Shown here: positions 1 through 64,000 of the stretch, in pieces
Layout of the letters: every line of letters starts with the position of its first letter
How positions within the stretch are numbered: position 1 is the stretch's first letter
Origin: Fibrobacter succinogenes
Lineage (GTDB): Bacteria; Fibrobacterota; Fibrobacteria; Fibrobacterales; Fibrobacteraceae
Reading direction: 5' to 3'
Length of the DNA: 64,000 bases
NCBI GenBank assembly: GCA_902756345.1
Contig: CACVQR010000006.1
Span: forward strand, 124,001-188,000
Program-made: the position numbers and the translations under genes
Notes under the pieces: generated by a model
Database searches by the model: none
The model's input: the letters and a program-made list of their open reading frames with translations, nothing else
What the model was told of the DNA's origin: nothing

Positions 1-1
1 C

Positions 2-271
2 CGCGGACAGGCCGTGAAGGCAACCGTGGTGCTCCAGAAGGGCTACGAAGCGTCCAAGGAACTCGCAAAGGAAATCCAGCTGTTCGCAAAGAACGTGGCT
101 GCCTCTTACAAGAGCCCGCGTATCATCGACTTCGTGTCGGAACTGCCGAAAACCATCAGCGGAAAAATCCGTCGCGCCTCTATCCGCGACAAGGATAAGG
201 AAGATGCCAACGCCGCTAAGGACGCAGCCAATGCGGAGCAGCCCAAGACCGAAGAAAAGTCTGAAGGGTAA
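2..271 (+). CDS. Acyl-CoA synthetase (AMP-forming), C-terminal fragment
   Basis: The reading frame is already open at the left edge, so only the last 89 codons are seen. The fragment reads [11 protein letters not shown], then [24 protein letters not shown], which is the C-terminal swivel domain of AMP-forming acyl-CoA synthetases; the Lys in SGKIRR is the usual adenylation lysine. The family activates a fatty or short-chain acid as acyl-AMP and then acyl-CoA in the cytoplasm. The last 30 residues are an Ala/Lys/Glu-rich tail (from about [12 protein letters not shown]) that the family does not need. Whether it prefers acetate, medium-chain or aromatic acids cannot be told from this piece. fabF follows in the same direction after a structured intergenic element. 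Confidence 0.85.
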
Positions 272-272
272 G

Positions 273-289
273 AGGGGGCTTTGCCCCCT
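273..289 (+). terminator. G/C hairpin just after the acyl-CoA synthetase gene
   Basis: AGGGGGC, a TTT loop, then GCCCCCT form a seven-pair stem directly after the stop codon. It is followed by a C run rather than a T run, so it is not a textbook intrinsic terminator. It could stop or stabilise the 3' end of the upstream mRNA. Confidence 0.4.
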
Positions 290-304
290 CCCCCCCGGTA
301 GTGT

Positions 305-384
305 CACACGGATTCGATTTTGCTAACGCAAAATCAGTTTATATATTTTTTCTAAAATGCCGTTAGGCATTTCTAATCCGTGTG
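305..384. other. Three-way-junction nucleic-acid element with complementary hairpin loops
   Basis: An outer ten-pair stem CACACGGATT (305-314) / AATCCGTGTG (375-384) encloses two perfect hairpins: GATTTTGC-TAAC-GCAAAATC (316-335) and AAATGCC-GTTA-GGCATTT (355-372). An AT-rich spacer separates them. The two tetraloops, TAAC and GTTA, are exact reverse complements, so they could pair with each other as a kissing interaction. The element lies between the acyl-CoA synthetase gene and the fabF promoter. It could be a terminator/processing structure, a small RNA or a palindromic mobile repeat. It resembles no riboswitch class I know. Confidence 0.55.
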
Positions 385-471
385 GTTCATTATTTTCTTT
401 ATTCTCGGAATAAATTATTGAGGAAATGAACAAAAACAAGACTTTTCAACCGGCATAAAATGATGTTTTTC

Positions 472-479
472 TATCTTTG
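472..479 (+). promoter_or_regulatory. TATCTTTG -7 element of fabF
   Basis: The octamer matches the Bacteroidetes-type TAnnTTTG element. It ends 5 nt before the fabF ATG at 485, and no ribosome binding site fits in between, so the transcript should start at or next to the ATG. The same string, with its upstream T run, recurs at 2326-2333. Confidence 0.6.
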
Positions 480-484
480 TGCAC

Positions 485-1732
485 ATGACAAAAAGACGCG
501 TAGTAATCACTGGTATGGGAGCCGTGACTCCCGTTGGCAAGAACATCAACGATTTTTGGAAGGCCATTCGCGAAGGCAAGTGCGGTGTCGGTCCCATCAC
601 CCTTTTTGACGCAAGCAGCTGTCCGGTAAAGATTGCGGCCGAAGTCAAGGACTTTAAGCCCGAAGAACATGACATCGACCCCAAGGAAGCCCGCCGCATG
701 GCCCGCTTCACGCAATTCCTGCTCGCCGCCTCCAAAGAAGCAGTCAAAGACGCAAGCCTTACGCCCGAAGACTTAGCCCAGGATACCACGGGCATTGTCG
801 CTGGTACAGGCCTCGGTGGCATGGACATTATCGATTCCACCTACACGCAGTACATGAATGGCGGCAAGCGCAAGGTTTCGCCCCTCGCCATGCCGCAGTT
901 GATTCCGAACGAAGCGGGCGCAAACGTTTCGATTGCCCTCGGCATCACGGGTCAGGCCCATACGGTCTGCACCGCCTGTGCTTCGGGTACTGACGCTATC
1001 GGTGTCGCCCTCGACGCCATCCGCTCGGGTCGCCTGGATATTTGCCTTGCCGGTGGTTCCGAAAGTGGCATTACCGATTACAGCATCAAGAGCTTTGCCG
1101 GCATGCACGCCCTTACAGACAAATTCAACGACTGCCCGGAAAAGGCAAGCCGTCCGTTTGACTTGAACCGCTCCGGATTCGTGATGGGTGAAGGCGGTGC
1201 CGTGCTCATTCTCGAAGAATTGGAACACGCCAAGGCCCGCGGCGCTAAGATTTACGCCGAACTCGCTGGCTACGGAGCTTCTGCCGACGCTTACCACATC
1301 ACGAGCCCTCGCCCGGGTGGAGAAACTTGCGCAAAGGCACTCACCCGCGCCATCAAGGATGCAGGCATTGCCCCGACCGACATCGACTACTACAATGCCC
1401 ACGGAACCTCGACGCACCTGAACGACGCGACCGAAACCGCCATGCTCAAGGTCGCCCTCGGCGAACACGCCTACAAGATCAAGGTGTCGAGCACCAAGAG
1501 CATGACAGGCCACTGCGTGGGTGCCGCCGGTGTGTGCGAGGCCATCGTCTCGACTCTTGCGATTCGCGACTCGTTCTACCCCGCCACCATCAACTACGAG
1601 ACTCCGGACCCGGAATGCGACCTCGATTACGTTCCGAACAAGGGTGTCGAAGGCAACATCGACGTCGCCGCGTCCGCCTCACTTGGGTTCGGCGGTCACA
1701 ACGGTGTCGTGATTATCAAGAAGTACAAATAG
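485..1732 (+). CDS. fabF: Beta-ketoacyl-ACP synthase II (FabF)
   Basis: This is a cytoplasmic condensing enzyme of fatty acid elongation: malonyl-ACP plus acyl-ACP gives beta-ketoacyl-ACP and CO2. The 415-residue length is normal. The thiolase-fold landmarks are present: RRVVITGMGAVTPVG at the N-terminus, the nucleophile in TACASGTDAIG (Cys near residue 165), and the two catalytic histidines in NAHGTSTHLND and SMTGHCVGAAG. The ending SLGFGGHNGVVI is typical. A GTG two codons upstream (479) overlaps the promoter octamer, so I chose the ATG at 485. There are no other fab or acpP genes beside it, and it faces the convergent ruvX. Confidence 0.96.
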   Translation: MTKRRVVITGMGAVTPVGKNINDFWKAIREGKCGVGPITLFDASSCPVKIAAEVKDFKPEEHDIDPKEARRMARFTQFLLAASKEAVKDASLTPEDLAQDTTGIVAGTGLGGMDIIDSTYTQYMNGGKRKVSPLAMPQLIPNEAGANVSIALGITGQAHTVCTACASGTDAIGVALDAIRSGRLDICLAGGSESGITDYSIKSFAGMHALTDKFNDCPEKASRPFDLNRSGFVMGEGGAVLILEELEHAKARGAKIYAELAGYGASADAYHITSPRPGGETCAKALTRAIKDAGIAPTDIDYYNAHGTSTHLNDATETAMLKVALGEHAYKIKVSSTKSMTGHCVGAAGVCEAIVSTLAIRDSFYPATINYETPDPECDLDYVPNKGVEGNIDVAASASLGFGGHNGVVIIKKYK

Positions 1733-1753
1733 AACTTAGTTGGAAGAACTTAG

Positions 1754-1775
1754 AGCTTAGAGAAATCTCTAAGCT
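1754..1775. terminator. Hairpin between convergent fabF and ruvX
   Basis: AGCTTAGAG, loop AAAT, CTCTAAGCT form a perfect nine-pair stem. It overlaps the ruvX stop codon and lies 22 nt past the fabF stop. It has no long T run on either strand. It may act on both converging transcripts. Confidence 0.4.
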
Positions 1776-2182
1776 TGTTCATCAAGCCATCGTTGTAAAA
1801 TAATCGCAGCGGCCAACTGGTCAATGACCGCCTTATTCTTTTGCTTTTTCTTCTTGCTAAAGTAAGAGGTTTTTTCTTGCGCCTGCACGCTGGAATACGA
1901 TTCATCCTGCGTGTACACAGGCATGCCCGGGAATCGCGTTTTCAAGTCTTCGATGAACTTTTCCACCACCACGTTCTTGCCGTCTTTACGGCCATCAGGG
2001 TGATACGGCATCCCCACCACAAAGGCGTCTACCTTGTTGATTTTCACCAACTCGTCTAGGCGAACAAACAGGTTTGTCATCTTCTGGTCAATCGTTTCTC
2101 GCGAAAAAGCCATACGGAACTCGGAGTCGGCAAAGGCGACCCCAACGCGGTGTTCACCATAATCAAGCGCAAGGTAGTTCAT
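1769..2182 (-). CDS. ruvX: YqgF/RuvX-family putative Holliday junction resolvase
   Basis: The 137-residue protein has the RNase H-like fold motifs of YqgF/RuvX: MNYLALDYGEHRVGVAF with Asp7 as first metal ligand, VVGMPYHPDG, the QDESYSS strand, and IDQLAAAIIL near the end with the last acidic residue. Family members are linked to Holliday junction resolution or to 5'-end processing of pre-16S rRNA; the sequence cannot separate these roles. A longer ORF starts at 2239, but the ATG at 2182 gives the family N-terminus and sits 5 nt after a TATATTTC octamer. A KKKKQK patch near residue 115 is unusual but small. Confidence 0.9.
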   Translation of the reverse strand: MNYLALDYGEHRVGVAFADSEFRMAFSRETIDQKMTNLFVRLDELVKINKVDAFVVGMPYHPDGRKDGKNVVVEKFIEDLKTRFPGMPVYTQDESYSSVQAQEKTSYFSKKKKQKNKAVIDQLAAAIILQRWLDEQA

Positions 2183-2187
2183 AGAGC

Positions 2188-2195
2188 GAAATATA
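2188..2195 (-). promoter_or_regulatory. TATATTTC -7 element of ruvX
   Basis: Read on the minus strand this is TATATTTC followed by GCTCT and the ruvX ATG, a 5-nt gap like that of fabF. It predicts a leaderless or nearly leaderless mRNA and supports the 2182 start. Confidence 0.5.
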
Positions 2196-2325
2196 GCAAT
2201 AAAGAATAGCGGTAGACTCGGCGAAAAAATGATCGCCAAGCGCGGGAAAATTTTCCCTTTTTACATTTTCTTGATTTTCGGCAATTTCAGCCGATAAAAA
2301 GCAGTTTAAAAAGTTTACATTTTTC

Positions 2326-2333
2326 TATCTTTG
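2326..2333 (+). promoter_or_regulatory. TATCTTTG -7 element of the activase gene
   Basis: TATCTTTG is preceded by TTTACATTTTTC, and the ATG of the next gene lies 8 nt downstream at 2342. There is no Shine-Dalgarno sequence in the gap. It is identical to the fabF octamer. Confidence 0.6.
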
Positions 2334-2341
2334 TGCCCACT

Positions 2342-5300
2342 ATGAGCAATTTGAAGAACGATTTATGGGTCGGCGTGGACGTTGGTTCAACCACCGTGAA
2401 GATCGCGGTTGTCGATCCAGAGACCAACAAGCTTTTGCATTATACCTACCAGCGCCACAACGCCATGCAGGCACAGAAGGTTTTCGAAGTGCTGCGCGAG
2501 GCCCACGGACTTTTCCCCGATAAGAATTTTAGAGTCGCCTTCTGCGGCAGTGGCGGTCAGCCCTTCGCCGAAGCCACCCACGCCTTCTTTGTACAAGAAG
2601 TCGTGGCAAACGCCCTTGCGGTGCGCGCAACCTATCCCGAATCCCGAGTCGCTATTGAACTCGGCGGTCAAGATGCAAAAGTGGTATTCTTCGAAAAAGA
2701 CAAGACTACCGGCAAGCTCATTGCCTCTGACATGCGTATGAACGGCGTGTGCGCCGGCGGTACGGGTGCATTTATCGACCAGGTGGCCGAACTTCTGCGC
2801 ATCAAGACCGAAGCCTTCGAAGGCTTTGCCAAGCGCGGCCAGAAGGTCTACGAAATTTCGGGCCGTTGCGGCGTATTCGCCAAGACCGACATCCAGCCGA
2901 TGCTGAACAACGGTATCGCCAAGGAAGACATCGCCCTTTCCAGCTTCCATGCCATCGCGAAGCAGACCATCGGTGGCCTTGCCCAGGGTATGGAAATCAA
3001 GCCGCCCGTGATCTTCGAAGGTGGCCCACTCACCTTTAACCCGACGCTTGTCCGCGCCTTCAAGGAACGTCTGGGCATTAACGACGAACAGGCCATTGTG
3101 CCGGAACACTCCGAAGTGCTCGTGGCCATGGGTGCAGCCCTTTCCTTGGGTTCCATGTTTGCCGACCAGGAATGCTTCTACCGCAAGGAAGGCTCCCTGG
3201 ACGCGCTCATCCACTTTAACGAAACGCGCCAGGCCGAAAACAAGGCCAAGGCTGCCGCCGACTTGTTCTTCAAGAACGAAGCCGAATACAAGATGTTCCT
3301 CGAAGAACACAAGATGGCCGGCAACCACTACCCGCAGCCCGTATCGGGCTCTACGCTCAACGTTTACCTGGGTATCGACGCAGGTTCTACCACCACGAAG
3401 TTCGTGCTCATGGACGAACAAGAAAACATCGTGGATGGTTTCTACGCGAGCAACAACGGCGAACCGCTGCAGGTGCTCAAGAACGCCTTGAACGAACTCA
3501 GCGACCGTTACGAAGAATACGGCTGCAAGCTCAACATTCTCGGTGTCGGTACGACCGGTTACGGCGAACAGCTCTTTGCGAAGGCCGTGCATGCCGACTT
3601 CCACACGGTGGAAACGGTCGCACACGCTAACGCCGCCCAGAAGATTTGCCCCGACGTAAGCTTTATCCTCGACATCGGTGGCCAGGACATGAAGGCCATC
3701 TCCGTGCAGGACGGCGTGGTCACGGGTATCATTCTGAACGAAGCATGCTCTTCCGGTTGCGGTTCGTTTATCGAAACCTATGCCCGCAGCCTCGGCATTC
3801 CAATGGAAAAGATTGCGGAACTTGCGTTCAACGCCAAGAGCCCCTCTCAGCTGGGTTCCCGCTGCACCGTGTTCATGAATAGCTCCATCATTACGGAACA
3901 GCGCGACGGCAAGCAGCCCGAAGACATTATCGCAGGTATCTGCCGCTCCATTATCAACAACGTGTTTACGAAGGTCATCCGTATCCGCAACCTGAACACC
4001 CTCGGCAAGAAGGTCGTGGTGCAGGGCGGTACGTTCAAGAACAATGCCGTTCTCCGCGCCTTCGAACAGTACACAGGCCTCAAGCCAATCCGTCCGGAAC
4101 GCCCAGGTGAAATGGGCGCTATCGGTATCGCTCTTTTGACCAAGAAGTTCATGGAAGAAAAGCGCAAGACCGAACCGGAACTCAAGAGCCGCTTTATCGG
4201 GCTTGACGCCATGAAGACCTTCAGCTGGCACAACCAGCCGGGTCAGCTCTGCCAGTACTGCACCAACCACTGCTCCCGCACCATCGTGACCTTTAGCGAT
4301 GGCCAAAGCTTCGTGACGGGTAACCGCTGCGAACGCGGCGAAGTCACCGCTGACCCGAACGATCCGAAGACCAAGGCACTCATCGCCGAAATCAACAAGA
4401 AGATGCAGTCCGTGCCCGACATGATCAAGCGCACGAACCAGCTGTTGGTCAAGGACTACGCTCCGGCAAAACTCGTGGAAAACAACGGCAAGACCATCGG
4501 TATTCCGCGCGTGCTCGAATTCTGGGCATCACTCCCGTTCTGGAAGGCCTTCTTTACGAGCCTCGGCTACACCGTCGTGGTAAGCCGCCAGAGCGACTAC
4601 AAGATGTTCGAAGCGGGGCTCCACAGCGTGCCCTCTGACACGGTTTGCTTCCCGGCAAAGCTTGTACATGGCCACGTGCTCAGCCTCATTGAAAAGAAGG
4701 TCGACCGCATCTTCTTCCCGATGATGGTTGCAGTCCCGAGTGACCACACCAAGTTCACGGCAACATCTGTTTGCCCGGTGGTGCAGGCCTACCCGAACGT
4801 TTGCAAGAACACCGACGAGCCCGAAAAGAATTACGGCGTTCCCATGGACCAGCCGATTTTCCACTGGTTCAACGCCAAGCTCCGCAGAAGCCAGACCATC
4901 GACTGGTTCCACGAAAACTGGAAGCTCGACAAAAAGCTTTTGGACAAGGCCGTTACCGAAGGCGAGAAGGCACTCAACAATTACCGCACCACGCTTTTGG
5001 AAGAAGGCCAGAAGATCCTCGACGACGTACGCGCAAAGAACTCCTTTGCCGTTGTGATTGCAGGCCGCCCCTACCATGCGGACACGCTCATCAACCACAA
5101 CATCGCAAGCCACTTTACCGCCATGGGCATTCCGGTGCTCACCACCGAATCGCTCCCCGGCGTTTTCGACCAAGATGTGCCGAGCCACACCCGTATCGAA
5201 ATCAAGAACACCTTCCACTTGCGCATGATTGGTGCCACCATGATTGCCGCGAAGGATCCGAACATCGAACTTGCTCAGATCGTAAGTTTCGGTTGCGGAC

Positions 5301-6778
5301 ACGACTCGATTTTGACCGACGAAATGATGCGCATGCTGCACCTTGATTCCAACAAGGAAATGCTCATGCTCAAGCTCGACGAAGGCGATGCCCGCGGCCC
5401 CGTGGGAATTCGTGTCAAGAGCTTTATCGAAACGGTAAAGGCCCGCCGTGCAGCAAACCTGCCCGACAAGCCTGAAAGCCACGAGCCCCTGTTCCATACG
5501 CCCTTCTTGCCCGAAGACAAGAAGCGTCGCCGCATTCTGACACCGAACCTCTCCCCCGCCTTTACCGTGCTCGCCAGCGAGTACATGAAGCGGGAAGGTT
5601 ACATCGCCGAATACCTGCCGGTAGCCGACCGCAAGGCCATCGAACTCGGCAAGAAGTACGTGCACAACGACATCTGCTTCCCCTGCCAGGTGAACATCGG
5701 CGAAGCCCTCCGCTGGCTGGTGGAACATCCCGAAGTTCCGCAGAACCAGGTTTCCATGTGCCTTGCCAAGAACTGCGAAAACTGCCGCGCCGTGCAGTAC
5801 GCGGTGCTGGCCCGTAAGGCCCTTGACGAAGCAGGTTTCAAGGACGTGACCATCATTACCACCGGTGTGGACTACAAGGGCATGCACCCCGGCTTCCAGC
5901 TGGGTCTCGACTTTAGACTCCACATGCTGTGGGGCCTCGTGACCATGGACGCCATCGAAACCATGTACCGCGCCGTGCGCCCCTACGAAGTGAACGTCGG
6001 CGACACCCAGAAGGTCTACGACGAATGGATGCCGAAGGTGATTGGCGTTGCCGGCCACCTTTCCACCATGCAGCTCGTGCGCCCCTCCAAGCTCATCGAA
6101 GTCTTTGAACAGTGCATCGAAGCGTTCAACGGTATCGAAATCACCGAAGAACGCAAGAAGGGCATCCGCAAGCCGCGCGTTGCCGTGCTTGGCGAAATCT
6201 TGATGAACTACCACCCGAGTGCAAACGGCTTTGTAGAAAACTACCTGATGAACAACGGCATGGAAGTCTACCTGCCGGGTATGACGGACTTCTTCCGCGT
6301 CGACGAAGTGGTTCGCGAAGAAAAGATCAAGCGCGGATTCTCTGCAAACCCGATGATGGACCGTCTCGAAGGCGGCGTGACCTCAAAGGTCTATACGCAC
6401 GCTGTAGAAACCGCTCGCAAGTCCATGCACAAGTTCAAGCTGTACGAACATCATGCAGACTGTGTGGAACTCAAGGATTACGTGTCCGACATCATCGACC
6501 CCACCTACAACACGGGTGAAGGTTGGATGATTCCGGGCGAAATCCTGTACAACGCTAAGCACGGCATCAACAGCTACATCATTTTGCAGCCGTTCGCATG
6601 CCTTGCCAACCACATCTCTGGCCGCGGCCTCACCAAGGCTGTGAAGGAACGTTGCCCGCATATTCAGGTTTTGAGCCTCGACTACGACCCGGATACGAGC
6701 TTCGCGAACATCGAAAACCGCCTGCAGATGCTCATCATCAACGCACGTGAACTCGAAAAAGCAAACGCCGAAGCATAG
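2342..6778 (+). CDS. 2-hydroxyacyl-CoA dehydratase activase-like multidomain protein (BadF/HgdC family)
   Basis: This 1478-residue protein carries two ASKHA-type activase domains followed by dehydratase-like regions. The first (about residues 10-275) has GVDVGSTTVK, ELGGQDAK and CAGGTGAF. The second (about 340-610) has GIDAGSTTTK, DIGGQDMK and CSSGCGSF. A Cys cluster (CQYCTNHC, then GNRCERGE) follows near residue 640, and the remainder resembles DUF2229 and HgdB-like domains. In the family, activases use ATP to push an electron through a [4Fe-4S] cluster into 2-hydroxyacyl-CoA dehydratases. Large fusions of this layout are widespread and mostly uncharacterised, so the substrate is unknown. 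The start is the ATG at 2342; the GTG at 2333 lies inside the promoter octamer. No dehydratase subunit gene is adjacent. Confidence 0.85.
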   Translation: MSNLKNDLWVGVDVGSTTVKIAVVDPETNKLLHYTYQRHNAMQAQKVFEVLREAHGLFPDKNFRVAFCGSGGQPFAEATHAFFVQEVVANALAVRATYPESRVAIELGGQDAKVVFFEKDKTTGKLIASDMRMNGVCAGGTGAFIDQVAELLRIKTEAFEGFAKRGQKVYEISGRCGVFAKTDIQPMLNNGIAKEDIALSSFHAIAKQTIGGLAQGMEIKPPVIFEGGPLTFNPTLVRAFKERLGINDEQAIVPEHSEVLVAMGAALSLGSMFADQECFYRKEGSLDALIHFNETRQAENKAKAAADLFFKNEAEYKMFLEEHKMAGNHYPQPVSGSTLNVYLGIDAGSTTTKFVLMDEQENIVDGFYASNNGEPLQVLKNALNELSDRYEEYGCKLNILGVGTTGYGEQLFAKAVHADFHTVETVAHANAAQKICPDVSFILDIGGQDMKAISVQDGVVTGIILNEACSSGCGSFIETYARSLGIPMEKIAELAFNAKSPSQLGSRCTVFMNSSIITEQRDGKQPEDIIAGICRSIINNVFTKVIRIRNLNTLGKKVVVQGGTFKNNAVLRAFEQYTGLKPIRPERPGEMGAIGIALLTKKFMEEKRKTEPELKSRFIGLDAMKTFSWHNQPGQLCQYCTNHCSRTIVTFSDGQSFVTGNRCERGEVTADPNDPKTKALIAEINKKMQSVPDMIKRTNQLLVKDYAPAKLVENNGKTIGIPRVLEFWASLPFWKAFFTSLGYTVVVSRQSDYKMFEAGLHSVPSDTVCFPAKLVHGHVLSLIEKKVDRIFFPMMVAVPSDHTKFTATSVCPVVQAYPNVCKNTDEPEKNYGVPMDQPIFHWFNAKLRRSQTIDWFHENWKLDKKLLDKAVTEGEKALNNYRTTLLEEGQKILDDVRAKNSFAVVIAGRPYHADTLINHNIASHFTAMGIPVLTTESLPGVFDQDVPSHTRIEIKNTFHLRMIGATMIAAKDPNIELAQIVSFGCGHDSILTDEMMRMLHLDSNKEMLMLKLDEGDARGPVGIRVKSFIETVKARRAANLPDKPESHEPLFHTPFLPEDKKRRRILTPNLSPAFTVLASEYMKREGYIAEYLPVADRKAIELGKKYVHNDICFPCQVNIGEALRWLVEHPEVPQNQVSMCLAKNCENCRAVQYAVLARKALDEAGFKDVTIITTGVDYKGMHPGFQLGLDFRLHMLWGLVTMDAIETMYRAVRPYEVNVGDTQKVYDEWMPKVIGVAGHLSTMQLVRPSKLIEVFEQCIEAFNGIEITEERKKGIRKPRVAVLGEILMNYHPSANGFVENYLMNNGMEVYLPGMTDFFRVDEVVREEKIKRGFSANPMMDRLEGGVTSKVYTHAVETARKSMHKFKLYEHHADCVELKDYVSDIIDPTYNTGEGWMIPGEILYNAKHGINSYIILQPFACLANHISGRGLTKAVKERCPHIQVLSLDYDPDTSFANIENRLQMLIINARELEKANAEA

Positions 6779-6790
6779 CTTCGGCGGAGA

Positions 6791-6886
6791 GTAGACAGTA
6801 GGAAGTAGACAGTAGACAGTAACTTCTAACTTCCTACTACCTACTTCCAACAAACCTGTCTACTTCCTACTTCAAACTTCCTACTA
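6791..6886. repeat. GGAAGTA-type repeat tract with inverted halves
   Basis: The whole gap between the activase gene and the ABC-F gene is made of AGTAGACAGTAGGAAGTAG-like units followed by their complement (CTTCCTACTTCC). The segments 6797-6812 and 6856-6871 are perfect 16-nt inverted repeats. The same units recur at about 8485, 24165, 44164, 56150, 57208 and 61366. Confidence 0.65.
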
Positions 6887-6889
6887 AAC

Positions 6890-8485
6890 ATGCTCAACGT
6901 TTCTAATGTCAGTCTTCAATACGGTAGCCGCGTTCTCTTCAAAGAAGTGAACCTTTCCTTCAAGCGCGGCAACTGCTACGGAGTCATCGGTGCGAACGGC
7001 GCCGGAAAGTCCACCTTCCTGAAAATCCTTTCGGGCGAACTCGAGCCCAACACCGGCGAGGTCACCAAGGACCCGGGCGAACGCATCGCCGTCCTGAAGC
7101 AGGACCATTTCGCCTACGAACAGAATACCGTTCTTGAAACCGTCATGATGGGCTTCCCCGAGCTCTACGAGCTGGGCAAGAAACGCGACGAACTCTACGC
7201 ACTCCCCGAAATGACCGAAGAACAGGGCATGCAGGCCATGGAAATCGAGACCCGTTTCGGCGAAATCGGTGGCTACGAAGCCGACTCCAACGCGGCCGTG
7301 CTTCTGAAGGGCCTCGGCATTCCCGAAGAATTCCACTACAGCCTCATGGCAGACTTGGACGCCGGCCTCAAGGTGCGCGTGCTCCTCGCCCAGGCGCTGT
7401 TCGGCAACCCGGACATTCTGCTGCTCGACGAACCGACGAACCACTTGGACTTGGAAACCGTCGGCTGGCTCGAAGACTACCTGGAACGCTTCGAAAACAT
7501 CGTCATCGTCGTGAGCCATGACCGTCACTTCCTTAACGCAGTCTGCACTCACACTTGCGACATCGACTACGGCAAGATTAACATTTACGGTGGTAACTAC
7601 GAATTCTGGTACGCAGCAAGCCAACTCGCCCAGAAGCAGCGCAAGGACCAGAACCGCCGCGCCGAAGAAAAGATCGAAGAACTCAAGGCGTTCATCCGCC
7701 GCTTCGCTTCTAACGCCGCCAAGGCAAAACAGGCCACTAGCCGCAAGAAGCTCCTCGACAAGATGACCGTCGAAGAAATGCCGGCATCCAGCCGTAAGTT
7801 CCCGTGGGTCAACTTCAAGATGGACCGCGAGCCGGGCAAGATCGTGCTCGAAGTCAAGAACGCGACCATCGACGGCGGCGACGGCATCATCTGCAAGAAC
7901 TTTGACTTTAGCCTGAACAGCGGCGACAAGGTGGCCCTCGTCGGTGAATACGACACGCTCAAGACCGCCTTCTTCCAGCTCATCGCCGAAGAAACCAAGG
8001 CCCCCGAAGGCGTTCTCAAGTGGGGCAACACCATCAGCTACAGCTACTTCCCCAAAAACAACGACGCCTACTTCGGCTGCGACCTCTCCCTGGTGGATTG
8101 GCTGCGCCAGTACAGCAAGGAACAGGACGAAACCTTCATCCGCGGGTTCCTTGGCCGTATGCTCTTTACCGGCGAAGAAGCTTTGAAGAGCGCGAACGTG
8201 CTCAGCGGTGGCGAAAAAGTGCGCTGCATGCTCAGCCGCATGATGCTCAGCAACGCGAACTGCCTCTTGCTCGACGAACCGACCGCTCACCTGGACTTGG
8301 AAGCCATCACCGCCCTCAACAACGGCCTCACCGCCTTCCAGGGCCCGATTATCTTCTGCTCTCAGGACCACGAATTCGTACAGACGATCGCGAACCGAGT
8401 CTTGGAACTCACACCGAACGGCGTTCTCGACCGTAGCATTACCTTCGACGAATGGCTCGAAAGCAAGAAGAAGAGTAAGAAGTAG
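6890..8485 (+). CDS. ABC-F family ATPase (YbiT/YkpA-like)
   Basis: The 531-residue protein has two fused ABC ATPase domains and no membrane segments, as in ABC-F translation factors that act at the ribosomal E site. Domain 1 has Walker A GANGAGKST (near residue 35), a divergent signature LDAGLKVRV and Walker B LLLDEPTNHLD. The inter-domain linker (about 250-310) is charged and helical. Domain 2 has a clear LSGGEKVR signature and LLLDEPTAHLD, but its Walker A is degenerate: GEYDTLKT, lacking the second glycine. A partly similar change (NDLAKT-type) is common in the YkpA branch. Repeat DNA reaches almost to the ATG and no Shine-Dalgarno is visible. The cellular role is not predictable. Confidence 0.9.
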   Translation: MLNVSNVSLQYGSRVLFKEVNLSFKRGNCYGVIGANGAGKSTFLKILSGELEPNTGEVTKDPGERIAVLKQDHFAYEQNTVLETVMMGFPELYELGKKRDELYALPEMTEEQGMQAMEIETRFGEIGGYEADSNAAVLLKGLGIPEEFHYSLMADLDAGLKVRVLLAQALFGNPDILLLDEPTNHLDLETVGWLEDYLERFENIVIVVSHDRHFLNAVCTHTCDIDYGKINIYGGNYEFWYAASQLAQKQRKDQNRRAEEKIEELKAFIRRFASNAAKAKQATSRKKLLDKMTVEEMPASSRKFPWVNFKMDREPGKIVLEVKNATIDGGDGIICKNFDFSLNSGDKVALVGEYDTLKTAFFQLIAEETKAPEGVLKWGNTISYSYFPKNNDAYFGCDLSLVDWLRQYSKEQDETFIRGFLGRMLFTGEEALKSANVLSGGEKVRCMLSRMMLSNANCLLLDEPTAHLDLEAITALNNGLTAFQGPIIFCSQDHEFVQTIANRVLELTPNGVLDRSITFDEWLESKKKSKK

Positions 8486-8553
8486 ACAGTAGGAAGTAGA
8501 CAGTTATAGAATCTGCTATTCTACAAGATACGAAAATTTACAACTTTAAACAA

Positions 8554-8578
8554 GAAACCCTGCCGTCGGCAGGGTTTC
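8554..8578. terminator. Bidirectional terminator between the ABC-F and xyloglucanase genes
   Basis: GAAACCCTGCC, loop GTC, GGCAGGGTTTC form an 11-pair perfect stem with T-rich sequence after it. It separates two convergent genes. Confidence 0.85.
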
Positions 8579-8601
8579 TTTCATTTTCATTCTGAAATTC
8601 A

Positions 8602-11475
8602 TTATCGCGTCACAATCACGCGGTTTGCAAACAGGACCTTCTTGCCGTTATCGACTCGAACAAAATAGCTGCCCTTGGCACGCACCAGTTCCTTGAGCGG
8701 CACCGAGGCAGAGCTGCTGTAATAGCGGCTAGAAATCTTCTTGCCACGCATGTCGAACACGCTCACGCGAGCAACGGTTGCATTCAGGCGAAGCTCCAGA
8801 TTGCCGTTTGCATAAGTTACTGAAGCGGAAGCCATGACCTTTGCAGACGGAGCAACCTTTGTCGTGCCATCGGAATTGGATGTCCCCATTTCCCAATTGC
8901 TCGGTACGCGGGCAGCAATGCCGCGGCCAGCCGTACTCATGTACACAACGCCGTAGGTATTCATGTCGCCCATCACGAATTCGCCGTTGGCAAGGCCGCC
9001 GTATTCGTGACCGTCGTCATTGACGCGAGTCCAGGTTTTACCCTTGTCGTCAGAGCCGAACACACCCGTCACTTTACCGACAGTTGCGAAAACGTAAATT
9101 GCCGGATAACCGCCCTTTTCCTTGGGAGCGCCAAAGCCTACCGCTTCGCAATAGCCGACGCCTTCAACCGCAGTCCAAGTGGCACCGCCATCGGTCGAAT
9201 GCAAAAGTTTTCCGCTTGCCGGCGTTCCGTTCGACGGATCCTGAATAGCGACAGGCAGCCACAAGTCGCCCTCGTAGCCCGGAATGGCACGGAACTTCTT
9301 GAAAGCGCTTTCACCAGGCGTACTCACAGCCTTGAAGCTTGCGCCCGCATCGGAGCTCTTATAGAACTTGCCGTCCGCCTTGGTATAGGCGTAGAACACG
9401 TCGTCGTTTTCAGGGTCACCCACCACGTAGGCGGTGTTGTCGATACCCGACACCTTTTCCCAAGTCGTGCCGTTGTAATTGCGGTAGACATCGGTTGTTC
9501 CTTCCATCGGAACCCAGATGGTGTAAGTACCTTTTGCCGAAAGAGCTACCGTGCCCTTAGCGGCCTTTTCGTCAGGCCCTGTATAGGTCTCGACAGTCCA
9601 AGTCTTGCCCGAGTCAAGGGAATACTGCACCGGAGCAATGGGAATGTCATTGTACAGGCCCTCGTAGGCTCGCTTGTCAGCCACCTTGGCCAATTTGCCA
9701 CTCTTGGGAGCGTAAGCGAGGCCCTGCGTCGTACCCAACGATACATAATCGCCGCCAACATTCGTCTTGTGCCTGAATGCCGGATATTTTGCGATGTCAT
9801 CGTGACGGAATCCGTCGTAGTCACCGATGATCGAAATCATCGGGCCGTCCGGAATGCTCACCACTTCGAAAGGCACCGTTTCTTCGACACCATGCGCCGA
9901 GAAATGCCACACCTGGTTCATAGTGAGTTGTGGTTCTTCCCAAGAATTCTCCGCTTCCTTGTACACATAATCGCTCAGGTTGTCGCAGCGGAAAATACCG
10001 TTACCCGAAGTCACAAAGACGCGGTTGTTGTCGAACGGATCCATGGCAACGCTACCGGACCAGTGAATAGAACCGTTATGCATCCAGCCAATTCCATTGG
10101 CATCCATCTGCTTGGTCGTCGGATACACACCGCCTTCCATCCAGTAATACTTGAAGCTTGCAATCCAGGTTTTGCCGCCATCGGTCGTGTGGTAAATGTT
10201 AGTACCCCACTGGTCGCTCCACTTGCCGCTGGTATCGCTCGTGGCCGTGTACCAGAACTGCGGACCGCGGTAACCTTCAGTGGTCACCACCATTTCGTTT
10301 GCATTTTTCGGATTGATGGCTATGCCACCATAAGGGGCAATGTAGGGGTAATATTCTTCGCAAGTCTTGCTGGTGCCGCCAGCGGCTTCGCAGTCGACCA
10401 TGCCTTTCACGTCCACCTTGTCGTACTTGGCGTCACCGCCTTCGTCCAGGAAGTTTTCCGGAGAAACGTCGGACCAAGTCGCCGAAGCCACATCAAGCTG
10501 CAGCACCGCACCGCGACCAAAACCGTCGTAAATCATGCCCCAGCCTTCGTCCCACATCATGGAATGCGGGCCTGCGCCATCGGCAAAGGTCACCGTCATC
10601 GTTTTTCCGTCGCCCGAAACCACCGCACGCTGCGGCATCAGGCGCACAATACTTCCACCGGCCGTGCTGCGCAATGAATCCGGAATCGGGAGCGCCTTCC
10701 AGCTTGCACCGCCGTCGGTCGAGGTGAACACGTTTTCAAACGAGCCCTTGGCCGTCGTCCCTTCGCGCAAGAATCCGGCGTACAGCACCTTGGAACTGCC
10801 CGGCGCATACTGCACAAAGCTGAATCCCGAACCATTCCACGTCGTATCGCTCCCGGCGGCCTTGGTCCAGGCATCCACATGGCTCCAGCTCGAACCATTA
10901 TCCGTCGATTTCCAGAGGCCCTTGTTCTTGGAGCCATAGAACATAATCTTGGAATCGTTCGGGTCGACCGCCAAGGCTTCGCCGTTTCCGCGGCCCATGC
11001 CGTTGCCGTGTGCGCCAAAGCGCGCCACTTTCGCGCCCTTGGTACCGTCTTCGTCCCAGGTGTAAATCACTTCCCAAGATTCACCCTTGTCGCTACTGCG
11101 GAGGAACGCCGTACGGCCGTTGTTCCAGTAACTGGTACCTGCCACCATATACACAACGCCCGATTCCTGCGGGTCAACGGCAATGGCCTCGATTCCCAAA
11201 AGGCCTCGCTCGGAAACATCGACCCAGTCCATCATCGATTCCCAGCGGGCCGTCGATTCGTTCCAGCGGTAAGCGCCGCCCACGTCGGTACGGGCGTAGA
11301 ACAGTCCCTTGTCTACCGGAGAGGCTATCACGGCGGAGACGAAACCGCCCCCGCCCATGCTCACGTTGCTCCAGCTGAAATCTGCCGCCTTTTCGGCAGC
11401 ATAAGCAGACATCGCCTGCGAACCCATCACGGCACACAGGCAAAGTCCAAAAGCACCAAACAATCCTTTTTTCAT
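8602..11475 (-). CDS. Secreted GH74 xyloglucanase with C-terminal sorting domain
   Basis: This 957-residue exported enzyme should cleave the beta-1,4-glucan backbone of xyloglucan. A signal peptide (MKKGLFGAFGLCLCAVMGSQ..., cut near residue 27) is followed directly by the GH74 opening: WSNVSMGGGGFVSAVI and FYARTDVGGAYRW, where Asp64 matches the family catalytic base. Asp-box/BNR motifs of the two seven-bladed propellers recur, for example LWKSTDNGSSW, VFTSTDGGASW, IYHTTDGGKTW and LLHSTDGGATW. The second acid probably lies in DPFDNNRVFVTSGNGIF. The last 80 residues (VSVFDMRGKKI ... GSYFVRVDNGKKVLFANRVIV) match the sorting-type C-terminal domain common on Fibrobacter secreted enzymes. No carbohydrate-binding module is obvious. 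It sits downstream of the giant repeat protein gene but behind its own terminator. Confidence 0.92.
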   Translation of the reverse strand: MKKGLFGAFGLCLCAVMGSQAMSAYAAEKAADFSWSNVSMGGGGFVSAVIASPVDKGLFYARTDVGGAYRWNESTARWESMMDWVDVSERGLLGIEAIAVDPQESGVVYMVAGTSYWNNGRTAFLRSSDKGESWEVIYTWDEDGTKGAKVARFGAHGNGMGRGNGEALAVDPNDSKIMFYGSKNKGLWKSTDNGSSWSHVDAWTKAAGSDTTWNGSGFSFVQYAPGSSKVLYAGFLREGTTAKGSFENVFTSTDGGASWKALPIPDSLRSTAGGSIVRLMPQRAVVSGDGKTMTVTFADGAGPHSMMWDEGWGMIYDGFGRGAVLQLDVASATWSDVSPENFLDEGGDAKYDKVDVKGMVDCEAAGGTSKTCEEYYPYIAPYGGIAINPKNANEMVVTTEGYRGPQFWYTATSDTSGKWSDQWGTNIYHTTDGGKTWIASFKYYWMEGGVYPTTKQMDANGIGWMHNGSIHWSGSVAMDPFDNNRVFVTSGNGIFRCDNLSDYVYKEAENSWEEPQLTMNQVWHFSAHGVEETVPFEVVSIPDGPMISIIGDYDGFRHDDIAKYPAFRHKTNVGGDYVSLGTTQGLAYAPKSGKLAKVADKRAYEGLYNDIPIAPVQYSLDSGKTWTVETYTGPDEKAAKGTVALSAKGTYTIWVPMEGTTDVYRNYNGTTWEKVSGIDNTAYVVGDPENDDVFYAYTKADGKFYKSSDAGASFKAVSTPGESAFKKFRAIPGYEGDLWLPVAIQDPSNGTPASGKLLHSTDGGATWTAVEGVGYCEAVGFGAPKEKGGYPAIYVFATVGKVTGVFGSDDKGKTWTRVNDDGHEYGGLANGEFVMGDMNTYGVVYMSTAGRGIAARVPSNWEMGTSNSDGTTKVAPSAKVMASASVTYANGNLELRLNATVARVSVFDMRGKKISSRYYSSSASVPLKELVRAKGSYFVRVDNGKKVLFANRVIVTR

Positions 11476-11615
11476 AAATTCATCCCTAAACTACAATAGG
11501 CAACAGGCCCTTGCATCCAATTCAAAAATATATTTCAGGGGTAAAAAAAGCTAAAAAACGACTCGTTACGGCAAAATTCCGTTTTTATCGTTTCAACACC
11601 TTTCTTTTACAATAA

Positions 11616-11643
11616 AAAATCCCGCCCTTTCAGGCGGGATTTT
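11616..11643. terminator. Intrinsic terminator after the giant repeat-protein gene
   Basis: AAAATCCCGCC, loop CTTTCA, GGCGGGATTTT form a strong stem with A and T runs on both sides. It ends transcription of the minus-strand gene 11692-18951 before the xyloglucanase gene. Confidence 0.88.
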
Positions 11644-11691
11644 ATACTCAGATTTCGAGAATGAATCGAAATTTCGAAAGAATCGAGCTAA

Positions 11692-14600
11692 TTATCTTCT
11701 TTTTGCTCTTTTCTTACGCTTTCCCTTAGCCGGGGCAGCGTCTTCCTTCGGTTCATTGGCCTCTTCCTTCGGTTCAGCCTTCTTCTTGGTGTCGCCACCG
11801 CGGAGGTCCTTCATCTTGAAGGAAACGTTCACTTCGGCAGTCGTCACCTTGGAGGCGAGGCCGGCCGGGTCACGGACCTTGAAGCTGAATTCATCAAGGC
11901 CAGAGAAACCCTTGTTCGGCATGTAGGTGAAGGAACCGTCACGTTCATTCAGGTTGATCTTGCCATTGCGCGGCTTCTGCACAAGCTGCACAGACACCGG
12001 CTTTTCGCCATCGGCGTCCGTCACGCCAGACATCAGACCTTCGGAGGCGCTCACCTTGAGTTCTTCGCCTTCCTGAGTCATGTAAGTCTGCGGGTTCGCT
12101 TCCGGAGGATCGTTCACGGCAATCACCGTGAAGAGAGCCGTCTTAGAAGCCTTGGCACCATCCGGGTCGGTCACCGTGAAGGTGATCTTTTCCGGCTTAC
12201 CGTTCCAGTTCGGATGCGGCTGGGCAACCGTTGCGGTCTTCTTGTTCTTGTCGTACTTCACAGTCAGGAACTTGTTGCCAGTGAAGGTCCACTTGAGTTC
12301 ATCGAAGCGGTTGTCCTTATCGCGGGCAAACTGGTCGAGCTTGATCACGGCAACAACACCGTTGTTATCGTCTTCCTTGATCGTGTGGTCCGGAATATCG
12401 CGCATGATCGGGGCGGCATTCACATGCTTCACCACGAACTTCACCATAGCCTTATCAGAGGCGCCGGCCGGGTCCTTAGCAGTGAAGATGAGGGTTTCGT
12501 CACCGAACCAGTCAGCCTTCTTCGGCTTCACGATAGCTTCGCGGTTGCCGTTAATCTGCACAGCGAGGTTCTTGGCGCCAGTCACGCCCCAACGGATTTC
12601 GCTAACCTTATGGTCAGGGTCAGACACATAGTTGTCGAGCTTGATCGGCTTGAAGGTCGTGCCCTGGAGAGTTTCCTGGCCCGGAATTTCCTTCACGATC
12701 GGCGGGTCGTTCACGGGCTTCACCGTGTACTTCACCTGGATAGAGGCACTTTCGCCAGCCGGGTCAAACACATTCACCGTCACAACTTCCATACCGTTCC
12801 AGTACGGGTTCGGAGTTTCGGCACGGAGCACACCCTTTTCATCGATAGAGAAGTTCATTTCATGCTTCACAGCCGGGCCGCTCTTGCCAGCCTTCTTGCC
12901 CTTGATAGCAGGAACTTCGTTGTCGAGAGTCCACACAAGTTCATCGAGCTTGTTATCCGGATCGCTGACGACCTTGCTGAAGTCGAACGGAGCAAACGTC
13001 TTCTTTTCTTCGATTACGAACGGCTGCACCGGCTTGAGGGTCGGCGGATCATTCACGGCAACCACTTCGAAGGTGGCCTGCGTAGAAGCAGAGGCACCGG
13101 CGATATCCTTCACCGTGAAGGTGAGGGTTTCCTTACCGAACCAGTTCGGGTTCGGAGTCAGGATCTGGGCGCGGCTACCCTTGATATCAACCTTCAATTC
13201 CTTATTGCCAGTAACAGTCCAACGGAGTTCGTTCGGCTTGTTATCCGGGTCTTCGGCAACCTTGGAGAGGTCTACAATTTCGAAACGTTCCTTTTCCTTG
13301 ATTCTCTGGCCAGCGATATGCTTCACGACCGGAGGATCGTTCACAGGTACGACTTCGTAGGTAATCTGCTGAGAAGCACGTGCGCCTTCCGGGTCATACA
13401 CGTCAATCTTGATCTTTTCGGTACCGCTCCAGTACTTGTCCGGAGTCGTAACGACGAGTTCCTTCTTGGCGTTCACGAAGGCCTTGAGAGAACGGGCCGG
13501 AGCAACTTCAATCTTCAAAGCGGAGAGCGGATGATCCGGGTCAGAGATGAACTGAGCGAGATCGAGCGGCTTGAAGTGTTCCTTTTCCTGGATGCTCTGG
13601 ATAGGAATCGGCTTGATTTCCGGAGCGTCGTTCACAGATTCAACCTTGAAGTTCACAGTCTTGGAATCAGAAGCGCCTTCCGGATCCTTCACAGTGAAAG
13701 TCACGTTGCGTTCGCCATTCCAGTACTTGTTGTCAATCTTGACGCGAGCAATGTTGCGGCTATCGATTTCGATCTGGAATTCGTCAGCCGGAACAGGTGC
13801 CGGTTCTTCAGCCTTTTCTTCCTTGCCCTTCTTGCCCTTCTTGGCAGGTTTCTTAGCCGGCTTCGGAGCAGGAGCGGCACCCACCTTGGCAACCTTGACG
13901 GACCAAGTGAGTTCAGAAAGCTTGTGGTCAGGATCGTTCACGAACTTGTTCAGGTCGATTTCCTTGAACGTACCCTTTTCCTTGATTCTCTGGTCCGGAA
14001 TATTCTTGAGCACCGGAGCATCGTTCACAGAAGTGATTTCGAAGGTCACCGTCTGAGAAGATTCAGCACCATCCGGGTCCTTCACGATGAGAACCATGGT
14101 TTCCGGAGCGCACCAGAAATTCTTATCCGGAGCGGAAACGGTGAGCACGCGGCTCGGAGAAATTTCAGCCTTGAGCTGGCGGTTGCCAGAAACGGTCCAC
14201 TTGAGTTCGTTCGGCTTGTTATCCGGGTCCTTCACGTATTCATCAAGCTTGATCTGCTTGAAGAGTTCCTTTTCCTTGATCTTCTGGTCAGGAATCTTCT
14301 TGGTGATGACAGGAGGATCGTTCACGCGAGACACTTCGAAGAGCATCTTGTGGTTGGCAGAAGCGCCTTCCGGGTCAGTCACGGTGAAGGTCACCGTTTC
14401 CTTGCCGTTCCACTGCGGATCAGGCACAGCCACCTTCACGGTGTTGTCCTTGAGCATGTTCACCTTGAGGAACTTGTTGCCAGAAACAGTCCACTTGAGC
14501 TGAGAAGCCTTGTGGTCCGGGTCAGAGGCAAGGTTCGTGAGATCGATTGTTCTGAACACGCCATTTTCGCGGATGGATTCACCACGCGGAGCGCTAGAAG

Positions 14601-17600
14601 AGATAACCGGCGGGTCATTGATAGAACGAACTTCGTAATGAGCGGTCTTGGAAGCCTTGGCACCTTCCGGGTCAGTCACCGTGAAGGTAATGTCGGCAGC
14701 ACCGTTCCAGTACTTGTCCGGAATAGCAATCGTTGCAACATGGTTGTTGTCAACCTTCACATTCAGACCAGGCTTGGTGCTAGCCGGTTCAGCAGCAGCG
14801 CCCTTCTTGCCCTTGGCGGCCGGAGCGGCAGCAGACTTGGCCTTCACATCAAACGTCCACTTGAGTTCGGAATTCTTGTGGTCCGGGTCCTTCACGAGAT
14901 CGTCAAGCTTGATCTGCTGGAACTGTCTCTTTTCGTCGATGGACTGGTCCTTAAGTTCGCGAACGAACTGCGGAGCATCGTTCACCGATTCAACAGTGAA
15001 GGTCACGGAGCGGCTGTCGGTAGCGCCTTCCGGGTCAGTTACAGTGAACTTGACCGTTTCAGAACCGTGCCAGTACTGGTTCGGCGGAGTGATAGAAACA
15101 TTGTGGCTTGCGTCCATGGCAACCTTGAGTTCCTTGGCGCCTTCGATCTTCCACTTGAGCTTAGCCTTCGGGTGGTCAAGGTCTTCCACATAGTTGTCGA
15201 GGGCGATAGACTTGAAGCTACCCTTTTCCTTGATGGTCTGGCTAGCAATATCCTTCATGACCGGCGGGTCGTTGATGGACATCACGGAGAATGCAGCCGT
15301 GGCCTTGGCAGAAGCGCCTTCCGGGTCGGTCACTGTGAAGGTCAGGTTTTCCTTACCGTTCCAAAGCGGACTCGGAGCCTTGACAGTCACGTTACCGTCG
15401 TTGTCGATATTAACCTTGAGGTCCTTGTTGCCAGAAACATCAATCTTGAGGCGGCCATACGGATGGTCCGGATCCTTGATGAGCTGCTTCAGGTTGAAGG
15501 ACTTGAACTGTTCCTTTTCCTTAATGTTCTGGTCATCGATCTTGCCGATGGTCGGAGCATCGTTCACAGACTGCACGGTAAACGTTGCAGTGCAATGAGC
15601 CTTGCCGCCATCCGGGTCTTCGACCTTGAAGGTAATTTCTTCAGAACCGTTCCAGTACTTGTCCGGAATCACGATCTTGGCCATACGCTGGCCGTCGACA
15701 GAAACCTTCAGTTTCGGAGTGTAACCCTTCGGGGCACCCTTAGCCGGCTTCACGTCGAAGCTCCAGGAGAGCTGATCAAGCTTGTGGTCGGCATCCTTAA
15801 CGATGTCGTTCAGGTTAATGATTGCAAATTCACGCTTTTCCGGAATGCTCTGGTCCTTGATGGGCTTCACGAATTCCGGAATATCGTTCACGGATTCAAC
15901 CTTGAAGGTCACCGTACGCTTGTCGGATGCACCTTCCGGGTCAGTCACCGTGAAGGTGATCTTTTCAGAACCATTCCAGTACTTGTTCGGAGTGGTAATC
16001 GTTGCAACATGCTTCGGGTCAATCACGACCTTCAGGTCCTTGTTACCAGAAACAGTCCACTTGAGCTTGGAGTTGTCATGGTCTTCATCGCTTACGAACT
16101 TGTCGAGTTCGATCGGCTTGAATTCGCTCTTTTCCTTGATGGTCTGGTTAGCAATATCCTTCATGACCGGCGGGTCGTTGATGGACTTGACCGTGAACAC
16201 GGCGTCAGACTTGGCAGATGCGCCTTCGGGGTCGGTCACCGTGAAGGTCACCTTTTCAGAACCGTTCCAGTTCTTGGTCGGCTTCTTGATAGTGGCAACA
16301 CCGTTGCCATCGATTTCAATCTTGAGCTGCTTGTTGCCAGAAACAGTCCACTTGAGGCTCTTGAAGGAATGATCCGGGTCAGAAGCGAGGTCAGCGAGAT
16401 TGATCGAAGCAAATTCATGCTTTTCTTCGATCATCTGGTCCGGAACCTTCTTGAGGGTCGGCACGTCGTTCACAGACTGCACCGTGAACAGAGCCTTGGA
16501 GGTAGCCTTTGCGCCTTCGGGGTCAGTGACCGTGAAGGTGATTTCGTCGGCACCGTTCCAGTACTTGTTCGGGATCTTGATGTTAGCCACATGCTGGGCA
16601 TCGATTTCGACCGTGAGGCCAGCATTCTTGCCGTTAGCAGACTTCACATCGACAGTGAACTGGAGATCAGAGAGCTTGTTGTCGAGGTCGCGGACCATTT
16701 CGCCGAGCTTGATCGGCTTGAACTGTTCCTTTTCCTTGATAGTCTGCGGAGCAACCTGCTTCGTGAATTCCGGAACGTCGTTCACGGATTCCACAGTGTA
16801 AGCGACAGTGCGTTCATCCGTTGCACCTTCCGGGTCAGTGACCTTGATGGTGAGCGTTTCAGAACCGTTCCACTGCGGGCTCGGCGGAGTCACCTTCAGC
16901 ACGCGGCCTTCAAGGGACACCTTGAGTTCGCGGTTACCCGTAACAGTCCACTTGAGCTTGTCTTTAGAGTGGTCAAGGTCTTCGACAAACTTGTCGAGTT
17001 CGACCGGCTTGAAGGAACCCTTTTCCTTGATAGTCTGTTCAGCGATATCCTTCATGGTCGGCGGGTCGTTGATAGACTTGACAGCGAGCTTGAACGAAGT
17101 AGAAGCCTTACCGCCCTCGGGGTCGGTAGCAGTCAGGGTAATGGTTTCGGAACCGTTCCAGAGTTCGGACGGAGTCTTGAAAGAAATTTCGCGAGTTTTG
17201 TTATTCAGGTTAACCTTGATGTCCTTATTACCTGCGATGTCGATCTTCAACTGGGAGAGATCGTGGTCGGCATCGGAGAGATAGTCATCAAGCATGACAG
17301 AAGAGAATTCATTCTTTTCTTCGATAGTCTGGTCCGGAATCTTCTTGAACACAGGAATATCGTTAATGGACTTGACAGTAAATGTCACCTGCTGCTTGGC
17401 AGAAGCACCTTCCGGGTCAGTCACGGTGAAGGTTGCCACAGCGGTACCGTTCCAGCTCGGGTCCGGAATTTCGATAGAAGCAACGTGGTCGTCACCGATG
17501 TTTACAGACAAAGTACCGGACTGCGGTTCCTTGCCCTGGTGCTTCACGTCAGCTTCCCAAGAAAGTTCAGAATTCTTGTGGTCAGCATCCTTCACATATT

Positions 17601-18951
17601 CATCGAGCTTGATCTTAGCAAAGGTCTTCTTTTCGTCGATGGTCTGGTTAGGAATCTGCTTCACGATCTGCGGCACGTCGTTCACGGAGTTCACAGTGAA
17701 GCTGTTTTCAGATTCAGCGCAAGCGCCAGCCGGGTCACAGACCTTGAACTTGATGGATTCAGAACCATTCCACATCTTGGACGGAATCTTGATCGTGGCG
17801 GTCTTGCCGGCGATATTGACGGCGAGATCCTTATTGCCAGAAACTGTCCACTTAAGTTGTTCGAAAGGATGGTCAGGATCCTTGACCAGCTTATCCAGTT
17901 CGATGGGCTTGAATTCCTGTTTTTCGTCGATGGTCTGGTCCTGGACTTCCTGCACAAATTCAGGAGCGTCGTTCACAGACTTGACCGTAAACTTGGCAGT
18001 AGCCTTGGCGGTCGCACCGGCAGGGTCGGTCACCGTGAAGGTCACGGTTTCAGAGCCGTTCCAGAATTCGTTCGGGATCTTGATGTTTGCAGAACCGTAC
18101 TTGTCGATATCGAACTTCAAGTCCTTGTTGCCCGAAATGCTCCACTTGAGTTTCATGACATCGTCATCGACATCGGTCACATAGTCAGAAAGGCTAATGG
18201 ATTCGAATTCGTTCTTTTCTTCGATGGTCTGGTCCGGAATCTTCTTGATCACCGGAGCATCGTTAATCGGCTTGACCACGAAGTTTGCGGTCGTAGAGGC
18301 ACTAGCGTATTCGCCATCAGTGGCCGTAAACTTGATCTTGGCGGAACCGTACCAGTTCGGGTCCGGGATAATCACGGAGGCGACGCGGTTCGGATCGATT
18401 TCCACATTCAGGTCGCCTTCAGCTTGATCCTTGCCCACCGGTTGGATGTCGAATTCCCACAAAATCTGGTTCTTCGGGTGGTCGGGGTCGGTCACGAAAT
18501 CATCGAGCTTGATTTTGGTGAAGGTCTTACCTTCGTCGATGGTCTGGTCCGGAATCTGCTTGACTTCGGGCGGGTTGTTCACGGATTCAACGTTGAAGTT
18601 CACCGTTTCGGAACCGACGGCACCCTTGGAGTCCGTGGCCATGAAGGTAATGTCTTCAGAACCGTTCCAATACTTGCTCGGAATTTCAATCGTCGCAACA
18701 CGTTCGGGAGAAATGGACACCTTGAGTTGCTTGTTGCCGGAGACCGACCATTTCAGCTTATCCGGTTTGTCCATGTCATCGGATACATACTTATCCAATT
18801 TAATCGGGGCGAATTTGCCACCTTCGTTAATGGATTCCCCCGGAATCCCCATAACAGAAGGAGCACTATTTTCTTCCTGTGCAATACCTACAGAAGCCAG
18901 AATACTGACTGACGCCAATAGGGCTGCTACAGACCAATTTTTTCGTTTCAT
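11692..18951 (-). CDS. Giant exported protein of 22 cadherin/Ig-like repeats plus a terminal tandem-95-like domain
   Basis: The 2419-residue protein has a signal peptide (MKRKNWSVAALLASVSILASVGIA) and then 22 repeats of roughly 95-125 residues. Each reads approximately IPDQTIxEKxxFxxIxL ... DPDHxxxxLKWTVSGNKxLKV ... WNGSExITFTVTDPEGA ... VNDPP. The DPDH, DPEGA and VNDPP acidic turns look like calcium-binding cadherin/tandem-95 chemistry. A 23rd, different domain (EANPQTYMTQEGEELKV ... GFSGLDEFSFKVRDPAG) closes the array. The protein ends in a low-complexity basic tail, KGKRKKRAKRR, with no sorting-type domain. Every third repeat carries a loop insert. It probably forms a long extended surface or periplasmic fibre for adhesion or envelope spanning; the ligand is unknown. 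The gene stands alone between its own promoter region and terminator. Confidence 0.85.
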   Translation of the reverse strand: MKRKNWSVAALLASVSILASVGIAQEENSAPSVMGIPGESINEGGKFAPIKLDKYVSDDMDKPDKLKWSVSGNKQLKVSISPERVATIEIPSKYWNGSEDITFMATDSKGAVGSETVNFNVESVNNPPEVKQIPDQTIDEGKTFTKIKLDDFVTDPDHPKNQILWEFDIQPVGKDQAEGDLNVEIDPNRVASVIIPDPNWYGSAKIKFTATDGEYASASTTANFVVKPINDAPVIKKIPDQTIEEKNEFESISLSDYVTDVDDDVMKLKWSISGNKDLKFDIDKYGSANIKIPNEFWNGSETVTFTVTDPAGATAKATAKFTVKSVNDAPEFVQEVQDQTIDEKQEFKPIELDKLVKDPDHPFEQLKWTVSGNKDLAVNIAGKTATIKIPSKMWNGSESIKFKVCDPAGACAESENSFTVNSVNDVPQIVKQIPNQTIDEKKTFAKIKLDEYVKDADHKNSELSWEADVKHQGKEPQSGTLSVNIGDDHVASIEIPDPSWNGTAVATFTVTDPEGASAKQQVTFTVKSINDIPVFKKIPDQTIEEKNEFSSVMLDDYLSDADHDLSQLKIDIAGNKDIKVNLNNKTREISFKTPSELWNGSETITLTATDPEGGKASTSFKLAVKSINDPPTMKDIAEQTIKEKGSFKPVELDKFVEDLDHSKDKLKWTVTGNRELKVSLEGRVLKVTPPSPQWNGSETLTIKVTDPEGATDERTVAYTVESVNDVPEFTKQVAPQTIKEKEQFKPIKLGEMVRDLDNKLSDLQFTVDVKSANGKNAGLTVEIDAQHVANIKIPNKYWNGADEITFTVTDPEGAKATSKALFTVQSVNDVPTLKKVPDQMIEEKHEFASINLADLASDPDHSFKSLKWTVSGNKQLKIEIDGNGVATIKKPTKNWNGSEKVTFTVTDPEGASAKSDAVFTVKSINDPPVMKDIANQTIKEKSEFKPIELDKFVSDEDHDNSKLKWTVSGNKDLKVVIDPKHVATITTPNKYWNGSEKITFTVTDPEGASDKRTVTFKVESVNDIPEFVKPIKDQSIPEKREFAIINLNDIVKDADHKLDQLSWSFDVKPAKGAPKGYTPKLKVSVDGQRMAKIVIPDKYWNGSEEITFKVEDPDGGKAHCTATFTVQSVNDAPTIGKIDDQNIKEKEQFKSFNLKQLIKDPDHPYGRLKIDVSGNKDLKVNIDNDGNVTVKAPSPLWNGKENLTFTVTDPEGASAKATAAFSVMSINDPPVMKDIASQTIKEKGSFKSIALDNYVEDLDHPKAKLKWKIEGAKELKVAMDASHNVSITPPNQYWHGSETVKFTVTDPEGATDSRSVTFTVESVNDAPQFVRELKDQSIDEKRQFQQIKLDDLVKDPDHKNSELKWTFDVKAKSAAAPAAKGKKGAAAEPASTKPGLNVKVDNNHVATIAIPDKYWNGAADITFTVTDPEGAKASKTAHYEVRSINDPPVISSSAPRGESIRENGVFRTIDLTNLASDPDHKASQLKWTVSGNKFLKVNMLKDNTVKVAVPDPQWNGKETVTFTVTDPEGASANHKMLFEVSRVNDPPVITKKIPDQKIKEKELFKQIKLDEYVKDPDNKPNELKWTVSGNRQLKAEISPSRVLTVSAPDKNFWCAPETMVLIVKDPDGAESSQTVTFEITSVNDAPVLKNIPDQRIKEKGTFKEIDLNKFVNDPDHKLSELTWSVKVAKVGAAPAPKPAKKPAKKGKKGKEEKAEEPAPVPADEFQIEIDSRNIARVKIDNKYWNGERNVTFTVKDPEGASDSKTVNFKVESVNDAPEIKPIPIQSIQEKEHFKPLDLAQFISDPDHPLSALKIEVAPARSLKAFVNAKKELVVTTPDKYWSGTEKIKIDVYDPEGARASQQITYEVVPVNDPPVVKHIAGQRIKEKERFEIVDLSKVAEDPDNKPNELRWTVTGNKELKVDIKGSRAQILTPNPNWFGKETLTFTVKDIAGASASTQATFEVVAVNDPPTLKPVQPFVIEEKKTFAPFDFSKVVSDPDNKLDELVWTLDNEVPAIKGKKAGKSGPAVKHEMNFSIDEKGVLRAETPNPYWNGMEVVTVNVFDPAGESASIQVKYTVKPVNDPPIVKEIPGQETLQGTTFKPIKLDNYVSDPDHKVSEIRWGVTGAKNLAVQINGNREAIVKPKKADWFGDETLIFTAKDPAGASDKAMVKFVVKHVNAAPIMRDIPDHTIKEDDNNGVVAVIKLDQFARDKDNRFDELKWTFTGNKFLTVKYDKNKKTATVAQPHPNWNGKPEKITFTVTDPDGAKASKTALFTVIAVNDPPEANPQTYMTQEGEELKVSASEGLMSGVTDADGEKPVSVQLVQKPRNGKINLNERDGSFTYMPNKGFSGLDEFSFKVRDPAGLASKVTTAEVNVSFKMKDLRGGDTKKKAEPKEEANEPKEDAAPAKGKRKKRAKRR

Positions 18952-19393
18952 TTATGATCTCCCATAAATTTCTTCTTCCAATTACACCTTTTGCTTTCAC
19001 AAAAAACGTACCGCCCCCGCTAGTCCGAGCGCGATTTTACGAGGTCAAATATAACGTTTTTATACGTGATAAAACGCACATTTTCAAAAAAAAACGCTAA
19101 AAAGTAAATTTTGAATAACCATTAAATTGCCTTTTTTTGAGCAAATTTAAGGGTTTATGCTTCGTAACTCATTGATAATCAACGACTTACGAAAAGCCCC
19201 CTCGAAAAAAACATCGAACGGGCTGAAAAAACTTTTTTTCGCAGTTTATACGAATTTTCACGATTTTACAAAGAATTTACATTCAATCGGAACAAAAAGT
19301 TCCGAAAGCATTCGTTTTCACGCCTTTGTCTGCTGACAATGTATTACCAAAAAAGTATTTTTTCACAAACAACAATCAAAAACAGGTAAAACA
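18952..19393. other. AT-rich divergent intergenic region
   Basis: These 442 bp separate the minus-strand giant gene from the plus-strand gene at 19394. They are rich in A and T runs. They hold a minus-strand TATATTTG octamer (19046-19053), but I found no ORF, tRNA or clear RNA fold. The sequence just before 19394 carries a short AGG ribosome-binding motif. Confidence 0.6.
19046..19053 (-). promoter_or_regulatory. TATATTTG -7 element upstream of the giant repeat-protein gene
   Basis: This is an exact TAnnTTTG match on the minus strand, about 95 nt before the ATG at 18951, leaving a normal untranslated leader. No TTG is found at the expected upstream spacing. Confidence 0.45.
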
Positions 19394-19804
19394 ATGAAAT
19401 TCGTATTCCTTTGCGACGCCAACTACCTCAAGGGTGACATGGTCAACTTCGTAAACAACTTCCCCACCAACCATGAACTGGTGACCATGACAAGCGATGA
19501 ACTGCTCCAGACCAAGTCCATTTTCGAAGGCACCTTTGCCGTACTCGCCGAACGCACCACTTGGCAGAAGAACTTCAGCCTGTTCCGCTACTTTGGCCTG
19601 CTCCCGCTTCTGGAAGTGCTTCCGCTCGGTATCGTAAGCCGTTCTCGCCGCAGCGAACCCCTGAAGGGCCGCACCCAGAACCGTAACCAGGAAATCTATT
19701 TTAACCCGAGCGCCACCGCTGAAGAACTCTATCTTCAGGTCGACAAGTTCGTGGCCGCGCCGCCTGCAGGTTTCACCTACCCGCGTGGCACTCAGAAGGC
19801 CTAA
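19394..19804 (+). CDS. Unknown 136-residue protein, possibly receiver-like
   Basis: I do not recognise this family. The protein is soluble, without signal peptide or membrane segment. It opens with a strand-like MKFVFLCDANYL, alternates hydrophobic strands and helices (GTFAVLAER, LPLLEVLPLGIV) and ends EELYLQVDKFVAAP. This is compatible with a small flavodoxin- or receiver-like alpha/beta fold, but the phosphoacceptor pattern of true receivers is not clear. Ten bases separate its stop from the next start, so the two genes probably form an operon. The partner encodes a MinD-like pseudo-ATPase, so the pair is loosely reminiscent of receiver-plus-ATPase proteins of the TadZ/CpaE type, split in two. 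That comparison is inference. Confidence 0.7.
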   Translation: MKFVFLCDANYLKGDMVNFVNNFPTNHELVTMTSDELLQTKSIFEGTFAVLAERTTWQKNFSLFRYFGLLPLLEVLPLGIVSRSRRSEPLKGRTQNRNQEIYFNPSATAEELYLQVDKFVAAPPAGFTYPRGTQKA

Positions 19805-19814
19805 TTAGGGGACA

Positions 19815-21347
19815 ATGCAGCACAAGGTCTTAAATGACCTGTACAGGCAAGGCGGAATCACCTTTTTTGCTTTTCCGGGCGAAACCGAAATTCCGCTTGA
19901 ACCCTTACAGAACCTTGCGCTGGCGCTAAACGCCGGCGCTCGTTTTTTGGTTATTGACTTTTCTGGCAAGAACAGCCTGAAAGGGAATGGCGCTATTTCA
20001 GCAAGCGACTTGATCGAAAAGAGACTTTCGCAAGAAACTCTCAACGAACTCGGTTCCGATACAAACAGCTGGACCATTACCGGAACCAGGTGCTTTCCGC
20101 AAGACGATGACCAATTCAGGAACCTGTACCACAACCTGCAACAAATCAAGAAATCGATTGCGCAAATCGTAGCCATCCTGCCGTTGGAAATAAACGACCA
20201 GGAAGCCTATTACGCAAAACTGGTTTCGAGGCTCATCGTCATTGACGGCGAAAGCGCCGCAGAAGCGTCTGCCTACCTGGAAGACTTGCCGCACTTCAAC
20301 AAGTCGAATCTACTTTGGCTGTTCCCGCAAAAGCCCGACAAGAAGAACTTTTACCACGCCTACAGGGCGGTGCGCCGGAGCCATTCTTTTTACAAGGAAA
20401 TCCGCACCTGCGACTGGAAAAAGGATCCTGAAAAATTCGCAAAAATTATCGAGTACTTGCACAAGTTCTCGATTCTGGAAAAGAACCCGCTAGACGGTTC
20501 TTCGAAAGTATTCAGGACACTGTTCCCGATGTTGCTTCTGTTCGCGGTTGCATTGCCGTTCTTCTTTGTGACCAAAACGGAACCAGGCATTTCGAACACC
20601 CGCGACCGCATTCACGAACGCGACAAGCTTTCGATTGCGCCGTCGTTTGAATACACCTTCGACGGCAAGGAAAACATGCAGCGCATTTCGCGCTACGCTA
20701 TCGGCCGATTCAACGCCTTGATTACAAACGACAAGATGATCCAGCAGTATCTCAAGGTCACTCTCGAAGAAAACGGCTACCCCACCAATTCGTGGGAGAA
20801 CAACGGAAAGAATATTCCGCCGGCAGGAACCGTTATCAAGTTCTCGCGTCCCGATTTCTTCGCGAAGTCGGCTTCGGATTCTATCGGCGCCGCCTGGAAA
20901 TACTGGACATCGATTGTATCGGATAGCGTCGCCTACTTGACAGAATTTTACCACGCCCAAGCCACCGCCTCTTTCAGGCAACATAACGGCATCGACGTGG
21001 CCAGCCGACAGGGCGCCCGAATACTCGCCCCGTTCGCAGCAAAAGCCTGGACCGCACGCGACGAACGCGGCGGCATCGTGATCGGGCTCGTGCGCAAAAA
21101 AGATGTCGTCATCTTTATGCATTGCGACCAGTTGCTATACCTTGACGGACAAGAAGTTATGGCAGGCGACCCCATCGCAACAGTCGGTCTTACGGGACAC
21201 ACCACTGGCCCGCACGCCCACGTCGTTACTGGGCTCATCGACAAGAACGGCGACAAGCGAATCGGCAACGTTAGGTACAAAGTAATAGACCCGATCAAGT
21301 GGTTCTACATGTTCAAGCCGACTGCCGATGCTGTGAGGAACCGGTAA
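19815..21347 (+). CDS. Membrane protein: SIMIBI-like pseudo-ATPase domain fused to an M23/LytM peptidase
   Basis: The 510-residue protein has three parts. Residues 1-225 read like a MinD/BY-kinase fold: ITFFAFPGETEIPLEPLQNLALAL, then GARFLVIDFSG, then LVSRLIVIDGESAAEASAYL. The P-loop position is GETEIPL instead of GEGKST, so ATP binding is probably lost. One transmembrane helix follows near residues 232-250 (LFPMLLLFAVALPFFF). The rest would be periplasmic and ends in a LytM domain with all usual zinc ligands: HNGID, FMHCD and PHAH. The peptidase is therefore probably an active peptidoglycan endopeptidase or processing enzyme. A GGGG ribosome-binding motif precedes the ATG. It follows the 19394 gene by 10 nt. 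The N-terminal assignment is a pattern-level inference. Confidence 0.8.
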   Translation: MQHKVLNDLYRQGGITFFAFPGETEIPLEPLQNLALALNAGARFLVIDFSGKNSLKGNGAISASDLIEKRLSQETLNELGSDTNSWTITGTRCFPQDDDQFRNLYHNLQQIKKSIAQIVAILPLEINDQEAYYAKLVSRLIVIDGESAAEASAYLEDLPHFNKSNLLWLFPQKPDKKNFYHAYRAVRRSHSFYKEIRTCDWKKDPEKFAKIIEYLHKFSILEKNPLDGSSKVFRTLFPMLLLFAVALPFFFVTKTEPGISNTRDRIHERDKLSIAPSFEYTFDGKENMQRISRYAIGRFNALITNDKMIQQYLKVTLEENGYPTNSWENNGKNIPPAGTVIKFSRPDFFAKSASDSIGAAWKYWTSIVSDSVAYLTEFYHAQATASFRQHNGIDVASRQGARILAPFAAKAWTARDERGGIVIGLVRKKDVVIFMHCDQLLYLDGQEVMAGDPIATVGLTGHTTGPHAHVVTGLIDKNGDKRIGNVRYKVIDPIKWFYMFKPTADAVRNR

Positions 21348-21550
21348 CACTCACTCGTTGTAAAACAAACAACATAGCCGCAAAAGTGATAGCGGTCACA
21401 AAGCACTCCAAAAAGTGTTCTCTAAGCGTTTTTTTAGCCCCGATGTAAGCTATTTGTTACATATTGGGGGTCGCCAAAACACCCCGTTTTAAATAACTTT
21501 TATTTTGGAATTAGGGATAAGGTTCAAACAAAGAAAAAAGGAATAAAAAA

Positions 21551-22000
21551 ATGAAATTACGTGTGTTGGCATTCGCTACCATGACCGCCGCCCTCCTTAC
21601 CGGATGCTCCGGTGTCGTTAAACCCACTGTAGAAGTCGCCAATCACGATTCTGACCACAACATCCCTGCCATTGACGAAATGATCGTCGCCTACAAGACG
21701 GACTACATCAACAAATGCTACATCCCGGTCGCCAAAAAGCATCCGCCTGAAAACCAGTGTCAGTCCGAACTCTTCCAGATGTTGGAACGCAGCTATCACC
21801 TGGACTACAACCAGAATCACGTTGCAATGGCCTCTAACAAGTTGCTGTTCAAGGACATAGATGCAAAGATTATCGAAATGTCCCGCAACGATCCTGAAGT
21901 TCGCAATGCAATTCGCGCAGCAGCATTTACAAGCACAAGCGAAATGCTCAGCTACTACCACGAAAAGTACCAGTTTGACACCCAGGTCGAACAATATTAG
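21551..22000 (+). CDS. Small lipoprotein of unknown function
   Basis: The 149-residue protein has a lipoprotein signal: MKLRVLAFATMTAALLTGC, with LLTGC as the lipobox and Cys19 as the acylated residue. The mature part is soluble and helical, with two more cysteines (NKCYIP and NQCQSE) that could pair as a disulfide, and ends HEKYQFDTQVEQY. I recognise no domain. An AAAAAAGGA ribosome-binding region precedes the ATG. It stands alone: about 200 nt follow the M23 gene, and a strong terminator follows its stop. Confidence 0.8.
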   Translation: MKLRVLAFATMTAALLTGCSGVVKPTVEVANHDSDHNIPAIDEMIVAYKTDYINKCYIPVAKKHPPENQCQSELFQMLERSYHLDYNQNHVAMASNKLLFKDIDAKIIEMSRNDPEVRNAIRAAAFTSTSEMLSYYHEKYQFDTQVEQY

Positions 22001-22028
22001 GAAGATTGAATTTTATTCTTCGGTAAAC

Positions 22029-22059
22029 AAAAGTCCTGCAGTCATTCTGCGGGACTTTT
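22029..22059 (+). terminator. Intrinsic terminator after the small lipoprotein gene
   Basis: AAAAGTCCTGCA, a 7-nt loop, then TGCGGGACTTTT form a 12-pair stem with one G-T pair and a T run. Confidence 0.85.
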
Positions 22060-22061
22060 AC

Positions 22062-22069
22062 TATATTTA
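22062..22069 (+). promoter_or_regulatory. TATATTTA -7-like element upstream of leuCD
   Basis: The octamer follows the terminator immediately and lies about 60 nt before the leuC ATG. The leader between them shows no clear leucine codon run or T-box, so no attenuator is proposed. Confidence 0.4.
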
Positions 22070-22128
22070 CGCCGCAATTAATCAGCCTTGGAGAACAAAT
22101 CGAAAAGGCATAAAAAAGAGACAAAATC

Positions 22129-23538
22129 ATGGGAAAATCACTCTATCAGAAGATTTTTGAAAGCCACACGGTAGCTAAGCTCCCGAGCGGCCAGTGCCAG
22201 CTCTTTATCGGGCTCCACCTCTGCCACGAAGTCACGAGCCCGCAGGCTTTTGCGCAGCTCCGCGAAGAAGGCCAGAAGGTGCTGTTCCCGGAACGCACTT
22301 TCGCCACGGTGGACCACATTATTCCGACCACGTTCCCGGAACGCAACCGCCCGCTCAAGGACGGCATTTCCGAAGAGATGTTCTCCCATATCGAAAACAA
22401 CACCAAGAACAACGGCATCAAGTTCTTTGGCCCCGCCACCACCGAACAGGGCGTTATCCACATCGTGGGCCCCGAAGAAGGCGTGACCCAGCCGGGTATG
22501 ACCATTGCCTGCGGTGACTCCCACACGGCAACCCACGGCGCATTCGGCGCTATCGCATTCGGTATCGGCACAAGCCAGGTGGCCGACGTTCTCGCTACCC
22601 AGACCCTCGCCATGAGCCCCCTCAAGACTCGCCGCATTAAGTTCACCGGCAAACTCAAGCCGGGTGTGACCGCCAAGGATGTGGCACTTGCCTACATCGC
22701 TAAGCTCGGCGTGAACGGTGGCGTTGGCTACGCTTACGAATTTGCAGGCCCGGTCATCGAAGAAATGGGCATGGAAGGCCGTATGACGGTCTGCAACATG
22801 GCTATCGAAGGCGGCGCCCGCGTCGGTTACTGCAACCCCGACGAAAAAACTTTCGAATACCTCAAGGGCCGTCCGTACGCCCCGAAGGCCGACAAGTGGG
22901 ACGAGGCCGTTGCTTACTGGAAGTCCGTGGCTACCGACGCCGACGCCCAGTTTGACGACGAAGTCGAAATCAACTGCGACAACCTCGAACCGATGGTGAC
23001 CTGGGGCATTACGCCTGCCCAAGCCATCCCCCTCAACGGCAACATGCCGAAGATCGACGAATTTACCGGCAGCGAAAAGAAGGTCATCTCCGAAGCTTAT
23101 GAATACATGGGCTGGGAAGAAGGTTCCAAGATGATTGGCCGCCCCATCGACATCGCCTTCGTGGGCAGCTGCACCAACGGCCGCCTCAGCGACTTGCAGG
23201 CAGCCGCCGAAATCATCAAGGGCCACAAGGTCGCCCCGACCGTGAAGATGTGGGTCGTTCCTGGCTCCATGAAGATCAAGGTGGAAGCCGAAGCTCTCGG
23301 TCTCGACAAGATTTTCAAGGAAGCCGGTGCCGAATGGCGCGAAGCAGGCTGCTCGCTCTGCCTCGCCATGAACCCGGATAAGCTCAAGGGTCGCCAGGTC
23401 AGCGCAAGCTCCAGCAACCGTAACTTCAAGGGCCGCCAGGGCAGCCCGACGGGCCGCACCATCCTCATGAGCCCCGCCATGGTGGCAGCAGCAGCCATCG
23501 AAGGCAAGATCACCGACGTCCGCAAGTACATCAAGTAA
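22129..23538 (+). CDS. leuC: 3-isopropylmalate dehydratase large subunit
   Basis: With LeuD it isomerises 2-isopropylmalate to 3-isopropylmalate in leucine synthesis, in the cytoplasm, using a [4Fe-4S] cluster. The 469-residue length is normal for the bacterial LeuC type. Visible motifs are [15 protein letters not shown] near residue 65, [21 protein letters not shown], and the cluster cysteines in [12 protein letters not shown] and [41 protein letters not shown] closes the aconitase-type domain. leuD follows after 19 nt with its own AGGAG site, so the two form one operon. leuA and leuB are not in this window. Confidence 0.97.
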
Positions 23539-23557
23539 CGCTAAGGAGATTTAAAAA

Positions 23558-24160
23558 ATGAATTCTATCGACATTGTTAAAGGTTCCGGCGTTCCTGTAC
23601 GCGGCAACGACATCGACACAGACCGTATCATCCCGGCACGCTTCCTCAAGTGCGTGACTTTCGAAGGCCTCGGCGCAAACGCCTTTGCCGACGATATCGC
23701 AGGCCTCGCCGCTCAGGGCAAGGTTCACCCGTTCCGCGATCCGGCCTACAAGAACGGCTCCATCCTCGTTTCGAACCAGAACTTCGGTTGCGGTTCCAGC
23801 CGTGAACACGCTCCGCAGGCTCTGAAACGCTGGGGCATCCGCGCCATCATCGCCGAAAGCTACTCCGAAATCTTCTTCGGTAACTGCGTCGCTATTGGCG
23901 TGCCCTGCTACAAGGTAAGCCACGAAGTGGCCGACAAGATCCTCGCCTGGATCGAAGCACACCCGAGCGAAGAACTCGTGACGAGCACCGAAAGCCGCAC
24001 GCTCAAGATGGGTGACGAAACCATCGAGCTGATACTTGCCGACGGCCCCCGCGGTCAGTTCCTCGACGGATCCTGGCACGCACGCTCCGCCCTCATGGCC
24101 AACGCCGACAAGGTGCAGGAACTCGCCAGCAAGCTGCCGTATATGAACTTTTTGAAGTAA
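23558..24160 (+). CDS. leuD: 3-isopropylmalate dehydratase small subunit
   Basis: The 200-residue protein is the swivel-domain partner of LeuC. It has the family pattern RGNDIDTDRIIPARFLK, NFGCGSSREHAPQALK and FFGNCVAIGVPC. The ATG is preceded by AAGGAG 7 nt upstream. It ends the leuCD operon; a repeat tract, a REP-like hairpin and a terminator follow within 110 nt. Confidence 0.96.
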   Translation: MNSIDIVKGSGVPVRGNDIDTDRIIPARFLKCVTFEGLGANAFADDIAGLAAQGKVHPFRDPAYKNGSILVSNQNFGCGSSREHAPQALKRWGIRAIIAESYSEIFFGNCVAIGVPCYKVSHEVADKILAWIEAHPSEELVTSTESRTLKMGDETIELILADGPRGQFLDGSWHARSALMANADKVQELASKLPYMNFLK

Positions 24161-24200
24161 GAAGTAGACGGTAGGAAGTAGGCAGTGATCTCCTACCCCA

Positions 24201-24232
24201 CATTGTCCTCCCGGACCCGTTCCGGGATCGCC
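24201..24232. repeat. REP-like hairpin (CCCGGA...TCCGGG)
   Basis: CATTGTCCTCCCGGACCCGT runs into TCCGGGATCGCC, containing the six-pair stem CCCGGA/TCCGGG with a 5-nt loop. It resembles the dispersed GTCATCCCGGA-type intergenic repeats seen in many bacterial genomes. It sits between leuD and its terminator. Confidence 0.5.
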
Positions 24233-24238
24233 TTTTAT

Positions 24239-24276
24239 AAAAACGTCCAAGTTCAAAGCCTGGGCGTTTTTTTTTT
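24239..24276 (+). terminator. Intrinsic terminator of leuCD
   Basis: AAAAACGTCCA, an 11-nt loop, TGGGCGTTTTT form an 11-pair stem (one G-T pair) followed by more T residues. Confidence 0.85.
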
Positions 24277-24336
24277 CATTTACAGCAAACCAAAACGCTT
24301 GCGAACCCGCATAAATAAAGGTATGTTCAAAAGTAG

Positions 24337-24363
24337 GTTTTATAGAGACTCGTTAAGAGCAGA
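24337..24363 (+). repeat. 27-bp direct repeat, copy 1
   Basis: The repeat starts GTTTTATAGAGACTC and ends AAGAGCAGA. An identical 27-base copy lies at 24920-24946, and a 20/27 copy without gaps at 25183-25209. Copies 1 and 2 bracket the single gene 24454-24858. Confidence 0.8.
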
Positions 24364-24453
24364 GGTAAAACCCAAATGAGCTAAAATATTTACTGCCATA
24401 AATAGTAATATAATTGCGAATTATATTACAAAGCATCAAAAGTGAACATTTTT

Positions 24454-24858
24454 TTAGTTGAAACAATCGTAGTCAACTTTTAGCAATACTGAGTGAACCA
24501 TACCCGCAACAGACAGTAACAGCATAACAACCCCAGCACCAAGCATTCCTATATCGCCATCTAGTCCGCAAAAGACGCAAATCAATGAAATAACGAATTC
24601 AATCAGGTTAAATGTTAAAGAAGCATTCTGAATCCGCGAAAAAGTTTTTATAGAATCCATTTTTTTCGACACCATCCAATCAGAACCCGCAAAAACATAA
24701 AAATTCACAAGCAAAATCGCAACAAACGACAAAATAGACCCAACTACAGAATCAAACATCATAAACATCAAAAACAAAATCAACAAAGAACAGACTGGAA
24801 CTGCGGTTCCATTCTGCATCGATTTTGCAATCTTTTTTTTGTCGATATTAAATTTCAT
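24454..24858 (-). CDS. Small hypothetical membrane protein
   Basis: The 134-residue protein is not recognised. After a charged N-terminus (MKFNIDKKKIAKSMQNG) it has about four hydrophobic helices: VCSLLILFLMFMMF, SILSFVAILLVNFYVF, FNLIEFVISLICVFCGL and MLGAGVVMLLLSVAGMV. It should be an inner-membrane protein. The ORF is open back to 24897, but the ATG at 24858 lies 4 nt after a TATATTTA octamer and gives a sensible N-terminus. It is markedly AT-rich and bracketed by perfect 27-bp direct repeats, which suggests a recently acquired cassette. Function is unknown. Confidence 0.6.
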   Translation of the reverse strand: MKFNIDKKKIAKSMQNGTAVPVCSLLILFLMFMMFDSVVGSILSFVAILLVNFYVFAGSDWMVSKKMDSIKTFSRIQNASLTFNLIEFVISLICVFCGLDGDIGMLGAGVVMLLLSVAGMVHSVLLKVDYDCFN

Positions 24859-24862
24859 ACTA

Positions 24863-24870
24863 TAAATATA
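24863..24870 (-). promoter_or_regulatory. TATATTTA -7-like element of the small membrane-protein gene
   Basis: On the minus strand the octamer is followed by TAGT and the ATG. A TTGACA hexamer lies 17 nt upstream of it (24882-24887), closer than the spacing seen at other promoters here. Confidence 0.4.
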
Positions 24871-24919
24871 CATTATATTCTTGTCAAAATTTAACATTAT
24901 AAGTAAAATTTATTGTGTC

Positions 24920-24946
24920 GTTTTATAGAGACTCGTTAAGAGCAGA
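24920..24946 (+). repeat. 27-bp direct repeat, copy 2
   Basis: It is identical to 24337-24363 over all 27 bases; the copies are 583 bp apart. The sequence after each copy differs, so the repeat itself is the unit. Confidence 0.8.
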
Positions 24947-25036
24947 AGAAAAACAACAAAGAGATTCCACGTATCGCCTGTTCATCCAAACAAGTATGAA
25001 GATACTATAGAATTTTTGAAAACAAGAAAATAAAAA

Positions 25037-25100
25037 AAGAAAGTTGGTAACCTCTCTACGACCCTGAATCACCATCAGGCGTGTGTTTTCCAACTTTCTT
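25037..25100. other. Long imperfect hairpin, terminator or small-RNA-like
   Basis: AAGAAAGTTGG (25037-25047) pairs perfectly with CCAACTTTCTT (25090-25100). Inside lies a second stem CCTGA/TCAGG (25063-25079). A runs before and T-rich sequence after would let it work as a bidirectional terminator. The stretch 24947-25036 may contain a decayed coding fragment (RRKTTKRFHVSPVHPNKY in one frame), too short to assign. The rest of 24859-25302 shows no gene. Confidence 0.5.
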
Positions 25101-25182
25101 ATTTACAATATACATTCTTTTCATTTTCCAGTCAATAGATCGATAACAAAAAAAACGTCCTGTAAAAATTCGCAAAACTTAC

Positions 25183-25209
25183 GTCTTATAGGGGCTCTTT
25201 ATGAGCCAA
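25183..25209 (+). repeat. Diverged third copy of the 27-bp repeat
   Basis: It matches copies 1 and 2 at 20 of 27 positions without gaps. Here the centre forms a better hairpin, GGCTC-TTTAT-GAGCC. Confidence 0.5.
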
Positions 25210-25302
25210 TGATTTTAAGGCGGTGCACTAGACGAAGGAGAAACATCCCCCTCCCCTCTCGCGCAAAATTGTATATATTATGCTTATACCGGTGAGGTTT
25301 AT

Positions 25303-25554
25303 ATGAATGCCATAAGACCCGTTTCAGACTTGCAAGATTGTCTCGAAGACATTTCCAAGACCGTCCACGAATCTGGACAGCCTGTGTTCTTGACTAAAGA
25401 CGGCTATGGCGACATGGTTCTTATGAGCATGGAAGCGTTCGCCCATTTTCAAATTGAAAATGAAATCTATGCCAAGTTACATGATGCCGAACTACAGGCT
25501 CAGGAATCCACCAAAAGATATACTTCAGAAGAAATCCTAAATTGCCGACATTAA
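25303..25554 (+). CDS. Phd/YefM-type antitoxin, apparently orphan
   Basis: The 83-residue protein has the Phd/YefM N-terminal DNA-binding pattern: IRPVSDLQDCLEDISKTVHESGQPVFLTKDGYGDMVLMSMEAF. The following helix (ENEIYAKLHDAELQAQES) is the toxin-binding region in this family. Such antitoxins neutralise RelE/YoeB/Doc-type toxins and repress their own operon. A GGTGAGG ribosome-binding site precedes the ATG, and TATATTAT lies 30 nt upstream. No toxin gene follows: the next gene is an L,D-transpeptidase 108 nt downstream. The toxin may be lost or encoded elsewhere. Confidence 0.82.
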   Translation: MNAIRPVSDLQDCLEDISKTVHESGQPVFLTKDGYGDMVLMSMEAFAHFQIENEIYAKLHDAELQAQESTKRYTSEEILNCRH

Positions 25555-25662
25555 CTCATTAGCCAATATCATTTCATTAATTCGATAACGACATCTACAC
25601 AAAAACAATAGAGGTCTCTCGGGATTACTCCAAGTTTTAGGGCGGATAGGATTCCCAAACCC

Positions 25663-26103
25663 ATGCTCACCTCACCCATCGACAACATTCTCGTAGAAAA
25701 GGCAAAGCGCCAAATGCACCTGCGCAACGGCGAGAATATCGTCAAGACGTACAAGATTTCTTTGGGCAAGAATCCTGTGGGAGCGAAAGTCAAATCCGGC
25801 GACAACAAGACGCCCGAAGGCGACTACACCATCGAAAGACACAATCCCAAGAGCATTTTCCATTTATCGCTCCGGATTTCGTACCCGAACGCGGAGCAAA
25901 TCAAGGCCGCAAAAGAAGGCTACTACGAGCCCGGTGGCGACATCATGATCCACGGCTACCCGAACAAGGTTCCGGCGTTTCTTTTCAAATATTGGCACAG
26001 GTGGAAGGACTGGACTGCCGGTTGTATCGCCGTCTCCAACGACGAAATCGAAGAAATCTACGCCGCCGTCAAAGACGGAACTCCGATAACCATCAAACCT
26101 TAG
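25663..26103 (+). CDS. L,D-transpeptidase (YkuD-type) without visible signal peptide
   Basis: The 146-residue protein has the YkuD catalytic pattern: IMIHGYPNKV with the histidine, then WTAGCIAVSNDEIEEIY with the nucleophilic cysteine. LGKNPVGAKVKSGDNKTPEGDYTI is the usual substrate-groove strand. The family makes 3-3 peptidoglycan cross-links or links proteins to the wall. An in-frame stop lies upstream and no other start encodes an export signal, so the protein as read would stay in the cytoplasm. It may be truncated, exported by an unknown route, or act on a cytoplasmic substrate. It has no clear ribosome-binding site. It sits in the accessory stretch after an orphan antitoxin. Confidence 0.82.
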   Translation: MLTSPIDNILVEKAKRQMHLRNGENIVKTYKISLGKNPVGAKVKSGDNKTPEGDYTIERHNPKSIFHLSLRISYPNAEQIKAAKEGYYEPGGDIMIHGYPNKVPAFLFKYWHRWKDWTAGCIAVSNDEIEEIYAAVKDGTPITIKP

Positions 26104-26109
26104 TAAGCC

Positions 26110-26326
26110 CTACACCATCTCGGCCTTGAGCTTTGCGGCGAGTTCAATCACGGCATCATCGAGAGTTCCTAAACTTATAGGAGGCATTAGCCAACGAAGC
26201 GAGTTCTTTCCTGCGTTCTTCGGTAATCTGTGGCTTGCCAGCATGGCTCGCCTCGAAATCGGCAAGGATTTTTTGCTCCTCTTCGTCGAGATTGAACTTT
26301 TTCGCATGTTCTTTAAAAGACAACAT
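26110..26326 (-). pseudogene. Frameshifted small gene of unknown family
   Basis: Reading from the ATG at 26326 (ribosome site AAGGAAAGTATA) gives MLSFKEHAKKFNLDEEEQKI ... ASLANASYKFRNSR and stops at a TGA ending at 26156. The next frame continues without a start: DDAVIELAAKLKAEMV, ending in TAG at 26110. Joining the frames gives about 70 residues of charged helical protein with a plausible continuous end. One or two bases of indel near 26158 would restore it. Programmed frameshifting cannot be excluded, but no slippery run is visible. I do not recognise the family. Confidence 0.5.
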
Positions 26327-26390
26327 TATACTTTCCTTTTTTATGCGACATAACAAATGTAAATCATTTGACTTTTTCGAGCGATTTTCG

Positions 26391-26534
26391 CTATTTTCTA
26401 ATGCCCTTCGGGTCGGAAATAGGCAGTTGACACCTTCGGACGGCCAGCCCCAACAATCCACCTCTTTGCGGTTCTTTTCCGGCATGCGCCTCCTTTGCCA
26501 TTTTCACAAACGGTTTCTTGTAACTGCGACTCAT
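26391..26534 (-). CDS. Possible 47-residue protein coupled to dinD
   Basis: The ATG at 26534 overlaps the last base of the dinD TAA stop (TAATG), as in translational coupling. The product begins MSRSYKKPFVKMAKEAHAGK and ends SDPKGIRK. A start of the form MSRSYKK is seen in many tiny uncharacterised bacterial and phage proteins. The second half (RGGLLGLAVRRCQLP) is less convincing and may be out of frame. Treat it as a candidate or a remnant. Confidence 0.35.
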   Translation of the reverse strand: MSRSYKKPFVKMAKEAHAGKEPQRGGLLGLAVRRCQLPISDPKGIRK

Positions 26535-27355
26535 TATCGGCCCCCATTCACTTCAACACCCTTTTTTAATCGTCTTTCTACCTTTTTCACATCCTCGCCT
26601 GCCGGCAACTTTTCAGGAACGATGCCGCGATCAAGCAACATCTTGCGGACAGCACGGTTGTTGTCCACATGTTCCTTTTCAATTTTCTTCTGTCCAAAAA
26701 GATTTTTGGTTTGCGTTTTGACAGACGTCATTTCAGCAGCAAGGTCCTTGGCCTTGATACTGACTGTCGGCAAAAAATCTGCCAACGGACGACTTGCAGG
26801 AACATTATACTTGCGCTTAAGTAAATTCGTATCAATATTGAACAAAGCTTGATCACCCTTCGAACGAATAATAGCGAACCCCTTGCTATCTACGCCGCGT
26901 TCAAACAAGACTCCAGAAAGAATCTTCTCTGTCTGTGCAAGTTTTGCACGAGCCTGAACACGCTCAAGTTCATGAATACGAGTTTCTACAATTTCAGCAA
27001 CACGGGTCTGAACAGCAAAATAATTCTGTGCAAAGGAAATTTCTGGCTTGCGGGAATCACCGTTCTGCGCAATCAAATAACAAGCATAGCGAGAAAGCAT
27101 GTAATCATCTACTTCACGCCTTGCACCCTTAGCAAGATCGATCATTTTCCCCACGCGGGGAAAATGATCCTCAGAAAGTTCTCCCGCATTATCACAGGCT
27201 TCTTTTGCCTTGTCAATCACATTCAAAAATTTTTCCCACTTGCTATACCCAAGCAGAACAGCAAGTTCGCGAGCACTCCAGCATTCAATGCCTTCGTATT
27301 CGCATGCAATTTGTTCAAACTTGTTGAACAGTTCCTTGATTTCATTAGACTTCAT
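26534..27355 (-). CDS. dinD: DNA-damage-inducible protein D (DinD-like)
   Basis: The 273-residue protein follows the DinD plan. A BRO-N-like N-terminal domain (ECWSARELAVLLGYSKWEKF ... VIDKAKEACDN) is followed by the signature REVDDYMLSRYACYLIAQNGDSRK and SFAQNYFAVQTRVAE. The charged C-terminal half contains DNNRAVRKMLLDRGIVPEKLP. E. coli DinD is an SOS gene product that interferes with RecA; other homologues are often mobile. A GGAGG site lies just before the ATG. The leader carries several inverted repeats, and a 30-bp palindrome lies inside the coding sequence around DHFPRVGKMI. A tiny ORF overlaps the stop. Location in the accessory stretch suggests horizontal transfer. Confidence 0.9.
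   Translation of the reverse strand: MKSNEIKELFNKFEQIACEYEGIECWSARELAVLLGYSKWEKFLNVIDKAKEACDNAGELSEDHFPRVGKMIDLAKGARREVDDYMLSRYACYLIAQNGDSRKPEISFAQNYFAVQTRVAEIVETRIHELERVQARAKLAQTEKILSGVLFERGVDSKGFAIIRSKGDQALFNIDTNLLKRKYNVPASRPLADFLPTVSIKAKDLAAEMTSVKTQTKNLFGQKKIEKEHVDNNRAVRKMLLDRGIVPEKLPAGEDVKKVERRLKKGVEVNGGR
27140..27169. repeat. Perfect 13-bp palindromic arms inside dinD
   Basis: GATCATTTTCCCC, loop ACGC, GGGGAAAATGATC form a 13-pair perfect hairpin within the coding sequence. It encodes DHFPRVGKMI on the dinD strand. So long a perfect palindrome is unexpected by chance in coding DNA. Confidence 0.85.
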
Positions 27356-27372
27356 ATAGCCTCCATTGATGT

Positions 27373-27479
27373 GGTCGCAAACTGCGACCGGTTGTTATTC
27401 AGAGGCGTTCTTTCGCAAAGGGCCGGAAAACCCAAATAACAAAGAACGCACCTCGCCTTTCCTTAGACGAGATGCGTTC
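27373..27479 (-). promoter_or_regulatory. Structured 5' leader of dinD with mutually exclusive stems
   Basis: Three segments can pair in alternative ways: 27402-27413 (GAGGCGTTCTTT), 27441-27455 (AAAGAACGCACCTCG) and 27468-27479 (CGAGATGCGTTC). The middle one fits either neighbour. Read towards dinD, the 27444-27479 hairpin is followed by TTTGTTATTT, like a weak terminator. A further perfect hairpin GGTCGCA-AAC-TGCGACC (27373-27389) lies close to the start codon. The layout looks like attenuation, but the effector is unknown. Confidence 0.45.
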
Positions 27480-27621
27480 GGGCTTTAATGTACCTATAAT
27501 TCAAAAAACTGGCAAGGGGGCCACAAAAATTTTACAGAGACGTCAAATTTAAAAGACTAGACGTATTTTTATTTTGTATGTTTACAACCAGAAAAGAATA
27601 TTCGATGAAGGAGAATTTTTT

Positions 27622-28251
27622 ATGAAAATTTCGACCATTATCTCCGCACTGAGCATTATCGCACTCATTGGCTGTGCGGGTGGCCCCCGTCAACGCAGCA
27701 TCAACGAAATGCCGGAATACGGCAACCAGCCCAAGAGTCCCGAACTATTGCAGGCCGACCAAGAATTTCTAAACACAGTCAAAGGCAAGGAAAAAGAATC
27801 CTTTGACCACATGATGAATGTCGGATGGTCCTTTTTTCAACGAGGCGATATAGGTACTGCCATCAAGCGTTTCAACCAGGCATGGCTCATCGATTCTACC
27901 CGCTACGAGTCTTACTGGGGGTTCGCTGCCGCCGAAGGCCGTCTAAACAATCTAGAAACATCTAAGCACTATTACGAAAAAGCGCTCAGCCATAACGGCG
28001 ACACGAAAATTCTAAATCCGGAATACGCCATCGTGCTCCGTGAATCAGCCAAAAAAGAAAACAACAGCGAAAAACTAGCCGAAGCGGACAACCTGTTCAA
28101 GAGTGAAATCGAAGCGGGCAACGAAAAAGCCGCCTGCATTTATGCCTACCAGCTTTTCCGCGAAAAAAAGAACGAAGAAGTTTGCCAAATCATGGCAAGT
28201 TCATGCAAAGATGATAGAGACAACCTCAAGAAAAAAGCAGGCTGTAACTAA
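27622..28251 (+). CDS. TPR-like lipoprotein
   Basis: The 209-residue protein starts at the ATG at 27622, with GAAGGAG before it. An upstream in-frame ATG at 27574 would hide the signal sequence. The lipoprotein signal is MKISTIISALSIIALIGC. Two to three helical repeats follow, including WSFFQRGDIGTAIKRFNQAWLIDSTRYESYWGF and LETSKHYYEKALSHNGDTKI, which fit TPR consensus positions. The C-terminal part has paired cysteines (KAACIYAY, EVCQIM, SCKDD, KAGCN). TPR lipoproteins usually scaffold envelope complexes; the partner is unknown. Its stop lies 24 nt before the next gene, so the two may be co-transcribed. Confidence 0.8.
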   Translation: MKISTIISALSIIALIGCAGGPRQRSINEMPEYGNQPKSPELLQADQEFLNTVKGKEKESFDHMMNVGWSFFQRGDIGTAIKRFNQAWLIDSTRYESYWGFAAAEGRLNNLETSKHYYEKALSHNGDTKILNPEYAIVLRESAKKENNSEKLAEADNLFKSEIEAGNEKAACIYAYQLFREKKNEEVCQIMASSCKDDRDNLKKKAGCN

Positions 28252-28275
28252 TTCACCAAGCAGAGCTCAAGCCGT

Positions 28276-29181
28276 ATGAAGGCGACCTTCCTAATCATAT
28301 TTGTTCTAGTTGCGCAAGTTCTTGCGGGCTCCCACCGCATAGCTTATGACCGTGTTGATCCAGAGGCATACGAAGCAAGCGTAGACTCAATCCCAATACA
28401 TACAGAGGAACCACAGGATTCACTACAGCAAGAGGATTTGCTTAATTGGTCGTGCCAGAGCCTTAAGGAGCATAGCGAGCTCATACAGAATGCATACAGG
28501 ATGCAGCGGGATTCTTTATCCAAAAAAGAGCGTAGAGAACACGTACAACTTATGGACCGACAACTTGACTCCGTTGCAAATGTTTGCCATCTGGGAATAT
28601 ACGGGAGATCTCAGCTAGGGCGTTATGCATCACGTCGAATGTTCGCATTTGACCTTTCTTTCTTCATGGCAATGCCGACCATAGACGAGTCTTTCAACAA
28701 TATCAGGTTCTATGGCGGGGATATTTCCGTAAAGGCAACAACGTCCAAAGGGGACTTCGGTTTAGGATTTAGTGTCGGCTATGGGAAAAATGAAGGGGAC
28801 GACATCCACTACGAAGACATCTACCACAAGGGCGGGGAAACCGCGGGCGGCGTGACCCCGTATCTCTTTTACGGCTATCCGGTTTTAGACAATACGGACC
28901 ACAAGATTGTCCCTACAGTCAAATTATGCTACTACAGCGGCAGTTCCGGGGATGAATCTATCCCAGCAGAGGACGATACGCACAAGCAGTTTTTCTATTC
29001 CCTGGGAATCCGTTACGAGTATACTATCAACGCCCCCGCCGACAAGGAGGACTATCATAAAGGTCTCCTACATGACGCCGTTTTCGCGACAATCAATTTT
29101 GGTTTCGATGTAAATATGTATGCCGCAGATGTCATCGCCATTAGGGCATTTATCGGGCTTGGCTTGGGACTCTTTTCGTAA
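28276..29181 (+). CDS. Probable outer-membrane beta-barrel protein
   Basis: The 301-residue protein has a signal peptide (MKATFLIIFVLVAQVLAGS). A charged helical region follows (residues about 25-115, rich in Lys/Glu/Gln). The C-terminal 180 residues have alternating strand patterns: MFAFDLSFFMAMP, GDFGLGFSVGYGKN, VTPYLFYGYPV, VPTVKLCYYSGS, FFYSLGIRYEYTI and IRAFIGLGLGLFS. This looks like an eight-stranded-type outer-membrane barrel. I know no specific family. It probably shares a transcript with the TPR lipoprotein before it. The next gene is convergent and broken. Confidence 0.7.
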   Translation: MKATFLIIFVLVAQVLAGSHRIAYDRVDPEAYEASVDSIPIHTEEPQDSLQQEDLLNWSCQSLKEHSELIQNAYRMQRDSLSKKERREHVQLMDRQLDSVANVCHLGIYGRSQLGRYASRRMFAFDLSFFMAMPTIDESFNNIRFYGGDISVKATTSKGDFGLGFSVGYGKNEGDDIHYEDIYHKGGETAGGVTPYLFYGYPVLDNTDHKIVPTVKLCYYSGSSGDESIPAEDDTHKQFFYSLGIRYEYTINAPADKEDYHKGLLHDAVFATINFGFDVNMYAADVIAIRAFIGLGLGLFS

Positions 29182-29187
29182 ACAGCC

Positions 29188-29825
29188 CTACCCCATATAC
29201 TTGGATTTGTACCCGTGATTTTCCTGGGGGCGCAGGTCGTTCGGGTACATCACGTCGGTGTAGATGTCTTCTTGCAGCTGTTTCACGAGTTTGTACACTT
29301 CTGCATAATTGGCGATGCTGTCGATGGAAATGCCCGCATTAGTCGACCTTCCTCGCCCGTTCAGCGTCGCCGGGTTCGCCTGGGCCGAGGTCGTGATGAT
29401 ATCGCCCACCCCACCCCAAACCACTGGTCAAAAACGCCGCGGTGCAAATCTACATGCGAAAGTTCCGCGAACGGTTTTGACTTGTATGTCCTGGCGAAGA
29501 TACCTCCGGAAGCATAGATGGCCTTGTCCGTGACGATATAGGCCGTATTGCGATACCGCCTGAACGAAAGTAGCGCCCCACCCAGGTATAGCCAAACCGG
29601 CATCATGTGCAGCGCCATGAACGGAACGAGAAAGAAGGCAGCCTCATCGGCCTTGTCCGAAGAGAACGCAGCCCCGATAAAGAACATGTCAAAGAGTCCC
29701 CAGACGAGCGCAAACGGGAGTAGCGGATTGAAAATGCATTCAAAGATAAAGCACCTTTTGTCCGGCTTGCCGGCATAAAGGATCTTTTCCCCCTTCCCTA
29801 TCAAAAGCGTCAGTTCGTTTTCCAT
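29188..29825 (-). pseudogene. Frameshifted bacterial PH-domain-like membrane protein
   Basis: From the ATG at 29825 (GAGGTG site) the frame reads MENELTLLIGKGEKILYAG, two hydrophobic segments (LLPFALVWGLFDMFFIGAAF; ALHMMPVWLYLGGALLSF), then TAYIVTDKAIYASGG and DQWFGVG, typical of bPH2/YdbS-type domains. It then runs off into a basic tail (SSRPRPRRTRRR). The next frame carries the natural continuation, DIITTSAQANPATLNG ... GISIDSIANYAEVYKLV ... KSKYMG, ending at 29188. The break falls in GGGGTGGGGTGGGCG; removing one GGGGT unit restores a protein of about 211 residues. The bPH family sits in the membrane and its role is mostly unknown. Confidence 0.75.
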
Positions 29826-29929
29826 AGCCACACCTCAAAACGGATAAACATTTCCCTATTAATATAAACAAAAAAGCGTGATTTACTCCTTTTTATTTAC
29901 AATTTGTCCAAAGTTTTGGATTAATTCGT

Positions 29930-29960
29930 TTGCAAATCTTGCGCTTTAAAGGTATATTAT
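29930..29960 (+). promoter_or_regulatory. TTGC ... TATATTAT promoter of the poly-serine lipoprotein
   Basis: TTGC at 29930-29933 and TATATTAT at 29953-29960 are 23 nt apart, first base to first base. The same spacing occurs at 50297/50320, 58350/58373 and 59674/59697. A normal leader with AAAAGGAGA follows before the ATG at 29978. Confidence 0.6.
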
Positions 29961-29977
29961 GGGAAAAGGAGAACAAG

Positions 29978-30859
29978 ATGTCTATCAGGAAGTACAAGCG
30001 TAAACTCGCTTTATGCGTTGCAGCCTTATTTTGGGCAGGTTGCGACAGCGATTCCAGCAGCGCACCTGAAGCAACTCCAGACAATCACGGCGAGATTACT
30101 CCTCTCCCCAACAGTTCCGAAGCAGAGGAAGCTCCGGCTCCACTCCCCAACAGTTCCGAAGCAACCGCCCCCAGCAGTTCTTCCGAAATGGAAACGGCTC
30201 ATTCGAGCGAATCTTCTGAAATACTTTCCAGTAGCTCCGAAGGACTTCCCGAATCATCTAGCGAGGCGGAACCGTCTGGCGAAACTGAATCGTCGTCTAG
30301 CGTGAACAGCGATTACCCCTACACGCTAAGCACATTCCCGAATGTCCACTGCAAGGATTCAAGCTATTTCCATAAATCATGGTGTCCTTCAAGTAAGCCC
30401 TCTTTAAAACAATCCATTGCAGATATGGAAGCAGATATGCCTTTATACGGCGTTGTTCAGCCAGTCTGCCAAGATTACGACAGAACCGTCAACGTGTATA
30501 CTTGCGATAACGGATGCACGTATTCACCAGGAGCATTCAATCTGTTGCAAGGAGACACAATCTTCCAGCAGGAATATTCTACCATAGACAACAAGTATAT
30601 ACCCATCCAGAAAAAAATCGCGCAAGACAGCGCACAAGCTGAAGCAAGCACCTCTTATCCGTATATGCTCGCCAGCGATACCACCGTCCACTGCAAAACA
30701 ATGTACAAGACCAAAATTGCGAAATTGACTCCTTCGAGTTTGTGCGAAACTTACTCCGAAGGATACTATTTCAAATGCAAAGACGGCAACAATTACGAAT
30801 GGGAAGAAATGCTCCGAGACGAGAACGGACTTATAGAACGAGAAAATCCGGATGAATAA
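29978..30859 (+). CDS. Lipoprotein with poly-serine linker and duplicated Cys motif
   Basis: The 293-residue protein starts at the ATG after AAAAGGAGAACAAG; an upstream in-frame ATG at 29930 lies in the promoter. The lipobox is ALFWAGCDSD. Residues about 20-105 are a low-complexity Ser/Glu/Ala/Pro linker (EATAPSSSSEME, ESSEILSSSSEG), as on many Fibrobacter surface lipoproteins. The folded part contains a repeated motif: YPYTLSTFPNVHCKDSSY near residue 110 and YPYMLASDTTVHCKTMYK near 225. Several other cysteines (PVCQDY, YTCDNGCTYS, LCETYS, FKCKDG) suggest disulfides. Function unknown; probably displayed on the outer membrane. Confidence 0.8.
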   Translation: MSIRKYKRKLALCVAALFWAGCDSDSSSAPEATPDNHGEITPLPNSSEAEEAPAPLPNSSEATAPSSSSEMETAHSSESSEILSSSSEGLPESSSEAEPSGETESSSSVNSDYPYTLSTFPNVHCKDSSYFHKSWCPSSKPSLKQSIADMEADMPLYGVVQPVCQDYDRTVNVYTCDNGCTYSPGAFNLLQGDTIFQQEYSTIDNKYIPIQKKIAQDSAQAEASTSYPYMLASDTTVHCKTMYKTKIAKLTPSSLCETYSEGYYFKCKDGNNYEWEEMLRDENGLIERENPDE

Positions 30860-30913
30860 TCCGGCCCTCTCACAAACCTTTAACAAACTAACAATAATAC
30901 AACACTACAAACT

Positions 30914-31450
30914 ATGCGTAAAAAAACATACTCTCTCATGGCTTTATCGCTCGGCCTGATTCTTGCCGCCTGTGCAGGAACACAAATTGAGCGTAATTCT
31001 GTTCCTGGGCTCGATATCAACGGCAAGAAACTCTGGATCCTTGTCGATGAACAAAAGGCATACTCCGGCTACACCACCAAGCTCGATTCCATTTGGCAGC
31101 ACGACGCGCAGAAAAACAATCTCGAAATTGAATACAAAAAGAACGAAGCTCTTGCTCTGGATCCTGTCAAACCCAAGTCTCTTTTTGAGCAATGTGGAGA
31201 TTCCTACCTAATGCACACCTAGGTGTCTGGAAAATCACAAACCACGCAGTACGACGCTTCCACCGGCATGATCATGGGCGGTTCCAGTGAAGTTGAATAC
31301 ACCTCGGTCATGTACGACTGCAGCACAGGCAAGGTTGCCTGGAAGGCAATCTTGAAAACGACCGGTCACGAACTTTGGGCCCAGAGCGAACTCGTCAAGG
31401 GCATCTTTAAGGACTTCCACGAAAATTCAATCTTAAAAGAGGAGAAATAA
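30914..31450 (+). pseudogene. Lipoprotein gene with an in-frame TAG
   Basis: The frame opens at ATG 30914 with a lipoprotein signal (MALSLGLILAACAGT) and runs 102 codons to a TAG at 31220-31222 (...DSYLMHT). The same frame continues after the TAG for 75 codons without a new ribosome site: SGKSQTTQYDASTGMIMGG ... VAWKAILKTTGHELWAQSEL. It ends in a TAA that overlaps the next ATG. The two halves look like one 178-residue lipoprotein with a single nonsense change. Translation restart at GTG 31223 or readthrough is possible. The next gene is also a lipoprotein of similar style. Confidence 0.65.
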
Positions 31451-31968
31451 TGAAAAAACTAATCACACTTCTGTTTGCAGCGTTCCTGCTTTGCTCTTGC
31501 GCACCTGCAATCCAGAAAATGTCCAACTTTGACAAGGTTCACCCGCTGCAAGGCAAAACTGTGGTCGTCTATTCTGAATCCCACAAGCAGGTAGCCGATT
31601 TTGCAAACCAGGTCGCAACCACGATGGCCGATTCCCTGAAGGTTCATGGCGTCGAAGCCAAGGCTTACGTGCAAGACAAGAGTTCGCTTTCGCTTAGCGA
31701 AAATCCGGTTATCGATTACGCCAAGGAACAGAACGCCGACTACTTGCTGGTCCAGAACTTTACCAAGGTCAACCTCTACAACGCCGCTCTCGACAGCTTT
31801 GAAGAAGAACTGGTGTTGTATTCCATTGAAGAAAAGAAGCCCGTATGGAAGGGTTCCGTGACTTGGAACAACCCCATGCCCCTGGGCACCGGCCCCGGCA
31901 TCACTGCCGCCCGCCAGGCCACCATGGAACTCTTGACGACCGACGGATTCGTGCCCGCCAAGCAGTAA
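31450..31968 (+). CDS. Lipoprotein of unknown function
   Basis: The 172-residue protein has the lipobox FLLCSCAP (signal MKKLITLLFAAFLLCSC). The mature domain alternates strands and helices: KTVVVYSESHKQVADFANQVATTMADSL, ADYLLVQNFTKVNLYNAALDSFEEELVLYSI and KPVWKGSVTWNN. It resembles small DUF4136/CsgG-like lipoprotein folds but no exact family is recognised. Its ATG overlaps the stop of the interrupted lipoprotein gene (TAATG), so the two were translationally coupled. A strong terminator follows. Confidence 0.78.
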   Translation: MKKLITLLFAAFLLCSCAPAIQKMSNFDKVHPLQGKTVVVYSESHKQVADFANQVATTMADSLKVHGVEAKAYVQDKSSLSLSENPVIDYAKEQNADYLLVQNFTKVNLYNAALDSFEEELVLYSIEEKKPVWKGSVTWNNPMPLGTGPGITAARQATMELLTTDGFVPAKQ

Positions 31969-32001
31969 GTTCCTAAACCATATATCTAAAAGGCAATAAA
32001 A

Positions 32002-32037
32002 GAAAACCGCCGGTCCAATGACCAGCGGTTTCTTTTT
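32002..32037. terminator. Bidirectional terminator between the lipoprotein gene and sod
   Basis: GAAAACCGC-C-GGTC, loop CAAT, GACC-A-GCGGTTTC form a long stem with one internal mismatch and a T5 run. It serves two convergent genes. Confidence 0.85.
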
Positions 32038-32052
32038 ACATCTGTTCTGAAA

Positions 32053-32652
32053 TTAGCCGAGACGGTTGTTGATGACATTCCAGTCCACAATCTGCCAGAG
32101 TCCCTTAAGGTAATCGGGGCGACGGTTGCGGTAGTCAATGTAGTAGGCATGTTCCCACACATCGAACGTAAGGAGCGGCTTTAAGCCCTTGGTGAGCGGG
32201 TTCTGGGCGTTACCTTCTTGCGTAATCACAAGCTTGCCCTGTGCATCGGCAGAGAGCCATACCCAGCCGGAACCGAAGAGGCCTGCCCCCTTTGTCTGGA
32301 ATTCTTCCTGGAACTTTTCGAAGGAACCGAAATCGCGGGCGATGGCGTCGGCAATTTTACCCGTCGGAACGTTGCCTGCAGACGGAGCCTTGAACTGCAT
32401 GAAATACATGTAGTGATTCAGGAACTGGCCTGCATTATTGAATACACCGCCTTCGGCTACTTTGACGATATCTTCGACAGTCTTGCCTTCGAAAGCGCTA
32501 CCCGGAAGGGCTGCGTTCAAATTATTGAGGTAAGTCTGCAGATGCTTACCGTAGTGGAATTCAATAGTTTCCTGGCTGAGAACTGGAGCCAGGTCGCCTG
32601 CGGCATACGGGAGTGCCGGCATTTCAAATTTTCCGTTAGATTGTTGAATCAT
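32053..32652 (-). CDS. Superoxide dismutase, Fe/Mn type
   Basis: The 199-residue enzyme converts superoxide to O2 and H2O2. It has the Fe/Mn-SOD architecture and all metal ligands: His in IEFHYGKHLQTY, His in NNAGQFLNHYMYF, then Asp and His in LLTFDVWEHAYYIDYRNRRPDYL. GLFGSGWVWL is the family signature before the third ligand. The sequence style is that of the Bacteroidetes iron or cambialistic group; the metal cannot be decided by eye. It has no signal peptide, so it is cytoplasmic, and GAGGAAAG lies before the ATG. It stops 20 nt short of the next minus-strand gene upstream, so the two could share a transcript. Confidence 0.95.
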   Translation of the reverse strand: MIQQSNGKFEMPALPYAAGDLAPVLSQETIEFHYGKHLQTYLNNLNAALPGSAFEGKTVEDIVKVAEGGVFNNAGQFLNHYMYFMQFKAPSAGNVPTGKIADAIARDFGSFEKFQEEFQTKGAGLFGSGWVWLSADAQGKLVITQEGNAQNPLTKGLKPLLTFDVWEHAYYIDYRNRRPDYLKGLWQIVDWNVINNRLG

Positions 32653-32672
32653 ACTTTCCTCTTCTTTGATGG

Positions 32673-33770
32673 TTAAATGCTACTTTCAATAAATTCCTTG
32701 CGGAACGTGCCGTTACCGAGCAAAATGTCAATGGGCAACTTTTTGAATTCATATTCGTATGGAGGCTGTTTCCAGGCGAAATCCTTCGGATATTCGTTGA
32801 AAATGTACTGCAACAGCTTTACCGCCATATCAAAACTGCGGAACTTGTCGCGGTCGAGCACGTGAATCTGCGCTCCCCCGCAAATCTGGCCCACACCCTT
32901 GTGGAACGTGGGCTGGAAGTAATTTTCGCGGAAATACACGCCCGGGAGCTTGAGGTCATTCATGTACTTGCAAAGCTTGACGGCATCGATAAACGGGGCG
33001 CCGAAAATTTCGAACGGACGCGTGGTGCCGCGGCCTTCGCTCACGTTGGTCGCCTCGAACAGGCACATGCCGGGGTAAACGATAGCGGTATCGAGGGTCG
33101 GCATATTGGGGCTCGGCAAAATCCACGGAAGACCCGTCTGATCATACCACATCTTTTTGTCGTAACCTTCCATGCCGAGCACGTAGAGTTCGCACTTGGG
33201 GAAACGTTCTTCCTTGAACTGGACGGCCAATTCACCAATCGTCTTAGCATGGCGCGTACGGATACTGTGCAGGCCCACAAAACTCGTGTAGTCCAAATCC
33301 AGCACCGGGCCTTCTTCGTCTACGCAGTTAATGGGGTTCGGGCGATCCACCACAATCACGGGGATTCCAGCCTTTTCGCAGGCTTTCATACAAAGGAACA
33401 GCGTCCAGATAAACGTGTAGTAGCGGGCGCCCACATCCTGCAAGTCCACAAGCATCATGTCTACGTGACTGAGCATTTCGGCAGTGGGTTCGCGATGTTC
33501 GCCATACAGGCTATAAACGGGAATGCCCAGTTCGGGGTCGGTGTAACCTTCCCATTCGATCATGTTGTCCTGGGTGTGTCCCTTGATACCGTGCTGGGGG
33601 CCAAAAAGGGCCGAAAGCTTAAAGAGTTTGCCGTCGTATTCCTTGAGTAAATCGAGGGTATAGTGCAAATCCGGGAGAACCGATGCAGGGTGCAAAACCG
33701 CGCCGAGGCGCTTGCCCTTGAGATTTGCGGGGAAAACTTTTTCAAATTGTGTAAGAGCGAGAGTTACCAT
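32673..33770 (-). CDS. DUF1343/NamZ-like protein (exo-beta-N-acetylmuramidase family)
   Basis: The 365-residue protein matches DUF1343: ALFGPQHGIKGHTQD, VYSLYGEHREPT, MMLVDLQDVGARYYTF, VIVVDRPNPIN, PSPNMPTLDTAIVYPG and NVSEGRGTTRPFE. A Bacillus member, NamZ, removes terminal N-acetylmuramic acid from peptidoglycan fragments, so a muropeptide recycling or turnover role is likely. This copy has no signal peptide (MVTLALTQFEKVFPANLKG), so it should act in the cytoplasm. No Shine-Dalgarno is obvious before the ATG. Its neighbour downstream is superoxide dismutase, which gives no functional link. Confidence 0.88.
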   Translation of the reverse strand: MVTLALTQFEKVFPANLKGKRLGAVLHPASVLPDLHYTLDLLKEYDGKLFKLSALFGPQHGIKGHTQDNMIEWEGYTDPELGIPVYSLYGEHREPTAEMLSHVDMMLVDLQDVGARYYTFIWTLFLCMKACEKAGIPVIVVDRPNPINCVDEEGPVLDLDYTSFVGLHSIRTRHAKTIGELAVQFKEERFPKCELYVLGMEGYDKKMWYDQTGLPWILPSPNMPTLDTAIVYPGMCLFEATNVSEGRGTTRPFEIFGAPFIDAVKLCKYMNDLKLPGVYFRENYFQPTFHKGVGQICGGAQIHVLDRDKFRSFDMAVKLLQYIFNEYPKDFAWKQPPYEYEFKKLPIDILLGNGTFRKEFIESSI

Positions 33771-33963
33771 AGTGATTCGTTGGCAGTTGGCAGAACTTAG
33801 TCAGCAGTGATTAAAGGTTAGGGGTTAGACAACTTTTTTCAAGAAAATATAAATAAAAGGCGCCTGGCGGGGCCTGGAAACGAAAAAAAATCCAAAAATG
33901 GCACAAAGTGACAGACGGATTTTTTTATTTTTACCCTAGAACAAAAAACAACTAGGATTAATT

Positions 33964-34425
33964 ATGGCTTATTTGAATAAAGTGATGCTTATCGGCAATA
34001 TCGGCAAGGACCCCGTCATTAGCGCAAGCGCAGCAGGTCGCAAGCGCGTATCGTTCTCCTTGGCCACCAGCCGTCGCTATCGTGATAACAATGGTGAACA
34101 GAAGGAACAGACTGACTGGCACAACATCGTGGGTTGGGGCAAAATCGCCGACACGATGGAAACTCTCGGCGTGCACAAGGGCATGACCCTCTATGTAGAA
34201 GGTTCGCTCACCAACCGCAGCTGGACCGACCAGACAACCGGCCAGAAGCGTTACAGCACCGAAGTCAACCTGGACACATTCCAACTTTTGACGCCGCGCG
34301 GCCAGAACGGCGGCAACTTCCAGGGAGGCAACTCCTACAGCCAGTCCAACAACTTTAGCCAGGCAAGCGCCCCCTCTTACGATGCTCCAGCACCGGAAGG
34401 CGTCGACGACGATCTGCCTTTCTAA
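33964..34425 (+). CDS. ssb: Single-stranded DNA-binding protein
   Basis: The 153-residue protein has the OB-fold of bacterial SSB (MAYLNKVMLIGNIGKDP, RKRVSFSLATSRRY, DWHNIVGWGKIAD, LYVEGSLTNRSWTD). A Gly/Asn/Ser/Gln-rich linker follows, then the acidic tip DDDLPF that binds repair and replication partners. It coats ssDNA during replication and repair. The next gene starts 3 nt after the stop, so they are co-transcribed. Confidence 0.97.
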   Translation: MAYLNKVMLIGNIGKDPVISASAAGRKRVSFSLATSRRYRDNNGEQKEQTDWHNIVGWGKIADTMETLGVHKGMTLYVEGSLTNRSWTDQTTGQKRYSTEVNLDTFQLLTPRGQNGGNFQGGNSYSQSNNFSQASAPSYDAPAPEGVDDDLPF

Positions 34426-34428
34426 AAA

Positions 34429-35385
34429 ATGAACCAGCAAATTGCAGATATCGCTTTGATGATGGTGCTCCCCCTGGGCATCACCTTTACAGCAATTCTC
34501 ATGTCCGTTTCTGCAGAAACACGCACCAAAATCATGATGGGCGTGTTTTTGTCATTCCTGATTGTGGCAATGGATTGCATATTCTTCTTCGCGAAGAACT
34601 CGTTCATTGCCTACAACTGCGACGGCGGACTCCTGCTGTCATTCGCGAGCCTGTTTTTCTTCGCTATCATAGGCTTTATCCGCTTTGACGACCGCGCTGC
34701 GAAGGTCGGAAACATCTTTCTCGCCTTCTTTATGCTGTCGGCCTTCATGGGAATTGCCTACTGGGACCGCCCGACGTTCATTCCGACATCGGACTACACC
34801 GCCGAAGAAATCGCCGCGATGAATACCAAGTACCAGGACTACATCGCATCATTCCAAAACGGTGAAGGTGGACAGATTCTGCCCGGTTCCGACCACATGG
34901 TTCGCCATAGGATTCGCACCGGCGATCAGGCAGGCAAAGCCGGCAGCGACGACAAGGACTTGAGCAGGCTCGACAGTTATCTGGTCGATGCAGAAACAGT
35001 CATCAAGCGCATGCAAGACATCATCAACTCCATGGATGCCTTCGGCACCCTGCCGTCCAACATTTCGGAATCAGAGCGTGAAATGCGCAGCAGCCAGGCG
35101 CTTGCCATCAACAACAATGCCATCGCGCTTAACAAAAAGGTTCTCGGGCTTTTCCACCCGCATAAATCCAGCGATGCGCACAAGGAACTGATTCAGGCAA
35201 GCGAATGCGTGCGACTCGCCGCCTACGCGCTCTACAGCTACACGCTCCAGGAAAACCCGGAGCAGCAACTGATCCAATACAGGCAGTCCAGAGACCAGAT
35301 TGGCCAGATGAAAATCTACCTGAAGCGTTTCTGGAACGCCACAGAAGCTTTACAATCAAACAATCAACAACAAACCGAACAATAA
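34429..35385 (+). CDS. Hypothetical membrane protein in the ssb transcript
   Basis: The 318-residue protein is not recognised. Four hydrophobic helices fill the first 120 residues: LMMVLPLGITFTAILMSV, GVFLSFLIVAMDCIFFF, LLLSFASLFFFAIIGFI and FLAFFMLSAFMGIAY. The remaining 200 residues are hydrophilic and helical, with a likely coiled coil (DSYLVDAETVIKRMQDIINSMD) and a Gln-rich end (NNQQQTEQ). The ATG lies 3 nt after the ssb stop, and asd follows 10 nt after its own stop. Nothing links it functionally to DNA replication; the arrangement may only reflect shared expression. Confidence 0.8.
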   Translation: MNQQIADIALMMVLPLGITFTAILMSVSAETRTKIMMGVFLSFLIVAMDCIFFFAKNSFIAYNCDGGLLLSFASLFFFAIIGFIRFDDRAAKVGNIFLAFFMLSAFMGIAYWDRPTFIPTSDYTAEEIAAMNTKYQDYIASFQNGEGGQILPGSDHMVRHRIRTGDQAGKAGSDDKDLSRLDSYLVDAETVIKRMQDIINSMDAFGTLPSNISESEREMRSSQALAINNNAIALNKKVLGLFHPHKSSDAHKELIQASECVRLAAYALYSYTLQENPEQQLIQYRQSRDQIGQMKIYLKRFWNATEALQSNNQQQTEQ

Positions 35386-35394
35386 AGGTTAATT

Positions 35395-36417
35395 ATGATT
35401 CGCAACGTTGCCATCATGGGCGCCACGGGCGCCGTGGGCCAGGAAATCCTCTCCATCCTCGAAGAACGCAACTTCCCGCTGCAGAGCCTGAAGCTCCTCG
35501 CTTCTGAACGCAGCGCCGGTAAGGAATTCAAGTTCAAGGGCGAAACCCTCAAGTGCGAAGTTCTAAACAAGGATTCTTTCAAGGGTGTCGACCTGGTGCT
35601 CAGCTCCGCTGGTGCCGCAATTTCCCAGGAATTTGCTCCGATCGCCGTCGAAAACGGTGCCGTGGTCGTGGACAACACCAGCTTCTTCCGCATGGATCCG
35701 GCAGTGCCGCTGGTTGTCCCGGAAGTGAACCCCGAAGACATCAAGCTCTACAAGTCTGAACTCGGCGGCAAGGGCATTATCGCTAACCCGAACTGCACGA
35801 CCATCATGATGGTTGTGGTGCTCAACCCGATCGAAAAGATTTCTCACATCAAGAAGATCCACATTTCTTCTTACCAGAGTGCAAGTGGCGCAGGCGCCAT
35901 CGCCATGGAAGAACTCAAGCAGCAGTACAAGGACATCCTCGAAACCGGTACGACGACACACATCAACAAGTTCCCCTTCCAGCTCGCCTACAACGTGATT
36001 CCGCAGATCGACAAGATGACGGAAAACGACTACACGAAGGAAGAAATGAAGATGTACAACGAAACCCGCAAGATCATGCACTCTGACGTTCGTACGAGCG
36101 CCACCTGCGTGCGCGTGAGTTCGCTGCGTTCTCACTCCGAATCCGTGTGGTTCGAAACCGAACGTCCGGTTTCTGTCGAAGAAATCCGCAATGCCTTGAA
36201 GAACGCTCCGGGCGTGACCCTCAAGGACGATCCGCAGAACTACGTGTACCCGATGCCGCTCGAAAGCGCCGGCAAGGACAACGTGTTCGTAGGCCGTATC
36301 CGCAAGGACCTCGCCGACGAGAACAGCAACACGCTGTGGCTCACCGGTGACCAGATCCGCAAGGGCGCCGCCCTCAACGCCGTGCAGATTGGCGAGATTC
36401 TCGCTAAGGGTGTGTAA
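35395..36417 (+). CDS. asd: Aspartate-semialdehyde dehydrogenase
   Basis: The 340-residue enzyme reduces aspartyl phosphate to aspartate semialdehyde with NADPH, feeding lysine/diaminopimelate, threonine and methionine synthesis. Motifs: VAIMGATGAVGQEIL (nucleotide binding), LVLSSAGAAISQEFAP, NPNCTTIMMVV with the catalytic cysteine near residue 130, and SSYQSASGAGAIAMEEL. Histidine and arginine of the active site lie in the SSLRSHSESVW region. AAAGG precedes the ATG. It is the third gene after ssb and is followed by tandem hairpins and a terminator. Confidence 0.96.
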   Translation: MIRNVAIMGATGAVGQEILSILEERNFPLQSLKLLASERSAGKEFKFKGETLKCEVLNKDSFKGVDLVLSSAGAAISQEFAPIAVENGAVVVDNTSFFRMDPAVPLVVPEVNPEDIKLYKSELGGKGIIANPNCTTIMMVVVLNPIEKISHIKKIHISSYQSASGAGAIAMEELKQQYKDILETGTTTHINKFPFQLAYNVIPQIDKMTENDYTKEEMKMYNETRKIMHSDVRTSATCVRVSSLRSHSESVWFETERPVSVEEIRNALKNAPGVTLKDDPQNYVYPMPLESAGKDNVFVGRIRKDLADENSNTLWLTGDQIRKGAALNAVQIGEILAKGV

Positions 36418-36466
36418 TTCGAAAGATTGCGCGACTGCGCAACTTTCGCTTAAGCGAAAAACATTT

Positions 36467-36499
36467 AAAAAGCCGTCCTGCAAAGGACGGCTTTTTTTT
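36467..36499 (+). terminator. Intrinsic terminator after asd
   Basis: AAAAAGCCGTCC, loop TGCAAA, GGACGGCTTTTT with extra T residues. Two further small hairpins precede it (36421-36456), including TTTCGC-TTAA-GCGAAA. Confidence 0.9.
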
Positions 36500-36527
36500 A
36501 TTTTCAATGTTTTTTTACGAACAACCG

Positions 36528-38858
36528 TTAGCGAAGAAGCGTCCTCGACAGAGCCTTGCCGTTCTGTTCCAGAACAATCAAAGCAACGCCTCGAGCTTCT
36601 ACGGCACCACTCAAATTCACTTGATGCACGCCTTCGCTCATTTTGCCAAGCGAAACAACCTTTTGCAACACCCCCTTCAAATTATACACCTTGACGTTCG
36701 TCATTCCCGAACGGGAAAGCGTTACCATAGCTTGCAGGTTTCGGCGGTTTCCATATAGTTTAACGCCATTAGCGCCCTTCACGGCTACCACGTTCGGCTT
36801 CGCAATTTCAATCGGAGGACCATCTTCGATAATTTCGGGAAGCACTCCTGTCGTAAACACAAGGTGCGGGAAGGAGAGCGTATCGTTCAAAGTCCAATAC
36901 TTGTCGAAATCAGTCCAGTTCTTGTATAGAGACGCATTCTTCATTTCAGTAAACGCAACGCCGTCTACCGTTGAATCCGTTCCAAACCCGCAGCCATCCT
37001 TATTGTAAAGGGCATTTTTTACAGATCCGTCGTTTCCTGCCACAAAGCAGCCGGCACCATAAAGTTCAGCGCCGCTTGCAACAGTCTTTCCAGCAAAGAA
37101 TACGTTTTCAATATTCTTTCTATTCGTACCGACAAATCCAGCAGGTTCAACCTTACCAGAAACCTTTCCCGTAGCATAGGCATTCAAAATGGTTCCACTG
37201 TTACTCGAAACGAAACCAGCGCCTGTGTATTCACTGGTGACATTTCCCGTAGCGTAGGCATTATTGATTTGACCTTCATTGGAACCGACAAAGCCGCCCG
37301 CCGTATACGACACATCATAACCTGTGATTTTTTCAAGAGATCCAGTCGCATAGCAATAGTAGATATTGCCCTTGTTCACGCCGACAAAGCCGCCAAAAAC
37401 AGAATACGAATGCACATCACCCGTCGCATAGCAATTGAGAATTTTTCCTTTATTTACTCCCACAAAGCCGCCAGCATGCATGCCACCAACGACTTCCCCG
37501 CTTGCGAAACTATTCGAAATAATTCCGGTAGAGTCGTTTTGACCGACAAAGCCACCATAAGTATCACCGGATCCCTTATTACCGTTATTCACATGGCCCG
37601 TCGCATAGCAACTATCGATTTTGCCGCTATTGCGGAATACAAATCCTGCCAAATTGTTGAACGCATCAACATTTGCTTTCGAATACGAATTCAATATAGT
37701 GCCGGCGTTGTTCAAAGCGAAACCAGACACAAGTCTCCCAGGGAAAGAATCGGCAGAAACCGTGCCTTCCATACGGGAATTCTTGATGATACCAGCATTG
37801 TGAACGACGAAACCGCCAGAACTATCGGAATGGACATTCGTCTTGGCAAAGCCGTTTTCGATGACCCCAGTCGTATCGTTCGTTCCAACAAAACCAGCCG
37901 CACCACGGTATTCACCAAAAACCGTATCGGCATCGACACTGGAATTCTTGATGGTTCCGCTATTATACCCAACCAGGCCAGCCGAATTTTCATTCATCGA
38001 ATAAATTGAACCATGAGAAACACACGAATCAATCGTTCCCGTATTATATCCGGTCACACCGCCCAGATAACGGTTTCCATGTTCAAGAATTCCATTGATT
38101 TCAGCAGAAACAATTAGGCCTTCATTGTCACCGGCAACTAAACCAAGTTTTTGTCCGTAATAAGTAGACCGCATGTCGGCATCGACTTTCACGTTACGAA
38201 TAACCGATTTTGTTCCGGAATTGCTACCGACAATACCGCCGACACTTACACGATCATTAATGCCATAAACGACGCCACTAAAGTCTACATCTTGAATGAT
38301 GCCGTTTTCATTAATACCCACAACACCACCCGTACTAACCGGGGCGCGCACCGTATCACGCTTGAGCTCAACATTTTCAATCAAGCCAAAATTCATTACG
38401 GCCACAGAGCCAGCTGCCCAGACAAACTTTACCGAAATAAAGCAATCGGACATTTTCAGATTCTTGACAACACCATTAGGGCCTACAGCCATAAACATGG
38501 CCGTTGAACGAGTATCCGTCGACATCGAATAAAGATTCGATATGGTATGGTCCGCGCCGTCAAATACGCCGCCAAAATAAGACTGCTCTGTTCCATAGTA
38601 CGCTACGCCTATCGGCTGGAAACCGGCGGTGGAATCGGCGGCATTCTTTTCGTTCCGGGAAGCAGACGCATCGATATCGGCCACCAGGACATAATGCCCA
38701 TTCATGCCATAGTCGCCTAAACCCACAGCCTTGAGGTCTTCGTAATCGGCGACCTGCCAAGGACTTTCTGCGGTTCCCGCACCAGCCATTTTACCATTTG
38801 TAGCCAAGCATGGTACAGCCAGCAAGGCCCCCAAAAAAATGGAGAGTTTTTTCAACAA
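36528..38858 (-). CDS. Secreted GLUG-repeat protein with C-terminal sorting domain
   Basis: The 776-residue protein has a signal peptide (MLKKLSIFLGALLAVPCLA). About twenty GLUG-type repeats follow: GGFVGVNKGKILNCYATGDV, GGFVGSNEGQINNAYATGNV, AGLVGYNSGTIKNSS and similar. GLUG repeats form right-handed beta-helices in adhesins and IgA-protease-like surface proteins. SYFGGVFDGADHTISNLY and an opening ADYEDLKAVGLGDYGMNGHYVLVADID are typical lead-ins. The end (VKVYNLKGVLQKVVSL ... GVALIVLEQNGKALSRTLL) is the sorting-type C-terminal domain also seen on the xyloglucanase. A surface adhesion role is likely; no catalytic domain is seen. The next gene upstream on this strand ends 22 nt before its start. 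Confidence 0.88.
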   Translation of the reverse strand: MLKKLSIFLGALLAVPCLATNGKMAGAGTAESPWQVADYEDLKAVGLGDYGMNGHYVLVADIDASASRNEKNAADSTAGFQPIGVAYYGTEQSYFGGVFDGADHTISNLYSMSTDTRSTAMFMAVGPNGVVKNLKMSDCFISVKFVWAAGSVAVMNFGLIENVELKRDTVRAPVSTGGVVGINENGIIQDVDFSGVVYGINDRVSVGGIVGSNSGTKSVIRNVKVDADMRSTYYGQKLGLVAGDNEGLIVSAEINGILEHGNRYLGGVTGYNTGTIDSCVSHGSIYSMNENSAGLVGYNSGTIKNSSVDADTVFGEYRGAAGFVGTNDTTGVIENGFAKTNVHSDSSGGFVVHNAGIIKNSRMEGTVSADSFPGRLVSGFALNNAGTILNSYSKANVDAFNNLAGFVFRNSGKIDSCYATGHVNNGNKGSGDTYGGFVGQNDSTGIISNSFASGEVVGGMHAGGFVGVNKGKILNCYATGDVHSYSVFGGFVGVNKGNIYYCYATGSLEKITGYDVSYTAGGFVGSNEGQINNAYATGNVTSEYTGAGFVSSNSGTILNAYATGKVSGKVEPAGFVGTNRKNIENVFFAGKTVASGAELYGAGCFVAGNDGSVKNALYNKDGCGFGTDSTVDGVAFTEMKNASLYKNWTDFDKYWTLNDTLSFPHLVFTTGVLPEIIEDGPPIEIAKPNVVAVKGANGVKLYGNRRNLQAMVTLSRSGMTNVKVYNLKGVLQKVVSLGKMSEGVHQVNLSGAVEARGVALIVLEQNGKALSRTLLR

Positions 38859-38880
38859 ATTTCCTCCTTCTTATGAAAAT

Positions 38881-39999
38881 CTATTTTCCCAGCTGGTCCG
38901 GGTTCAGGCACTTGAGTTCGTCAACCACGAACAGGCCGTCCTTGCGGATAAGCTTGTCGTCGAACCAGATTTCGCCACCACCGTATTCCGGGCGCATAAT
39001 GAGCACCAAATCCCAGTGGATGGCGCTGATGTTGCCGTTCGGGGCTTCTTCGTAGCAGCGGCCCGGCGTAAAGTGGATGGAGCCAGCAATCTTTTCGTCG
39101 AAGAGGATATCGCACATGGGAGCATTCACAAACGGGTTGAAGCCGATAGCGAACTCGCCCACATAACGGCCGCCTTCGTCGGTATCGAAAAGCGCGTTCA
39201 GGGCCACGTTGTCGCCGGATTCGCAGGAGGCGTTCACAATCTTACCGTCCTTGAATTCAAGGCGGATATTGCTGAAGTACTTGCCATCGTAAAGAGTCGG
39301 CGTATTGTAGTGAATTACGCCGTTCACGCTGTTGCGCACCGGTGCGGTATAGACTTCGCCATCGGGGATGTTCATGTTGCCGCAACACGGAATCGCCGGA
39401 ATATCCTTGATGCTGAAGGTCAAATCGGTTCCGTTTGCCACAAGGCGGACCTTGTCGGTACGGTTCATGAGGTCTACGAGGTTCTGGGCGGCCTTGGCCA
39501 TCTTCGGATAGTCGGCAAGGCAAGCTTCGAAGTAGAAGTCTTCGAACGCCTCGGAACTCATCTTGGCACCCTGCGCCATGGAGGGGTTCGGCCAGCGAAG
39601 CACACACCAACGCGTCTTATTCACGCGGTAGTTGAGAACGTCTTCGTTGATCTTGCGGTAGTTGAGCATCTGGCGGCCATCGATGTCGCAATTTTCGAGA
39701 GCGTTATCGGCGCCGCGAATGGCGATGTAGGCCTGCATCTTCTGCATTTCGGCCATAGCGAGGTCTGCCTGAAGCTGCATCTGTTCGATGGTTGCCGACT
39801 TGATCATTTCGCGACGGACACGGCCGCGATAATTATGCACGAATGCGTTTCCGCCCACCTTGGCGACAGCCTTCACAAGTTCTGTCGTGACTTCGTCGGG
39901 TGTGTCGGTCGTTTCGATAAGGATGTTTTCGCCCTGCTTAAGAGCAATGGCATTGTTAATCAAATTTTCAGCTAGCTTTGTAACGCGAGGATCTGTCAT
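38881..39999 (-). CDS. Aminopeptidase, peptidase family M29
   Basis: The 372-residue metallo-aminopeptidase removes N-terminal residues from peptides in the cytoplasm. Family landmarks: MTDPRVTKLAENLINNAI, GENILIETTDTPDE, NMNIPDGEVYTAPVRNSVNGVI, IRLEFKDGKIVNA, GRYVGEFAIGFNP and GSIHFTPGRCYE ... SAIHWDLVLIMRPEYGGGEIWFDD. The Glu and His residues in the last blocks fit the M29 metal ligands. Length is slightly short of 400, as in AmpS relatives. GGAGTATAGAA precedes the ATG. Confidence 0.88.
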   Translation of the reverse strand: MTDPRVTKLAENLINNAIALKQGENILIETTDTPDEVTTELVKAVAKVGGNAFVHNYRGRVRREMIKSATIEQMQLQADLAMAEMQKMQAYIAIRGADNALENCDIDGRQMLNYRKINEDVLNYRVNKTRWCVLRWPNPSMAQGAKMSSEAFEDFYFEACLADYPKMAKAAQNLVDLMNRTDKVRLVANGTDLTFSIKDIPAIPCCGNMNIPDGEVYTAPVRNSVNGVIHYNTPTLYDGKYFSNIRLEFKDGKIVNASCESGDNVALNALFDTDEGGRYVGEFAIGFNPFVNAPMCDILFDEKIAGSIHFTPGRCYEEAPNGNISAIHWDLVLIMRPEYGGGEIWFDDKLIRKDGLFVVDELKCLNPDQLGK

Positions 40000-40101
40000 T
40001 TCTATACTCCTATTTGCAAACTACAATATAGCAAAAGGAGATCGCCACGGCGCTACGCACCTCGCGATGACGAGAATACGTAACAACCGCAGCGAAATAA
40101 T

Positions 40102-41040
40102 TTATTCCGAGAACGTGAAGGGTATGGTCACCGTGGTATTGCCCGATTTCACCTTGCTGAATGTCCAGCGACCGACTGATTTCTTGATTTCATTGTCGAA
40201 TTCGCTGTAATCCGTCGTGGACGACACCAGCGACATACTGATGATTTCGCCACCCGGAGCAATCGTGAACTTGAGCGTTACCTTTCCCTGGAACCCCGGC
40301 TTCTTTTTGAGGTATTTATTGTAGACATGCCGTAGTCCAGGCGTGCGCTGACGGACAACCTTCATGATATCTGCAGCGGAACGGGATGACGGGCCGGAGC
40401 CCCACTCAATATCCGTTTCCTTGGGAGCCTTTATATTTCCCATAGCCTTGGTCGATATAGCTCCAGCAGAGCCACTGACCAGGTTCGAGATATCGTCGCC
40501 GATACCGCCGCTGCCACCGGCAAACATGCCTTGGTTAAATCCGTCTGAAATTTTTCCACGGACTTCACCAATCTTTGTCTTGCCGGTCACTTGCAAGCCA
40601 TTCGTATTCTTGAGAACCTTGTCGATATCCTTGGCAAAACTTTGCCTGATCAAGTCGTAAGCGGCAGCCGAAGCATTTGCAGTTTGAGCCTCTAGCGCAT
40701 GAATCACGCCACGATTGAGCGGGGCTCGAGGATTACCACGCCCTACGGGTTTCCCGCCAGTGCCAGGCCTTTTACTTTGGATATCTTTCGGTTTTCGTTC
40801 TGGTTTCTTGTCGGGCTTTTTTTCCTCCTTTTTATCGATGATGTTCATGGTTGCTGTGATTTCGGTGGTTGGCGAATCCACAAAAATGGAATCGTCAATC
40901 AGCACCTCGTACGTCGTTGCCCAGAAGCACAGAAGAATCGCGACAAGAAGCGATACGCCTGCAATGCGCACCATCTTTTTGTCGGAATCCGGCAACAGGG
41001 ACGCGATGAACGAATCCGGTGTTTGGATTACTGCTGTCAT
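40102..41040 (-). CDS. AgmX/PglI C-terminal-domain, TonB-like envelope protein
   Basis: The 312-residue protein has one transmembrane helix near the N-terminus (IAGVSLLVAILLCFWATTYEV). A Lys/Pro-rich stretch follows (KKEEKKPDKKPERKPKD), then a Gly/Ser-rich middle and a C-terminal domain RQRTPGLRHVYNKYLKKKPGFQGKVTLKFTIAPGGEII ... FTFSE. The last part matches the AgmX/PglI C-terminal family, a TonB-like fold found in gliding and energy-transduction proteins. It is probably inner-membrane anchored and spans the periplasm. No ExbB/ExbD genes are adjacent. GGGAGG precedes the ATG. Confidence 0.8.
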   Translation of the reverse strand: MTAVIQTPDSFIASLLPDSDKKMVRIAGVSLLVAILLCFWATTYEVLIDDSIFVDSPTTEITATMNIIDKKEEKKPDKKPERKPKDIQSKRPGTGGKPVGRGNPRAPLNRGVIHALEAQTANASAAAYDLIRQSFAKDIDKVLKNTNGLQVTGKTKIGEVRGKISDGFNQGMFAGGSGGIGDDISNLVSGSAGAISTKAMGNIKAPKETDIEWGSGPSSRSAADIMKVVRQRTPGLRHVYNKYLKKKPGFQGKVTLKFTIAPGGEIISMSLVSSTTDYSEFDNEIKKSVGRWTFSKVKSGNTTVTIPFTFSE

Positions 41041-41559
41041 GATTTTATCCTCCCTTTAACAGGGTTTTGATGGATGTTTTAGGGTATAGGCAGGGACACT
41101 ACCCTTTTGACAGGGCATTATTCTTGCCTTTGGAACAGACTCCGGAACGGGACTTTAAAAGGCAAGCCCATTACACAAAGTCAAATATGTCAGGGAAACA
41201 AAACGACAGAACAAAGGAATTAGTTTATCTGTATTTCATTCTATATCCGTTCCTTTATTCGGAATTAGAACAAGATATTTCTTTCTTCAAAATGAAAACT
41301 ACAAACAAAAAATCAAAAGGTTTCACCGCATACGGTAAACAAATTTTCATCTGCAAAATTGTAAACTCATACAAAATAACAGACTCCGCGCCATTACTGA
41401 GATTGAGCGCGAATCGAAGCTTAGGCTGCTGCCAGCCTGATTTACAAAAAACCTTTCAACTTGATTTATTCCACTATGGAATAAGAACACCCCAAAAAAG
41501 GACAATTTTCTTACAAACATGTAACCAAAGCAAAAGGACTTACCTATATTTCACACATC
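41041..41559. other. 519-bp AT-rich divergent intergenic region
   Basis: This separates the TonB-like gene (minus) from alr (plus). It contains two perfect hairpins, AGGCTG-CTGC-CAGCCT (41423-41438) and TTATTCCA-CTA-TGGAATAA (41466-41484), and the alr promoter octamer. An ORF from 41067 overlaps the alr start and has unconvincing composition. I see no tRNA or known regulatory RNA. Confidence 0.6.
41545..41552 (+). promoter_or_regulatory. TATATTTC -7 element of alr
   Basis: TATATTTC, then ACACATC, then the alr ATG at 41560: a 7-nt gap without Shine-Dalgarno, predicting a leaderless transcript. Confidence 0.5.
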
Positions 41560-42783
41560 ATGAAACTTTTAGCGACTCCTCCCGATTTAAATAAGATAGC
41601 GCGCCCGAACTGGATTGAAATCAACTTAGACGCACTCTGCAACAACATTCAATTTATCAGAAGCCAGATTCCGGCCAACACGAAGATTCTTTTGCCCGTC
41701 AAGGCGGACTCTTACGGTCACGGAAGCCTCGCCTGCTCTTTTGCCGCCAAATTCGGCGGTGCCGACTACCTGGGCGTTGCCCACATTAGCGAAGGCATGT
41801 TGCTTCGCCAGTACGGCATGGACTTGCCGATTCTGGTACTTGGCCCCTGCACTCCGGCTGATTTCGCCTACTTCGTAGAATTCCAGCTGACCGCAGCCAT
41901 TACAGACATTCGTACCGCCATGGCGTTTGATCAGTTCCTGCGCGATACGGGAACCACCTGCAAGGCTCACTTGGCCATCGATACCGGCATGAACCGCTAC
42001 GGTTTTGACGCCGAAGACTTTAACAACATCCGCGCAGCCTTAAGCCTCAAGAACCTGCACTTCGAAGGCATGTTCACTCACCTGGCCACCGCCGACATGC
42101 CGGGGAACCCGAAGACCGAAATTCAGATTCAGCGCTTTACCCGCCTGGTCGACGTGCTTGAAGCCGAAGGACTCCGCCCCGAGATTTGCCACTGTTCTAG
42201 CTCGGCAGGAACCCTCACCCACCCCGAAAGCCACTTTGACATGGTTCGCCCGGGACTTGCCCTTTACGGCTACAACTGCATGGGTGCAGCGCCGTCCCCC
42301 TGGCCGATCAAGCCGGTGATGCGAATCAAGTCTACCATTCGTCACATCCACGATGTAAAGCCCGGCGAAACCGTGAGCTACGGCGGTTACTGGATGGCCC
42401 AGCAACCCACCCGCATTGCCACAATCGCTATCGGTTACGGCGACGGCTACCTGCGCGGCGAATACAACAAGGGATTTGTGTTCATTCGCGGACAGCTCTG
42501 CCCGATTCTTGGCCGCGTGTGCATGGACGCCACCATGGTTGACGTGAGCCACATTCCCGATGTGCAAGTCGGCGAAACAGTCGATGTCGTGAACGGTGAA
42601 CTGGATTTTCGCATTTCGATGGAAAGCGTGGCCGATGACCACCACACGATTCCGTACGAATTAACAAGCCGCGTCGCACGCCGCCTGTATCGTAAGTATT
42701 ACTGGAAGAACCGCCTGGTACGTTGGGATTACCTGCGCAAGGAATTCGGCGTCAAGGACTTCAAGGAATACCCTCTAAGGTAA
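41560..42783 (+). CDS. alr: Alanine racemase
   Basis: The 407-residue PLP enzyme interconverts L- and D-alanine for peptidoglycan. The PLP lysine lies in LLPVKADSYGHGS near residue 46. MFTHLATAD, CSSSAGTLTHPESHFDMVRPGLALYGY, and the second catalytic Tyr in ETVSYGGYWMAQQPTRIATIAIGYGDGY follow. GRVCMDATMVDVSHIP and YELTSRVARRL close the barrel and C-terminal domains. A 12-residue extension (MKLLATPPDLNK) precedes the family start IARPNWIEINLDAL. The ATG at 41560 is chosen because of the promoter spacing. Confidence 0.96.
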   Translation: MKLLATPPDLNKIARPNWIEINLDALCNNIQFIRSQIPANTKILLPVKADSYGHGSLACSFAAKFGGADYLGVAHISEGMLLRQYGMDLPILVLGPCTPADFAYFVEFQLTAAITDIRTAMAFDQFLRDTGTTCKAHLAIDTGMNRYGFDAEDFNNIRAALSLKNLHFEGMFTHLATADMPGNPKTEIQIQRFTRLVDVLEAEGLRPEICHCSSSAGTLTHPESHFDMVRPGLALYGYNCMGAAPSPWPIKPVMRIKSTIRHIHDVKPGETVSYGGYWMAQQPTRIATIAIGYGDGYLRGEYNKGFVFIRGQLCPILGRVCMDATMVDVSHIPDVQVGETVDVVNGELDFRISMESVADDHHTIPYELTSRVARRLYRKYYWKNRLVRWDYLRKEFGVKDFKEYPLR

Positions 42784-42802
42784 TGTGCCTACGGCATTAA
42801 TG

Positions 42803-42878
42803 AAATTCAGAATTCGGAGTTCGGAATTCAGAATTAAAACAAACTAACCTGTTCCGAATTCACAATTCCGAAATCCGA
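42803..42878. repeat. GAATTC/TTCGGAATT simple repeat tract
   Basis: The gap between alr and the pseudouridine synthase gene consists of units such as AATTCAGAATTCGGAGTTCGG and, in the other half, the complementary TTCCGAATTCACAATTCCG. It resembles the GGAAGTA tracts in layout, with direct copies followed by an inverted block, but uses a different unit. Confidence 0.55.
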
Positions 42879-42879
42879 A

Positions 42880-44163
42880 CTACAACAAATTAGGGTCGAT
42901 GGTCGGTTCGTAACCGGGCTGAACAAAATCTTCGGGAGCAATGCCGCGCTTGCGAGCGGCCTTTTCCTGTTTGATACGCTTACGTTCAGCAGCCTTAGCC
43001 TTGCGGTTAGCTGCACGGGCGGCACGTTCGGCAAAGCGCTGGGCGCGCGTCTTGCGCTCCTTCAATTCCGGGAAAACGCCTTCGTCAAACACATCCAGAT
43101 TTTCAGATTCAGCTTCATCCGATTCGTAGCCTTCGCTAAAGCGCATTTCAGGATCGAAATCGCGGAAGCCTTCATCTTCGTCATCAAAGACAGGAGCTTC
43201 AGCCGGGCATTCCTTCTTGAGGAGTTTAAGAACTTGTTCGAAAGGCTTTTCGAGCGGCACCTTGAACTTCATCTTTTTGCCCGTGGTCGGGTGAATCAGT
43301 TCAATTTTCACGGCTTGCAAAAGCTGGGCAGGAGCAATTTCAAGGACCTTCGCGGCGACATCCTTCATCAAGGGAGACACGCGGTTCAGGCAGCCGTCGC
43401 GGCCGTCGTACAGCGGATCGCCCACGACCGGGTGCCCCATGTAGCGGCTATGTACGCGAATCTGGTGCGTACGGCCCGATTCAAGCTGCAATTCAAGCAA
43501 TGTTGCGAAGGCGAAAAATTTCTTTGCCACAAAATGCGTGCGGCTCGGCTTGCCATCGCTCACGACAGCCATCTTGAGGCGATTCTTGGGGTTACGCCCG
43601 ATGGGGGCATCGATGGTACCTTCCAAGTCGCGAGGATGCCCCCACACCAGGGCATTATAGGTGCGGTGCAGCGTACGCGTTTCTAGTTGGTGAGCCAAAT
43701 GCCTATGGGCGGCATCGTTTTTGGCCACCACCATAAGCCCTGGTGTATCCTTGTCCAGTCGATGGACAATGCCCGGGCGTAACGGGCCGTTCACTGCAGA
43801 CAAATTTTCTTTAAAATGATACAGAAGGCCTGCGGCAAGCGTCCCGTTCTGCACACCGTTACCCGGATGCACCACCAAGTTACGCGGCTTGTTCAAGACC
43901 ACGATATCGTCGTCTTCGTAAACGATGTCGAGCGGAATGTTTTCGGGTTCCAGCGTACTCGCCTCTTTTTCGGGAATCTTGTCCACCACCACGACCATGC
44001 CCGCTTCGACACGGAAATTCTTGGGAGAGGCAATGCCGCCCACCTTGACTTCGCCGGCGGCGATCAACTTCTGTATGTCCGTGCGAGACACGTTTTCCAT
44101 GACACCCACAAGGAACTTGTCGATGCGTTCTCCAGAATGCTTTTCGTCAACGATGTAGTTCAT
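42880..44163 (-). CDS. RluD-like 23S rRNA pseudouridine synthase with charged C-terminal tail
   Basis: The first 310 residues follow RluA/RluD enzymes. An S4 domain (ERIDKFLVGVMENVSRTDIQKLIAAGEVKVGG) is followed by the catalytic domain with VLNKPRNLVVHPGNG, PGIVHRLDKDTPGLMVVAKND (catalytic Asp in HRLDKDT) and ESGRTHQIRVHSRYMGHPVVGDPLYDG. The usual HRLDKDTSGL Ser is Pro here. Residues about 320-427 are extra: first acidic (FDDEDEGFRDFDPEM), then a Lys/Arg/Ala-rich coil (FAERAARAANRKAKAAERKRIKQE), ending PGYEPTIDPNLL. The tail could bind RNA or the ribosome. The start lies directly after a GGAAGTA repeat tract, without Shine-Dalgarno. Confidence 0.92.
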   Translation of the reverse strand: MNYIVDEKHSGERIDKFLVGVMENVSRTDIQKLIAAGEVKVGGIASPKNFRVEAGMVVVVDKIPEKEASTLEPENIPLDIVYEDDDIVVLNKPRNLVVHPGNGVQNGTLAAGLLYHFKENLSAVNGPLRPGIVHRLDKDTPGLMVVAKNDAAHRHLAHQLETRTLHRTYNALVWGHPRDLEGTIDAPIGRNPKNRLKMAVVSDGKPSRTHFVAKKFFAFATLLELQLESGRTHQIRVHSRYMGHPVVGDPLYDGRDGCLNRVSPLMKDVAAKVLEIAPAQLLQAVKIELIHPTTGKKMKFKVPLEKPFEQVLKLLKKECPAEAPVFDDEDEGFRDFDPEMRFSEGYESDEAESENLDVFDEGVFPELKERKTRAQRFAERAARAANRKAKAAERKRIKQEKAARKRGIAPEDFVQPGYEPTIDPNLL

Positions 44164-44221
44164 AAGAAGTAGGAAGTTGGAAGTTGGAAGTAGGAAGTAG
44201 GAAGTTACTGTTTACTTCCTA
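44164..44221. repeat. GGAAGTA/GGAAGTT repeat tract
   Basis: About seven head-to-tail copies of GGAAGT(A/T)G fill the gap between lspA and the pseudouridine synthase start. An inverted TACTTCCTAC follows at the end, partly inside the lspA 3' end. Confidence 0.65.
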
Positions 44222-44794
44222 CGGACTAACGTCCACTTGTTTATTTTTTTCGTTCTTAATTTCTTGATGGATTTTCTTCAGGATCATCGGCGAAAGGATT
44301 ACAATCGCGACGCCCACGGTTACAAAGGAATCCGCGACATTGAATGTCGGGAAGCGGGTCATGATAAAGTCCGGGAAATCGCAATCGATAAAATCCACCA
44401 CCATCTGCAAACGCATACGGTCAATAAAGTTACCGACGGCACCACCGAGAATCATCACCACGCCCAAACGGCTCATCCAATCACGCTTGTCGATGGACTT
44501 GTAGAACCACACAAGCACAATGGTTGCAACAATCGAAATCAGCAAAAAGAACAGCCAAGGCGGCAAAAAGGGCATCAAGTCTTGCGGGCGGCTACTGAAA
44601 GCGGCACCCTTGTTAAACACCAACTGAAAACGCACCAATTCACCGATGACGTTGATCGTATCGTGGTTCGGCGCACCCGTTTCGTTAGTAAAGCGAACGA
44701 GCGCCCACAGCTTTGTCAACTGGTCAGCCACAATGCTAAAAAGAATCACACCCACATGAAACGGCCATTTATTTATAAAATCAAATTTCTTCAT
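44219..44794 (-). CDS. lspA: Lipoprotein signal peptidase (signal peptidase II)
   Basis: The 191-residue inner-membrane aspartic protease removes signal peptides from prolipoproteins. It has four transmembrane helices and the two catalytic aspartates in GGAVGNFIDRMRL and FNVADSFVTVGV. FNKGAAFS and ADQLTKLWAL are the other family blocks. It is about 25 residues longer than E. coli LspA because of a periplasmic loop (TNETGAPNHDTINVIG) and a charged tail (EIKNEKNKQVDVSP). It serves the many lipoproteins in this window. Confidence 0.94.
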   Translation of the reverse strand: MKKFDFINKWPFHVGVILFSIVADQLTKLWALVRFTNETGAPNHDTINVIGELVRFQLVFNKGAAFSSRPQDLMPFLPPWLFFLLISIVATIVLVWFYKSIDKRDWMSRLGVVMILGGAVGNFIDRMRLQMVVDFIDCDFPDFIMTRFPTFNVADSFVTVGVAIVILSPMILKKIHQEIKNEKNKQVDVSP

Positions 44795-44804
44795 ACTCTT
44801 CTTT

Positions 44805-44838
44805 GGATTGCTTCGCCCCTATGGGGTTCGCAATGACG
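44805..44838. repeat. REP-like element GGATTGCTTCG...CGCAATGACG
   Basis: The core GATTGCTTCGCCCCTATGGG, followed by GTTCGCAATGACG, is a common intergenic repeat type in many bacteria. It separates lspA from the synthase gene. A related string (GATCGCCACGGC ... CGCGATGACG) lies at 40038-40071. Confidence 0.5.
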
Positions 44839-44839
44839 T

Positions 44840-45958
44840 TTATAAGGTTTGCGCCTCGCTCTTCAATTTAGCGTAAGACTTTTCGATCCATGAATCCGAA
44901 TAGAAATGCAACGTCGTCTGCTTAACGATTCGCTTGACGGTGTCGCGGGTAATTTTCACCTTCTTTTCGGAGGCAAAGAGACTCGAGCCATCGCCAATCA
45001 ACTTCATGTTCTCGGCGGCCATAAAGAGCGGCCACAGGCAGAACAGCCTTGTACGCATCTTGATATTCGGAACAAGCTTGGTGTAGGCTATCGCATCGTT
45101 CAAGTGTCCCCAAGCCTTTTGCACGAGTTCGCCCATTACCGCGGCACGACGCTTGTCAAAATCAGCGCGGGCACCAGCTTCAGCAGGGACAGCGAACATT
45201 TCATAGGAATGGGCAAAGCCATGCCTGCGGCAAATTTCTTCGGGAACAAAACAGACCCTGCGGGTAGAATCTTCGACGCAGTCCTTCACGATGTTTGCCA
45301 CCTGTAGCGCAAGCCCAAAGCTCACATCCAGCTTTTGCATTTCGGCCTTGCGGGCATCGTTAATCAGGCAAGTATCTGCGGCAAAAAGATTCGTCAGAAG
45401 CTTTCCGACAATGCCTGCCACGTAGTAGCAGTATTCATCAAGGTCAGCGACACTTTCAAGCGTGAACCAGCCGGAACTTAAGGCAGCCTCTTGCCTGAGC
45501 GCAAACTTTGCCATGCCATGGCACATTTCGATAGTCACCGCACGCACGGGAGCTGCATACGTTTCGGGCATTTCGCGCAACAGGGGCACCACCACATGAG
45601 TATGCAGGCAAAGATTCATGTACGGATGTTCGGACTTGCGCCAGCTTTCAGGGAGCGCCTGTTCAAAGGCCGCTATCGATTCGTCAGGGAGTTTTTCCGT
45701 CTTGAAGATTTCGGCGAACTTGCCCAGAATGACTTCTTTTTCAGAAGCCTTCATATCGGGGTCGTCTTCGACCGTGTCGGCAATGCGCAGGTAAAGGTAG
45801 GCAAGCAAAATGCTCTTGTGGAGTTTTCCCTTGAGCACATTGATATTGAGCGCAAACGTTCTAGAAACCTGAAGCAGGATTTCTTCGGCATACTTCCATG
45901 CCTCACGTCTGTTCATGGTGCTTTCGCCAACTTCGATTGAATCAAGAATATTCGACAT
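44840..45958 (-). CDS. Squalene/phytoene synthase family protein
   Basis: The 372-residue protein belongs to the head-to-head prenyl synthases that join two C15 or C20 diphosphates. Signatures: LQVSRTFALNINVL, AYLYLRIADTVEDDPDM (first Asp-rich site), DLDEYCYYVAGIVGKLLTNLF and LALQVANIVKDCVED (second Asp-rich site), both usable for Mg-diphosphate. Length and motifs are closer to squalene synthase than to plant-type phytoene synthase, but the product cannot be fixed. There is no carotenoid desaturase, hopanoid cyclase or other terpenoid gene within the window. A GAGG site precedes the ATG. Confidence 0.85.
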   Translation of the reverse strand: MSNILDSIEVGESTMNRREAWKYAEEILLQVSRTFALNINVLKGKLHKSILLAYLYLRIADTVEDDPDMKASEKEVILGKFAEIFKTEKLPDESIAAFEQALPESWRKSEHPYMNLCLHTHVVVPLLREMPETYAAPVRAVTIEMCHGMAKFALRQEAALSSGWFTLESVADLDEYCYYVAGIVGKLLTNLFAADTCLINDARKAEMQKLDVSFGLALQVANIVKDCVEDSTRRVCFVPEEICRRHGFAHSYEMFAVPAEAGARADFDKRRAAVMGELVQKAWGHLNDAIAYTKLVPNIKMRTRLFCLWPLFMAAENMKLIGDGSSLFASEKKVKITRDTVKRIVKQTTLHFYSDSWIEKSYAKLKSEAQTL

Positions 45959-45997
45959 TCAAAACCCTCAATACATCCTTTGACATTGTCGAAGAAA

Positions 45998-46651
45998 CTA
46001 GTTGATCTCCGCGTAAATATCGCGAGGAATCTTCTTGCTCTTAGCCATGGCATTCACGTACTTCCACAAACGTCCGTGAGCTTCGGCATTCTTGAGTTTC
46101 TTGGTGAAGCTCCAAAAAGTCCGATTCTGAATATCGGACTCGTTCCTGAGAGTACCCTTGATATCGCATTCGTAACAGGCCTTGCGGTATTCCAGGAAAT
46201 AGGCGGCTTGATAAAGTTTGGCTGCCTTGCCGCGTGCAACACGGCGAAGCAGCAGGCCAAACAGGATAAACAAGGGCGAAACGGCAAAACCATAAAACCA
46301 GGGATAGATCGGAAGCCACTTTATCACAGCCCAAATAGCGGGCAAAGCAGAAGCGATCGAAAAAATCAGCGTAAAGAAGGTATCCAGGGGTTTCCAATAA
46401 AACTTCCACTTAGGAACATACGCCCATTTTACTCTTTTATTCGCCAATTTCTTGAAATAAATCGGGTATGACACACGGAAAAACCATCTATAGAGCCAAA
46501 ACCAAAATACGAGCGGAGCCCAAAACCAGTAATCCAAAGTATTGAGCAATAGAGTCATCAAGGAATCAATATCAAACGTCTGCATACGGGCGTAAATGTA
46601 GAAAAATAGAGGCAAATTCAGGAAATAGAAGCCCCAAAGTGGGACCTTCAC
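45998..46651 (-). CDS. Hypothetical membrane protein beside dnaA
   Basis: The 217-residue protein is unrecognised. It is Trp- and Tyr-rich and has three to four hydrophobic segments (WGFYFLNLPLFFYIYA, YWFWAPLVFWFWLYRWFF, FFTLIFSIASALPAIWAVI, WFYGFAVSPLFILFGLLL), then a basic C-terminal region (RTFWSFTKKLKNAEAHGR). The start given is a GTG. A shorter start, ATG at 46585 (MQTFDIDSL), lies 7 nt after TACATTTA and could be the real one. It is 39 nt upstream of the squalene/phytoene synthase gene and probably in one transcript with it. Confidence 0.7.
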   Translation of the reverse strand: MKVPLWGFYFLNLPLFFYIYARMQTFDIDSLMTLLLNTLDYWFWAPLVFWFWLYRWFFRVSYPIYFKKLANKRVKWAYVPKWKFYWKPLDTFFTLIFSIASALPAIWAVIKWLPIYPWFYGFAVSPLFILFGLLLRRVARGKAAKLYQAAYFLEYRKACYECDIKGTLRNESDIQNRTFWSFTKKLKNAEAHGRLWKYVNAMAKSKKIPRDIYAEIN

Positions 46652-46782
46652 AGCATCTAGTTAATTTGTACACAAACGACATGCTTAATGTAAATTATTT
46701 CTTCTATCTTGTTAACAATCAACGACTTAGGGTTGCGGTCCAAGCTCAAAAAACGAATTTTCGCCTTAATGTGAAGCTAAAC

Positions 46783-46834
46783 TTATCAACACTCCGGCGC
46801 AATTTTCTAGATTATATGGCCTACCTGTTGATAG
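46783..46834. other. Two DnaA-box-like sites upstream of dnaA
   Basis: TTATCAACA at 46783-46791 (plus) and CTATCAACA read on the minus strand at 46826-46834 each differ by one or two bases from TTATCCACA. They flank AT-rich DNA 34-77 nt before the dnaA start. They could serve DnaA autoregulation or be part of an origin; with two boxes only, an origin is not proven. Confidence 0.4.
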
Positions 46835-46867
46835 ATTTTTGTTCGCACTTTAGTGGAAGAGGAAGAA

Positions 46868-48193
46868 ATGCAAGCCGAATGGGAAAGATGTTTGAACTAC
46901 CTCCGTGGGATGCTTTCGGACACGGTTTATAAGACATATTTTGCGCAGACCAAGCTCTCAAGCCTTACCACCGGTCATGCAGTCGTTACCGTTCCGCCCG
47001 GACTGGATACCGCCGTCTATTCTGCTTACAAGGAACTCATCCGCCTCGCCTGGCGCGAAGTCACGCACGACGAATCTGCAATTGAATTTGAATTCCAGCA
47101 ACAAGAAGCTGTAGCCCAGGCTGCACCTGCAGGCAACAACAGCTTCCGCGATTTCTTGAAGCCGAGCATTCCGCTTTCGGGTTCTTTCCGCTTCGAAAAT
47201 TTTGTGCCGGGCGACAAGGCTCAGCTTGCGTTCAACGCAGCACTCGCCGTTGCTAGGAACCCCGACGGTACGCAGTACAACCCGCTCTTTATTTACGGTT
47301 CTTCGGGCCTTGGCAAGACTCACCTTTTGCAAGCTATCGGTAATTACATTCTCGAAGATGACCCGACTAAGCGCGTGTGCTACCTGACCTCCGAAGATTT
47401 TTCGCAGCAGTACATGAAGTGCCTGCGCGAACAGCGCATTACCGAAATGTCCGACTTCTACAGAAACGAAGTCGATATCTTGCTGATTGACGATATTCAG
47501 AACTGGACCGGCAAGTACGAAACCCAGAACGAATTCTTCTTGATCTTTAACGCTTTGCACCAGGCCGGCAAGCAGATTGTGCTGACCTCTGATGCACCGG
47601 CAGCCGAAGTCAAGAACTTGTCTGACCGCTTGGTCAGCCGTTTCGCTTGGGGCCTCACGGTCGACATCCAGCCGCCTGACGTAGAAACCCGCGAAGCCAT
47701 TTTACACAAGAAGGCCGAAGAACGCCACCTGGAAATCAGCGACGACGTTCTGCACTACCTTGCCGAAAACATCGCAAGCAACGTGCGCTGCCTCGAAAGC
47801 GCTATCATCAAGCTCACCTTGCAGTCGAGCCTGATGCACCACGACATCGACATGAGCATCGCCCAGAAGGTGGTCGCCGAAATCGCTCCGACGCTTCGCC
47901 GCCGCGTAAGCCTCGACGCCGTTCTCCACACCGTTTCGAAGCACTACGAAGTGCCCGAAGCCAAGCTCACCGAATCGGGTCGTGGCACCAAGGAAATTTC
48001 GAAGGCCCGCCAGGTCGCCATGTACCTGATGCGCGAATGCTCGCCCATCAGTTTGCAGTCCATCGGTTCGCGCTTTGGCGGCAAGGACCACTCCACCGTG
48101 GTTCACGCCATCAAGAGCATCAAGAAAGAAATGGAAACCGACCCGAGCTTTGCACGACTCATCGAAAGCTTGAAGAACTCGATTCACGACTAG
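46868..48193 (+). CDS. dnaA: Chromosomal replication initiator protein DnaA
   Basis: The 441-residue AAA+ protein binds DnaA boxes and opens the origin. Domain I is MQAEWERCLNYLRGMLSDTVYKTYFAQTKL. The AAA+ core begins FRFENFVPGDKAQLAFNAAL, with Walker A GSSGLGKTHLLQAIGN, Walker B VDILLIDDIQNW and sensor LTSDAPAAEVKNLSDRLVSRF. Domain IV ends with the signature SRFGGKDHSTVVHAIKSI. Domain II is short, giving a compact protein. A GTG at 46853 is in frame, but GGAAGAGGAAG directly before the ATG at 46868 fits as ribosome-binding site. The usual dnaN/recF neighbours are absent. Confidence 0.96.
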   Translation: MQAEWERCLNYLRGMLSDTVYKTYFAQTKLSSLTTGHAVVTVPPGLDTAVYSAYKELIRLAWREVTHDESAIEFEFQQQEAVAQAAPAGNNSFRDFLKPSIPLSGSFRFENFVPGDKAQLAFNAALAVARNPDGTQYNPLFIYGSSGLGKTHLLQAIGNYILEDDPTKRVCYLTSEDFSQQYMKCLREQRITEMSDFYRNEVDILLIDDIQNWTGKYETQNEFFLIFNALHQAGKQIVLTSDAPAAEVKNLSDRLVSRFAWGLTVDIQPPDVETREAILHKKAEERHLEISDDVLHYLAENIASNVRCLESAIIKLTLQSSLMHHDIDMSIAQKVVAEIAPTLRRRVSLDAVLHTVSKHYEVPEAKLTESGRGTKEISKARQVAMYLMRECSPISLQSIGSRFGGKDHSTVVHAIKSIKKEMETDPSFARLIESLKNSIHD

Positions 48194-48221
48194 CCGGTTG
48201 CCGGCCCACCGTCGGTTAAAG

Positions 48222-48248
48222 AAAAGGCGCAGTTGTCTGCGCCTTTTT
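48222..48248 (+). terminator. Intrinsic terminator after dnaA
   Basis: AAAAGGCGCA, loop GTTGTC, TGCGCC and a T5 run. It lies between convergent genes and could serve both. Confidence 0.88.
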
Positions 48249-48281
48249 CGATTTCAATGGCCAGCGGCCATGAACTAGAAG

Positions 48282-50225
48282 TTACTTCTTTTTCTTGCCC
48301 GACTTTTTCGATTTGGAATTTTCTTTTGCCTTGCGAGCCTTCTTGGCCTGGCGTTCTGCCTTAAGGGCCTTCTGTTCAGCAAGGATTGCTTCGCGTTCAG
48401 CTTTCTTTGCTTCGGCAAGAGCCTTCTCGGCTTCTTGCAATGCCTTCTGGGCTTCGAGTTTAGCCTTTTCCGCCTTTTCGAGTGCAGTCGGTTCGTGCGG
48501 TTCTTCCGGAGCGGCGGCAGCCGGCTCGGGTTCAGCCTTGGCAGACTTCTTTGCAGCGATAGCCTTCTTGCCCTTTTGGATTGCGGCAGCCATTTCTTCT
48601 TCGGACTGTTCCGGTTTTACAGGAGCGGCGGCAGGGGCCGGTGCAGGAGCTGCAGCAGGGGCGGCAGTCTGTTGTTCCGGAGCCGGCTGTTCTGCAGCAG
48701 GAGCCGCAGCGGCAGCAGCCTTCAAAGAGTCAGCTTCTTTCTGCTTGGCAAGATCTTCTTCGGCATCCTTCATCAAGGCTTCGGCCTTTGCGCGCTCCTT
48801 TTCCTTGAGAGCAATGTCTGCATTGATAGCGAGTTTCTTGACTGCAGCGGAGTCGAGTTCGGGGCAAATCAGGTCCTTGCCGCCCTTTGTACCGTCGGCG
48901 CATTCCATGGTGCCCTGGAACTGGCCCATCTTGTAAGCGCCCCACTGTTTCTTGGTAATGCGTTCAGAGTAGCAAACTTCTTCGTCGGGCATCCATCGAT
49001 AGCAAGTGTCCTTGACGGTCCAGAAGGTCACCATGCCGTTCGGAAGCCCCTTGTGGAACACGCCACCGAATTCACCGAAGTCAACGAAGCCTTCGAGGCT
49101 GTTCGCGTTGAACGTCAAGGCCACTGGCTTTTTCTTGAACGGGTTGAACACTGTCATACGGCCATGCAAGGCATTGCGCTTGTACGGGATTTCGGCCATC
49201 AGGAAACCTTTATAGGAATACATCTTGGCCGTTCCGTTCACGTAGCCCTGGGTATAAGGCACTTCCAAGAACTTGAAGTAGTAAGAGCTGTCGACCGTAC
49301 CGTGAATTTTCTGGTCCATGACACTGGAGCGGTAGAAGGTCGAAATACCTTCACGCATGCCCATCTTGTAATGGGACTTCCAGAGGATTCCACCCCATTC
49401 GGGACCTTGCTTCTTGGGATAAGTCGGGTCGTTCATGTAACCGATTTCTTCGCCGTAAATAAGACCGTTGGCGTCTACGTGGCGGAGGTTTTCGATATAA
49501 CCGTTAGCGGCAAAGCCGGTCAGATCACCCTTGTCGAGGCAGCGCACATCGCTATAATCGGTAAAGCGACCCACGGCACTCGGAATGAGCTTGCGGGGCA
49601 TGCCCGAAAGGTGAAATAGGAACGGGTTACGCAAGTCGCTTTCGAGACCGGCGTCCGGCCTGTTATGTACGTTGATAAAGCAGTTGATCGAATCGGCTCG
49701 GGCCTTGCGGGCTTCCAGGTATTCGCCGAACGGAGTCTTGGACTTGTCCTCGAAGTTGAGTGCGATTGCGCCTTCCAGCGGTTTGCCCTTGGCAAAGTCC
49801 GAAAGCATCGGAGTCGATTCCTTGATATGGTCTACGCATTGCGAGATGTAGAGTTCCTGAGAGCAAGTCATACCCTTGGGGCAGGTCAGCAGACGCGGCT
49901 TGGGAATGTCCCAGACCTTCACGATCTTCTTACCCTCGTCGTTTGCACGCCAACCGAAACCACCCTTTTCACGGACCGTGTAGCAACCGCACACCGTAGC
50001 CTCGTCACGAATGGCTCCGATACGGTTACGTTCGCGCGGGACAATGTTTGCCGCCGACTCGATCCAGCAGTCCATGTATTCAAAATGGTTGATATCGTAC
50101 ATGCCCGGCATATTCGCCGCTTCCGTAGAATCCACCGAGGCAAGAGCATCTTCAAAATCATCGGCAAAAGCAAAACATACCGTCAAGGCAATTACCGAGG
50201 CAATCTTCCAAGAAATCGATTTCAT
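48282..50225 (-). CDS. Exported MORN-like repeat protein with Ala/Lys/Glu coil and basic tail
   Basis: The 647-residue protein has a signal peptide (MKSISWKIASVIALTVCFAFA). A Cys-containing N-terminal region (YMDCWIES, VCGCYTV, LLTCPKGMTCSQ) is followed by MORN/YwqK-type repeats between about 250 and 430: GIDAN-like turns such as YVNGTAKMYSYKGFL, NALHGRMTVF and GVFHKGLPNGMVTFW. From residue about 460 it becomes a coiled coil and an Ala/Pro/Gln-rich linker. It ends in a long Ala/Lys/Glu helix and a polybasic tip, KSKKSGKKKK. The ATG at 50225 lies 6 nt after TAGATTTG; an upstream TTG start at 50234 falls inside that promoter. Function is unknown; an envelope location is likely. Confidence 0.75.
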   Translation of the reverse strand: MKSISWKIASVIALTVCFAFADDFEDALASVDSTEAANMPGMYDINHFEYMDCWIESAANIVPRERNRIGAIRDEATVCGCYTVREKGGFGWRANDEGKKIVKVWDIPKPRLLTCPKGMTCSQELYISQCVDHIKESTPMLSDFAKGKPLEGAIALNFEDKSKTPFGEYLEARKARADSINCFINVHNRPDAGLESDLRNPFLFHLSGMPRKLIPSAVGRFTDYSDVRCLDKGDLTGFAANGYIENLRHVDANGLIYGEEIGYMNDPTYPKKQGPEWGGILWKSHYKMGMREGISTFYRSSVMDQKIHGTVDSSYYFKFLEVPYTQGYVNGTAKMYSYKGFLMAEIPYKRNALHGRMTVFNPFKKKPVALTFNANSLEGFVDFGEFGGVFHKGLPNGMVTFWTVKDTCYRWMPDEEVCYSERITKKQWGAYKMGQFQGTMECADGTKGGKDLICPELDSAAVKKLAINADIALKEKERAKAEALMKDAEEDLAKQKEADSLKAAAAAAPAAEQPAPEQQTAAPAAAPAPAPAAAPVKPEQSEEEMAAAIQKGKKAIAAKKSAKAEPEPAAAAPEEPHEPTALEKAEKAKLEAQKALQEAEKALAEAKKAEREAILAEQKALKAERQAKKARKAKENSKSKKSGKKKK

Positions 50226-50231
50226 ACAAGG

Positions 50232-50239
50232 CAAATCTA
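50232..50239 (-). promoter_or_regulatory. TAGATTTG -7 element of the MORN-like gene
   Basis: An exact TAnnTTTG on the minus strand with CCTTGT between it and the ATG, a 6-nt gap. It predicts a leaderless mRNA and decides the start codon. Confidence 0.55.
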
Positions 50240-50296
50240 TATATATAAAGTGAATTTGTCTTGTAAATTAAGTTTACATAGGTGTTTTTGTCCCCC

Positions 50297-50327
50297 TTGC
50301 CCTAATTTACAGATTTTGGTATCTTTA
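50297..50327 (+). promoter_or_regulatory. TTG ... TATCTTTA promoter of the amidoligase operon
   Basis: TTGC at 50297 and TATCTTTA at 50320-50327 are 23 nt apart, the spacing also seen at three other promoters here. Unlike the leaderless genes, about 115 nt of structured leader follow before the first ATG. Confidence 0.6.
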
Positions 50328-50380
50328 CAACACGCCTTCGACGACCCGAAAAAACCTTCCGACAGCCGCCAGACGAGAAC

Positions 50381-50417
50381 GGGTACGGCCAAACGGATTA
50401 AATCCGCGAACCGTCCC
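50381..50417 (+). promoter_or_regulatory. Nested hairpin in the leader of the amidoligase operon
   Basis: GGGTACGG (50381-50388) pairs with CCGTCCC (50411-50417) with one bulged T. Inside, CGGAT-TAA-ATCCG (50394-50406) is a perfect hairpin. The structure ends 28 nt before the first start codon. It may control translation, but matches no riboswitch I know. Confidence 0.45.
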
Positions 50418-50445
50418 GACCTACAAGGCAAAAATAGGCAAAACG

Positions 50446-51144
50446 ATGGACATCAAGATTCTACAGCAGCCCGACGACGTTACCTGCGGGCCGACTAGCC
50501 TACAGGCGGTCTATAACCACCTTGGCTACAAGATTTCTCTAAAGCAACTGATTTCTGAAATTGAGTTCTTGGAAGACGGCGGGACGCTGGGCGTTTTCCT
50601 CGGAATCGACGCGCTCAAACGTGGATTCAAGGTGACTATTCATTCGTATAACCTGACGCTTTTGGACCCCACCTGGAGCGAGCTTTCCATGCCGGAACTG
50701 AAGGCTAAGCTTGAACTTTTGCACAAGGCGAAGCACGCCCCCAAGCTCCGCAAGGCTATTGAGGCCTACATCCGCTTTATCGACTTGGGCGGAACTGTGG
50801 CATTTTCCGACCTGCGTGCAGCCATGTTCGAAAAATATTTCAAGAAGGGCGTGCCTGTTCTTTGCGGACTTTCGGCCACCTACTTGTACCGCAGCATGCG
50901 CGAATTCACCGGAGCTGATGACAAGTCCGTCTTTGACGACATCCACGGCGAACCCATGGGTCACTTCGTCGTGGTGTACGGTATAGACGACAAGAATCAA
51001 TTCATGGTGGCCGACCCCGACGGCACCAACCCCCTCCACAAGACCCCTTACTACAAGGTGGACAAGTTCCGACTACTCCACAGCATCTTGCTCGGCGTCA
51101 TGACGTACGACGGCAACGTGCTAGTCATCGAGAATAAGAAATAG
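50446..51144 (+). CDS. Peptidase C39-like cysteine peptidase
   Basis: The 232-residue protein has the C39-type papain-like triad: Gln and Cys in LQQPDDVTCGPTSLQAVYNHLGY (Cys14), His in EPMGHFVVVYGID and Asp in FMVADPDG. C39 domains classically cut double-glycine leader peptides during bacteriocin export; stand-alone cytoplasmic forms exist with other substrates. It has no signal peptide or transporter domain. A middle insertion (about residues 75-125: MPELKAKLELLHKAKHAP) is helical. The next gene begins 4 nt after its stop, which ties it to the RLAN/ATP-grasp ligase. I infer that it trims or transfers the ligase product. Confidence 0.82.
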   Translation: MDIKILQQPDDVTCGPTSLQAVYNHLGYKISLKQLISEIEFLEDGGTLGVFLGIDALKRGFKVTIHSYNLTLLDPTWSELSMPELKAKLELLHKAKHAPKLRKAIEAYIRFIDLGGTVAFSDLRAAMFEKYFKKGVPVLCGLSATYLYRSMREFTGADDKSVFDDIHGEPMGHFVVVYGIDDKNQFMVADPDGTNPLHKTPYYKVDKFRLLHSILLGVMTYDGNVLVIENKK

Positions 51145-51148
51145 GATC

Positions 51149-52654
51149 ATGAAAAAATTAATCGTTGTAAACAATCCCAAGCACTGGAAGTTACACGTTC
51201 CGGGCATCGATATCATTTCGGCACAGGACTACCTGATTTCGAGCAAATACACCAACGAACGCAACCTGCGTGTATTCAACCTCTGCCGCGATTACAACTA
51301 CCAAAGCAAAGGCTACTACGTATCGCTGTTGGCCGAGGCCCGCGGGCACAAGGTAATTCCGGGCGTCAAGAACATGCGCGACTTCAAGGCCCCGGCGGTC
51401 ATCAAGCACATTTCCGATGAAATCGACAACTTGATTCAAAAGAGCCTGCACAAACTGACCGGCACGGAATTCGTGCTTTCGATTTACTTCGGTCAAAACG
51501 TGAGCCCGCAATACCTGGAGCTTTCGCAGGAACTTTACCGCCTGTTCCAGGCACCGCTGCTGCGTGCGAAATTCGTGTTCAAGCAGAAGTGGTTTATCCA
51601 GAGTATTCGCCCAATTTGCGTGGATGAAATTCCCGAATCGCACATGGAATTCGTCGATAAATTTGCGCAGGAATACTTCGAAAAAACGCGCTACGCCACC
51701 AGTAAAGAAGAAGATTACCTGTACGACTTAGGCATTCTCACGAACCCCGATGAAGTCGAGCCGCCGAGCAACGCGCAGGCTATCCAGAACTTTATCAAGG
51801 CTGCCGAAGAAACGGGATTCCGCGTGGAAATGATTACCAAGAAGGATTACCCGCGCGTAGGCGAATTCGACGCCATATTCATCCGCGAAACCACGAACGT
51901 GAACCATTACACTTACAGTTTCGCCCGCCGAGCCCAGTCGCAAGGCATCGCCGTCATTGACGACCCCGACAGCATTCTGCGCTGCTCCAACAAGGTGTAC
52001 CTGCAAGAACTGATGCAGGCGGCCAAGATTCATTCGCCCAAAACGATTATCGCCCATGCAGAAAACCGCCACACGCTCGCCAAGGAAATCGGATTTCCGA
52101 TGGTGATCAAGTCGCCGGATTCGAGTTTCTCGATGGGTGTCAAGAAGGCGACCAACAAAGAAGAACTCGAACAGATTCTTGACGAGATGTTCCAGCATAG
52201 CGACCTGCTTATTGCCCAGGAATTTACACCGACGGAATTCGACTGGCGCGTGGGCGTGCTCGACGGCAAACCGCTTTACGCCTGCAAATACCACATGGCC
52301 AAGGGCCACTGGCAGATTTACAACTGGGAAAGCAACGACAAGCAAAGCGAAGAATTTTCGGGTAAGTGCGAAAGCATCCCTATCGAAATGGTTCCGCATG
52401 GAATCGTGAAAACCGCACTCAAGATTTGCAGCCTGATCGGCAACGGGCTTTACGGTGTGGATTTGAAGGAATGGCATGGCCACCCGATTGTAATCGAAGT
52501 GAACGACAACCCAAGTATCGACGCGGGCATCGAAGATGGCGTGGGCAAAAGCAAAGTTTACCTCGCCATCATGAGATCGCTGCGCCACCGCATCGAGGAA
52601 CGCATGAACGCCGCGCAACATAAACTGCAGCAACATGAGAGGGAATGGTTCTAG
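51149..52654 (+). CDS. RimK-like ATP-grasp ligase with RLAN N-terminal domain
   Basis: The 501-residue protein joins an RLAN-type N-terminal domain (about 1-150: MKKLIVVNNPKHW, DIISAQDYLISSKY, NLCRDYNYQSKGYYVSLLAEARGHKV) to an ATP-grasp domain (about 195-480). The ATP-grasp part shows VIDDPDSILRCSNKVYLQELM, FPMVIKSPDSSFSMGVKKA, LIAQEFTPTEFDWRVGVLDG and the Mg-binding end LYGVDLKEWHGHPIVIEVNDNPSIDAG. ATP-grasp ligases form amide bonds through an acyl phosphate; RimK adds glutamates to ribosomal protein S6. The RLAN subgroup has been predicted, from gene context, to make unknown peptides. It follows the C39-like gene by 4 nt and precedes a GCS2-like gene. Confidence 0.88.
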   Translation: MKKLIVVNNPKHWKLHVPGIDIISAQDYLISSKYTNERNLRVFNLCRDYNYQSKGYYVSLLAEARGHKVIPGVKNMRDFKAPAVIKHISDEIDNLIQKSLHKLTGTEFVLSIYFGQNVSPQYLELSQELYRLFQAPLLRAKFVFKQKWFIQSIRPICVDEIPESHMEFVDKFAQEYFEKTRYATSKEEDYLYDLGILTNPDEVEPPSNAQAIQNFIKAAEETGFRVEMITKKDYPRVGEFDAIFIRETTNVNHYTYSFARRAQSQGIAVIDDPDSILRCSNKVYLQELMQAAKIHSPKTIIAHAENRHTLAKEIGFPMVIKSPDSSFSMGVKKATNKEELEQILDEMFQHSDLLIAQEFTPTEFDWRVGVLDGKPLYACKYHMAKGHWQIYNWESNDKQSEEFSGKCESIPIEMVPHGIVKTALKICSLIGNGLYGVDLKEWHGHPIVIEVNDNPSIDAGIEDGVGKSKVYLAIMRSLRHRIEERMNAAQHKLQQHEREWF

Positions 52655-52695
52655 AGGTATGAGGTCGGCACTTCGTACCTTTGAGGTATGAGTAC

Positions 52696-52759
52696 GCACC
52701 TGCGGTGCTTTGAATCTCAATAATCGCGCCATTGGCGCCAAATTAAAAGCACAAAGTGC
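52696..52759 (+). repeat. Series of short hairpins with 3-nt loops between the two ligase genes
   Basis: GCACC-TGC-GGTGC (52696-52708), GCGCC-ATT-GGCGC (52726-52738) and GCAC-AAA-GTGC (52749-52759) lie in the 166-bp gap 52655-52820. The outer parts carry GAGGTATGAG twice and GAGGTCG ... CGACCTC. It may be a dispersed repeat or a processing region that splits the operon. Confidence 0.5.
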
Positions 52760-52820
52760 AACGCACGACCTCAGAGCGAGTTTACGAGCGAGCTCATAGC
52801 TCATTACTTAGAGGTTTTTT

Positions 52821-54044
52821 ATGAATTACAAACTCTGGCAACGCTACGGCATCGAGATGGAATACATGATCGTGGATCGTGATTCCTTGAACGTTCTCCC
52901 CCGCGCCGATGTTCCGCTTGGAAAAGACAAAAACGGCGAGCAGCTTTCGGACGTAGAACACGGACCGATTGGACTTTCCAACGAACTGGTGAGCCATGTG
53001 CTGGAATTCAAGTGCGCACAGCCTGTCGATAGCCTGAAACACTTGGGCAAGACATTCCACCACGAAATTCTGAAAGCGAACGAATCACTCAAAAGCATTA
53101 ACGCCATGCTGCTCCCCACGGCGGCCCACCCCTTTATGGACCCTGCCGAGATGAAACTCTGGCCCTACGACTGCCTGGACATTTACGAGACTTACGACCG
53201 CATCTTTAACTGCAAGGGGCACGGCTGGGCGAACCTGCAATCCACCCACATCAACCTCTCCTTCAATGGCGACGAAGAATTCGGAAAGTTGCACGCAGCC
53301 ATTCGTGCGCTGTTGCCGCTGATTCCCGCCATCGCTGCCTCTAGCCCGTTCTTGGACAGCAAATACTGCGGATTCCTGGATGGCCGAATCGAAACATACC
53401 GCCACAACCAGGAAAAAATCCCGAGCATCACGGGCAAGGTGATTCCCGAAGCGGTGTTTACTTACAAGGATTACGAGGAACAGATTTTCAACCGCGTGAA
53501 GGCAGATATTGCGCCTTACGATCCGGAACATTTGCTGAACCACTTCTTCTTGAATAGCCGCGGAGCAATCGCACGCTTTGACCGCGGCGCAATCGAGATT
53601 CGACTCGTTGACATTCAGGAATGCCCCGATGCCGACATTGCCATTGCTGAATGGGAAGTCGCCGTACTCAAGGGCCTTGCGGAAGGCGCTTTCGCAAGCG
53701 AAACTGAAATTCGCGCCCTCGATACCGACGCTCTCGCCAAGATTCTGCTTGCGACGACAAAATCTGCCGAAAAGACCGTTATTGCGGACCGCGATTTCTT
53801 GAATATTTGGAAGATTAATGCCAGCGAAATCACCGCCGGCGAACTCATCCAAAAAATCACGGACCGTGTCAAAGCCAAAATCAGCGCTCATTCGCAAGCC
53901 TTGCTTGCCGAAATGTTCAAGCGCGGCACGCTCGCAAGCGCCCTCGTGAAAGCCGTCGGTGCAGACCCCGACCGCGACGACTTTGTATACGAATACGGGA
54001 AATTGGCAAAATGCTTGGCCGAAAATAGACTCTACGGAATTTAA
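52821..54044 (+). CDS. GCS2-family carboxylate-amine ligase
   Basis: The 407-residue protein belongs to the glutamate-cysteine ligase type 2 group: RYGIEMEYMIVDRDSLNV, GLSNELVSHVLEFK, LLPTAAHPFMDP, GHGWANLQSTHINLSFNG, IAASSPFLDSKYCGFLDGRIETYRHNQ and ARFDRGAIEIRLVDIQECPDADI. This fold, related to glutamine synthetase, makes gamma-glutamyl or similar amides with ATP. True glutathione pathway partners (gshB) are absent, so a different amino acid or peptide is likely. GAGG precedes the ATG. It follows the ATP-grasp gene by 166 nt, and the phosphatase gene starts 19 nt later. Confidence 0.85.
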   Translation: MNYKLWQRYGIEMEYMIVDRDSLNVLPRADVPLGKDKNGEQLSDVEHGPIGLSNELVSHVLEFKCAQPVDSLKHLGKTFHHEILKANESLKSINAMLLPTAAHPFMDPAEMKLWPYDCLDIYETYDRIFNCKGHGWANLQSTHINLSFNGDEEFGKLHAAIRALLPLIPAIAASSPFLDSKYCGFLDGRIETYRHNQEKIPSITGKVIPEAVFTYKDYEEQIFNRVKADIAPYDPEHLLNHFFLNSRGAIARFDRGAIEIRLVDIQECPDADIAIAEWEVAVLKGLAEGAFASETEIRALDTDALAKILLATTKSAEKTVIADRDFLNIWKINASEITAGELIQKITDRVKAKISAHSQALLAEMFKRGTLASALVKAVGADPDRDDFVYEYGKLAKCLAENRLYGI

Positions 54045-54049
54045 AAGAA

Positions 54050-54057
54050 TATATTTA
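54050..54057 (+). promoter_or_regulatory. TATATTTA -7-like element of the phosphatase gene
   Basis: TATATTTA, then TTCCTA, then the ATG at 54064: a 6-nt gap. The octamer begins 5 nt after the GCS2 stop, so the phosphatase and the gene after it may have their own leaderless transcript. Confidence 0.5.
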
Positions 54058-54063
54058 TTCCTA

Positions 54064-55386
54064 ATGAGAAAAAATTGGCCGATTCTTGTAGGACTCCTGG
54101 TTTGCACGCAGGCTTTTTTATCCTGTAGCAATTCCGTTTCAACTTTTGTTGCAAATGAGACTGAAAAGCCTCAAACCACAACAGAAGAAATCGCAACAGT
54201 TCTGGAAGAACCCACTGAGCCAGACACAAGCGTCCAAGAAATCGCCATTTCCGACACAGCGTCTGACACGACGGTCACTGTAGACACGGTAAATACCGAT
54301 ACAACCACTCACGATGCAGCCTTAGAAGATTCCAACGAACTTCATTTTATACTTGAAGAAGACGGAATCACATCCGACAAAATATACCTAAACTACCCGG
54401 CGGATTCTTTCTTGACTCGGTTTGAAATTGGCGACATTGTAACAGTCGCAATCAACGGCTACGACACTCTTGAAATGCCGGTAGCGGAAAGCTCCAGCGA
54501 CGTGCCCATCGCAGGATTCCTTGTCGCCGCAATCAAGGGTTCCGACCAACTAGTCTTGACAGCCCATTACGCCCAGATGTCAGATGTCCTCGGAATAACC
54601 GCCGAAAACGCGCCTTTACAAGTTTCCATATCCATGAAAGAAAAAGGCGGCTACCTATTGGGCCTCGACATCATGCGAAACACCCAATACATGGACACCT
54701 ACTTAGAAGCTTACCCAGACCTTTCAATTGAAGAATTCGCAAACTTTAGAGAAGTTCACACCACAGGCATGGGGGAACATAAGCTTTACCGTTCTTCTAG
54801 TCCCATCTACCTTTACCTCGGCCGCAATTACTACGTCGATTCTCTGGCTCAAGCCGCAGGCGTAACCACCTTCATCAACCTAGCCGATTCGGAGAATGAA
54901 GCATACTCCAACAAGGGTTACGAAACCACCTATTATTCGACACAAAACATCATCTTTTTAGGAGTTCCCCCGGAATTCTTTTCAGAGATTTTCAAAGTAG
55001 GTCTCGTAATAGGGTTCCGTTACATGATTGAGCACGAAGGCCCGTATCTGGTGCACTGCACCTATGGCATGGACCGCACCGGTTTTATGATTGCCGTCTT
55101 GGAAGCCTTAATGGGCGCTACCACCGAAGAAATCCAAGATGATTACGCCAAAACTTTCAGCAACGACTTCACCGTAGTCAATGGCAAACAGGTTGCCTTG
55201 AACGAACAACAGATTGATTTTTTCAAGGCGGTCGTCCTCAGGAATCTGAAGGCCGTGTACCACGCCGAGGGAATCGACGTTCCCGACACCAAGCCGATTG
55301 ACTGGGCCGCAGCTACAGAAAAATACCTAGGGAAACTCGGAATGACCCCAGAGGAAGTTTCCTCTTTGAAGGACAGATTGAAATAA
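54064..55386 (+). CDS. Lipoprotein tyrosine/dual-specificity phosphatase
   Basis: The 440-residue protein has a lipoprotein signal (MRKNWPILVGLLVCTQAFLSC, lipobox AFLSC). A Thr/Glu/Asp-rich linker of about 70 residues (TTTEEIATVLEEPTEPDT) and a beta-rich domain (about 95-215: FEIGDIVTVAINGYDTLEMPV) follow. The phosphatase domain has FREVHTTGMGEHKLYRSSSP, TTFINLADSENE and the P-loop VHCTYGMDRTGFM, with CX5R intact. Its style fits the Tyr_phosphatase_3 group. It should act at the periplasmic or outer surface on phosphotyrosine, phosphosugars or inositol phosphates. An upstream in-frame ATG at 53959 lies inside the GCS2 gene; the ATG at 54064 fits promoter and signal. Its stop overlaps the next ATG. 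Confidence 0.82.
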   Translation: MRKNWPILVGLLVCTQAFLSCSNSVSTFVANETEKPQTTTEEIATVLEEPTEPDTSVQEIAISDTASDTTVTVDTVNTDTTTHDAALEDSNELHFILEEDGITSDKIYLNYPADSFLTRFEIGDIVTVAINGYDTLEMPVAESSSDVPIAGFLVAAIKGSDQLVLTAHYAQMSDVLGITAENAPLQVSISMKEKGGYLLGLDIMRNTQYMDTYLEAYPDLSIEEFANFREVHTTGMGEHKLYRSSSPIYLYLGRNYYVDSLAQAAGVTTFINLADSENEAYSNKGYETTYYSTQNIIFLGVPPEFFSEIFKVGLVIGFRYMIEHEGPYLVHCTYGMDRTGFMIAVLEALMGATTEEIQDDYAKTFSNDFTVVNGKQVALNEQQIDFFKAVVLRNLKAVYHAEGIDVPDTKPIDWAAATEKYLGKLGMTPEEVSSLKDRLK

Positions 55387-56087
55387 TGAAACTCATACTT
55401 ACATGCGAGCACGCGAGCAACAAATTACCCGCCGCCTTCAAGAAGGCCGTTCCTGCCGAAGTCCTAAAGACCCACCGTGCCTACGATATCGGGGCAGTTC
55501 AGGTTTTCCGCAAGTTGGTGAAATTCGCCAAGCCGGAATTCTATTGCGAAGGAAAGTATTCGCGCCTGTTTGTTGACCTGAACCGCACCATCACCAACAA
55601 GAGCGCTTTTAGCGAATACTACGATGCGTTCGAAGCCCGCAACAAATCCGCTGCCAAAAAAGCGAAAGCTCAAGCCACCGCCTACTGGCAGGAATACCGC
55701 ACCGCCATCGAAAAATTCGTGGCAAGTTCGCTGCCAGCACTGAGCAACGTCGAAGTGAGTTCGCCGAAGCGAACCGCCTCTAAAACGCGCGCAGCAAAAT
55801 CCGAGCCAGAAATCGTCCACCTCGGCATCCACAGCTTTACGCCCGTGCTAAACGGTAAAGTCCGCAACGCCGATATCGGAATTCTCTACGACCCCACCCG
55901 CCCGCAAGAGCGCGCCTACGCGAACGTCATCAAGGCAGAAATCAAGCGGCTTTACCCCGCCATGAAAGTCCGTTTCAACTACCCGTACAAAGGAACATCC
56001 GACGGACTCACCACCACGCTCCGCAAAAAGTTCGGCCCGCAGTACGTGGGAATCGAGATTGAGATAAATCAGAAGTTTTTCCTATAG
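55386..56087 (+). CDS. N-formylglutamate amidohydrolase family protein
   Basis: The 233-residue protein follows the FGase fold: LILTCEHASNKLPAAF with the metal-binding Glu-His, HRAYDIGAVQVFRKL, YSRLFVDLNRTI, HLGIHSFTPVLNGK and YPYKGTSDGLTTTLRKKF ... YVGIEIEINQKF. Family enzymes hydrolyse N-acyl amides (N-formylglutamate in histidine breakdown); they are also found in operons with ATP-grasp and GCS2 ligases. No histidine-degradation genes lie nearby. A variable loop (SSLPALSNVEVSSPKRTASK) is inserted near residue 120. Its ATG overlaps the phosphatase TAA (TAATG), so translation is coupled. A terminator follows. Confidence 0.85.
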   Translation: MKLILTCEHASNKLPAAFKKAVPAEVLKTHRAYDIGAVQVFRKLVKFAKPEFYCEGKYSRLFVDLNRTITNKSAFSEYYDAFEARNKSAAKKAKAQATAYWQEYRTAIEKFVASSLPALSNVEVSSPKRTASKTRAAKSEPEIVHLGIHSFTPVLNGKVRNADIGILYDPTRPQERAYANVIKAEIKRLYPAMKVRFNYPYKGTSDGLTTTLRKKFGPQYVGIEIEINQKFFL

Positions 56088-56088
56088 G

Positions 56089-56123
56089 AAAAGCCTCGAG
56101 ACTTACCCGAGGCAATTTTCTTT
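56089..56123 (+). terminator. Intrinsic terminator closing the amidoligase gene set
   Basis: GCCTCG, 9-nt loop, CGAGGC (56093-56113), with AAAA before and TTTTCTTTT after. Confidence 0.8.
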
Positions 56124-56149
56124 TGCTTTGACGCCAGACAGAAAAAAAT

Positions 56150-56181
56150 ACTTCCTACTGTCTACCGTCTACTTCCTACTA
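56150..56181. repeat. GGAAGTA-type repeat tract, inverted orientation
   Basis: Units ACTTCCTACTGTCTACCGTC and TACTTCCTACT fill the 3' flank of ddh. They are the reverse complement of the tracts at 6791 and 8485. Confidence 0.6.
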
Positions 56182-57165
56182 TTACAAGCAATGCGCTCTC
56201 AGGTCTTCATCACTCAGCGTGCTGAGGTATGCAGGCGGCACGTCGAGAACGGTCTTGCAACCGGTCACTCCGTTAGCCTTCATGCGCAGAGCTGCGCGGG
56301 CGTATGCCACGAGGACGCTCGTCGTGAATTCCGGGTTGGAATCGAGCTTCAGGCTGTATTCAATCACGTGGGTGTGTTCCTTGTTCATGCCGGTCTTGCC
56401 AGTACGAATCACGAAACCGCCGTGAGCGAGCCCGCTGTGGTTCTTGTTGAATTCTTCTTCGCTGATGAAGTTGACGGTCGTGTCGTATTCGTCGAAGTAG
56501 TTCGGCATCGTCTTGATGGCGTTTTCAATATAGGCCTTGTCGGCACCTTCTTCGGCCACCACGTAAACGAGGCGCGTGTGCTTCTGACGGGTGGTGAGTT
56601 CCGGCATGGAACCGCTACGCACGGCTTCGAGAGCGGCTTCCACCGGGCAGGTGTACTGCTTCGCGTTCTTCACGCCCTTGATGCGGCGGACAGCGTCGCT
56701 GTGACCCTGGGAAACGCCCTTGCCCCAGAACGTGTAGTCCTTGCCTTCCGGGAGAATGGACTGGGCGTACACGCGGTTCAGGCTGAACATGCCCGGGTCC
56801 CAACCCACAGAAATCATCGCGATGTTGCCGGCAGACTTGGCGGCAGCGTCAACAGCGGCGAAATGCTGCGGAATCTTGGCGTGGGTGTCGAAGGAGTCGA
56901 TTACGTTGAACATGGCGGCGTACTTCGGGGTGAGCACCGGCAGGTCCGTAGCGGAACCGCCACAGATGATGAGCAGGTCCACCTTATCCTTCCAGGCTTC
57001 CATTTCAGAGACGTTCAGCACCGGAACGCCCGCCGTCTGGATCTTGACCGTAGCGGGGTCACGACGCGTGAAAACGGCGACCAGTTCCATATCCGGAGCC
57101 TGCTTCACGGCGCATTCCACACCGCGGCCCAGGTTACCGTAACCGAGAATAGCAATCTTTGCCAT
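56182..57165 (-). CDS. ddh: meso-Diaminopimelate D-dehydrogenase
   Basis: The 327-residue enzyme makes meso-diaminopimelate in one step from tetrahydrodipicolinate, ammonia and NADPH. It has the Rossmann start MAKIAILGYGNLGRGVECAV, DLLIICGGSATDLP, FNVIDSFDTHAKIPQHF, MISVGWDPGMFSLNRVYAQSIL and WGKGVSQGHSDAVRRIKGV, all typical of Ddh. Length is normal. It supplies lysine and the cross-linking residue of peptidoglycan, in line with asd and alr elsewhere in the window. AAGGA precedes the ATG. It is flanked on both sides by GGAAGTA repeat tracts. Confidence 0.95.
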   Translation of the reverse strand: MAKIAILGYGNLGRGVECAVKQAPDMELVAVFTRRDPATVKIQTAGVPVLNVSEMEAWKDKVDLLIICGGSATDLPVLTPKYAAMFNVIDSFDTHAKIPQHFAAVDAAAKSAGNIAMISVGWDPGMFSLNRVYAQSILPEGKDYTFWGKGVSQGHSDAVRRIKGVKNAKQYTCPVEAALEAVRSGSMPELTTRQKHTRLVYVVAEEGADKAYIENAIKTMPNYFDEYDTTVNFISEEEFNKNHSGLAHGGFVIRTGKTGMNKEHTHVIEYSLKLDSNPEFTTSVLVAYARAALRMKANGVTGCKTVLDVPPAYLSTLSDEDLRAHCL

Positions 57166-57487
57166 AACAATATCCTTGTTAAAAATTTTTGCGTAGAAAA
57201 TATAGGAAAGTCGGAAGTTGGAAGTCGGAAGTAGGAAGTGAATTTCATGTAAAATTTATAGGGAGTAAAGGGGGGACGGCTGGACTTTCACTTCGTTCAA
57301 GTCCCAACTGTTCGGCTCGATCATAGTCTTGCAAGCAAGACTACGACACTCGCCTTTTTCAGTTGTCCCCCTCGGCGGCACTGCGTTGCCACCTACCCCC
57401 ACGCCTAAGGGCGGACAGCACTTAGCAACTTGTTGCTTAGTGCGCATGGCCACCAAGGTGGGGCCCCGCCCCCTAAAACCCCCAGCG
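57166..57487. other. Structured, partly GC-rich intergenic region
   Basis: After a GGAAGT repeat tract (57208-57240) come three near-perfect palindromes with 2-nt loops: TAGTCTTGC-AA-GCAAGACTA (57324-57343), GCACTTAGCAAC-TT-GTTGCTTAGTGC (57418-57443, one mismatch) and CCACC-AA-GGTGG (57450-57461). The 3' end is very G/C-rich (GGGGCCCCGCCCCC). A short minus-strand ORF here is not convincing. It may be a composite dispersed repeat. Confidence 0.55.
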
Positions 57488-58165
57488 TTACAACTCCCAA
57501 TCTTCTTTTTTTATACAACGAAGAGAATAATAACCTTTGGGCTTGTCTACTAAAAGGCCGTTAACTCTATCCTCAAAATCTGGTGAAAAAATTTTCATCC
57601 TTCCATGTTCAGTGTATGTGCTTGTCACCCACATCCGAAAGCCTTCTCCCAAATCCTCATAAAAAAGTGGGTCTGGATCGCCTGTAGATAGGTTGTTGTA
57701 AAAAGTTGCATACCCACTATAAAGTGATACGTCCATACATTCATTGTTCTTGAAGTGGCTTATTCCATCCACCCTGTCCACGATTTCATTCCATTCAGCC
57801 AAGGTGGGGACACGCCATCCATGGGGACAAATGGAATCAATGATATCTAGGTTAAAAGTTCCGAAGTTTTTTTGCTTGGTGTTCATATACTGTACAGAAT
57901 ACAGCCTTCCATAGATGTCGCAATTGCTTTGCTGTTCATCATAGCAAGTGCTAGTTTCCGCTGGGTAATTCAGGTTTTGGTCCATCCACACTCTATCGCC
58001 AATGGTGATGTATTTATACACTTGACCATCTCGAACATCTTGGAATGTTCCACGCCCACTTTCTGGGCATACTTCAGATGCATCGAAACTGGAGGATGAG
58101 TCTGTGCAAGCGGTCATTAATTCCAAGCCCGCAAGCAACACAAATAAGAAATTGTTTATTTTCAT
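57488..58165 (-). CDS. FISUMP-domain (Fib_succ_major) lipoprotein
   Basis: The 225-residue lipoprotein (lipobox LELMTACTD, then SSSS linker) carries the Fibrobacter major paralogous domain: FQDVRDGQVYKYITIGDRVWMDQNLNYP, STCYDEQQSNCDIYGRLYSVQYM, SICPHGWRVPTLAEWNEIVD, then FRMWVTSTYTE and GYYSLRCIKKE. The family is abundant in Fibrobacter and is distantly related to formylglycine-enzyme-like and C-type-lectin-like surface domains; its role is unknown. It is a strong taxonomic marker. The cysteine pairs (TCYDEQQSNC, ICPHGW, LRCI) fit the conserved disulfides. Confidence 0.92.
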   Translation of the reverse strand: MKINNFLFVLLAGLELMTACTDSSSSFDASEVCPESGRGTFQDVRDGQVYKYITIGDRVWMDQNLNYPAETSTCYDEQQSNCDIYGRLYSVQYMNTKQKNFGTFNLDIIDSICPHGWRVPTLAEWNEIVDRVDGISHFKNNECMDVSLYSGYATFYNNLSTGDPDPLFYEDLGEGFRMWVTSTYTEHGRMKIFSPDFEDRVNGLLVDKPKGYYSLRCIKKEDWEL

Positions 58166-58349
58166 TTATCAAATTTCCGTTAAGCCGGACAAGCCGCGGT
58201 CTCCGCCACCGCAAGGTCAATCCTAATCCTTTATGCAGCGAATATTTGTGGACACAACCACACCCCTAAATATAACCTAAACCCCGCCCCAAAACAACCA
58301 CCCCGTGACCAAACACACTGAAAACGCCCCACACAGCAATGCCCATTGC

Positions 58350-58380
58350 TTGCTTTTCTGCAAAGAAAAGTGTATATTTG
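58350..58380 (+). promoter_or_regulatory. TTGC ... TATATTTG promoter of the toxin-antitoxin pair
   Basis: TTGC at 58350-58353 and an exact TATATTTG at 58373-58380 are 23 nt apart. The antitoxin ATG follows 14 nt later, with TGGAG between. Confidence 0.7.
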
Positions 58381-58394
58381 TCAATGGAGTTATT

Positions 58395-58631
58395 ATGTCA
58401 TACGACGTCCTAGAAAAAGAAATTCGCCAGTTGCCGGAATCCTATCTCGAGGATGTTTCGAAGTATATCCAGTTTCTGCTTTACCAATATGAGCAGGAAC
58501 GCATGTCCGCACTCGAAGAGTCGGACGAGGTATTCAATGCTAAGATGCAAAAGGGACTAGATGACGTGCGAAACGGTCGCCTCACGCCCATAGACGACGC
58601 TTTCGCAGAACTCAAGCAGCGCTTCGCATAA
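58395..58631 (+). CDS. Antitoxin of a type II pair
   Basis: The 78-residue protein begins MSYDVLEKEIRQLPESYLEDVSKYIQFLLYQ, a pattern shared by many small antitoxins (DUF2281/RelB-like) that dimerise and bind the operon promoter. The C-terminal half (EVFNAKMQKGLDDVRNGRLTPIDDAFAELKQRFA) is the likely toxin-binding helix. The ATG at 58395 is chosen over an upstream in-frame ATG at 58305, which lies before the promoter. Its TAA overlaps the toxin ATG (ATAATGG). Confidence 0.82.
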   Translation: MSYDVLEKEIRQLPESYLEDVSKYIQFLLYQYEQERMSALEESDEVFNAKMQKGLDDVRNGRLTPIDDAFAELKQRFA

Positions 58632-58951
58632 TGGAATACTCCGTTTTTCTCACAGAACAGGCAAAATCCGATTTAGCCGAAATATACTCCTATATTTCGG
58701 TTGAACTGAAATCGAAAAAATCCGCTGAAAATGTGATAGACGCACTTCATCAGGCTATGAAGGGCTTATCGCTTATGCCTAGCCGTTATCATCAGTTTCC
58801 AAACGAACCTTGGCTTTCAGAAGGGGTGCGGTATTTTACAATTCGCAACTATTCAATCTTTTATACTGTAGATGAAAACAATTTGTGCGTTTCTGTCGTG
58901 CATGTAATCTACGGCAAACGAAATCTGCCACAGGTTCTGTCAAACCGCTAA
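58631..58951 (+). CDS. RelE/ParE-family toxin
   Basis: The 106-residue protein reads YSVFLTEQAKSDLAEIYSYISVELKSKKSAENVIDAL, then YHQFPNEPWLSEGVRYFTIRNYSIFYTVDE and VSVVHVIYGKRNLPQVL. This is the ParE/RelE fold; the RNYSIFYTV strand and final VIYGKRN are characteristic. ParE members inhibit gyrase and RelE members cleave mRNA; the sequence suggests ParE-like. Overlap with the antitoxin by one base is the normal arrangement for balanced expression. Confidence 0.87.
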   Translation: MEYSVFLTEQAKSDLAEIYSYISVELKSKKSAENVIDALHQAMKGLSLMPSRYHQFPNEPWLSEGVRYFTIRNYSIFYTVDENNLCVSVVHVIYGKRNLPQVLSNR

Positions 58952-58979
58952 GGGGCGTAGGGCAGGATCTCGCCCCCGA

Positions 58980-59110
58980 ATTCATCAAGACCCTTAATTT
59001 TTGACAAAATCTGTTAAAAAACACTTGTGTTTTTGACAAAAAGTTGTATATCTTTATTGTATTTTTGACAGAATGGCTGGACAATGTCTGCCGATGTCCG
59101 AAAGAAATAC
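58980..59110. other. Triple TTTTTGACA repeats and possible gene remnant
   Basis: TTTTTGACA recurs at about 58998, 59032 and 59064. The perfect hairpin AAAAACAC-TT-GTGTTTTT lies between the first two, and TATCTTTA near 59050 looks like a promoter. A short reading frame follows (MSADVRKKYKV, then stop) and ends near the dut 3' end. It looks like the 5' control region of a gene that has since been lost. Confidence 0.4.
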
Positions 59111-59130
59111 AAGGTTTAGACGCAATCCTT

Positions 59131-59565
59131 TTATATTCCCGTGCTGCCGAAGCCGCCGCGATCGGCGCCGTCAAGCGGGCCTTCCTCGAAGGTGAGCGTG
59201 GGTTGCTGTTCCATGATGCGGAACTGCGCGATGCGGCTCCCCTTCTCGATGGTCACGTCGCGAGTGGCGTACACCGGCATTTTCCACCAGTCGTTTGCGC
59301 CGCAGTAGCTGGAATCGACCACGCCCACGGAATTCGCCTGCAGAATACCGAAATTCTTGAACGTGGAACTGCGCGGGGCGATATGCGCCTCATACCCCTC
59401 GGGCAACTTCATCGCAACGCCCAGGTGAATCAAGCGGAACTCCCCCGCCTTGAGCGTCACGGTCTCCGCCGCCGCGAGGTCAATCCAGTCGGACTTGCCG
59501 CCCACATACGTGAGGCGCGTGATAGAATCGTCGAGATATTGAATTTTAATCGTCTGTGAGGCCAT
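59131..59565 (-). CDS. dut: dUTP diphosphatase
   Basis: The 144-residue enzyme hydrolyses dUTP to dUMP, keeping uracil out of DNA. The trimeric dUTPase motifs are all present: DLAAAETVTLKAGEFRLI (motif 1 region), APRSSTFKNFGI (motif 2), SVGVVDSSYCGANDWW (motif 3, catalytic Asp), KGSRIAQFRI (motif 4) and RGGFGSTGI (motif 5, P-loop-like). The GAND in motif 3 matches the subgroup with GDND rather than GE. The ATG at 59565 lies 4 nt after TATATTTG; the longer ORF start at 59589 lies upstream of the promoter. Confidence 0.94.
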   Translation of the reverse strand: MASQTIKIQYLDDSITRLTYVGGKSDWIDLAAAETVTLKAGEFRLIHLGVAMKLPEGYEAHIAPRSSTFKNFGILQANSVGVVDSSYCGANDWWKMPVYATRDVTIEKGSRIAQFRIMEQQPTLTFEEGPLDGADRGGFGSTGI

Positions 59566-59569
59566 AAGC

Positions 59570-59577
59570 CAAATATA
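59570..59577 (-). promoter_or_regulatory. TATATTTG -7 element of dut
   Basis: An exact TAnnTTTG on the minus strand, then GCTT and the ATG. At 4 nt this is among the shortest gaps in the window and predicts a leaderless mRNA. Confidence 0.6.
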
Positions 59578-59673
59578 AATAGTTTTCAAAACAGTCTATT
59601 TCAAGCATAAGCCACCAGGCGAAACAAACAGGATTGTCTAAAGTAGTTTTTACACAAAGCAACAGCCTGTTTC

Positions 59674-59704
59674 TTGCATTTGTGCCAAGCCATAGGTATA
59701 TTTG
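59674..59704 (+). promoter_or_regulatory. TTGC ... TATATTTG promoter of the XRE regulator gene
   Basis: TTGC at 59674-59677 and TATATTTG at 59697-59704 are 23 nt apart. A 27-nt leader with AAAGGAGA follows. Confidence 0.7.
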
Positions 59705-59731
59705 ACTCCGTAATCGAACAAAGGAGATTCC

Positions 59732-60178
59732 ATGACGACCCAAGAAATTTTGAAGAACATCCGCGAAAAGCACAACCTCACGCAAGACCAGATGGCCGAA
59801 CGCATTCACGTGACCAGGCAGGCCGTAAGCCGCTGGGAAACTGGCGAAACACAGCCGAACACCGAAATGCTCAAGGTGCTTTCTCGCGAATTCAACGTTT
59901 CCATCAATACGCTGCTCGGTGCCCCGCGACAACTTTTTTGCCAGTGCTGCGGCATGCCCCTCGGTGACGATGCGATGATTAGCCGCGAACTCGACGGCAA
60001 CTTCAACGAGGATTACTGCAAGTGGTGCTATGCCGACGGCAAGTTCACCTACACAAGCAAGGACACGCTGCTGGACTTTTTGCTTTCGCACATGCCTAAT
60101 CCGGAAAATACGCCAGATGCGGAAAGGCGCAAGTTTTTCGATTCGCACCTCTCGCAATTAAAGCATTGGGCAGGCTAA
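59732..60178 (+). CDS. XRE-family regulator with zinc-ribbon domain
   Basis: The 148-residue protein combines an N-terminal helix-turn-helix (LTQDQMAERIHVTRQAVSRWETGETQPNTEMLKVLSREF) with a C-terminal zinc ribbon: CQCCGMPLGDD ... NEDYCKWCYADGKFTY, four cysteines as CxxC ... CxxC. It ends with a helical DTLLDFLLSHMP segment. This domain pair is common in Firmicutes and gut bacteria; the regulated genes and signal are unknown. It has a clear promoter and an AAAGGAGA ribosome-binding site. The two genes after it run in the opposite direction. Confidence 0.9.
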   Translation: MTTQEILKNIREKHNLTQDQMAERIHVTRQAVSRWETGETQPNTEMLKVLSREFNVSINTLLGAPRQLFCQCCGMPLGDDAMISRELDGNFNEDYCKWCYADGKFTYTSKDTLLDFLLSHMPNPENTPDAERRKFFDSHLSQLKHWAG

Positions 60179-60183
60179 ACGCC

Positions 60184-60570
60184 TCAAATAACGGCGTCAA
60201 TTTTTTCGTTCCAGTGGTCCGTGGTTTCACGGGCCACTTCGTTTCCACAATCGAAGATGCACAGGAAGCAGATTTCGTTCACGACCTCGTAATCGGAGCC
60301 GCCGTTGAACACGTTGGCGTTGCCGTATTCTTCACGGTCTTTCCACAGGTAGACCTTGCAGGAATTCTGCGCGGAAACAGACTTGCAGTATGCGGCAAGA
60401 AGGTCTTCCGTGAGGTCGGCGGCATTCGTCGCAGCGCCCGCGGCTTCCGAAGTTTCGACACCAGCGGTGCCTTTCACCACCAAGGGCGACGCAAGGATTT
60501 CGGCAAGCGAAATGACGCGCGTGCCATCCTTGGCCAAAATTCGCCCTGCGATGTTGAATTCGACTTCCAT
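60184..60570 (-). CDS. Hypothetical protein downstream of the TrmJ-like gene
   Basis: The 128-residue protein is not recognised. It reads MEVEFNIAGRILAKDGTRVISLAEILASPLVVKG, an Ala-rich middle (ETSEAAGAATNAADL), then CKVYLWKDREEYGNANVF and VNEICFLCIFDCGNEV. It is soluble, cytoplasmic and has several cysteines (AAYC, NSCKVY, EICFLCIFDC). The ATG is 2 nt after the stop of the TrmJ-like gene, so the pair is co-transcribed and probably coupled. Confidence 0.75.
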   Translation of the reverse strand: MEVEFNIAGRILAKDGTRVISLAEILASPLVVKGTAGVETSEAAGAATNAADLTEDLLAAYCKSVSAQNSCKVYLWKDREEYGNANVFNGGSDYEVVNEICFLCIFDCGNEVARETTDHWNEKIDAVI

Positions 60571-60572
60571 GC

Positions 60573-61364
60573 CTATTTTTCAGCAGATTCTGCAGTTTCG
60601 GCAGCCTTAGCGGCCTTCTGGGCTGCAGCCTTGTCGGCAGCCTGTTCCAGACGGGCAGGCTTTTTTGCAAGGTTTCGGATAAGGCCAAACAAAGCGGAAA
60701 GTTCGTTGCGGGTCGGGTGCAGGCGCTGCAAGAGCGTATTGAGGAAGTTGTCACGCCACGACTGATCGTGATACTGGCCAGTCAGATAGCGGTCCAGGAA
60801 CTTCTTGAAGCTATCAATTTGGTCAATGGTCGCCGGAGCCGTTTCGCAGGCACCCTTGCTTCCGCGCTTTGCACGACCTTCGCCGTTCGCAAGCGCTCCG
60901 CTGCGGCAAAGTTCATACAAGCCCACCGTTACCGCCTGCGCCAAGTTGAGGCTCATAAGTCCCGGCACCGGAATTTCGCACTGGTACGTGCAGGCATTCA
61001 CCTCTTCGGTTTCGAGTCCGCAAGATTCGCGGCCAAACACCAGCGCAATCGTTCCATTTTCGGGCAACAATTCCGAAAGCCCAGGCATCATCGCGTGCTT
61101 GATGGCAGACCCGTAAATGCGGCGACTGAAAGCAACTGCGCAGGCGCAATCACCGATGGCATCTTCGAACTTATGCACGATGGTCGCCTTGTCCAGGACC
61201 TCGTGGCTGTTCGGTGCCGTGTGGTAAGAATTTTCAATCACCTTGTCACGCTTCGGGTAAACAATATAAAGTTCGTCGAGGGCGTAGCAATGCATGGCGC
61301 GGGCCACAAAGCCCACATTGTGCGGATGTTCCGGTTCAACAAGTACAACTCTGAATTTACGCAT
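60573..61364 (-). CDS. TrmJ-like tRNA/rRNA 2'-O-methyltransferase (SPOUT/TrmH family)
   Basis: The 263-residue protein has the SPOUT motifs: VVLVEPEHPHNVGFVARAMHCY (motif 1), IALVFGRESCGLETEEV (motif 2) and VPGLMSLNLAQAVTVGLYELCR (motif 3). These, with the C-terminal helical region KKFLDRYL ... LQRLHPTRNELSALFGLIRNL, are closest to TrmJ, which methylates ribose 32 of tRNAs. The trefoil-knot SAM site is intact. The last 30 residues are an Ala/Lys/Glu low-complexity tail (AADKAAAQKAAKAAET). The start follows a GGAAGTA repeat tract, and no Shine-Dalgarno is seen. Confidence 0.88.
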   Translation of the reverse strand: MRKFRVVLVEPEHPHNVGFVARAMHCYALDELYIVYPKRDKVIENSYHTAPNSHEVLDKATIVHKFEDAIGDCACAVAFSRRIYGSAIKHAMMPGLSELLPENGTIALVFGRESCGLETEEVNACTYQCEIPVPGLMSLNLAQAVTVGLYELCRSGALANGEGRAKRGSKGACETAPATIDQIDSFKKFLDRYLTGQYHDQSWRDNFLNTLLQRLHPTRNELSALFGLIRNLAKKPARLEQAADKAAAQKAAKAAETAESAEK

Positions 61365-61395
61365 AGGATAGTAGGAAGTAGACAGTGGTTAGTAG
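61365..61395. repeat. GGAAGTA-type repeat tract
   Basis: AGTAGGAAGTAGACAGTGG, followed by TTAGTAGTTAGTAAACAGG, fills the gap between the TrmJ-like and nucleotidyltransferase genes. Confidence 0.55.
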
Positions 61396-62301
61396 TTAGT
61401 AAACAGGGGTTGGAGGGACATTCCACTTGAAACCCTTACCGCGGATTTCGTTTTCAATGGTTTCTCCGGGTTGAATTTCGGCACCGACATAAATCACGGA
61501 ATGCTTGACAGTGGCACCAGCAGGCAATTCCACGCCCGGTTCAACGACAGCTTCGTTCACGTCGCGGCCTAGTTCCTTGAGGCGAGCCTCCACCGCAGCC
61601 ATGAGACCTTCGGGCGAGCCCATGTCAATCCAAGTCGCATGCAGCTGCGTCATGTCCACGAACGGCGCGCGACCCGCCGCCAATTCCTGCTTCCAGAATT
61701 CGCGGATATCGAATTCACCGTCGCGGATTCGCGAAAGAGCCTCGTCGCTATACCAAGAAACGCCCGAGAACGTCGCGGGAGTCCCGGAGGTTTCGCCGAA
61801 ACGGTCGACCACGCCGGCCAAGCGTCCGTCTGCACCGACGCGGAAAGTATTCACCTTCGGAAAATCCACCGCAAGCAATGCCACCTGCGGCCCATTCAGT
61901 TGAGCGGCCAACGCCTGCGCATTTTCAACAAAAGCCTTCAAGTCAAAATCGCAATAGGCGTCGCCATTCATAATCAAGAGCCCACCGCGGTAGCCCTCAT
62001 TATAAATACGCTTGAGCGGCCCTGCCGTCCCCAAAATGTCAGGCAGCTCCACCCAGACTTTTTCGAAACCTAAAGTTCCACCCGCCGAAACGACCTGTTC
62101 GGCCAGGTAATGGGCATTTGCGTGCAAACGAACATTTCCGATAGCACGCGCCTTACGGGCCTGCAAGTCGAGAATCGAGGCATCAACCACGGGAACAAGG
62201 GGCTTCGGCACGTCGTTCGTGAGCGGACGCAGACGGGTTCCAAGGCCTGCCGCCAGAATCAAAACATTCAGGGAATCGTTATTCACAAGGGAATTTTCCA
62301 T
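61396..62301 (-). CDS. Sugar-phosphate nucleotidyltransferase (MurU/RmlA-like)
   Basis: The 301-residue protein has the NTP-transferase fold: VLILAAGLGTRLRPLTNDVPKPLVPV (nucleotide and catalytic loop), LPDILGTAGPLKRI, GLLIMNGDAYCDFDL (Mg-binding Asp), FSGVSWYSDEAL and the end HATWIDMGSPEGLMAA. A C-terminal left-handed-helix-like tail follows (VVEPGVELPAGATVKHSVIYVGAEI). It couples NTP to a sugar 1-phosphate. MurU, which makes UDP-MurNAc during wall recycling, is one possibility and would fit the NamZ-like gene, but the sugar is not fixed. The ATG at 62301 is chosen from the TATCTTTA promoter 8 nt upstream; a longer ORF reaching 63387 is antisense to the next gene. Confidence 0.87.
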   Translation of the reverse strand: MENSLVNNDSLNVLILAAGLGTRLRPLTNDVPKPLVPVVDASILDLQARKARAIGNVRLHANAHYLAEQVVSAGGTLGFEKVWVELPDILGTAGPLKRIYNEGYRGGLLIMNGDAYCDFDLKAFVENAQALAAQLNGPQVALLAVDFPKVNTFRVGADGRLAGVVDRFGETSGTPATFSGVSWYSDEALSRIRDGEFDIREFWKQELAAGRAPFVDMTQLHATWIDMGSPEGLMAAVEARLKELGRDVNEAVVEPGVELPAGATVKHSVIYVGAEIQPGETIENEIRGKGFKWNVPPTPVY

Positions 62302-62309
62302 TATATGTA

Positions 62310-62317
62310 TAAAGATA
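62310..62317 (-). promoter_or_regulatory. TATCTTTA -7-like element of the nucleotidyltransferase gene
   Basis: On the minus strand TTTTTCTATCTTTA is followed by TACATATA and the ATG, an 8-nt gap. The TTTTTCTATCTTT context repeats that of the fabF and activase promoters. Confidence 0.5.
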
Positions 62318-62367
62318 GAAAAAGGCATTCTAAAAAAAAATAACACACATCTGCAAAGCAAGAATTC

Positions 62368-62375
62368 TATTTTTA
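62368..62375 (+). promoter_or_regulatory. TATTTTTA -7-like element of the DUF748 gene
   Basis: TATTTTTA followed by GGGCACC and the ATG at 62383, a 7-nt gap. It is a weaker match than the others, but has the same position. Confidence 0.35.
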
Positions 62376-62382
62376 GGGCACC

Positions 62383-64000
62383 ATGAAGAAACGTTACATT
62401 GCCCTTATCGTTCTCGCGGCTCTGATCGTCATTGTCATCGCCGCCCTCAAAATCGCCCCCGGCGTAGCCAAGAACTACGTAGTCGAACACTCCGAAGAAC
62501 TCATCGGCCGAAAGATGAAAATCGAAAACGTGGAATTCAGCCCGTTTACGTTTACCGTCACCGTCGACGACTTCGCCATCTTTGAGCCCGACGGCACCAC
62601 TCCCTTCGTGGCATTCGAAAAGTTCCGCATCAACGTGAACCCCACGCGACTCATCGCAAAAGAAATCAGCGTGAGCGAAATCTACCTGAAAGGCCTCTAC
62701 ACCCGCGTAGCGCAGAGAGGCGACCTGTTCAACTTCAGCGACATCCTCAACAAGTTTGCCGCCGACTCGACAGCCGACACCACCGCCGCAAAGGAAAAAC
62801 CCAAGGTCGACACCACCGCAGCGGACTCCGCTCAGGCAATGAACCTCGACCCGACCGAAGCCTTGGGCGGATTCAGCGTCGCCATCGAAAACATCACTCT
62901 TGAAAAAGGCAACATCATTTACGAAGACCTCAAGGTGGGCTCCAAGATCCACATCCAGGACTTCTCTGTTGCCATTCCCGCCGTCTACTTCAGCAACAAG
63001 AACACCGACATCGGCGTGAACCTCAAGTTCGCAAACGGCGGCGACCTGGGAATCAAAGTCCAGTTCAACATGAAGACGCAGGACTTCGGTGTGAACGTCA
63101 CGCTCAACAAGCTTGCGCTTGCCGTCGCAAAGCCCTACCTCAAGGACTTCATCAATTACAAGGATTTCGAAGGCACACTCGGCGTGGACCTGAACGTCGC
63201 GGGTAACGTGAATGACGTCTTGTCTTCGAACGTGAGCGGAACCGTCTCTGTCGACGACATCAAGCTCACCGAAACAAGCGGCAAGGCAATCGGCGTTGCA
63301 CACGTCGGCGTAGGCATTGCCAAGGCAAACGTAAACGAAATGGATTTCCGCGTGGATTCCGTGATTGTAGACGGAGCTTATGCACACCTCGACCTCTTAA
63401 AGAACGGCAAGACCAACATCGACATTTTGCTTGAACCGCTGAACAAGCCCGCAAAGGCCGCCCCGGTCGACACGACGGCAAAGGATGAACCCAAGACCGC
63501 CGAAAAGTCCAAGCCGCTCAAGGCCGTGATCAACAAGCTGCAAGTGGTCAACACCAACGTTTCTGCATCGGACCACACGCCCAAGCAGACCTTCAACTAC
63601 AAAGTCAGCAACATCACCGTCAACGGTTCCAACATCAACTTCAACACCCCCTGCACCATCAACGTTTCAGCAGCCTTCCCCGAAGGCGGCGCACTCACGC
63701 TCAAGTACAAAGGCGCACTCTCCGACATCAGCACCATGGATGCTTACGTGAGCGTCAAAAACCTCGCCCTCAAGCACTTCTCGCCGTATAGCCACCACTA
63801 CACCGGCTACCCCATCAGTTCGGGCACCATGGCGTTCGCCAGCGAAAACAAGATGAGCGGCTGGAACATCGAAAGTAAGAACACCATCGACATCTACAAC
63901 ATCGACGTCGCCGACAAGGACGGAACCACCGACCCGGAATACACCGTTCCCATGAAGGTCGGCCTCTACATCCTCAAGGACAAGGATGACAAAATCCAGT
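62383..64000 (+). CDS. DUF748/AsmA-like envelope protein, N-terminal part
   Basis: The frame is open to the right edge, giving 539 codons. It begins MKKRYIALIVLAALIVIVIAAL, a membrane anchor, then VVEHSEELIGRKMKIENVEFSPFTFTVTVDDFAIFEPDG, the hallmark start of DUF748/AsmA-like proteins. VNPTRLIAKEISVSEIYLKGLYTRV and later LKHFSPYSHHYTGYPISSGTMAFASENK are further DUF748 blocks. An Asp/Thr/Lys linker (about residues 128-150) interrupts the strands. AsmA-like proteins form long beta-groove bridges across the periplasm and help move lipids to the outer membrane; that role is a family-level inference. The C-terminus is outside the window. Confidence 0.85.
   Translation, partial: MKKRYIALIVLAALIVIVIAALKIAPGVAKNYVVEHSEELIGRKMKIENVEFSPFTFTVTVDDFAIFEPDGTTPFVAFEKFRINVNPTRLIAKEISVSEIYLKGLYTRVAQRGDLFNFSDILNKFAADSTADTTAAKEKPKVDTTAADSAQAMNLDPTEALGGFSVAIENITLEKGNIIYEDLKVGSKIHIQDFSVAIPAVYFSNKNTDIGVNLKFANGGDLGIKVQFNMKTQDFGVNVTLNKLALAVAKPYLKDFINYKDFEGTLGVDLNVAGNVNDVLSSNVSGTVSVDDIKLTETSGKAIGVAHVGVGIAKANVNEMDFRVDSVIVDGAYAHLDLLKNGKTNIDILLEPLNKPAKAAPVDTTAKDEPKTAEKSKPLKAVINKLQVVNTNVSASDHTPKQTFNYKVSNITVNGSNINFNTPCTINVSAAFPEGGALTLKYKGALSDISTMDAYVSVKNLALKHFSPYSHHYTGYPISSGTMAFASENKMSGWNIESKNTIDIYNIDVADKDGTTDPEYTVPMKVGLYILKDKDDKIQ

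Follow-up and report, generated by a model that had tools for sequence, protein, structure and literature searches.

A conserved set of two amide ligases and two hydrolases in Fibrobacter succinogenes and other bacteria, with a predicted role in making and breaking a small peptide or amide

RLAN amidoligase operons, in which a RimK-like ATP-grasp enzyme carrying an RLAN domain is found with a GNAT-papain-like peptidase and a GCS2-type enzyme, were reportedly predicted by Iyer et al. in 2009 to make peptides. In our literature search on RLAN, and on GCS2 with ATP-grasp enzymes, we found neither a characterization of such a system nor a report of its product. Two better described systems come close. 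The NAGGN operon (asnO-ngg-peptidase) is a characterized capped-dipeptide operon (PMC8070244), and RimK and RimB, which carry out glutamylation of ribosomal protein S6 and its reversal, are a characterized ligase-protease pair (PMC12239564). Linked ATP-grasp, COOH-NH2 ligase, and GNAT enzymes are also described as performing successive ligations or acyl capping (PMC4431377).

The Fibrobacter succinogenes locus analyzed here resembles the predicted RLAN operons in its RLAN-RimK-like ATP-grasp fusion and in the linked C39 (papain-like) peptidase and GCS2 ligase, the latter with a GNAT counterpart in relatives that lack GCS2. It differs from them in that its C39 peptidase is a free protein, GCS2 replaces GNAT, and a member of the FGase (N-formylglutamate amidohydrolase-like) family is added. 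The GNAT-C39 fusion of the predicted operons was recovered in Azospirillum and Tistrella, again beside RLAN. With RimK-RimB, the locus shares a RimK-type ligase accompanied by opposing hydrolases, but it has an RLAN domain and a second ligase, its hydrolases are of the C39 and FGase types rather than a retropepsin, and we saw no ribosomal target. Like the NAGGN operon, which combines a non-ribosomal dipeptide ligase with acylation and a peptidase, it is small, but its ligase has other partners and there is no amidation gene of the asparagine-synthase type. It is not itself an NAGGN operon (GNAT-ATP-grasp Ngg with AsnO), as neither a GNAT nor an asparagine-synthase domain was found among its five proteins. 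Operons of this kind had already been predicted; what is new here is the definition of a four-gene core, the removal of a phosphatase from it, its split into two halves, and the alternation of GCS2 with GNAT.

The locus lies in a 64,000-nucleotide stretch of contig CACVQR010000006.1 (the window), where five open reading frames follow one another on the + strand at positions 50446-51144, 51149-52654, 52821-54044, 54064-55386, and 55386-56087. A sequence-only reading of this region had described a one-direction array of five named families, and we found all five frames with their Pfam families. The motifs that it quoted are all present, and among divergent relatives the catalytic residues vary little or not at all. 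It had treated the five genes as one set; four of them, encoding the C39-like peptidase, the RLAN/RimK-type ATP-grasp ligase, the GCS2 ligase, and the FGase-family enzyme, are conserved together and form the conserved unit, which is smaller than five genes because the phosphatase gene is a lineage-specific insert. The set had no match in an anti-phage defense library, and phage records searched with the RLAN ligase gave no match.

The first ligase (51149-52654, + strand; 501 aa) fuses an RLAN domain (residues ~25-170; Pfam RLAN, 6.6e-48, cut-off passed) to an ATP-grasp domain assigned by Pfam and fold to the RimK/LysX type (residues ~190-485; Pfam RimK ATP-grasp, 9.2e-12). The best match to a predicted model of residues 190-485 is LysX (3vpd; Z 25.9, rmsd 2.3, 267 aligned), and RimK (7qys) scores Z 24.6; overall, Z is about 25-26 for LysX/ArgX and about 24-25 for RimK. 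A candidate metal-site set, D438/E450/N452, is conserved in an alignment of relatives, and its spacing presumably fits the RimK metal site. The protein is neither RimK proper, the S6 glutamate ligase (TIGR00768, 78.7 versus a cut-off of 143.4; RimK equivalog, 29 versus 331), nor GshB (TIGR01380, 31.9 versus a cut-off of 299).

The second ligase, a GCS2-type carboxylate-amine ligase (52821-54044, + strand; 407 aa; Pfam GCS2, 1.1e-17), gave a predicted model (pLDDT 90.3) whose best fold match is YbdK-type 1tt4 (Z 37.6, rmsd 2.8, 346 aligned); plant glutamate-cysteine ligase scores Z 33.0, and the protein-acting PafA/Dop about 20. It shares with YbdK and glutamate-cysteine ligase both the fold and the catalytic residue pattern. 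The residues conserved in the alignment (E12/E14, E55/E62, H143, and E259-x-R261) form a pattern that we take to fit the metal and substrate site of gamma-glutamylcysteine synthetase. In contrast, it is 12-15% identical to these enzymes over the structural alignment and falls below all NCBIfam cut-offs, those for gshA (TIGR02048, 27.1 versus 249) and the YbdK subfamily (38.9 versus 176) included. This GCS2 is a distinct subfamily that stands beside RLAN in 30 of 30 neighborhoods (see below). Its score lies far below the gshA equivalog cut-off, and the protein is not a glutathione orthologue.

Of the two hydrolases, the C39/papain-like cysteine peptidase (50446-51144, + strand; 232 aa; Pfam Peptidase_C39_2, 7.6e-11), in which no signal peptide was seen, has the catalytic residues C14/H173/D190 and Q8 as a candidate for the oxyanion hole. 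All four residues are invariant in an alignment of 17 sequences, and D190 is nearly so in a wider set. The FGase-family metallo-amidohydrolase (55386-56087, + strand; 233 aa; Pfam FGase, 9.1e-21) has invariant C7-E8-H9, H145, and H149 in its alignment, and its closest solved relative is Atu2144 (2odf, 3.4e-32). It shares the family and the CEH and H-x3-H motifs with Atu2144 and HutG-type enzymes, but it is not HutG by NCBIfam (no match at E 0.01) and it sits in a ligase operon. Orthology to the histidine (hut) pathway thus does not explain it. With the catalytic residues conserved in the C39, RLAN, GCS2, and FGase proteins, all four appear, as judged from sequence, to be catalytically intact.

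We collected relatives of the RLAN ligase at 79 loci and added more from whole genomes. Among loci of at least 5 kb, RLAN adjoins GCS2 in 124, many of them from close Fibrobacter relatives: 62 are C39-RLAN-GCS2-FGase, 23 C39-RLAN-GCS2, 11 RLAN-GCS2-FGase, and 28 RLAN-GCS2. The order C39-RLAN-GCS2-(FGase) is found in Fibrobacterota, Bacteroidota, Desulfobacterota, and one spirochaete, with gaps between core genes of usually 2-45 bases in the last three, and C39 adjoins RLAN in most loci of the multi-phylum set. A Legionella plasmid has the order RLAN-GCS2-FGase, with C39 not in view. As an unbiased test against circularity, we searched for GCS2 alone and found carriers among 11 of 297 Desulfobacterota and 30 of 395 Bacteroidota genomes. 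In the 30 GCS2 neighborhoods fetched from these two phyla, RLAN lies directly upstream in every one, C39 is present in 27, and FGase in 19. High-quality Fibrobacter genomes carry GCS2 in 40/40, C39 in 39/40, and FGase in 39/40 cases, and no genome of the genus that is ≥90% complete and ≤5% contaminated was listed without RLAN. The four-gene set is ancient and widely shared in bacteria, near-universal in Fibrobacter and sporadic in several other phyla. The four core proteins also diverge in step (r 0.52-0.75), as is expected from shared ancestry alone. The sequence-only reading had staked itself on co-occurrence beyond this strain and on the lack of glutathione or histidine orthology, and because both are what we found, it stands on these two points. 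The set is thus near-universal in a genus whose members digest cellulose in the gut, yet its product is without a report in the searchable literature.

The fifth gene (54064-55386, + strand) encodes a lipoprotein tyrosine-phosphatase-like protein (Pfam Y_phosphatase3, 8.4e-14) with C332 in the motif HCTYGMDRTG. Its most likely start is the ATG at 54064, and its N-terminus, MRKNWPILVGLLVCTQAFLSC, holds a plausible lipoprotein signal, which is in line with its earlier description as a lipoprotein. The stop codon overlaps the FGase start (TAATG). In the first locus set, the phosphatase adjoins the core in seven Fibrobacter loci only (the window and six related loci); it also occurs in two Fibrobacter loci where the set is dispersed and the phosphatase stays with FGase. 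We conclude that it is a lineage-specific passenger confined to some Fibrobacter. Because the phosphatase is not part of the conserved system, the earlier suggestion that the product is sensed at the surface is unsupported.

Genomes in which the core is broken up mostly divide it along one line. In at least 16 tabulated Fibrobacter genomes, the RLAN-GCS2 pair lies apart from the C39-FGase pair, 25-125 kb away or on a different contig, with all four genes kept. C39 and FGase are also separated from each other in three genomes, and one genome (99% complete) retains the ligases alone. That the separation runs mostly along the line between ligases and hydrolases while the genes are kept is our main reason to infer that the two pairs are the "make" and "break" halves of one pathway. 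Some Fibrobacterota have no FGase anywhere in the genome, and two Flavobacteria genomes lack C39; the "break" half would therefore not be obligatory. This division into a making and a breaking pair renders the question of function directly testable.

Loci without GCS2 point to a second regularity. A GNAT gene or domain is found at 8 of 10 RLAN loci that lack GCS2, versus none adjacent at the 124 RLAN-GCS2 loci; three GCS2 loci with a GNAT several kilobases away were not counted as adjacent. The GNAT takes different forms: it is N-terminal in the RLAN proteins of Bacteroidales without GCS2, is fused to C39 just before RLAN in Azospirillum and Tistrella, and is divergently encoded at an Aeromonas RLAN locus. 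At one Fibrobacteraceae locus (L104), it is two genes from RLAN and convergent and is, therefore, weak evidence of partnership. Without L104, the association is 7/10 versus 0/124 (Fisher p 9e-10), a value that overstates independence because the rows are related. Mapped on the RLAN tree, the GNAT and GCS2 labels switch three times or more, one switch resting on L104. Three Bacteroidales and two Fibrobacteraceae genomes without GCS2 near RLAN have no GCS2 anywhere in the genome, and this FGase is absent from them as well. Given that GNAT is mostly present where GCS2 is missing, the two look like interchangeable "capping" partners.

On balance, we consider it probable that the four genes form a cytoplasmic module that builds and breaks down a small non-ribosomal peptide or amide, and the earlier proposal that they make and trim a small peptide stays the best reading of the sequences. 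The product is probably a small capped peptide that contains glutamate. GCS2 would activate a carboxylate and join it to an amine as a cap; the chemistry of its family makes the gamma-carboxyl of glutamate the likeliest choice. On the other side, the RLAN/RimK-type ligase would lengthen the product by adding an amino acid to a carboxylate, and the nearest folds suggest glutamate or a similar acidic residue as the likeliest amino acid. In the opposite direction, the FGase-type enzyme would hydrolyze the N-acyl amide of the cap, and the C39-type peptidase would cleave the peptide bond, so that the building blocks are recovered. The capping role of GCS2 appears to fall to a GNAT acyltransferase in other lineages. 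No exporter, biosynthetic partner, transporter, or regulator was seen to be conserved alongside the set. More tentatively, we raise the possibility that the product is an N-capped peptide metabolite (gamma-glutamyl or acyl) that is widespread in bacteria and is actively built and dismantled by a dedicated circuit of two ligases and two hydrolases, with GCS2 and GNAT as interchangeable cap-makers and with a core role in Fibrobacter, where almost all species retain the four genes. Study of the set could bring to light a new peptide metabolite, an osmolyte, or a redox compound, or else a novel way of reversibly modifying proteins.

The last of these, which we regard as rather unlikely, is the main rival, because RimK and RimB are a characterized pair and the Azospirillum GNAT resembles RimI. 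RLAN would add amino acids to the C-terminus or a side chain of a protein, GCS2 or GNAT would modify an amino group, and C39 and FGase would erase the marks. A protein target is conceivable because proteins are among the substrates of RimK-type enzymes. The nearest folds to the ATP-grasp half are RimK and LysX/ArgX, enzymes whose targets are a ribosomal protein or the carrier protein LysW. The GNAT of the Azospirillum GNAT-C39 fusion scores 87.4 against the cut-off of 86.4 for RimI, an acetyltransferase of ribosomal proteins, and the RimK/RimB ligase-protease pair provides a precedent (PMC12239564). Against it, no phylum showed a conserved target, carrier, or small open reading frame next to the set (for frames above ~60-75 aa), and GCS2 folds nearest the small-molecule branch, YbdK and glutamate-cysteine ligase, rather than PafA/Dop.

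A special case of the small-peptide module would be an osmolyte-like capped dipeptide akin to N-acetylglutaminylglutamine amide. The GNAT-ATP-grasp fusions at four loci of the RLAN family, a weak match of the Azospirillum GNAT to the NAGGN synthetase model, and the pairing of a dipeptide ligase with a peptidase in the NAGGN operon (PMC8070244) are consistent with it. We nevertheless find it distinctly unlikely, given that nearly all rumen and gut Fibrobacter carry the set without being salt specialists, and that no asparagine-synthase partner is shared.

A glutathione-like thiol pathway is more improbable still. GCS2 would make gamma-glutamyl-cysteine, RLAN would act like GshB, and the papain-like enzyme would, by analogy, act in the manner of phytochelatin synthase or glutathionylspermidine amidase. 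The fold of GCS2 is indeed that of plant glutamate-cysteine ligase and the ATP-grasp half has weak matches to the GshB family, but the gshA and gshB equivalog scores are far under their cut-offs (27 versus 249 and 32 versus 299) and no conserved thiol-recycling partner was seen. That the five are independent housekeeping genes and mere neighbors, as their dispersal in some Fibrobacter genomes might suggest, has next to no chance of being right and is refuted for the four core genes by the 30/30 GCS2-RLAN adjacency in other phyla and the short gaps; the phosphatase may be such an independent neighbor.

The regulatory features once suggested for the array fared unevenly. The proposed structured leader (50300-50445) folds no better than shuffled sequence (z −0.92), and the proposed promoter was not borne out, sigma-70-like sites being not above chance, with none upstream of C39 on the + strand. 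An Rfam search over the locus gave no match. The 166 bases between RLAN and GCS2 (52655-52820, + strand) are an interspersed inverted-repeat element, recognized by its genomic copies and folding: it folds strongly (z −4.06) and has further copies in its own genome at 76-84% identity, as well as fragments. This element was inserted within the operon and has no part in its function. A terminator had also been proposed, and a terminator-like hairpin followed by a T-rich run is present on the + strand 3′ of FGase, at the end of the operon (about 56093-56113). The convergent dap dehydrogenase gene could use this hairpin too.

The gene for a lipoprotein resembling tyrosine phosphatases (54064-55386) is restricted to some Fibrobacter, and it lies directly 5′ of the FGase gene wherever the stretch that was read includes both. 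In two loci from relatives (L121 and L122), from which the other genes of the set have been relocated, the phosphatase gene is still found with the FGase gene. In one Fibrobacterota genus (genomes G154 to G159; loci L091 to L095 and L109), RLAN and GCS2 are present and C39 occurs in three of the loci, while an FGase of the operon type was found nowhere in the six genomes. In an Azospirillum locus (L113), C39 is fused to a GNAT domain in a gene (5763-6989 of that locus) that overlaps RLAN; the GNAT part scores barely above the cut-off of the RimI model (87.4 versus 86.4).

Within the operon, RLAN and GCS2 are separated by an interspersed inverted-repeat element (52655-52820) with strong predicted folding (z −4.06), and the same genome carries additional copies at 76 to 84% identity, plus fragments.

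Because the translated ORF at 46853-48193 appears DnaA-like by eye, this strain may carry the operon close to its origin of replication. Two small overlapping ORFs (58305-58951) resemble a toxin-antitoxin pair on visual inspection alone, the second appearing RelE/ParE-like.
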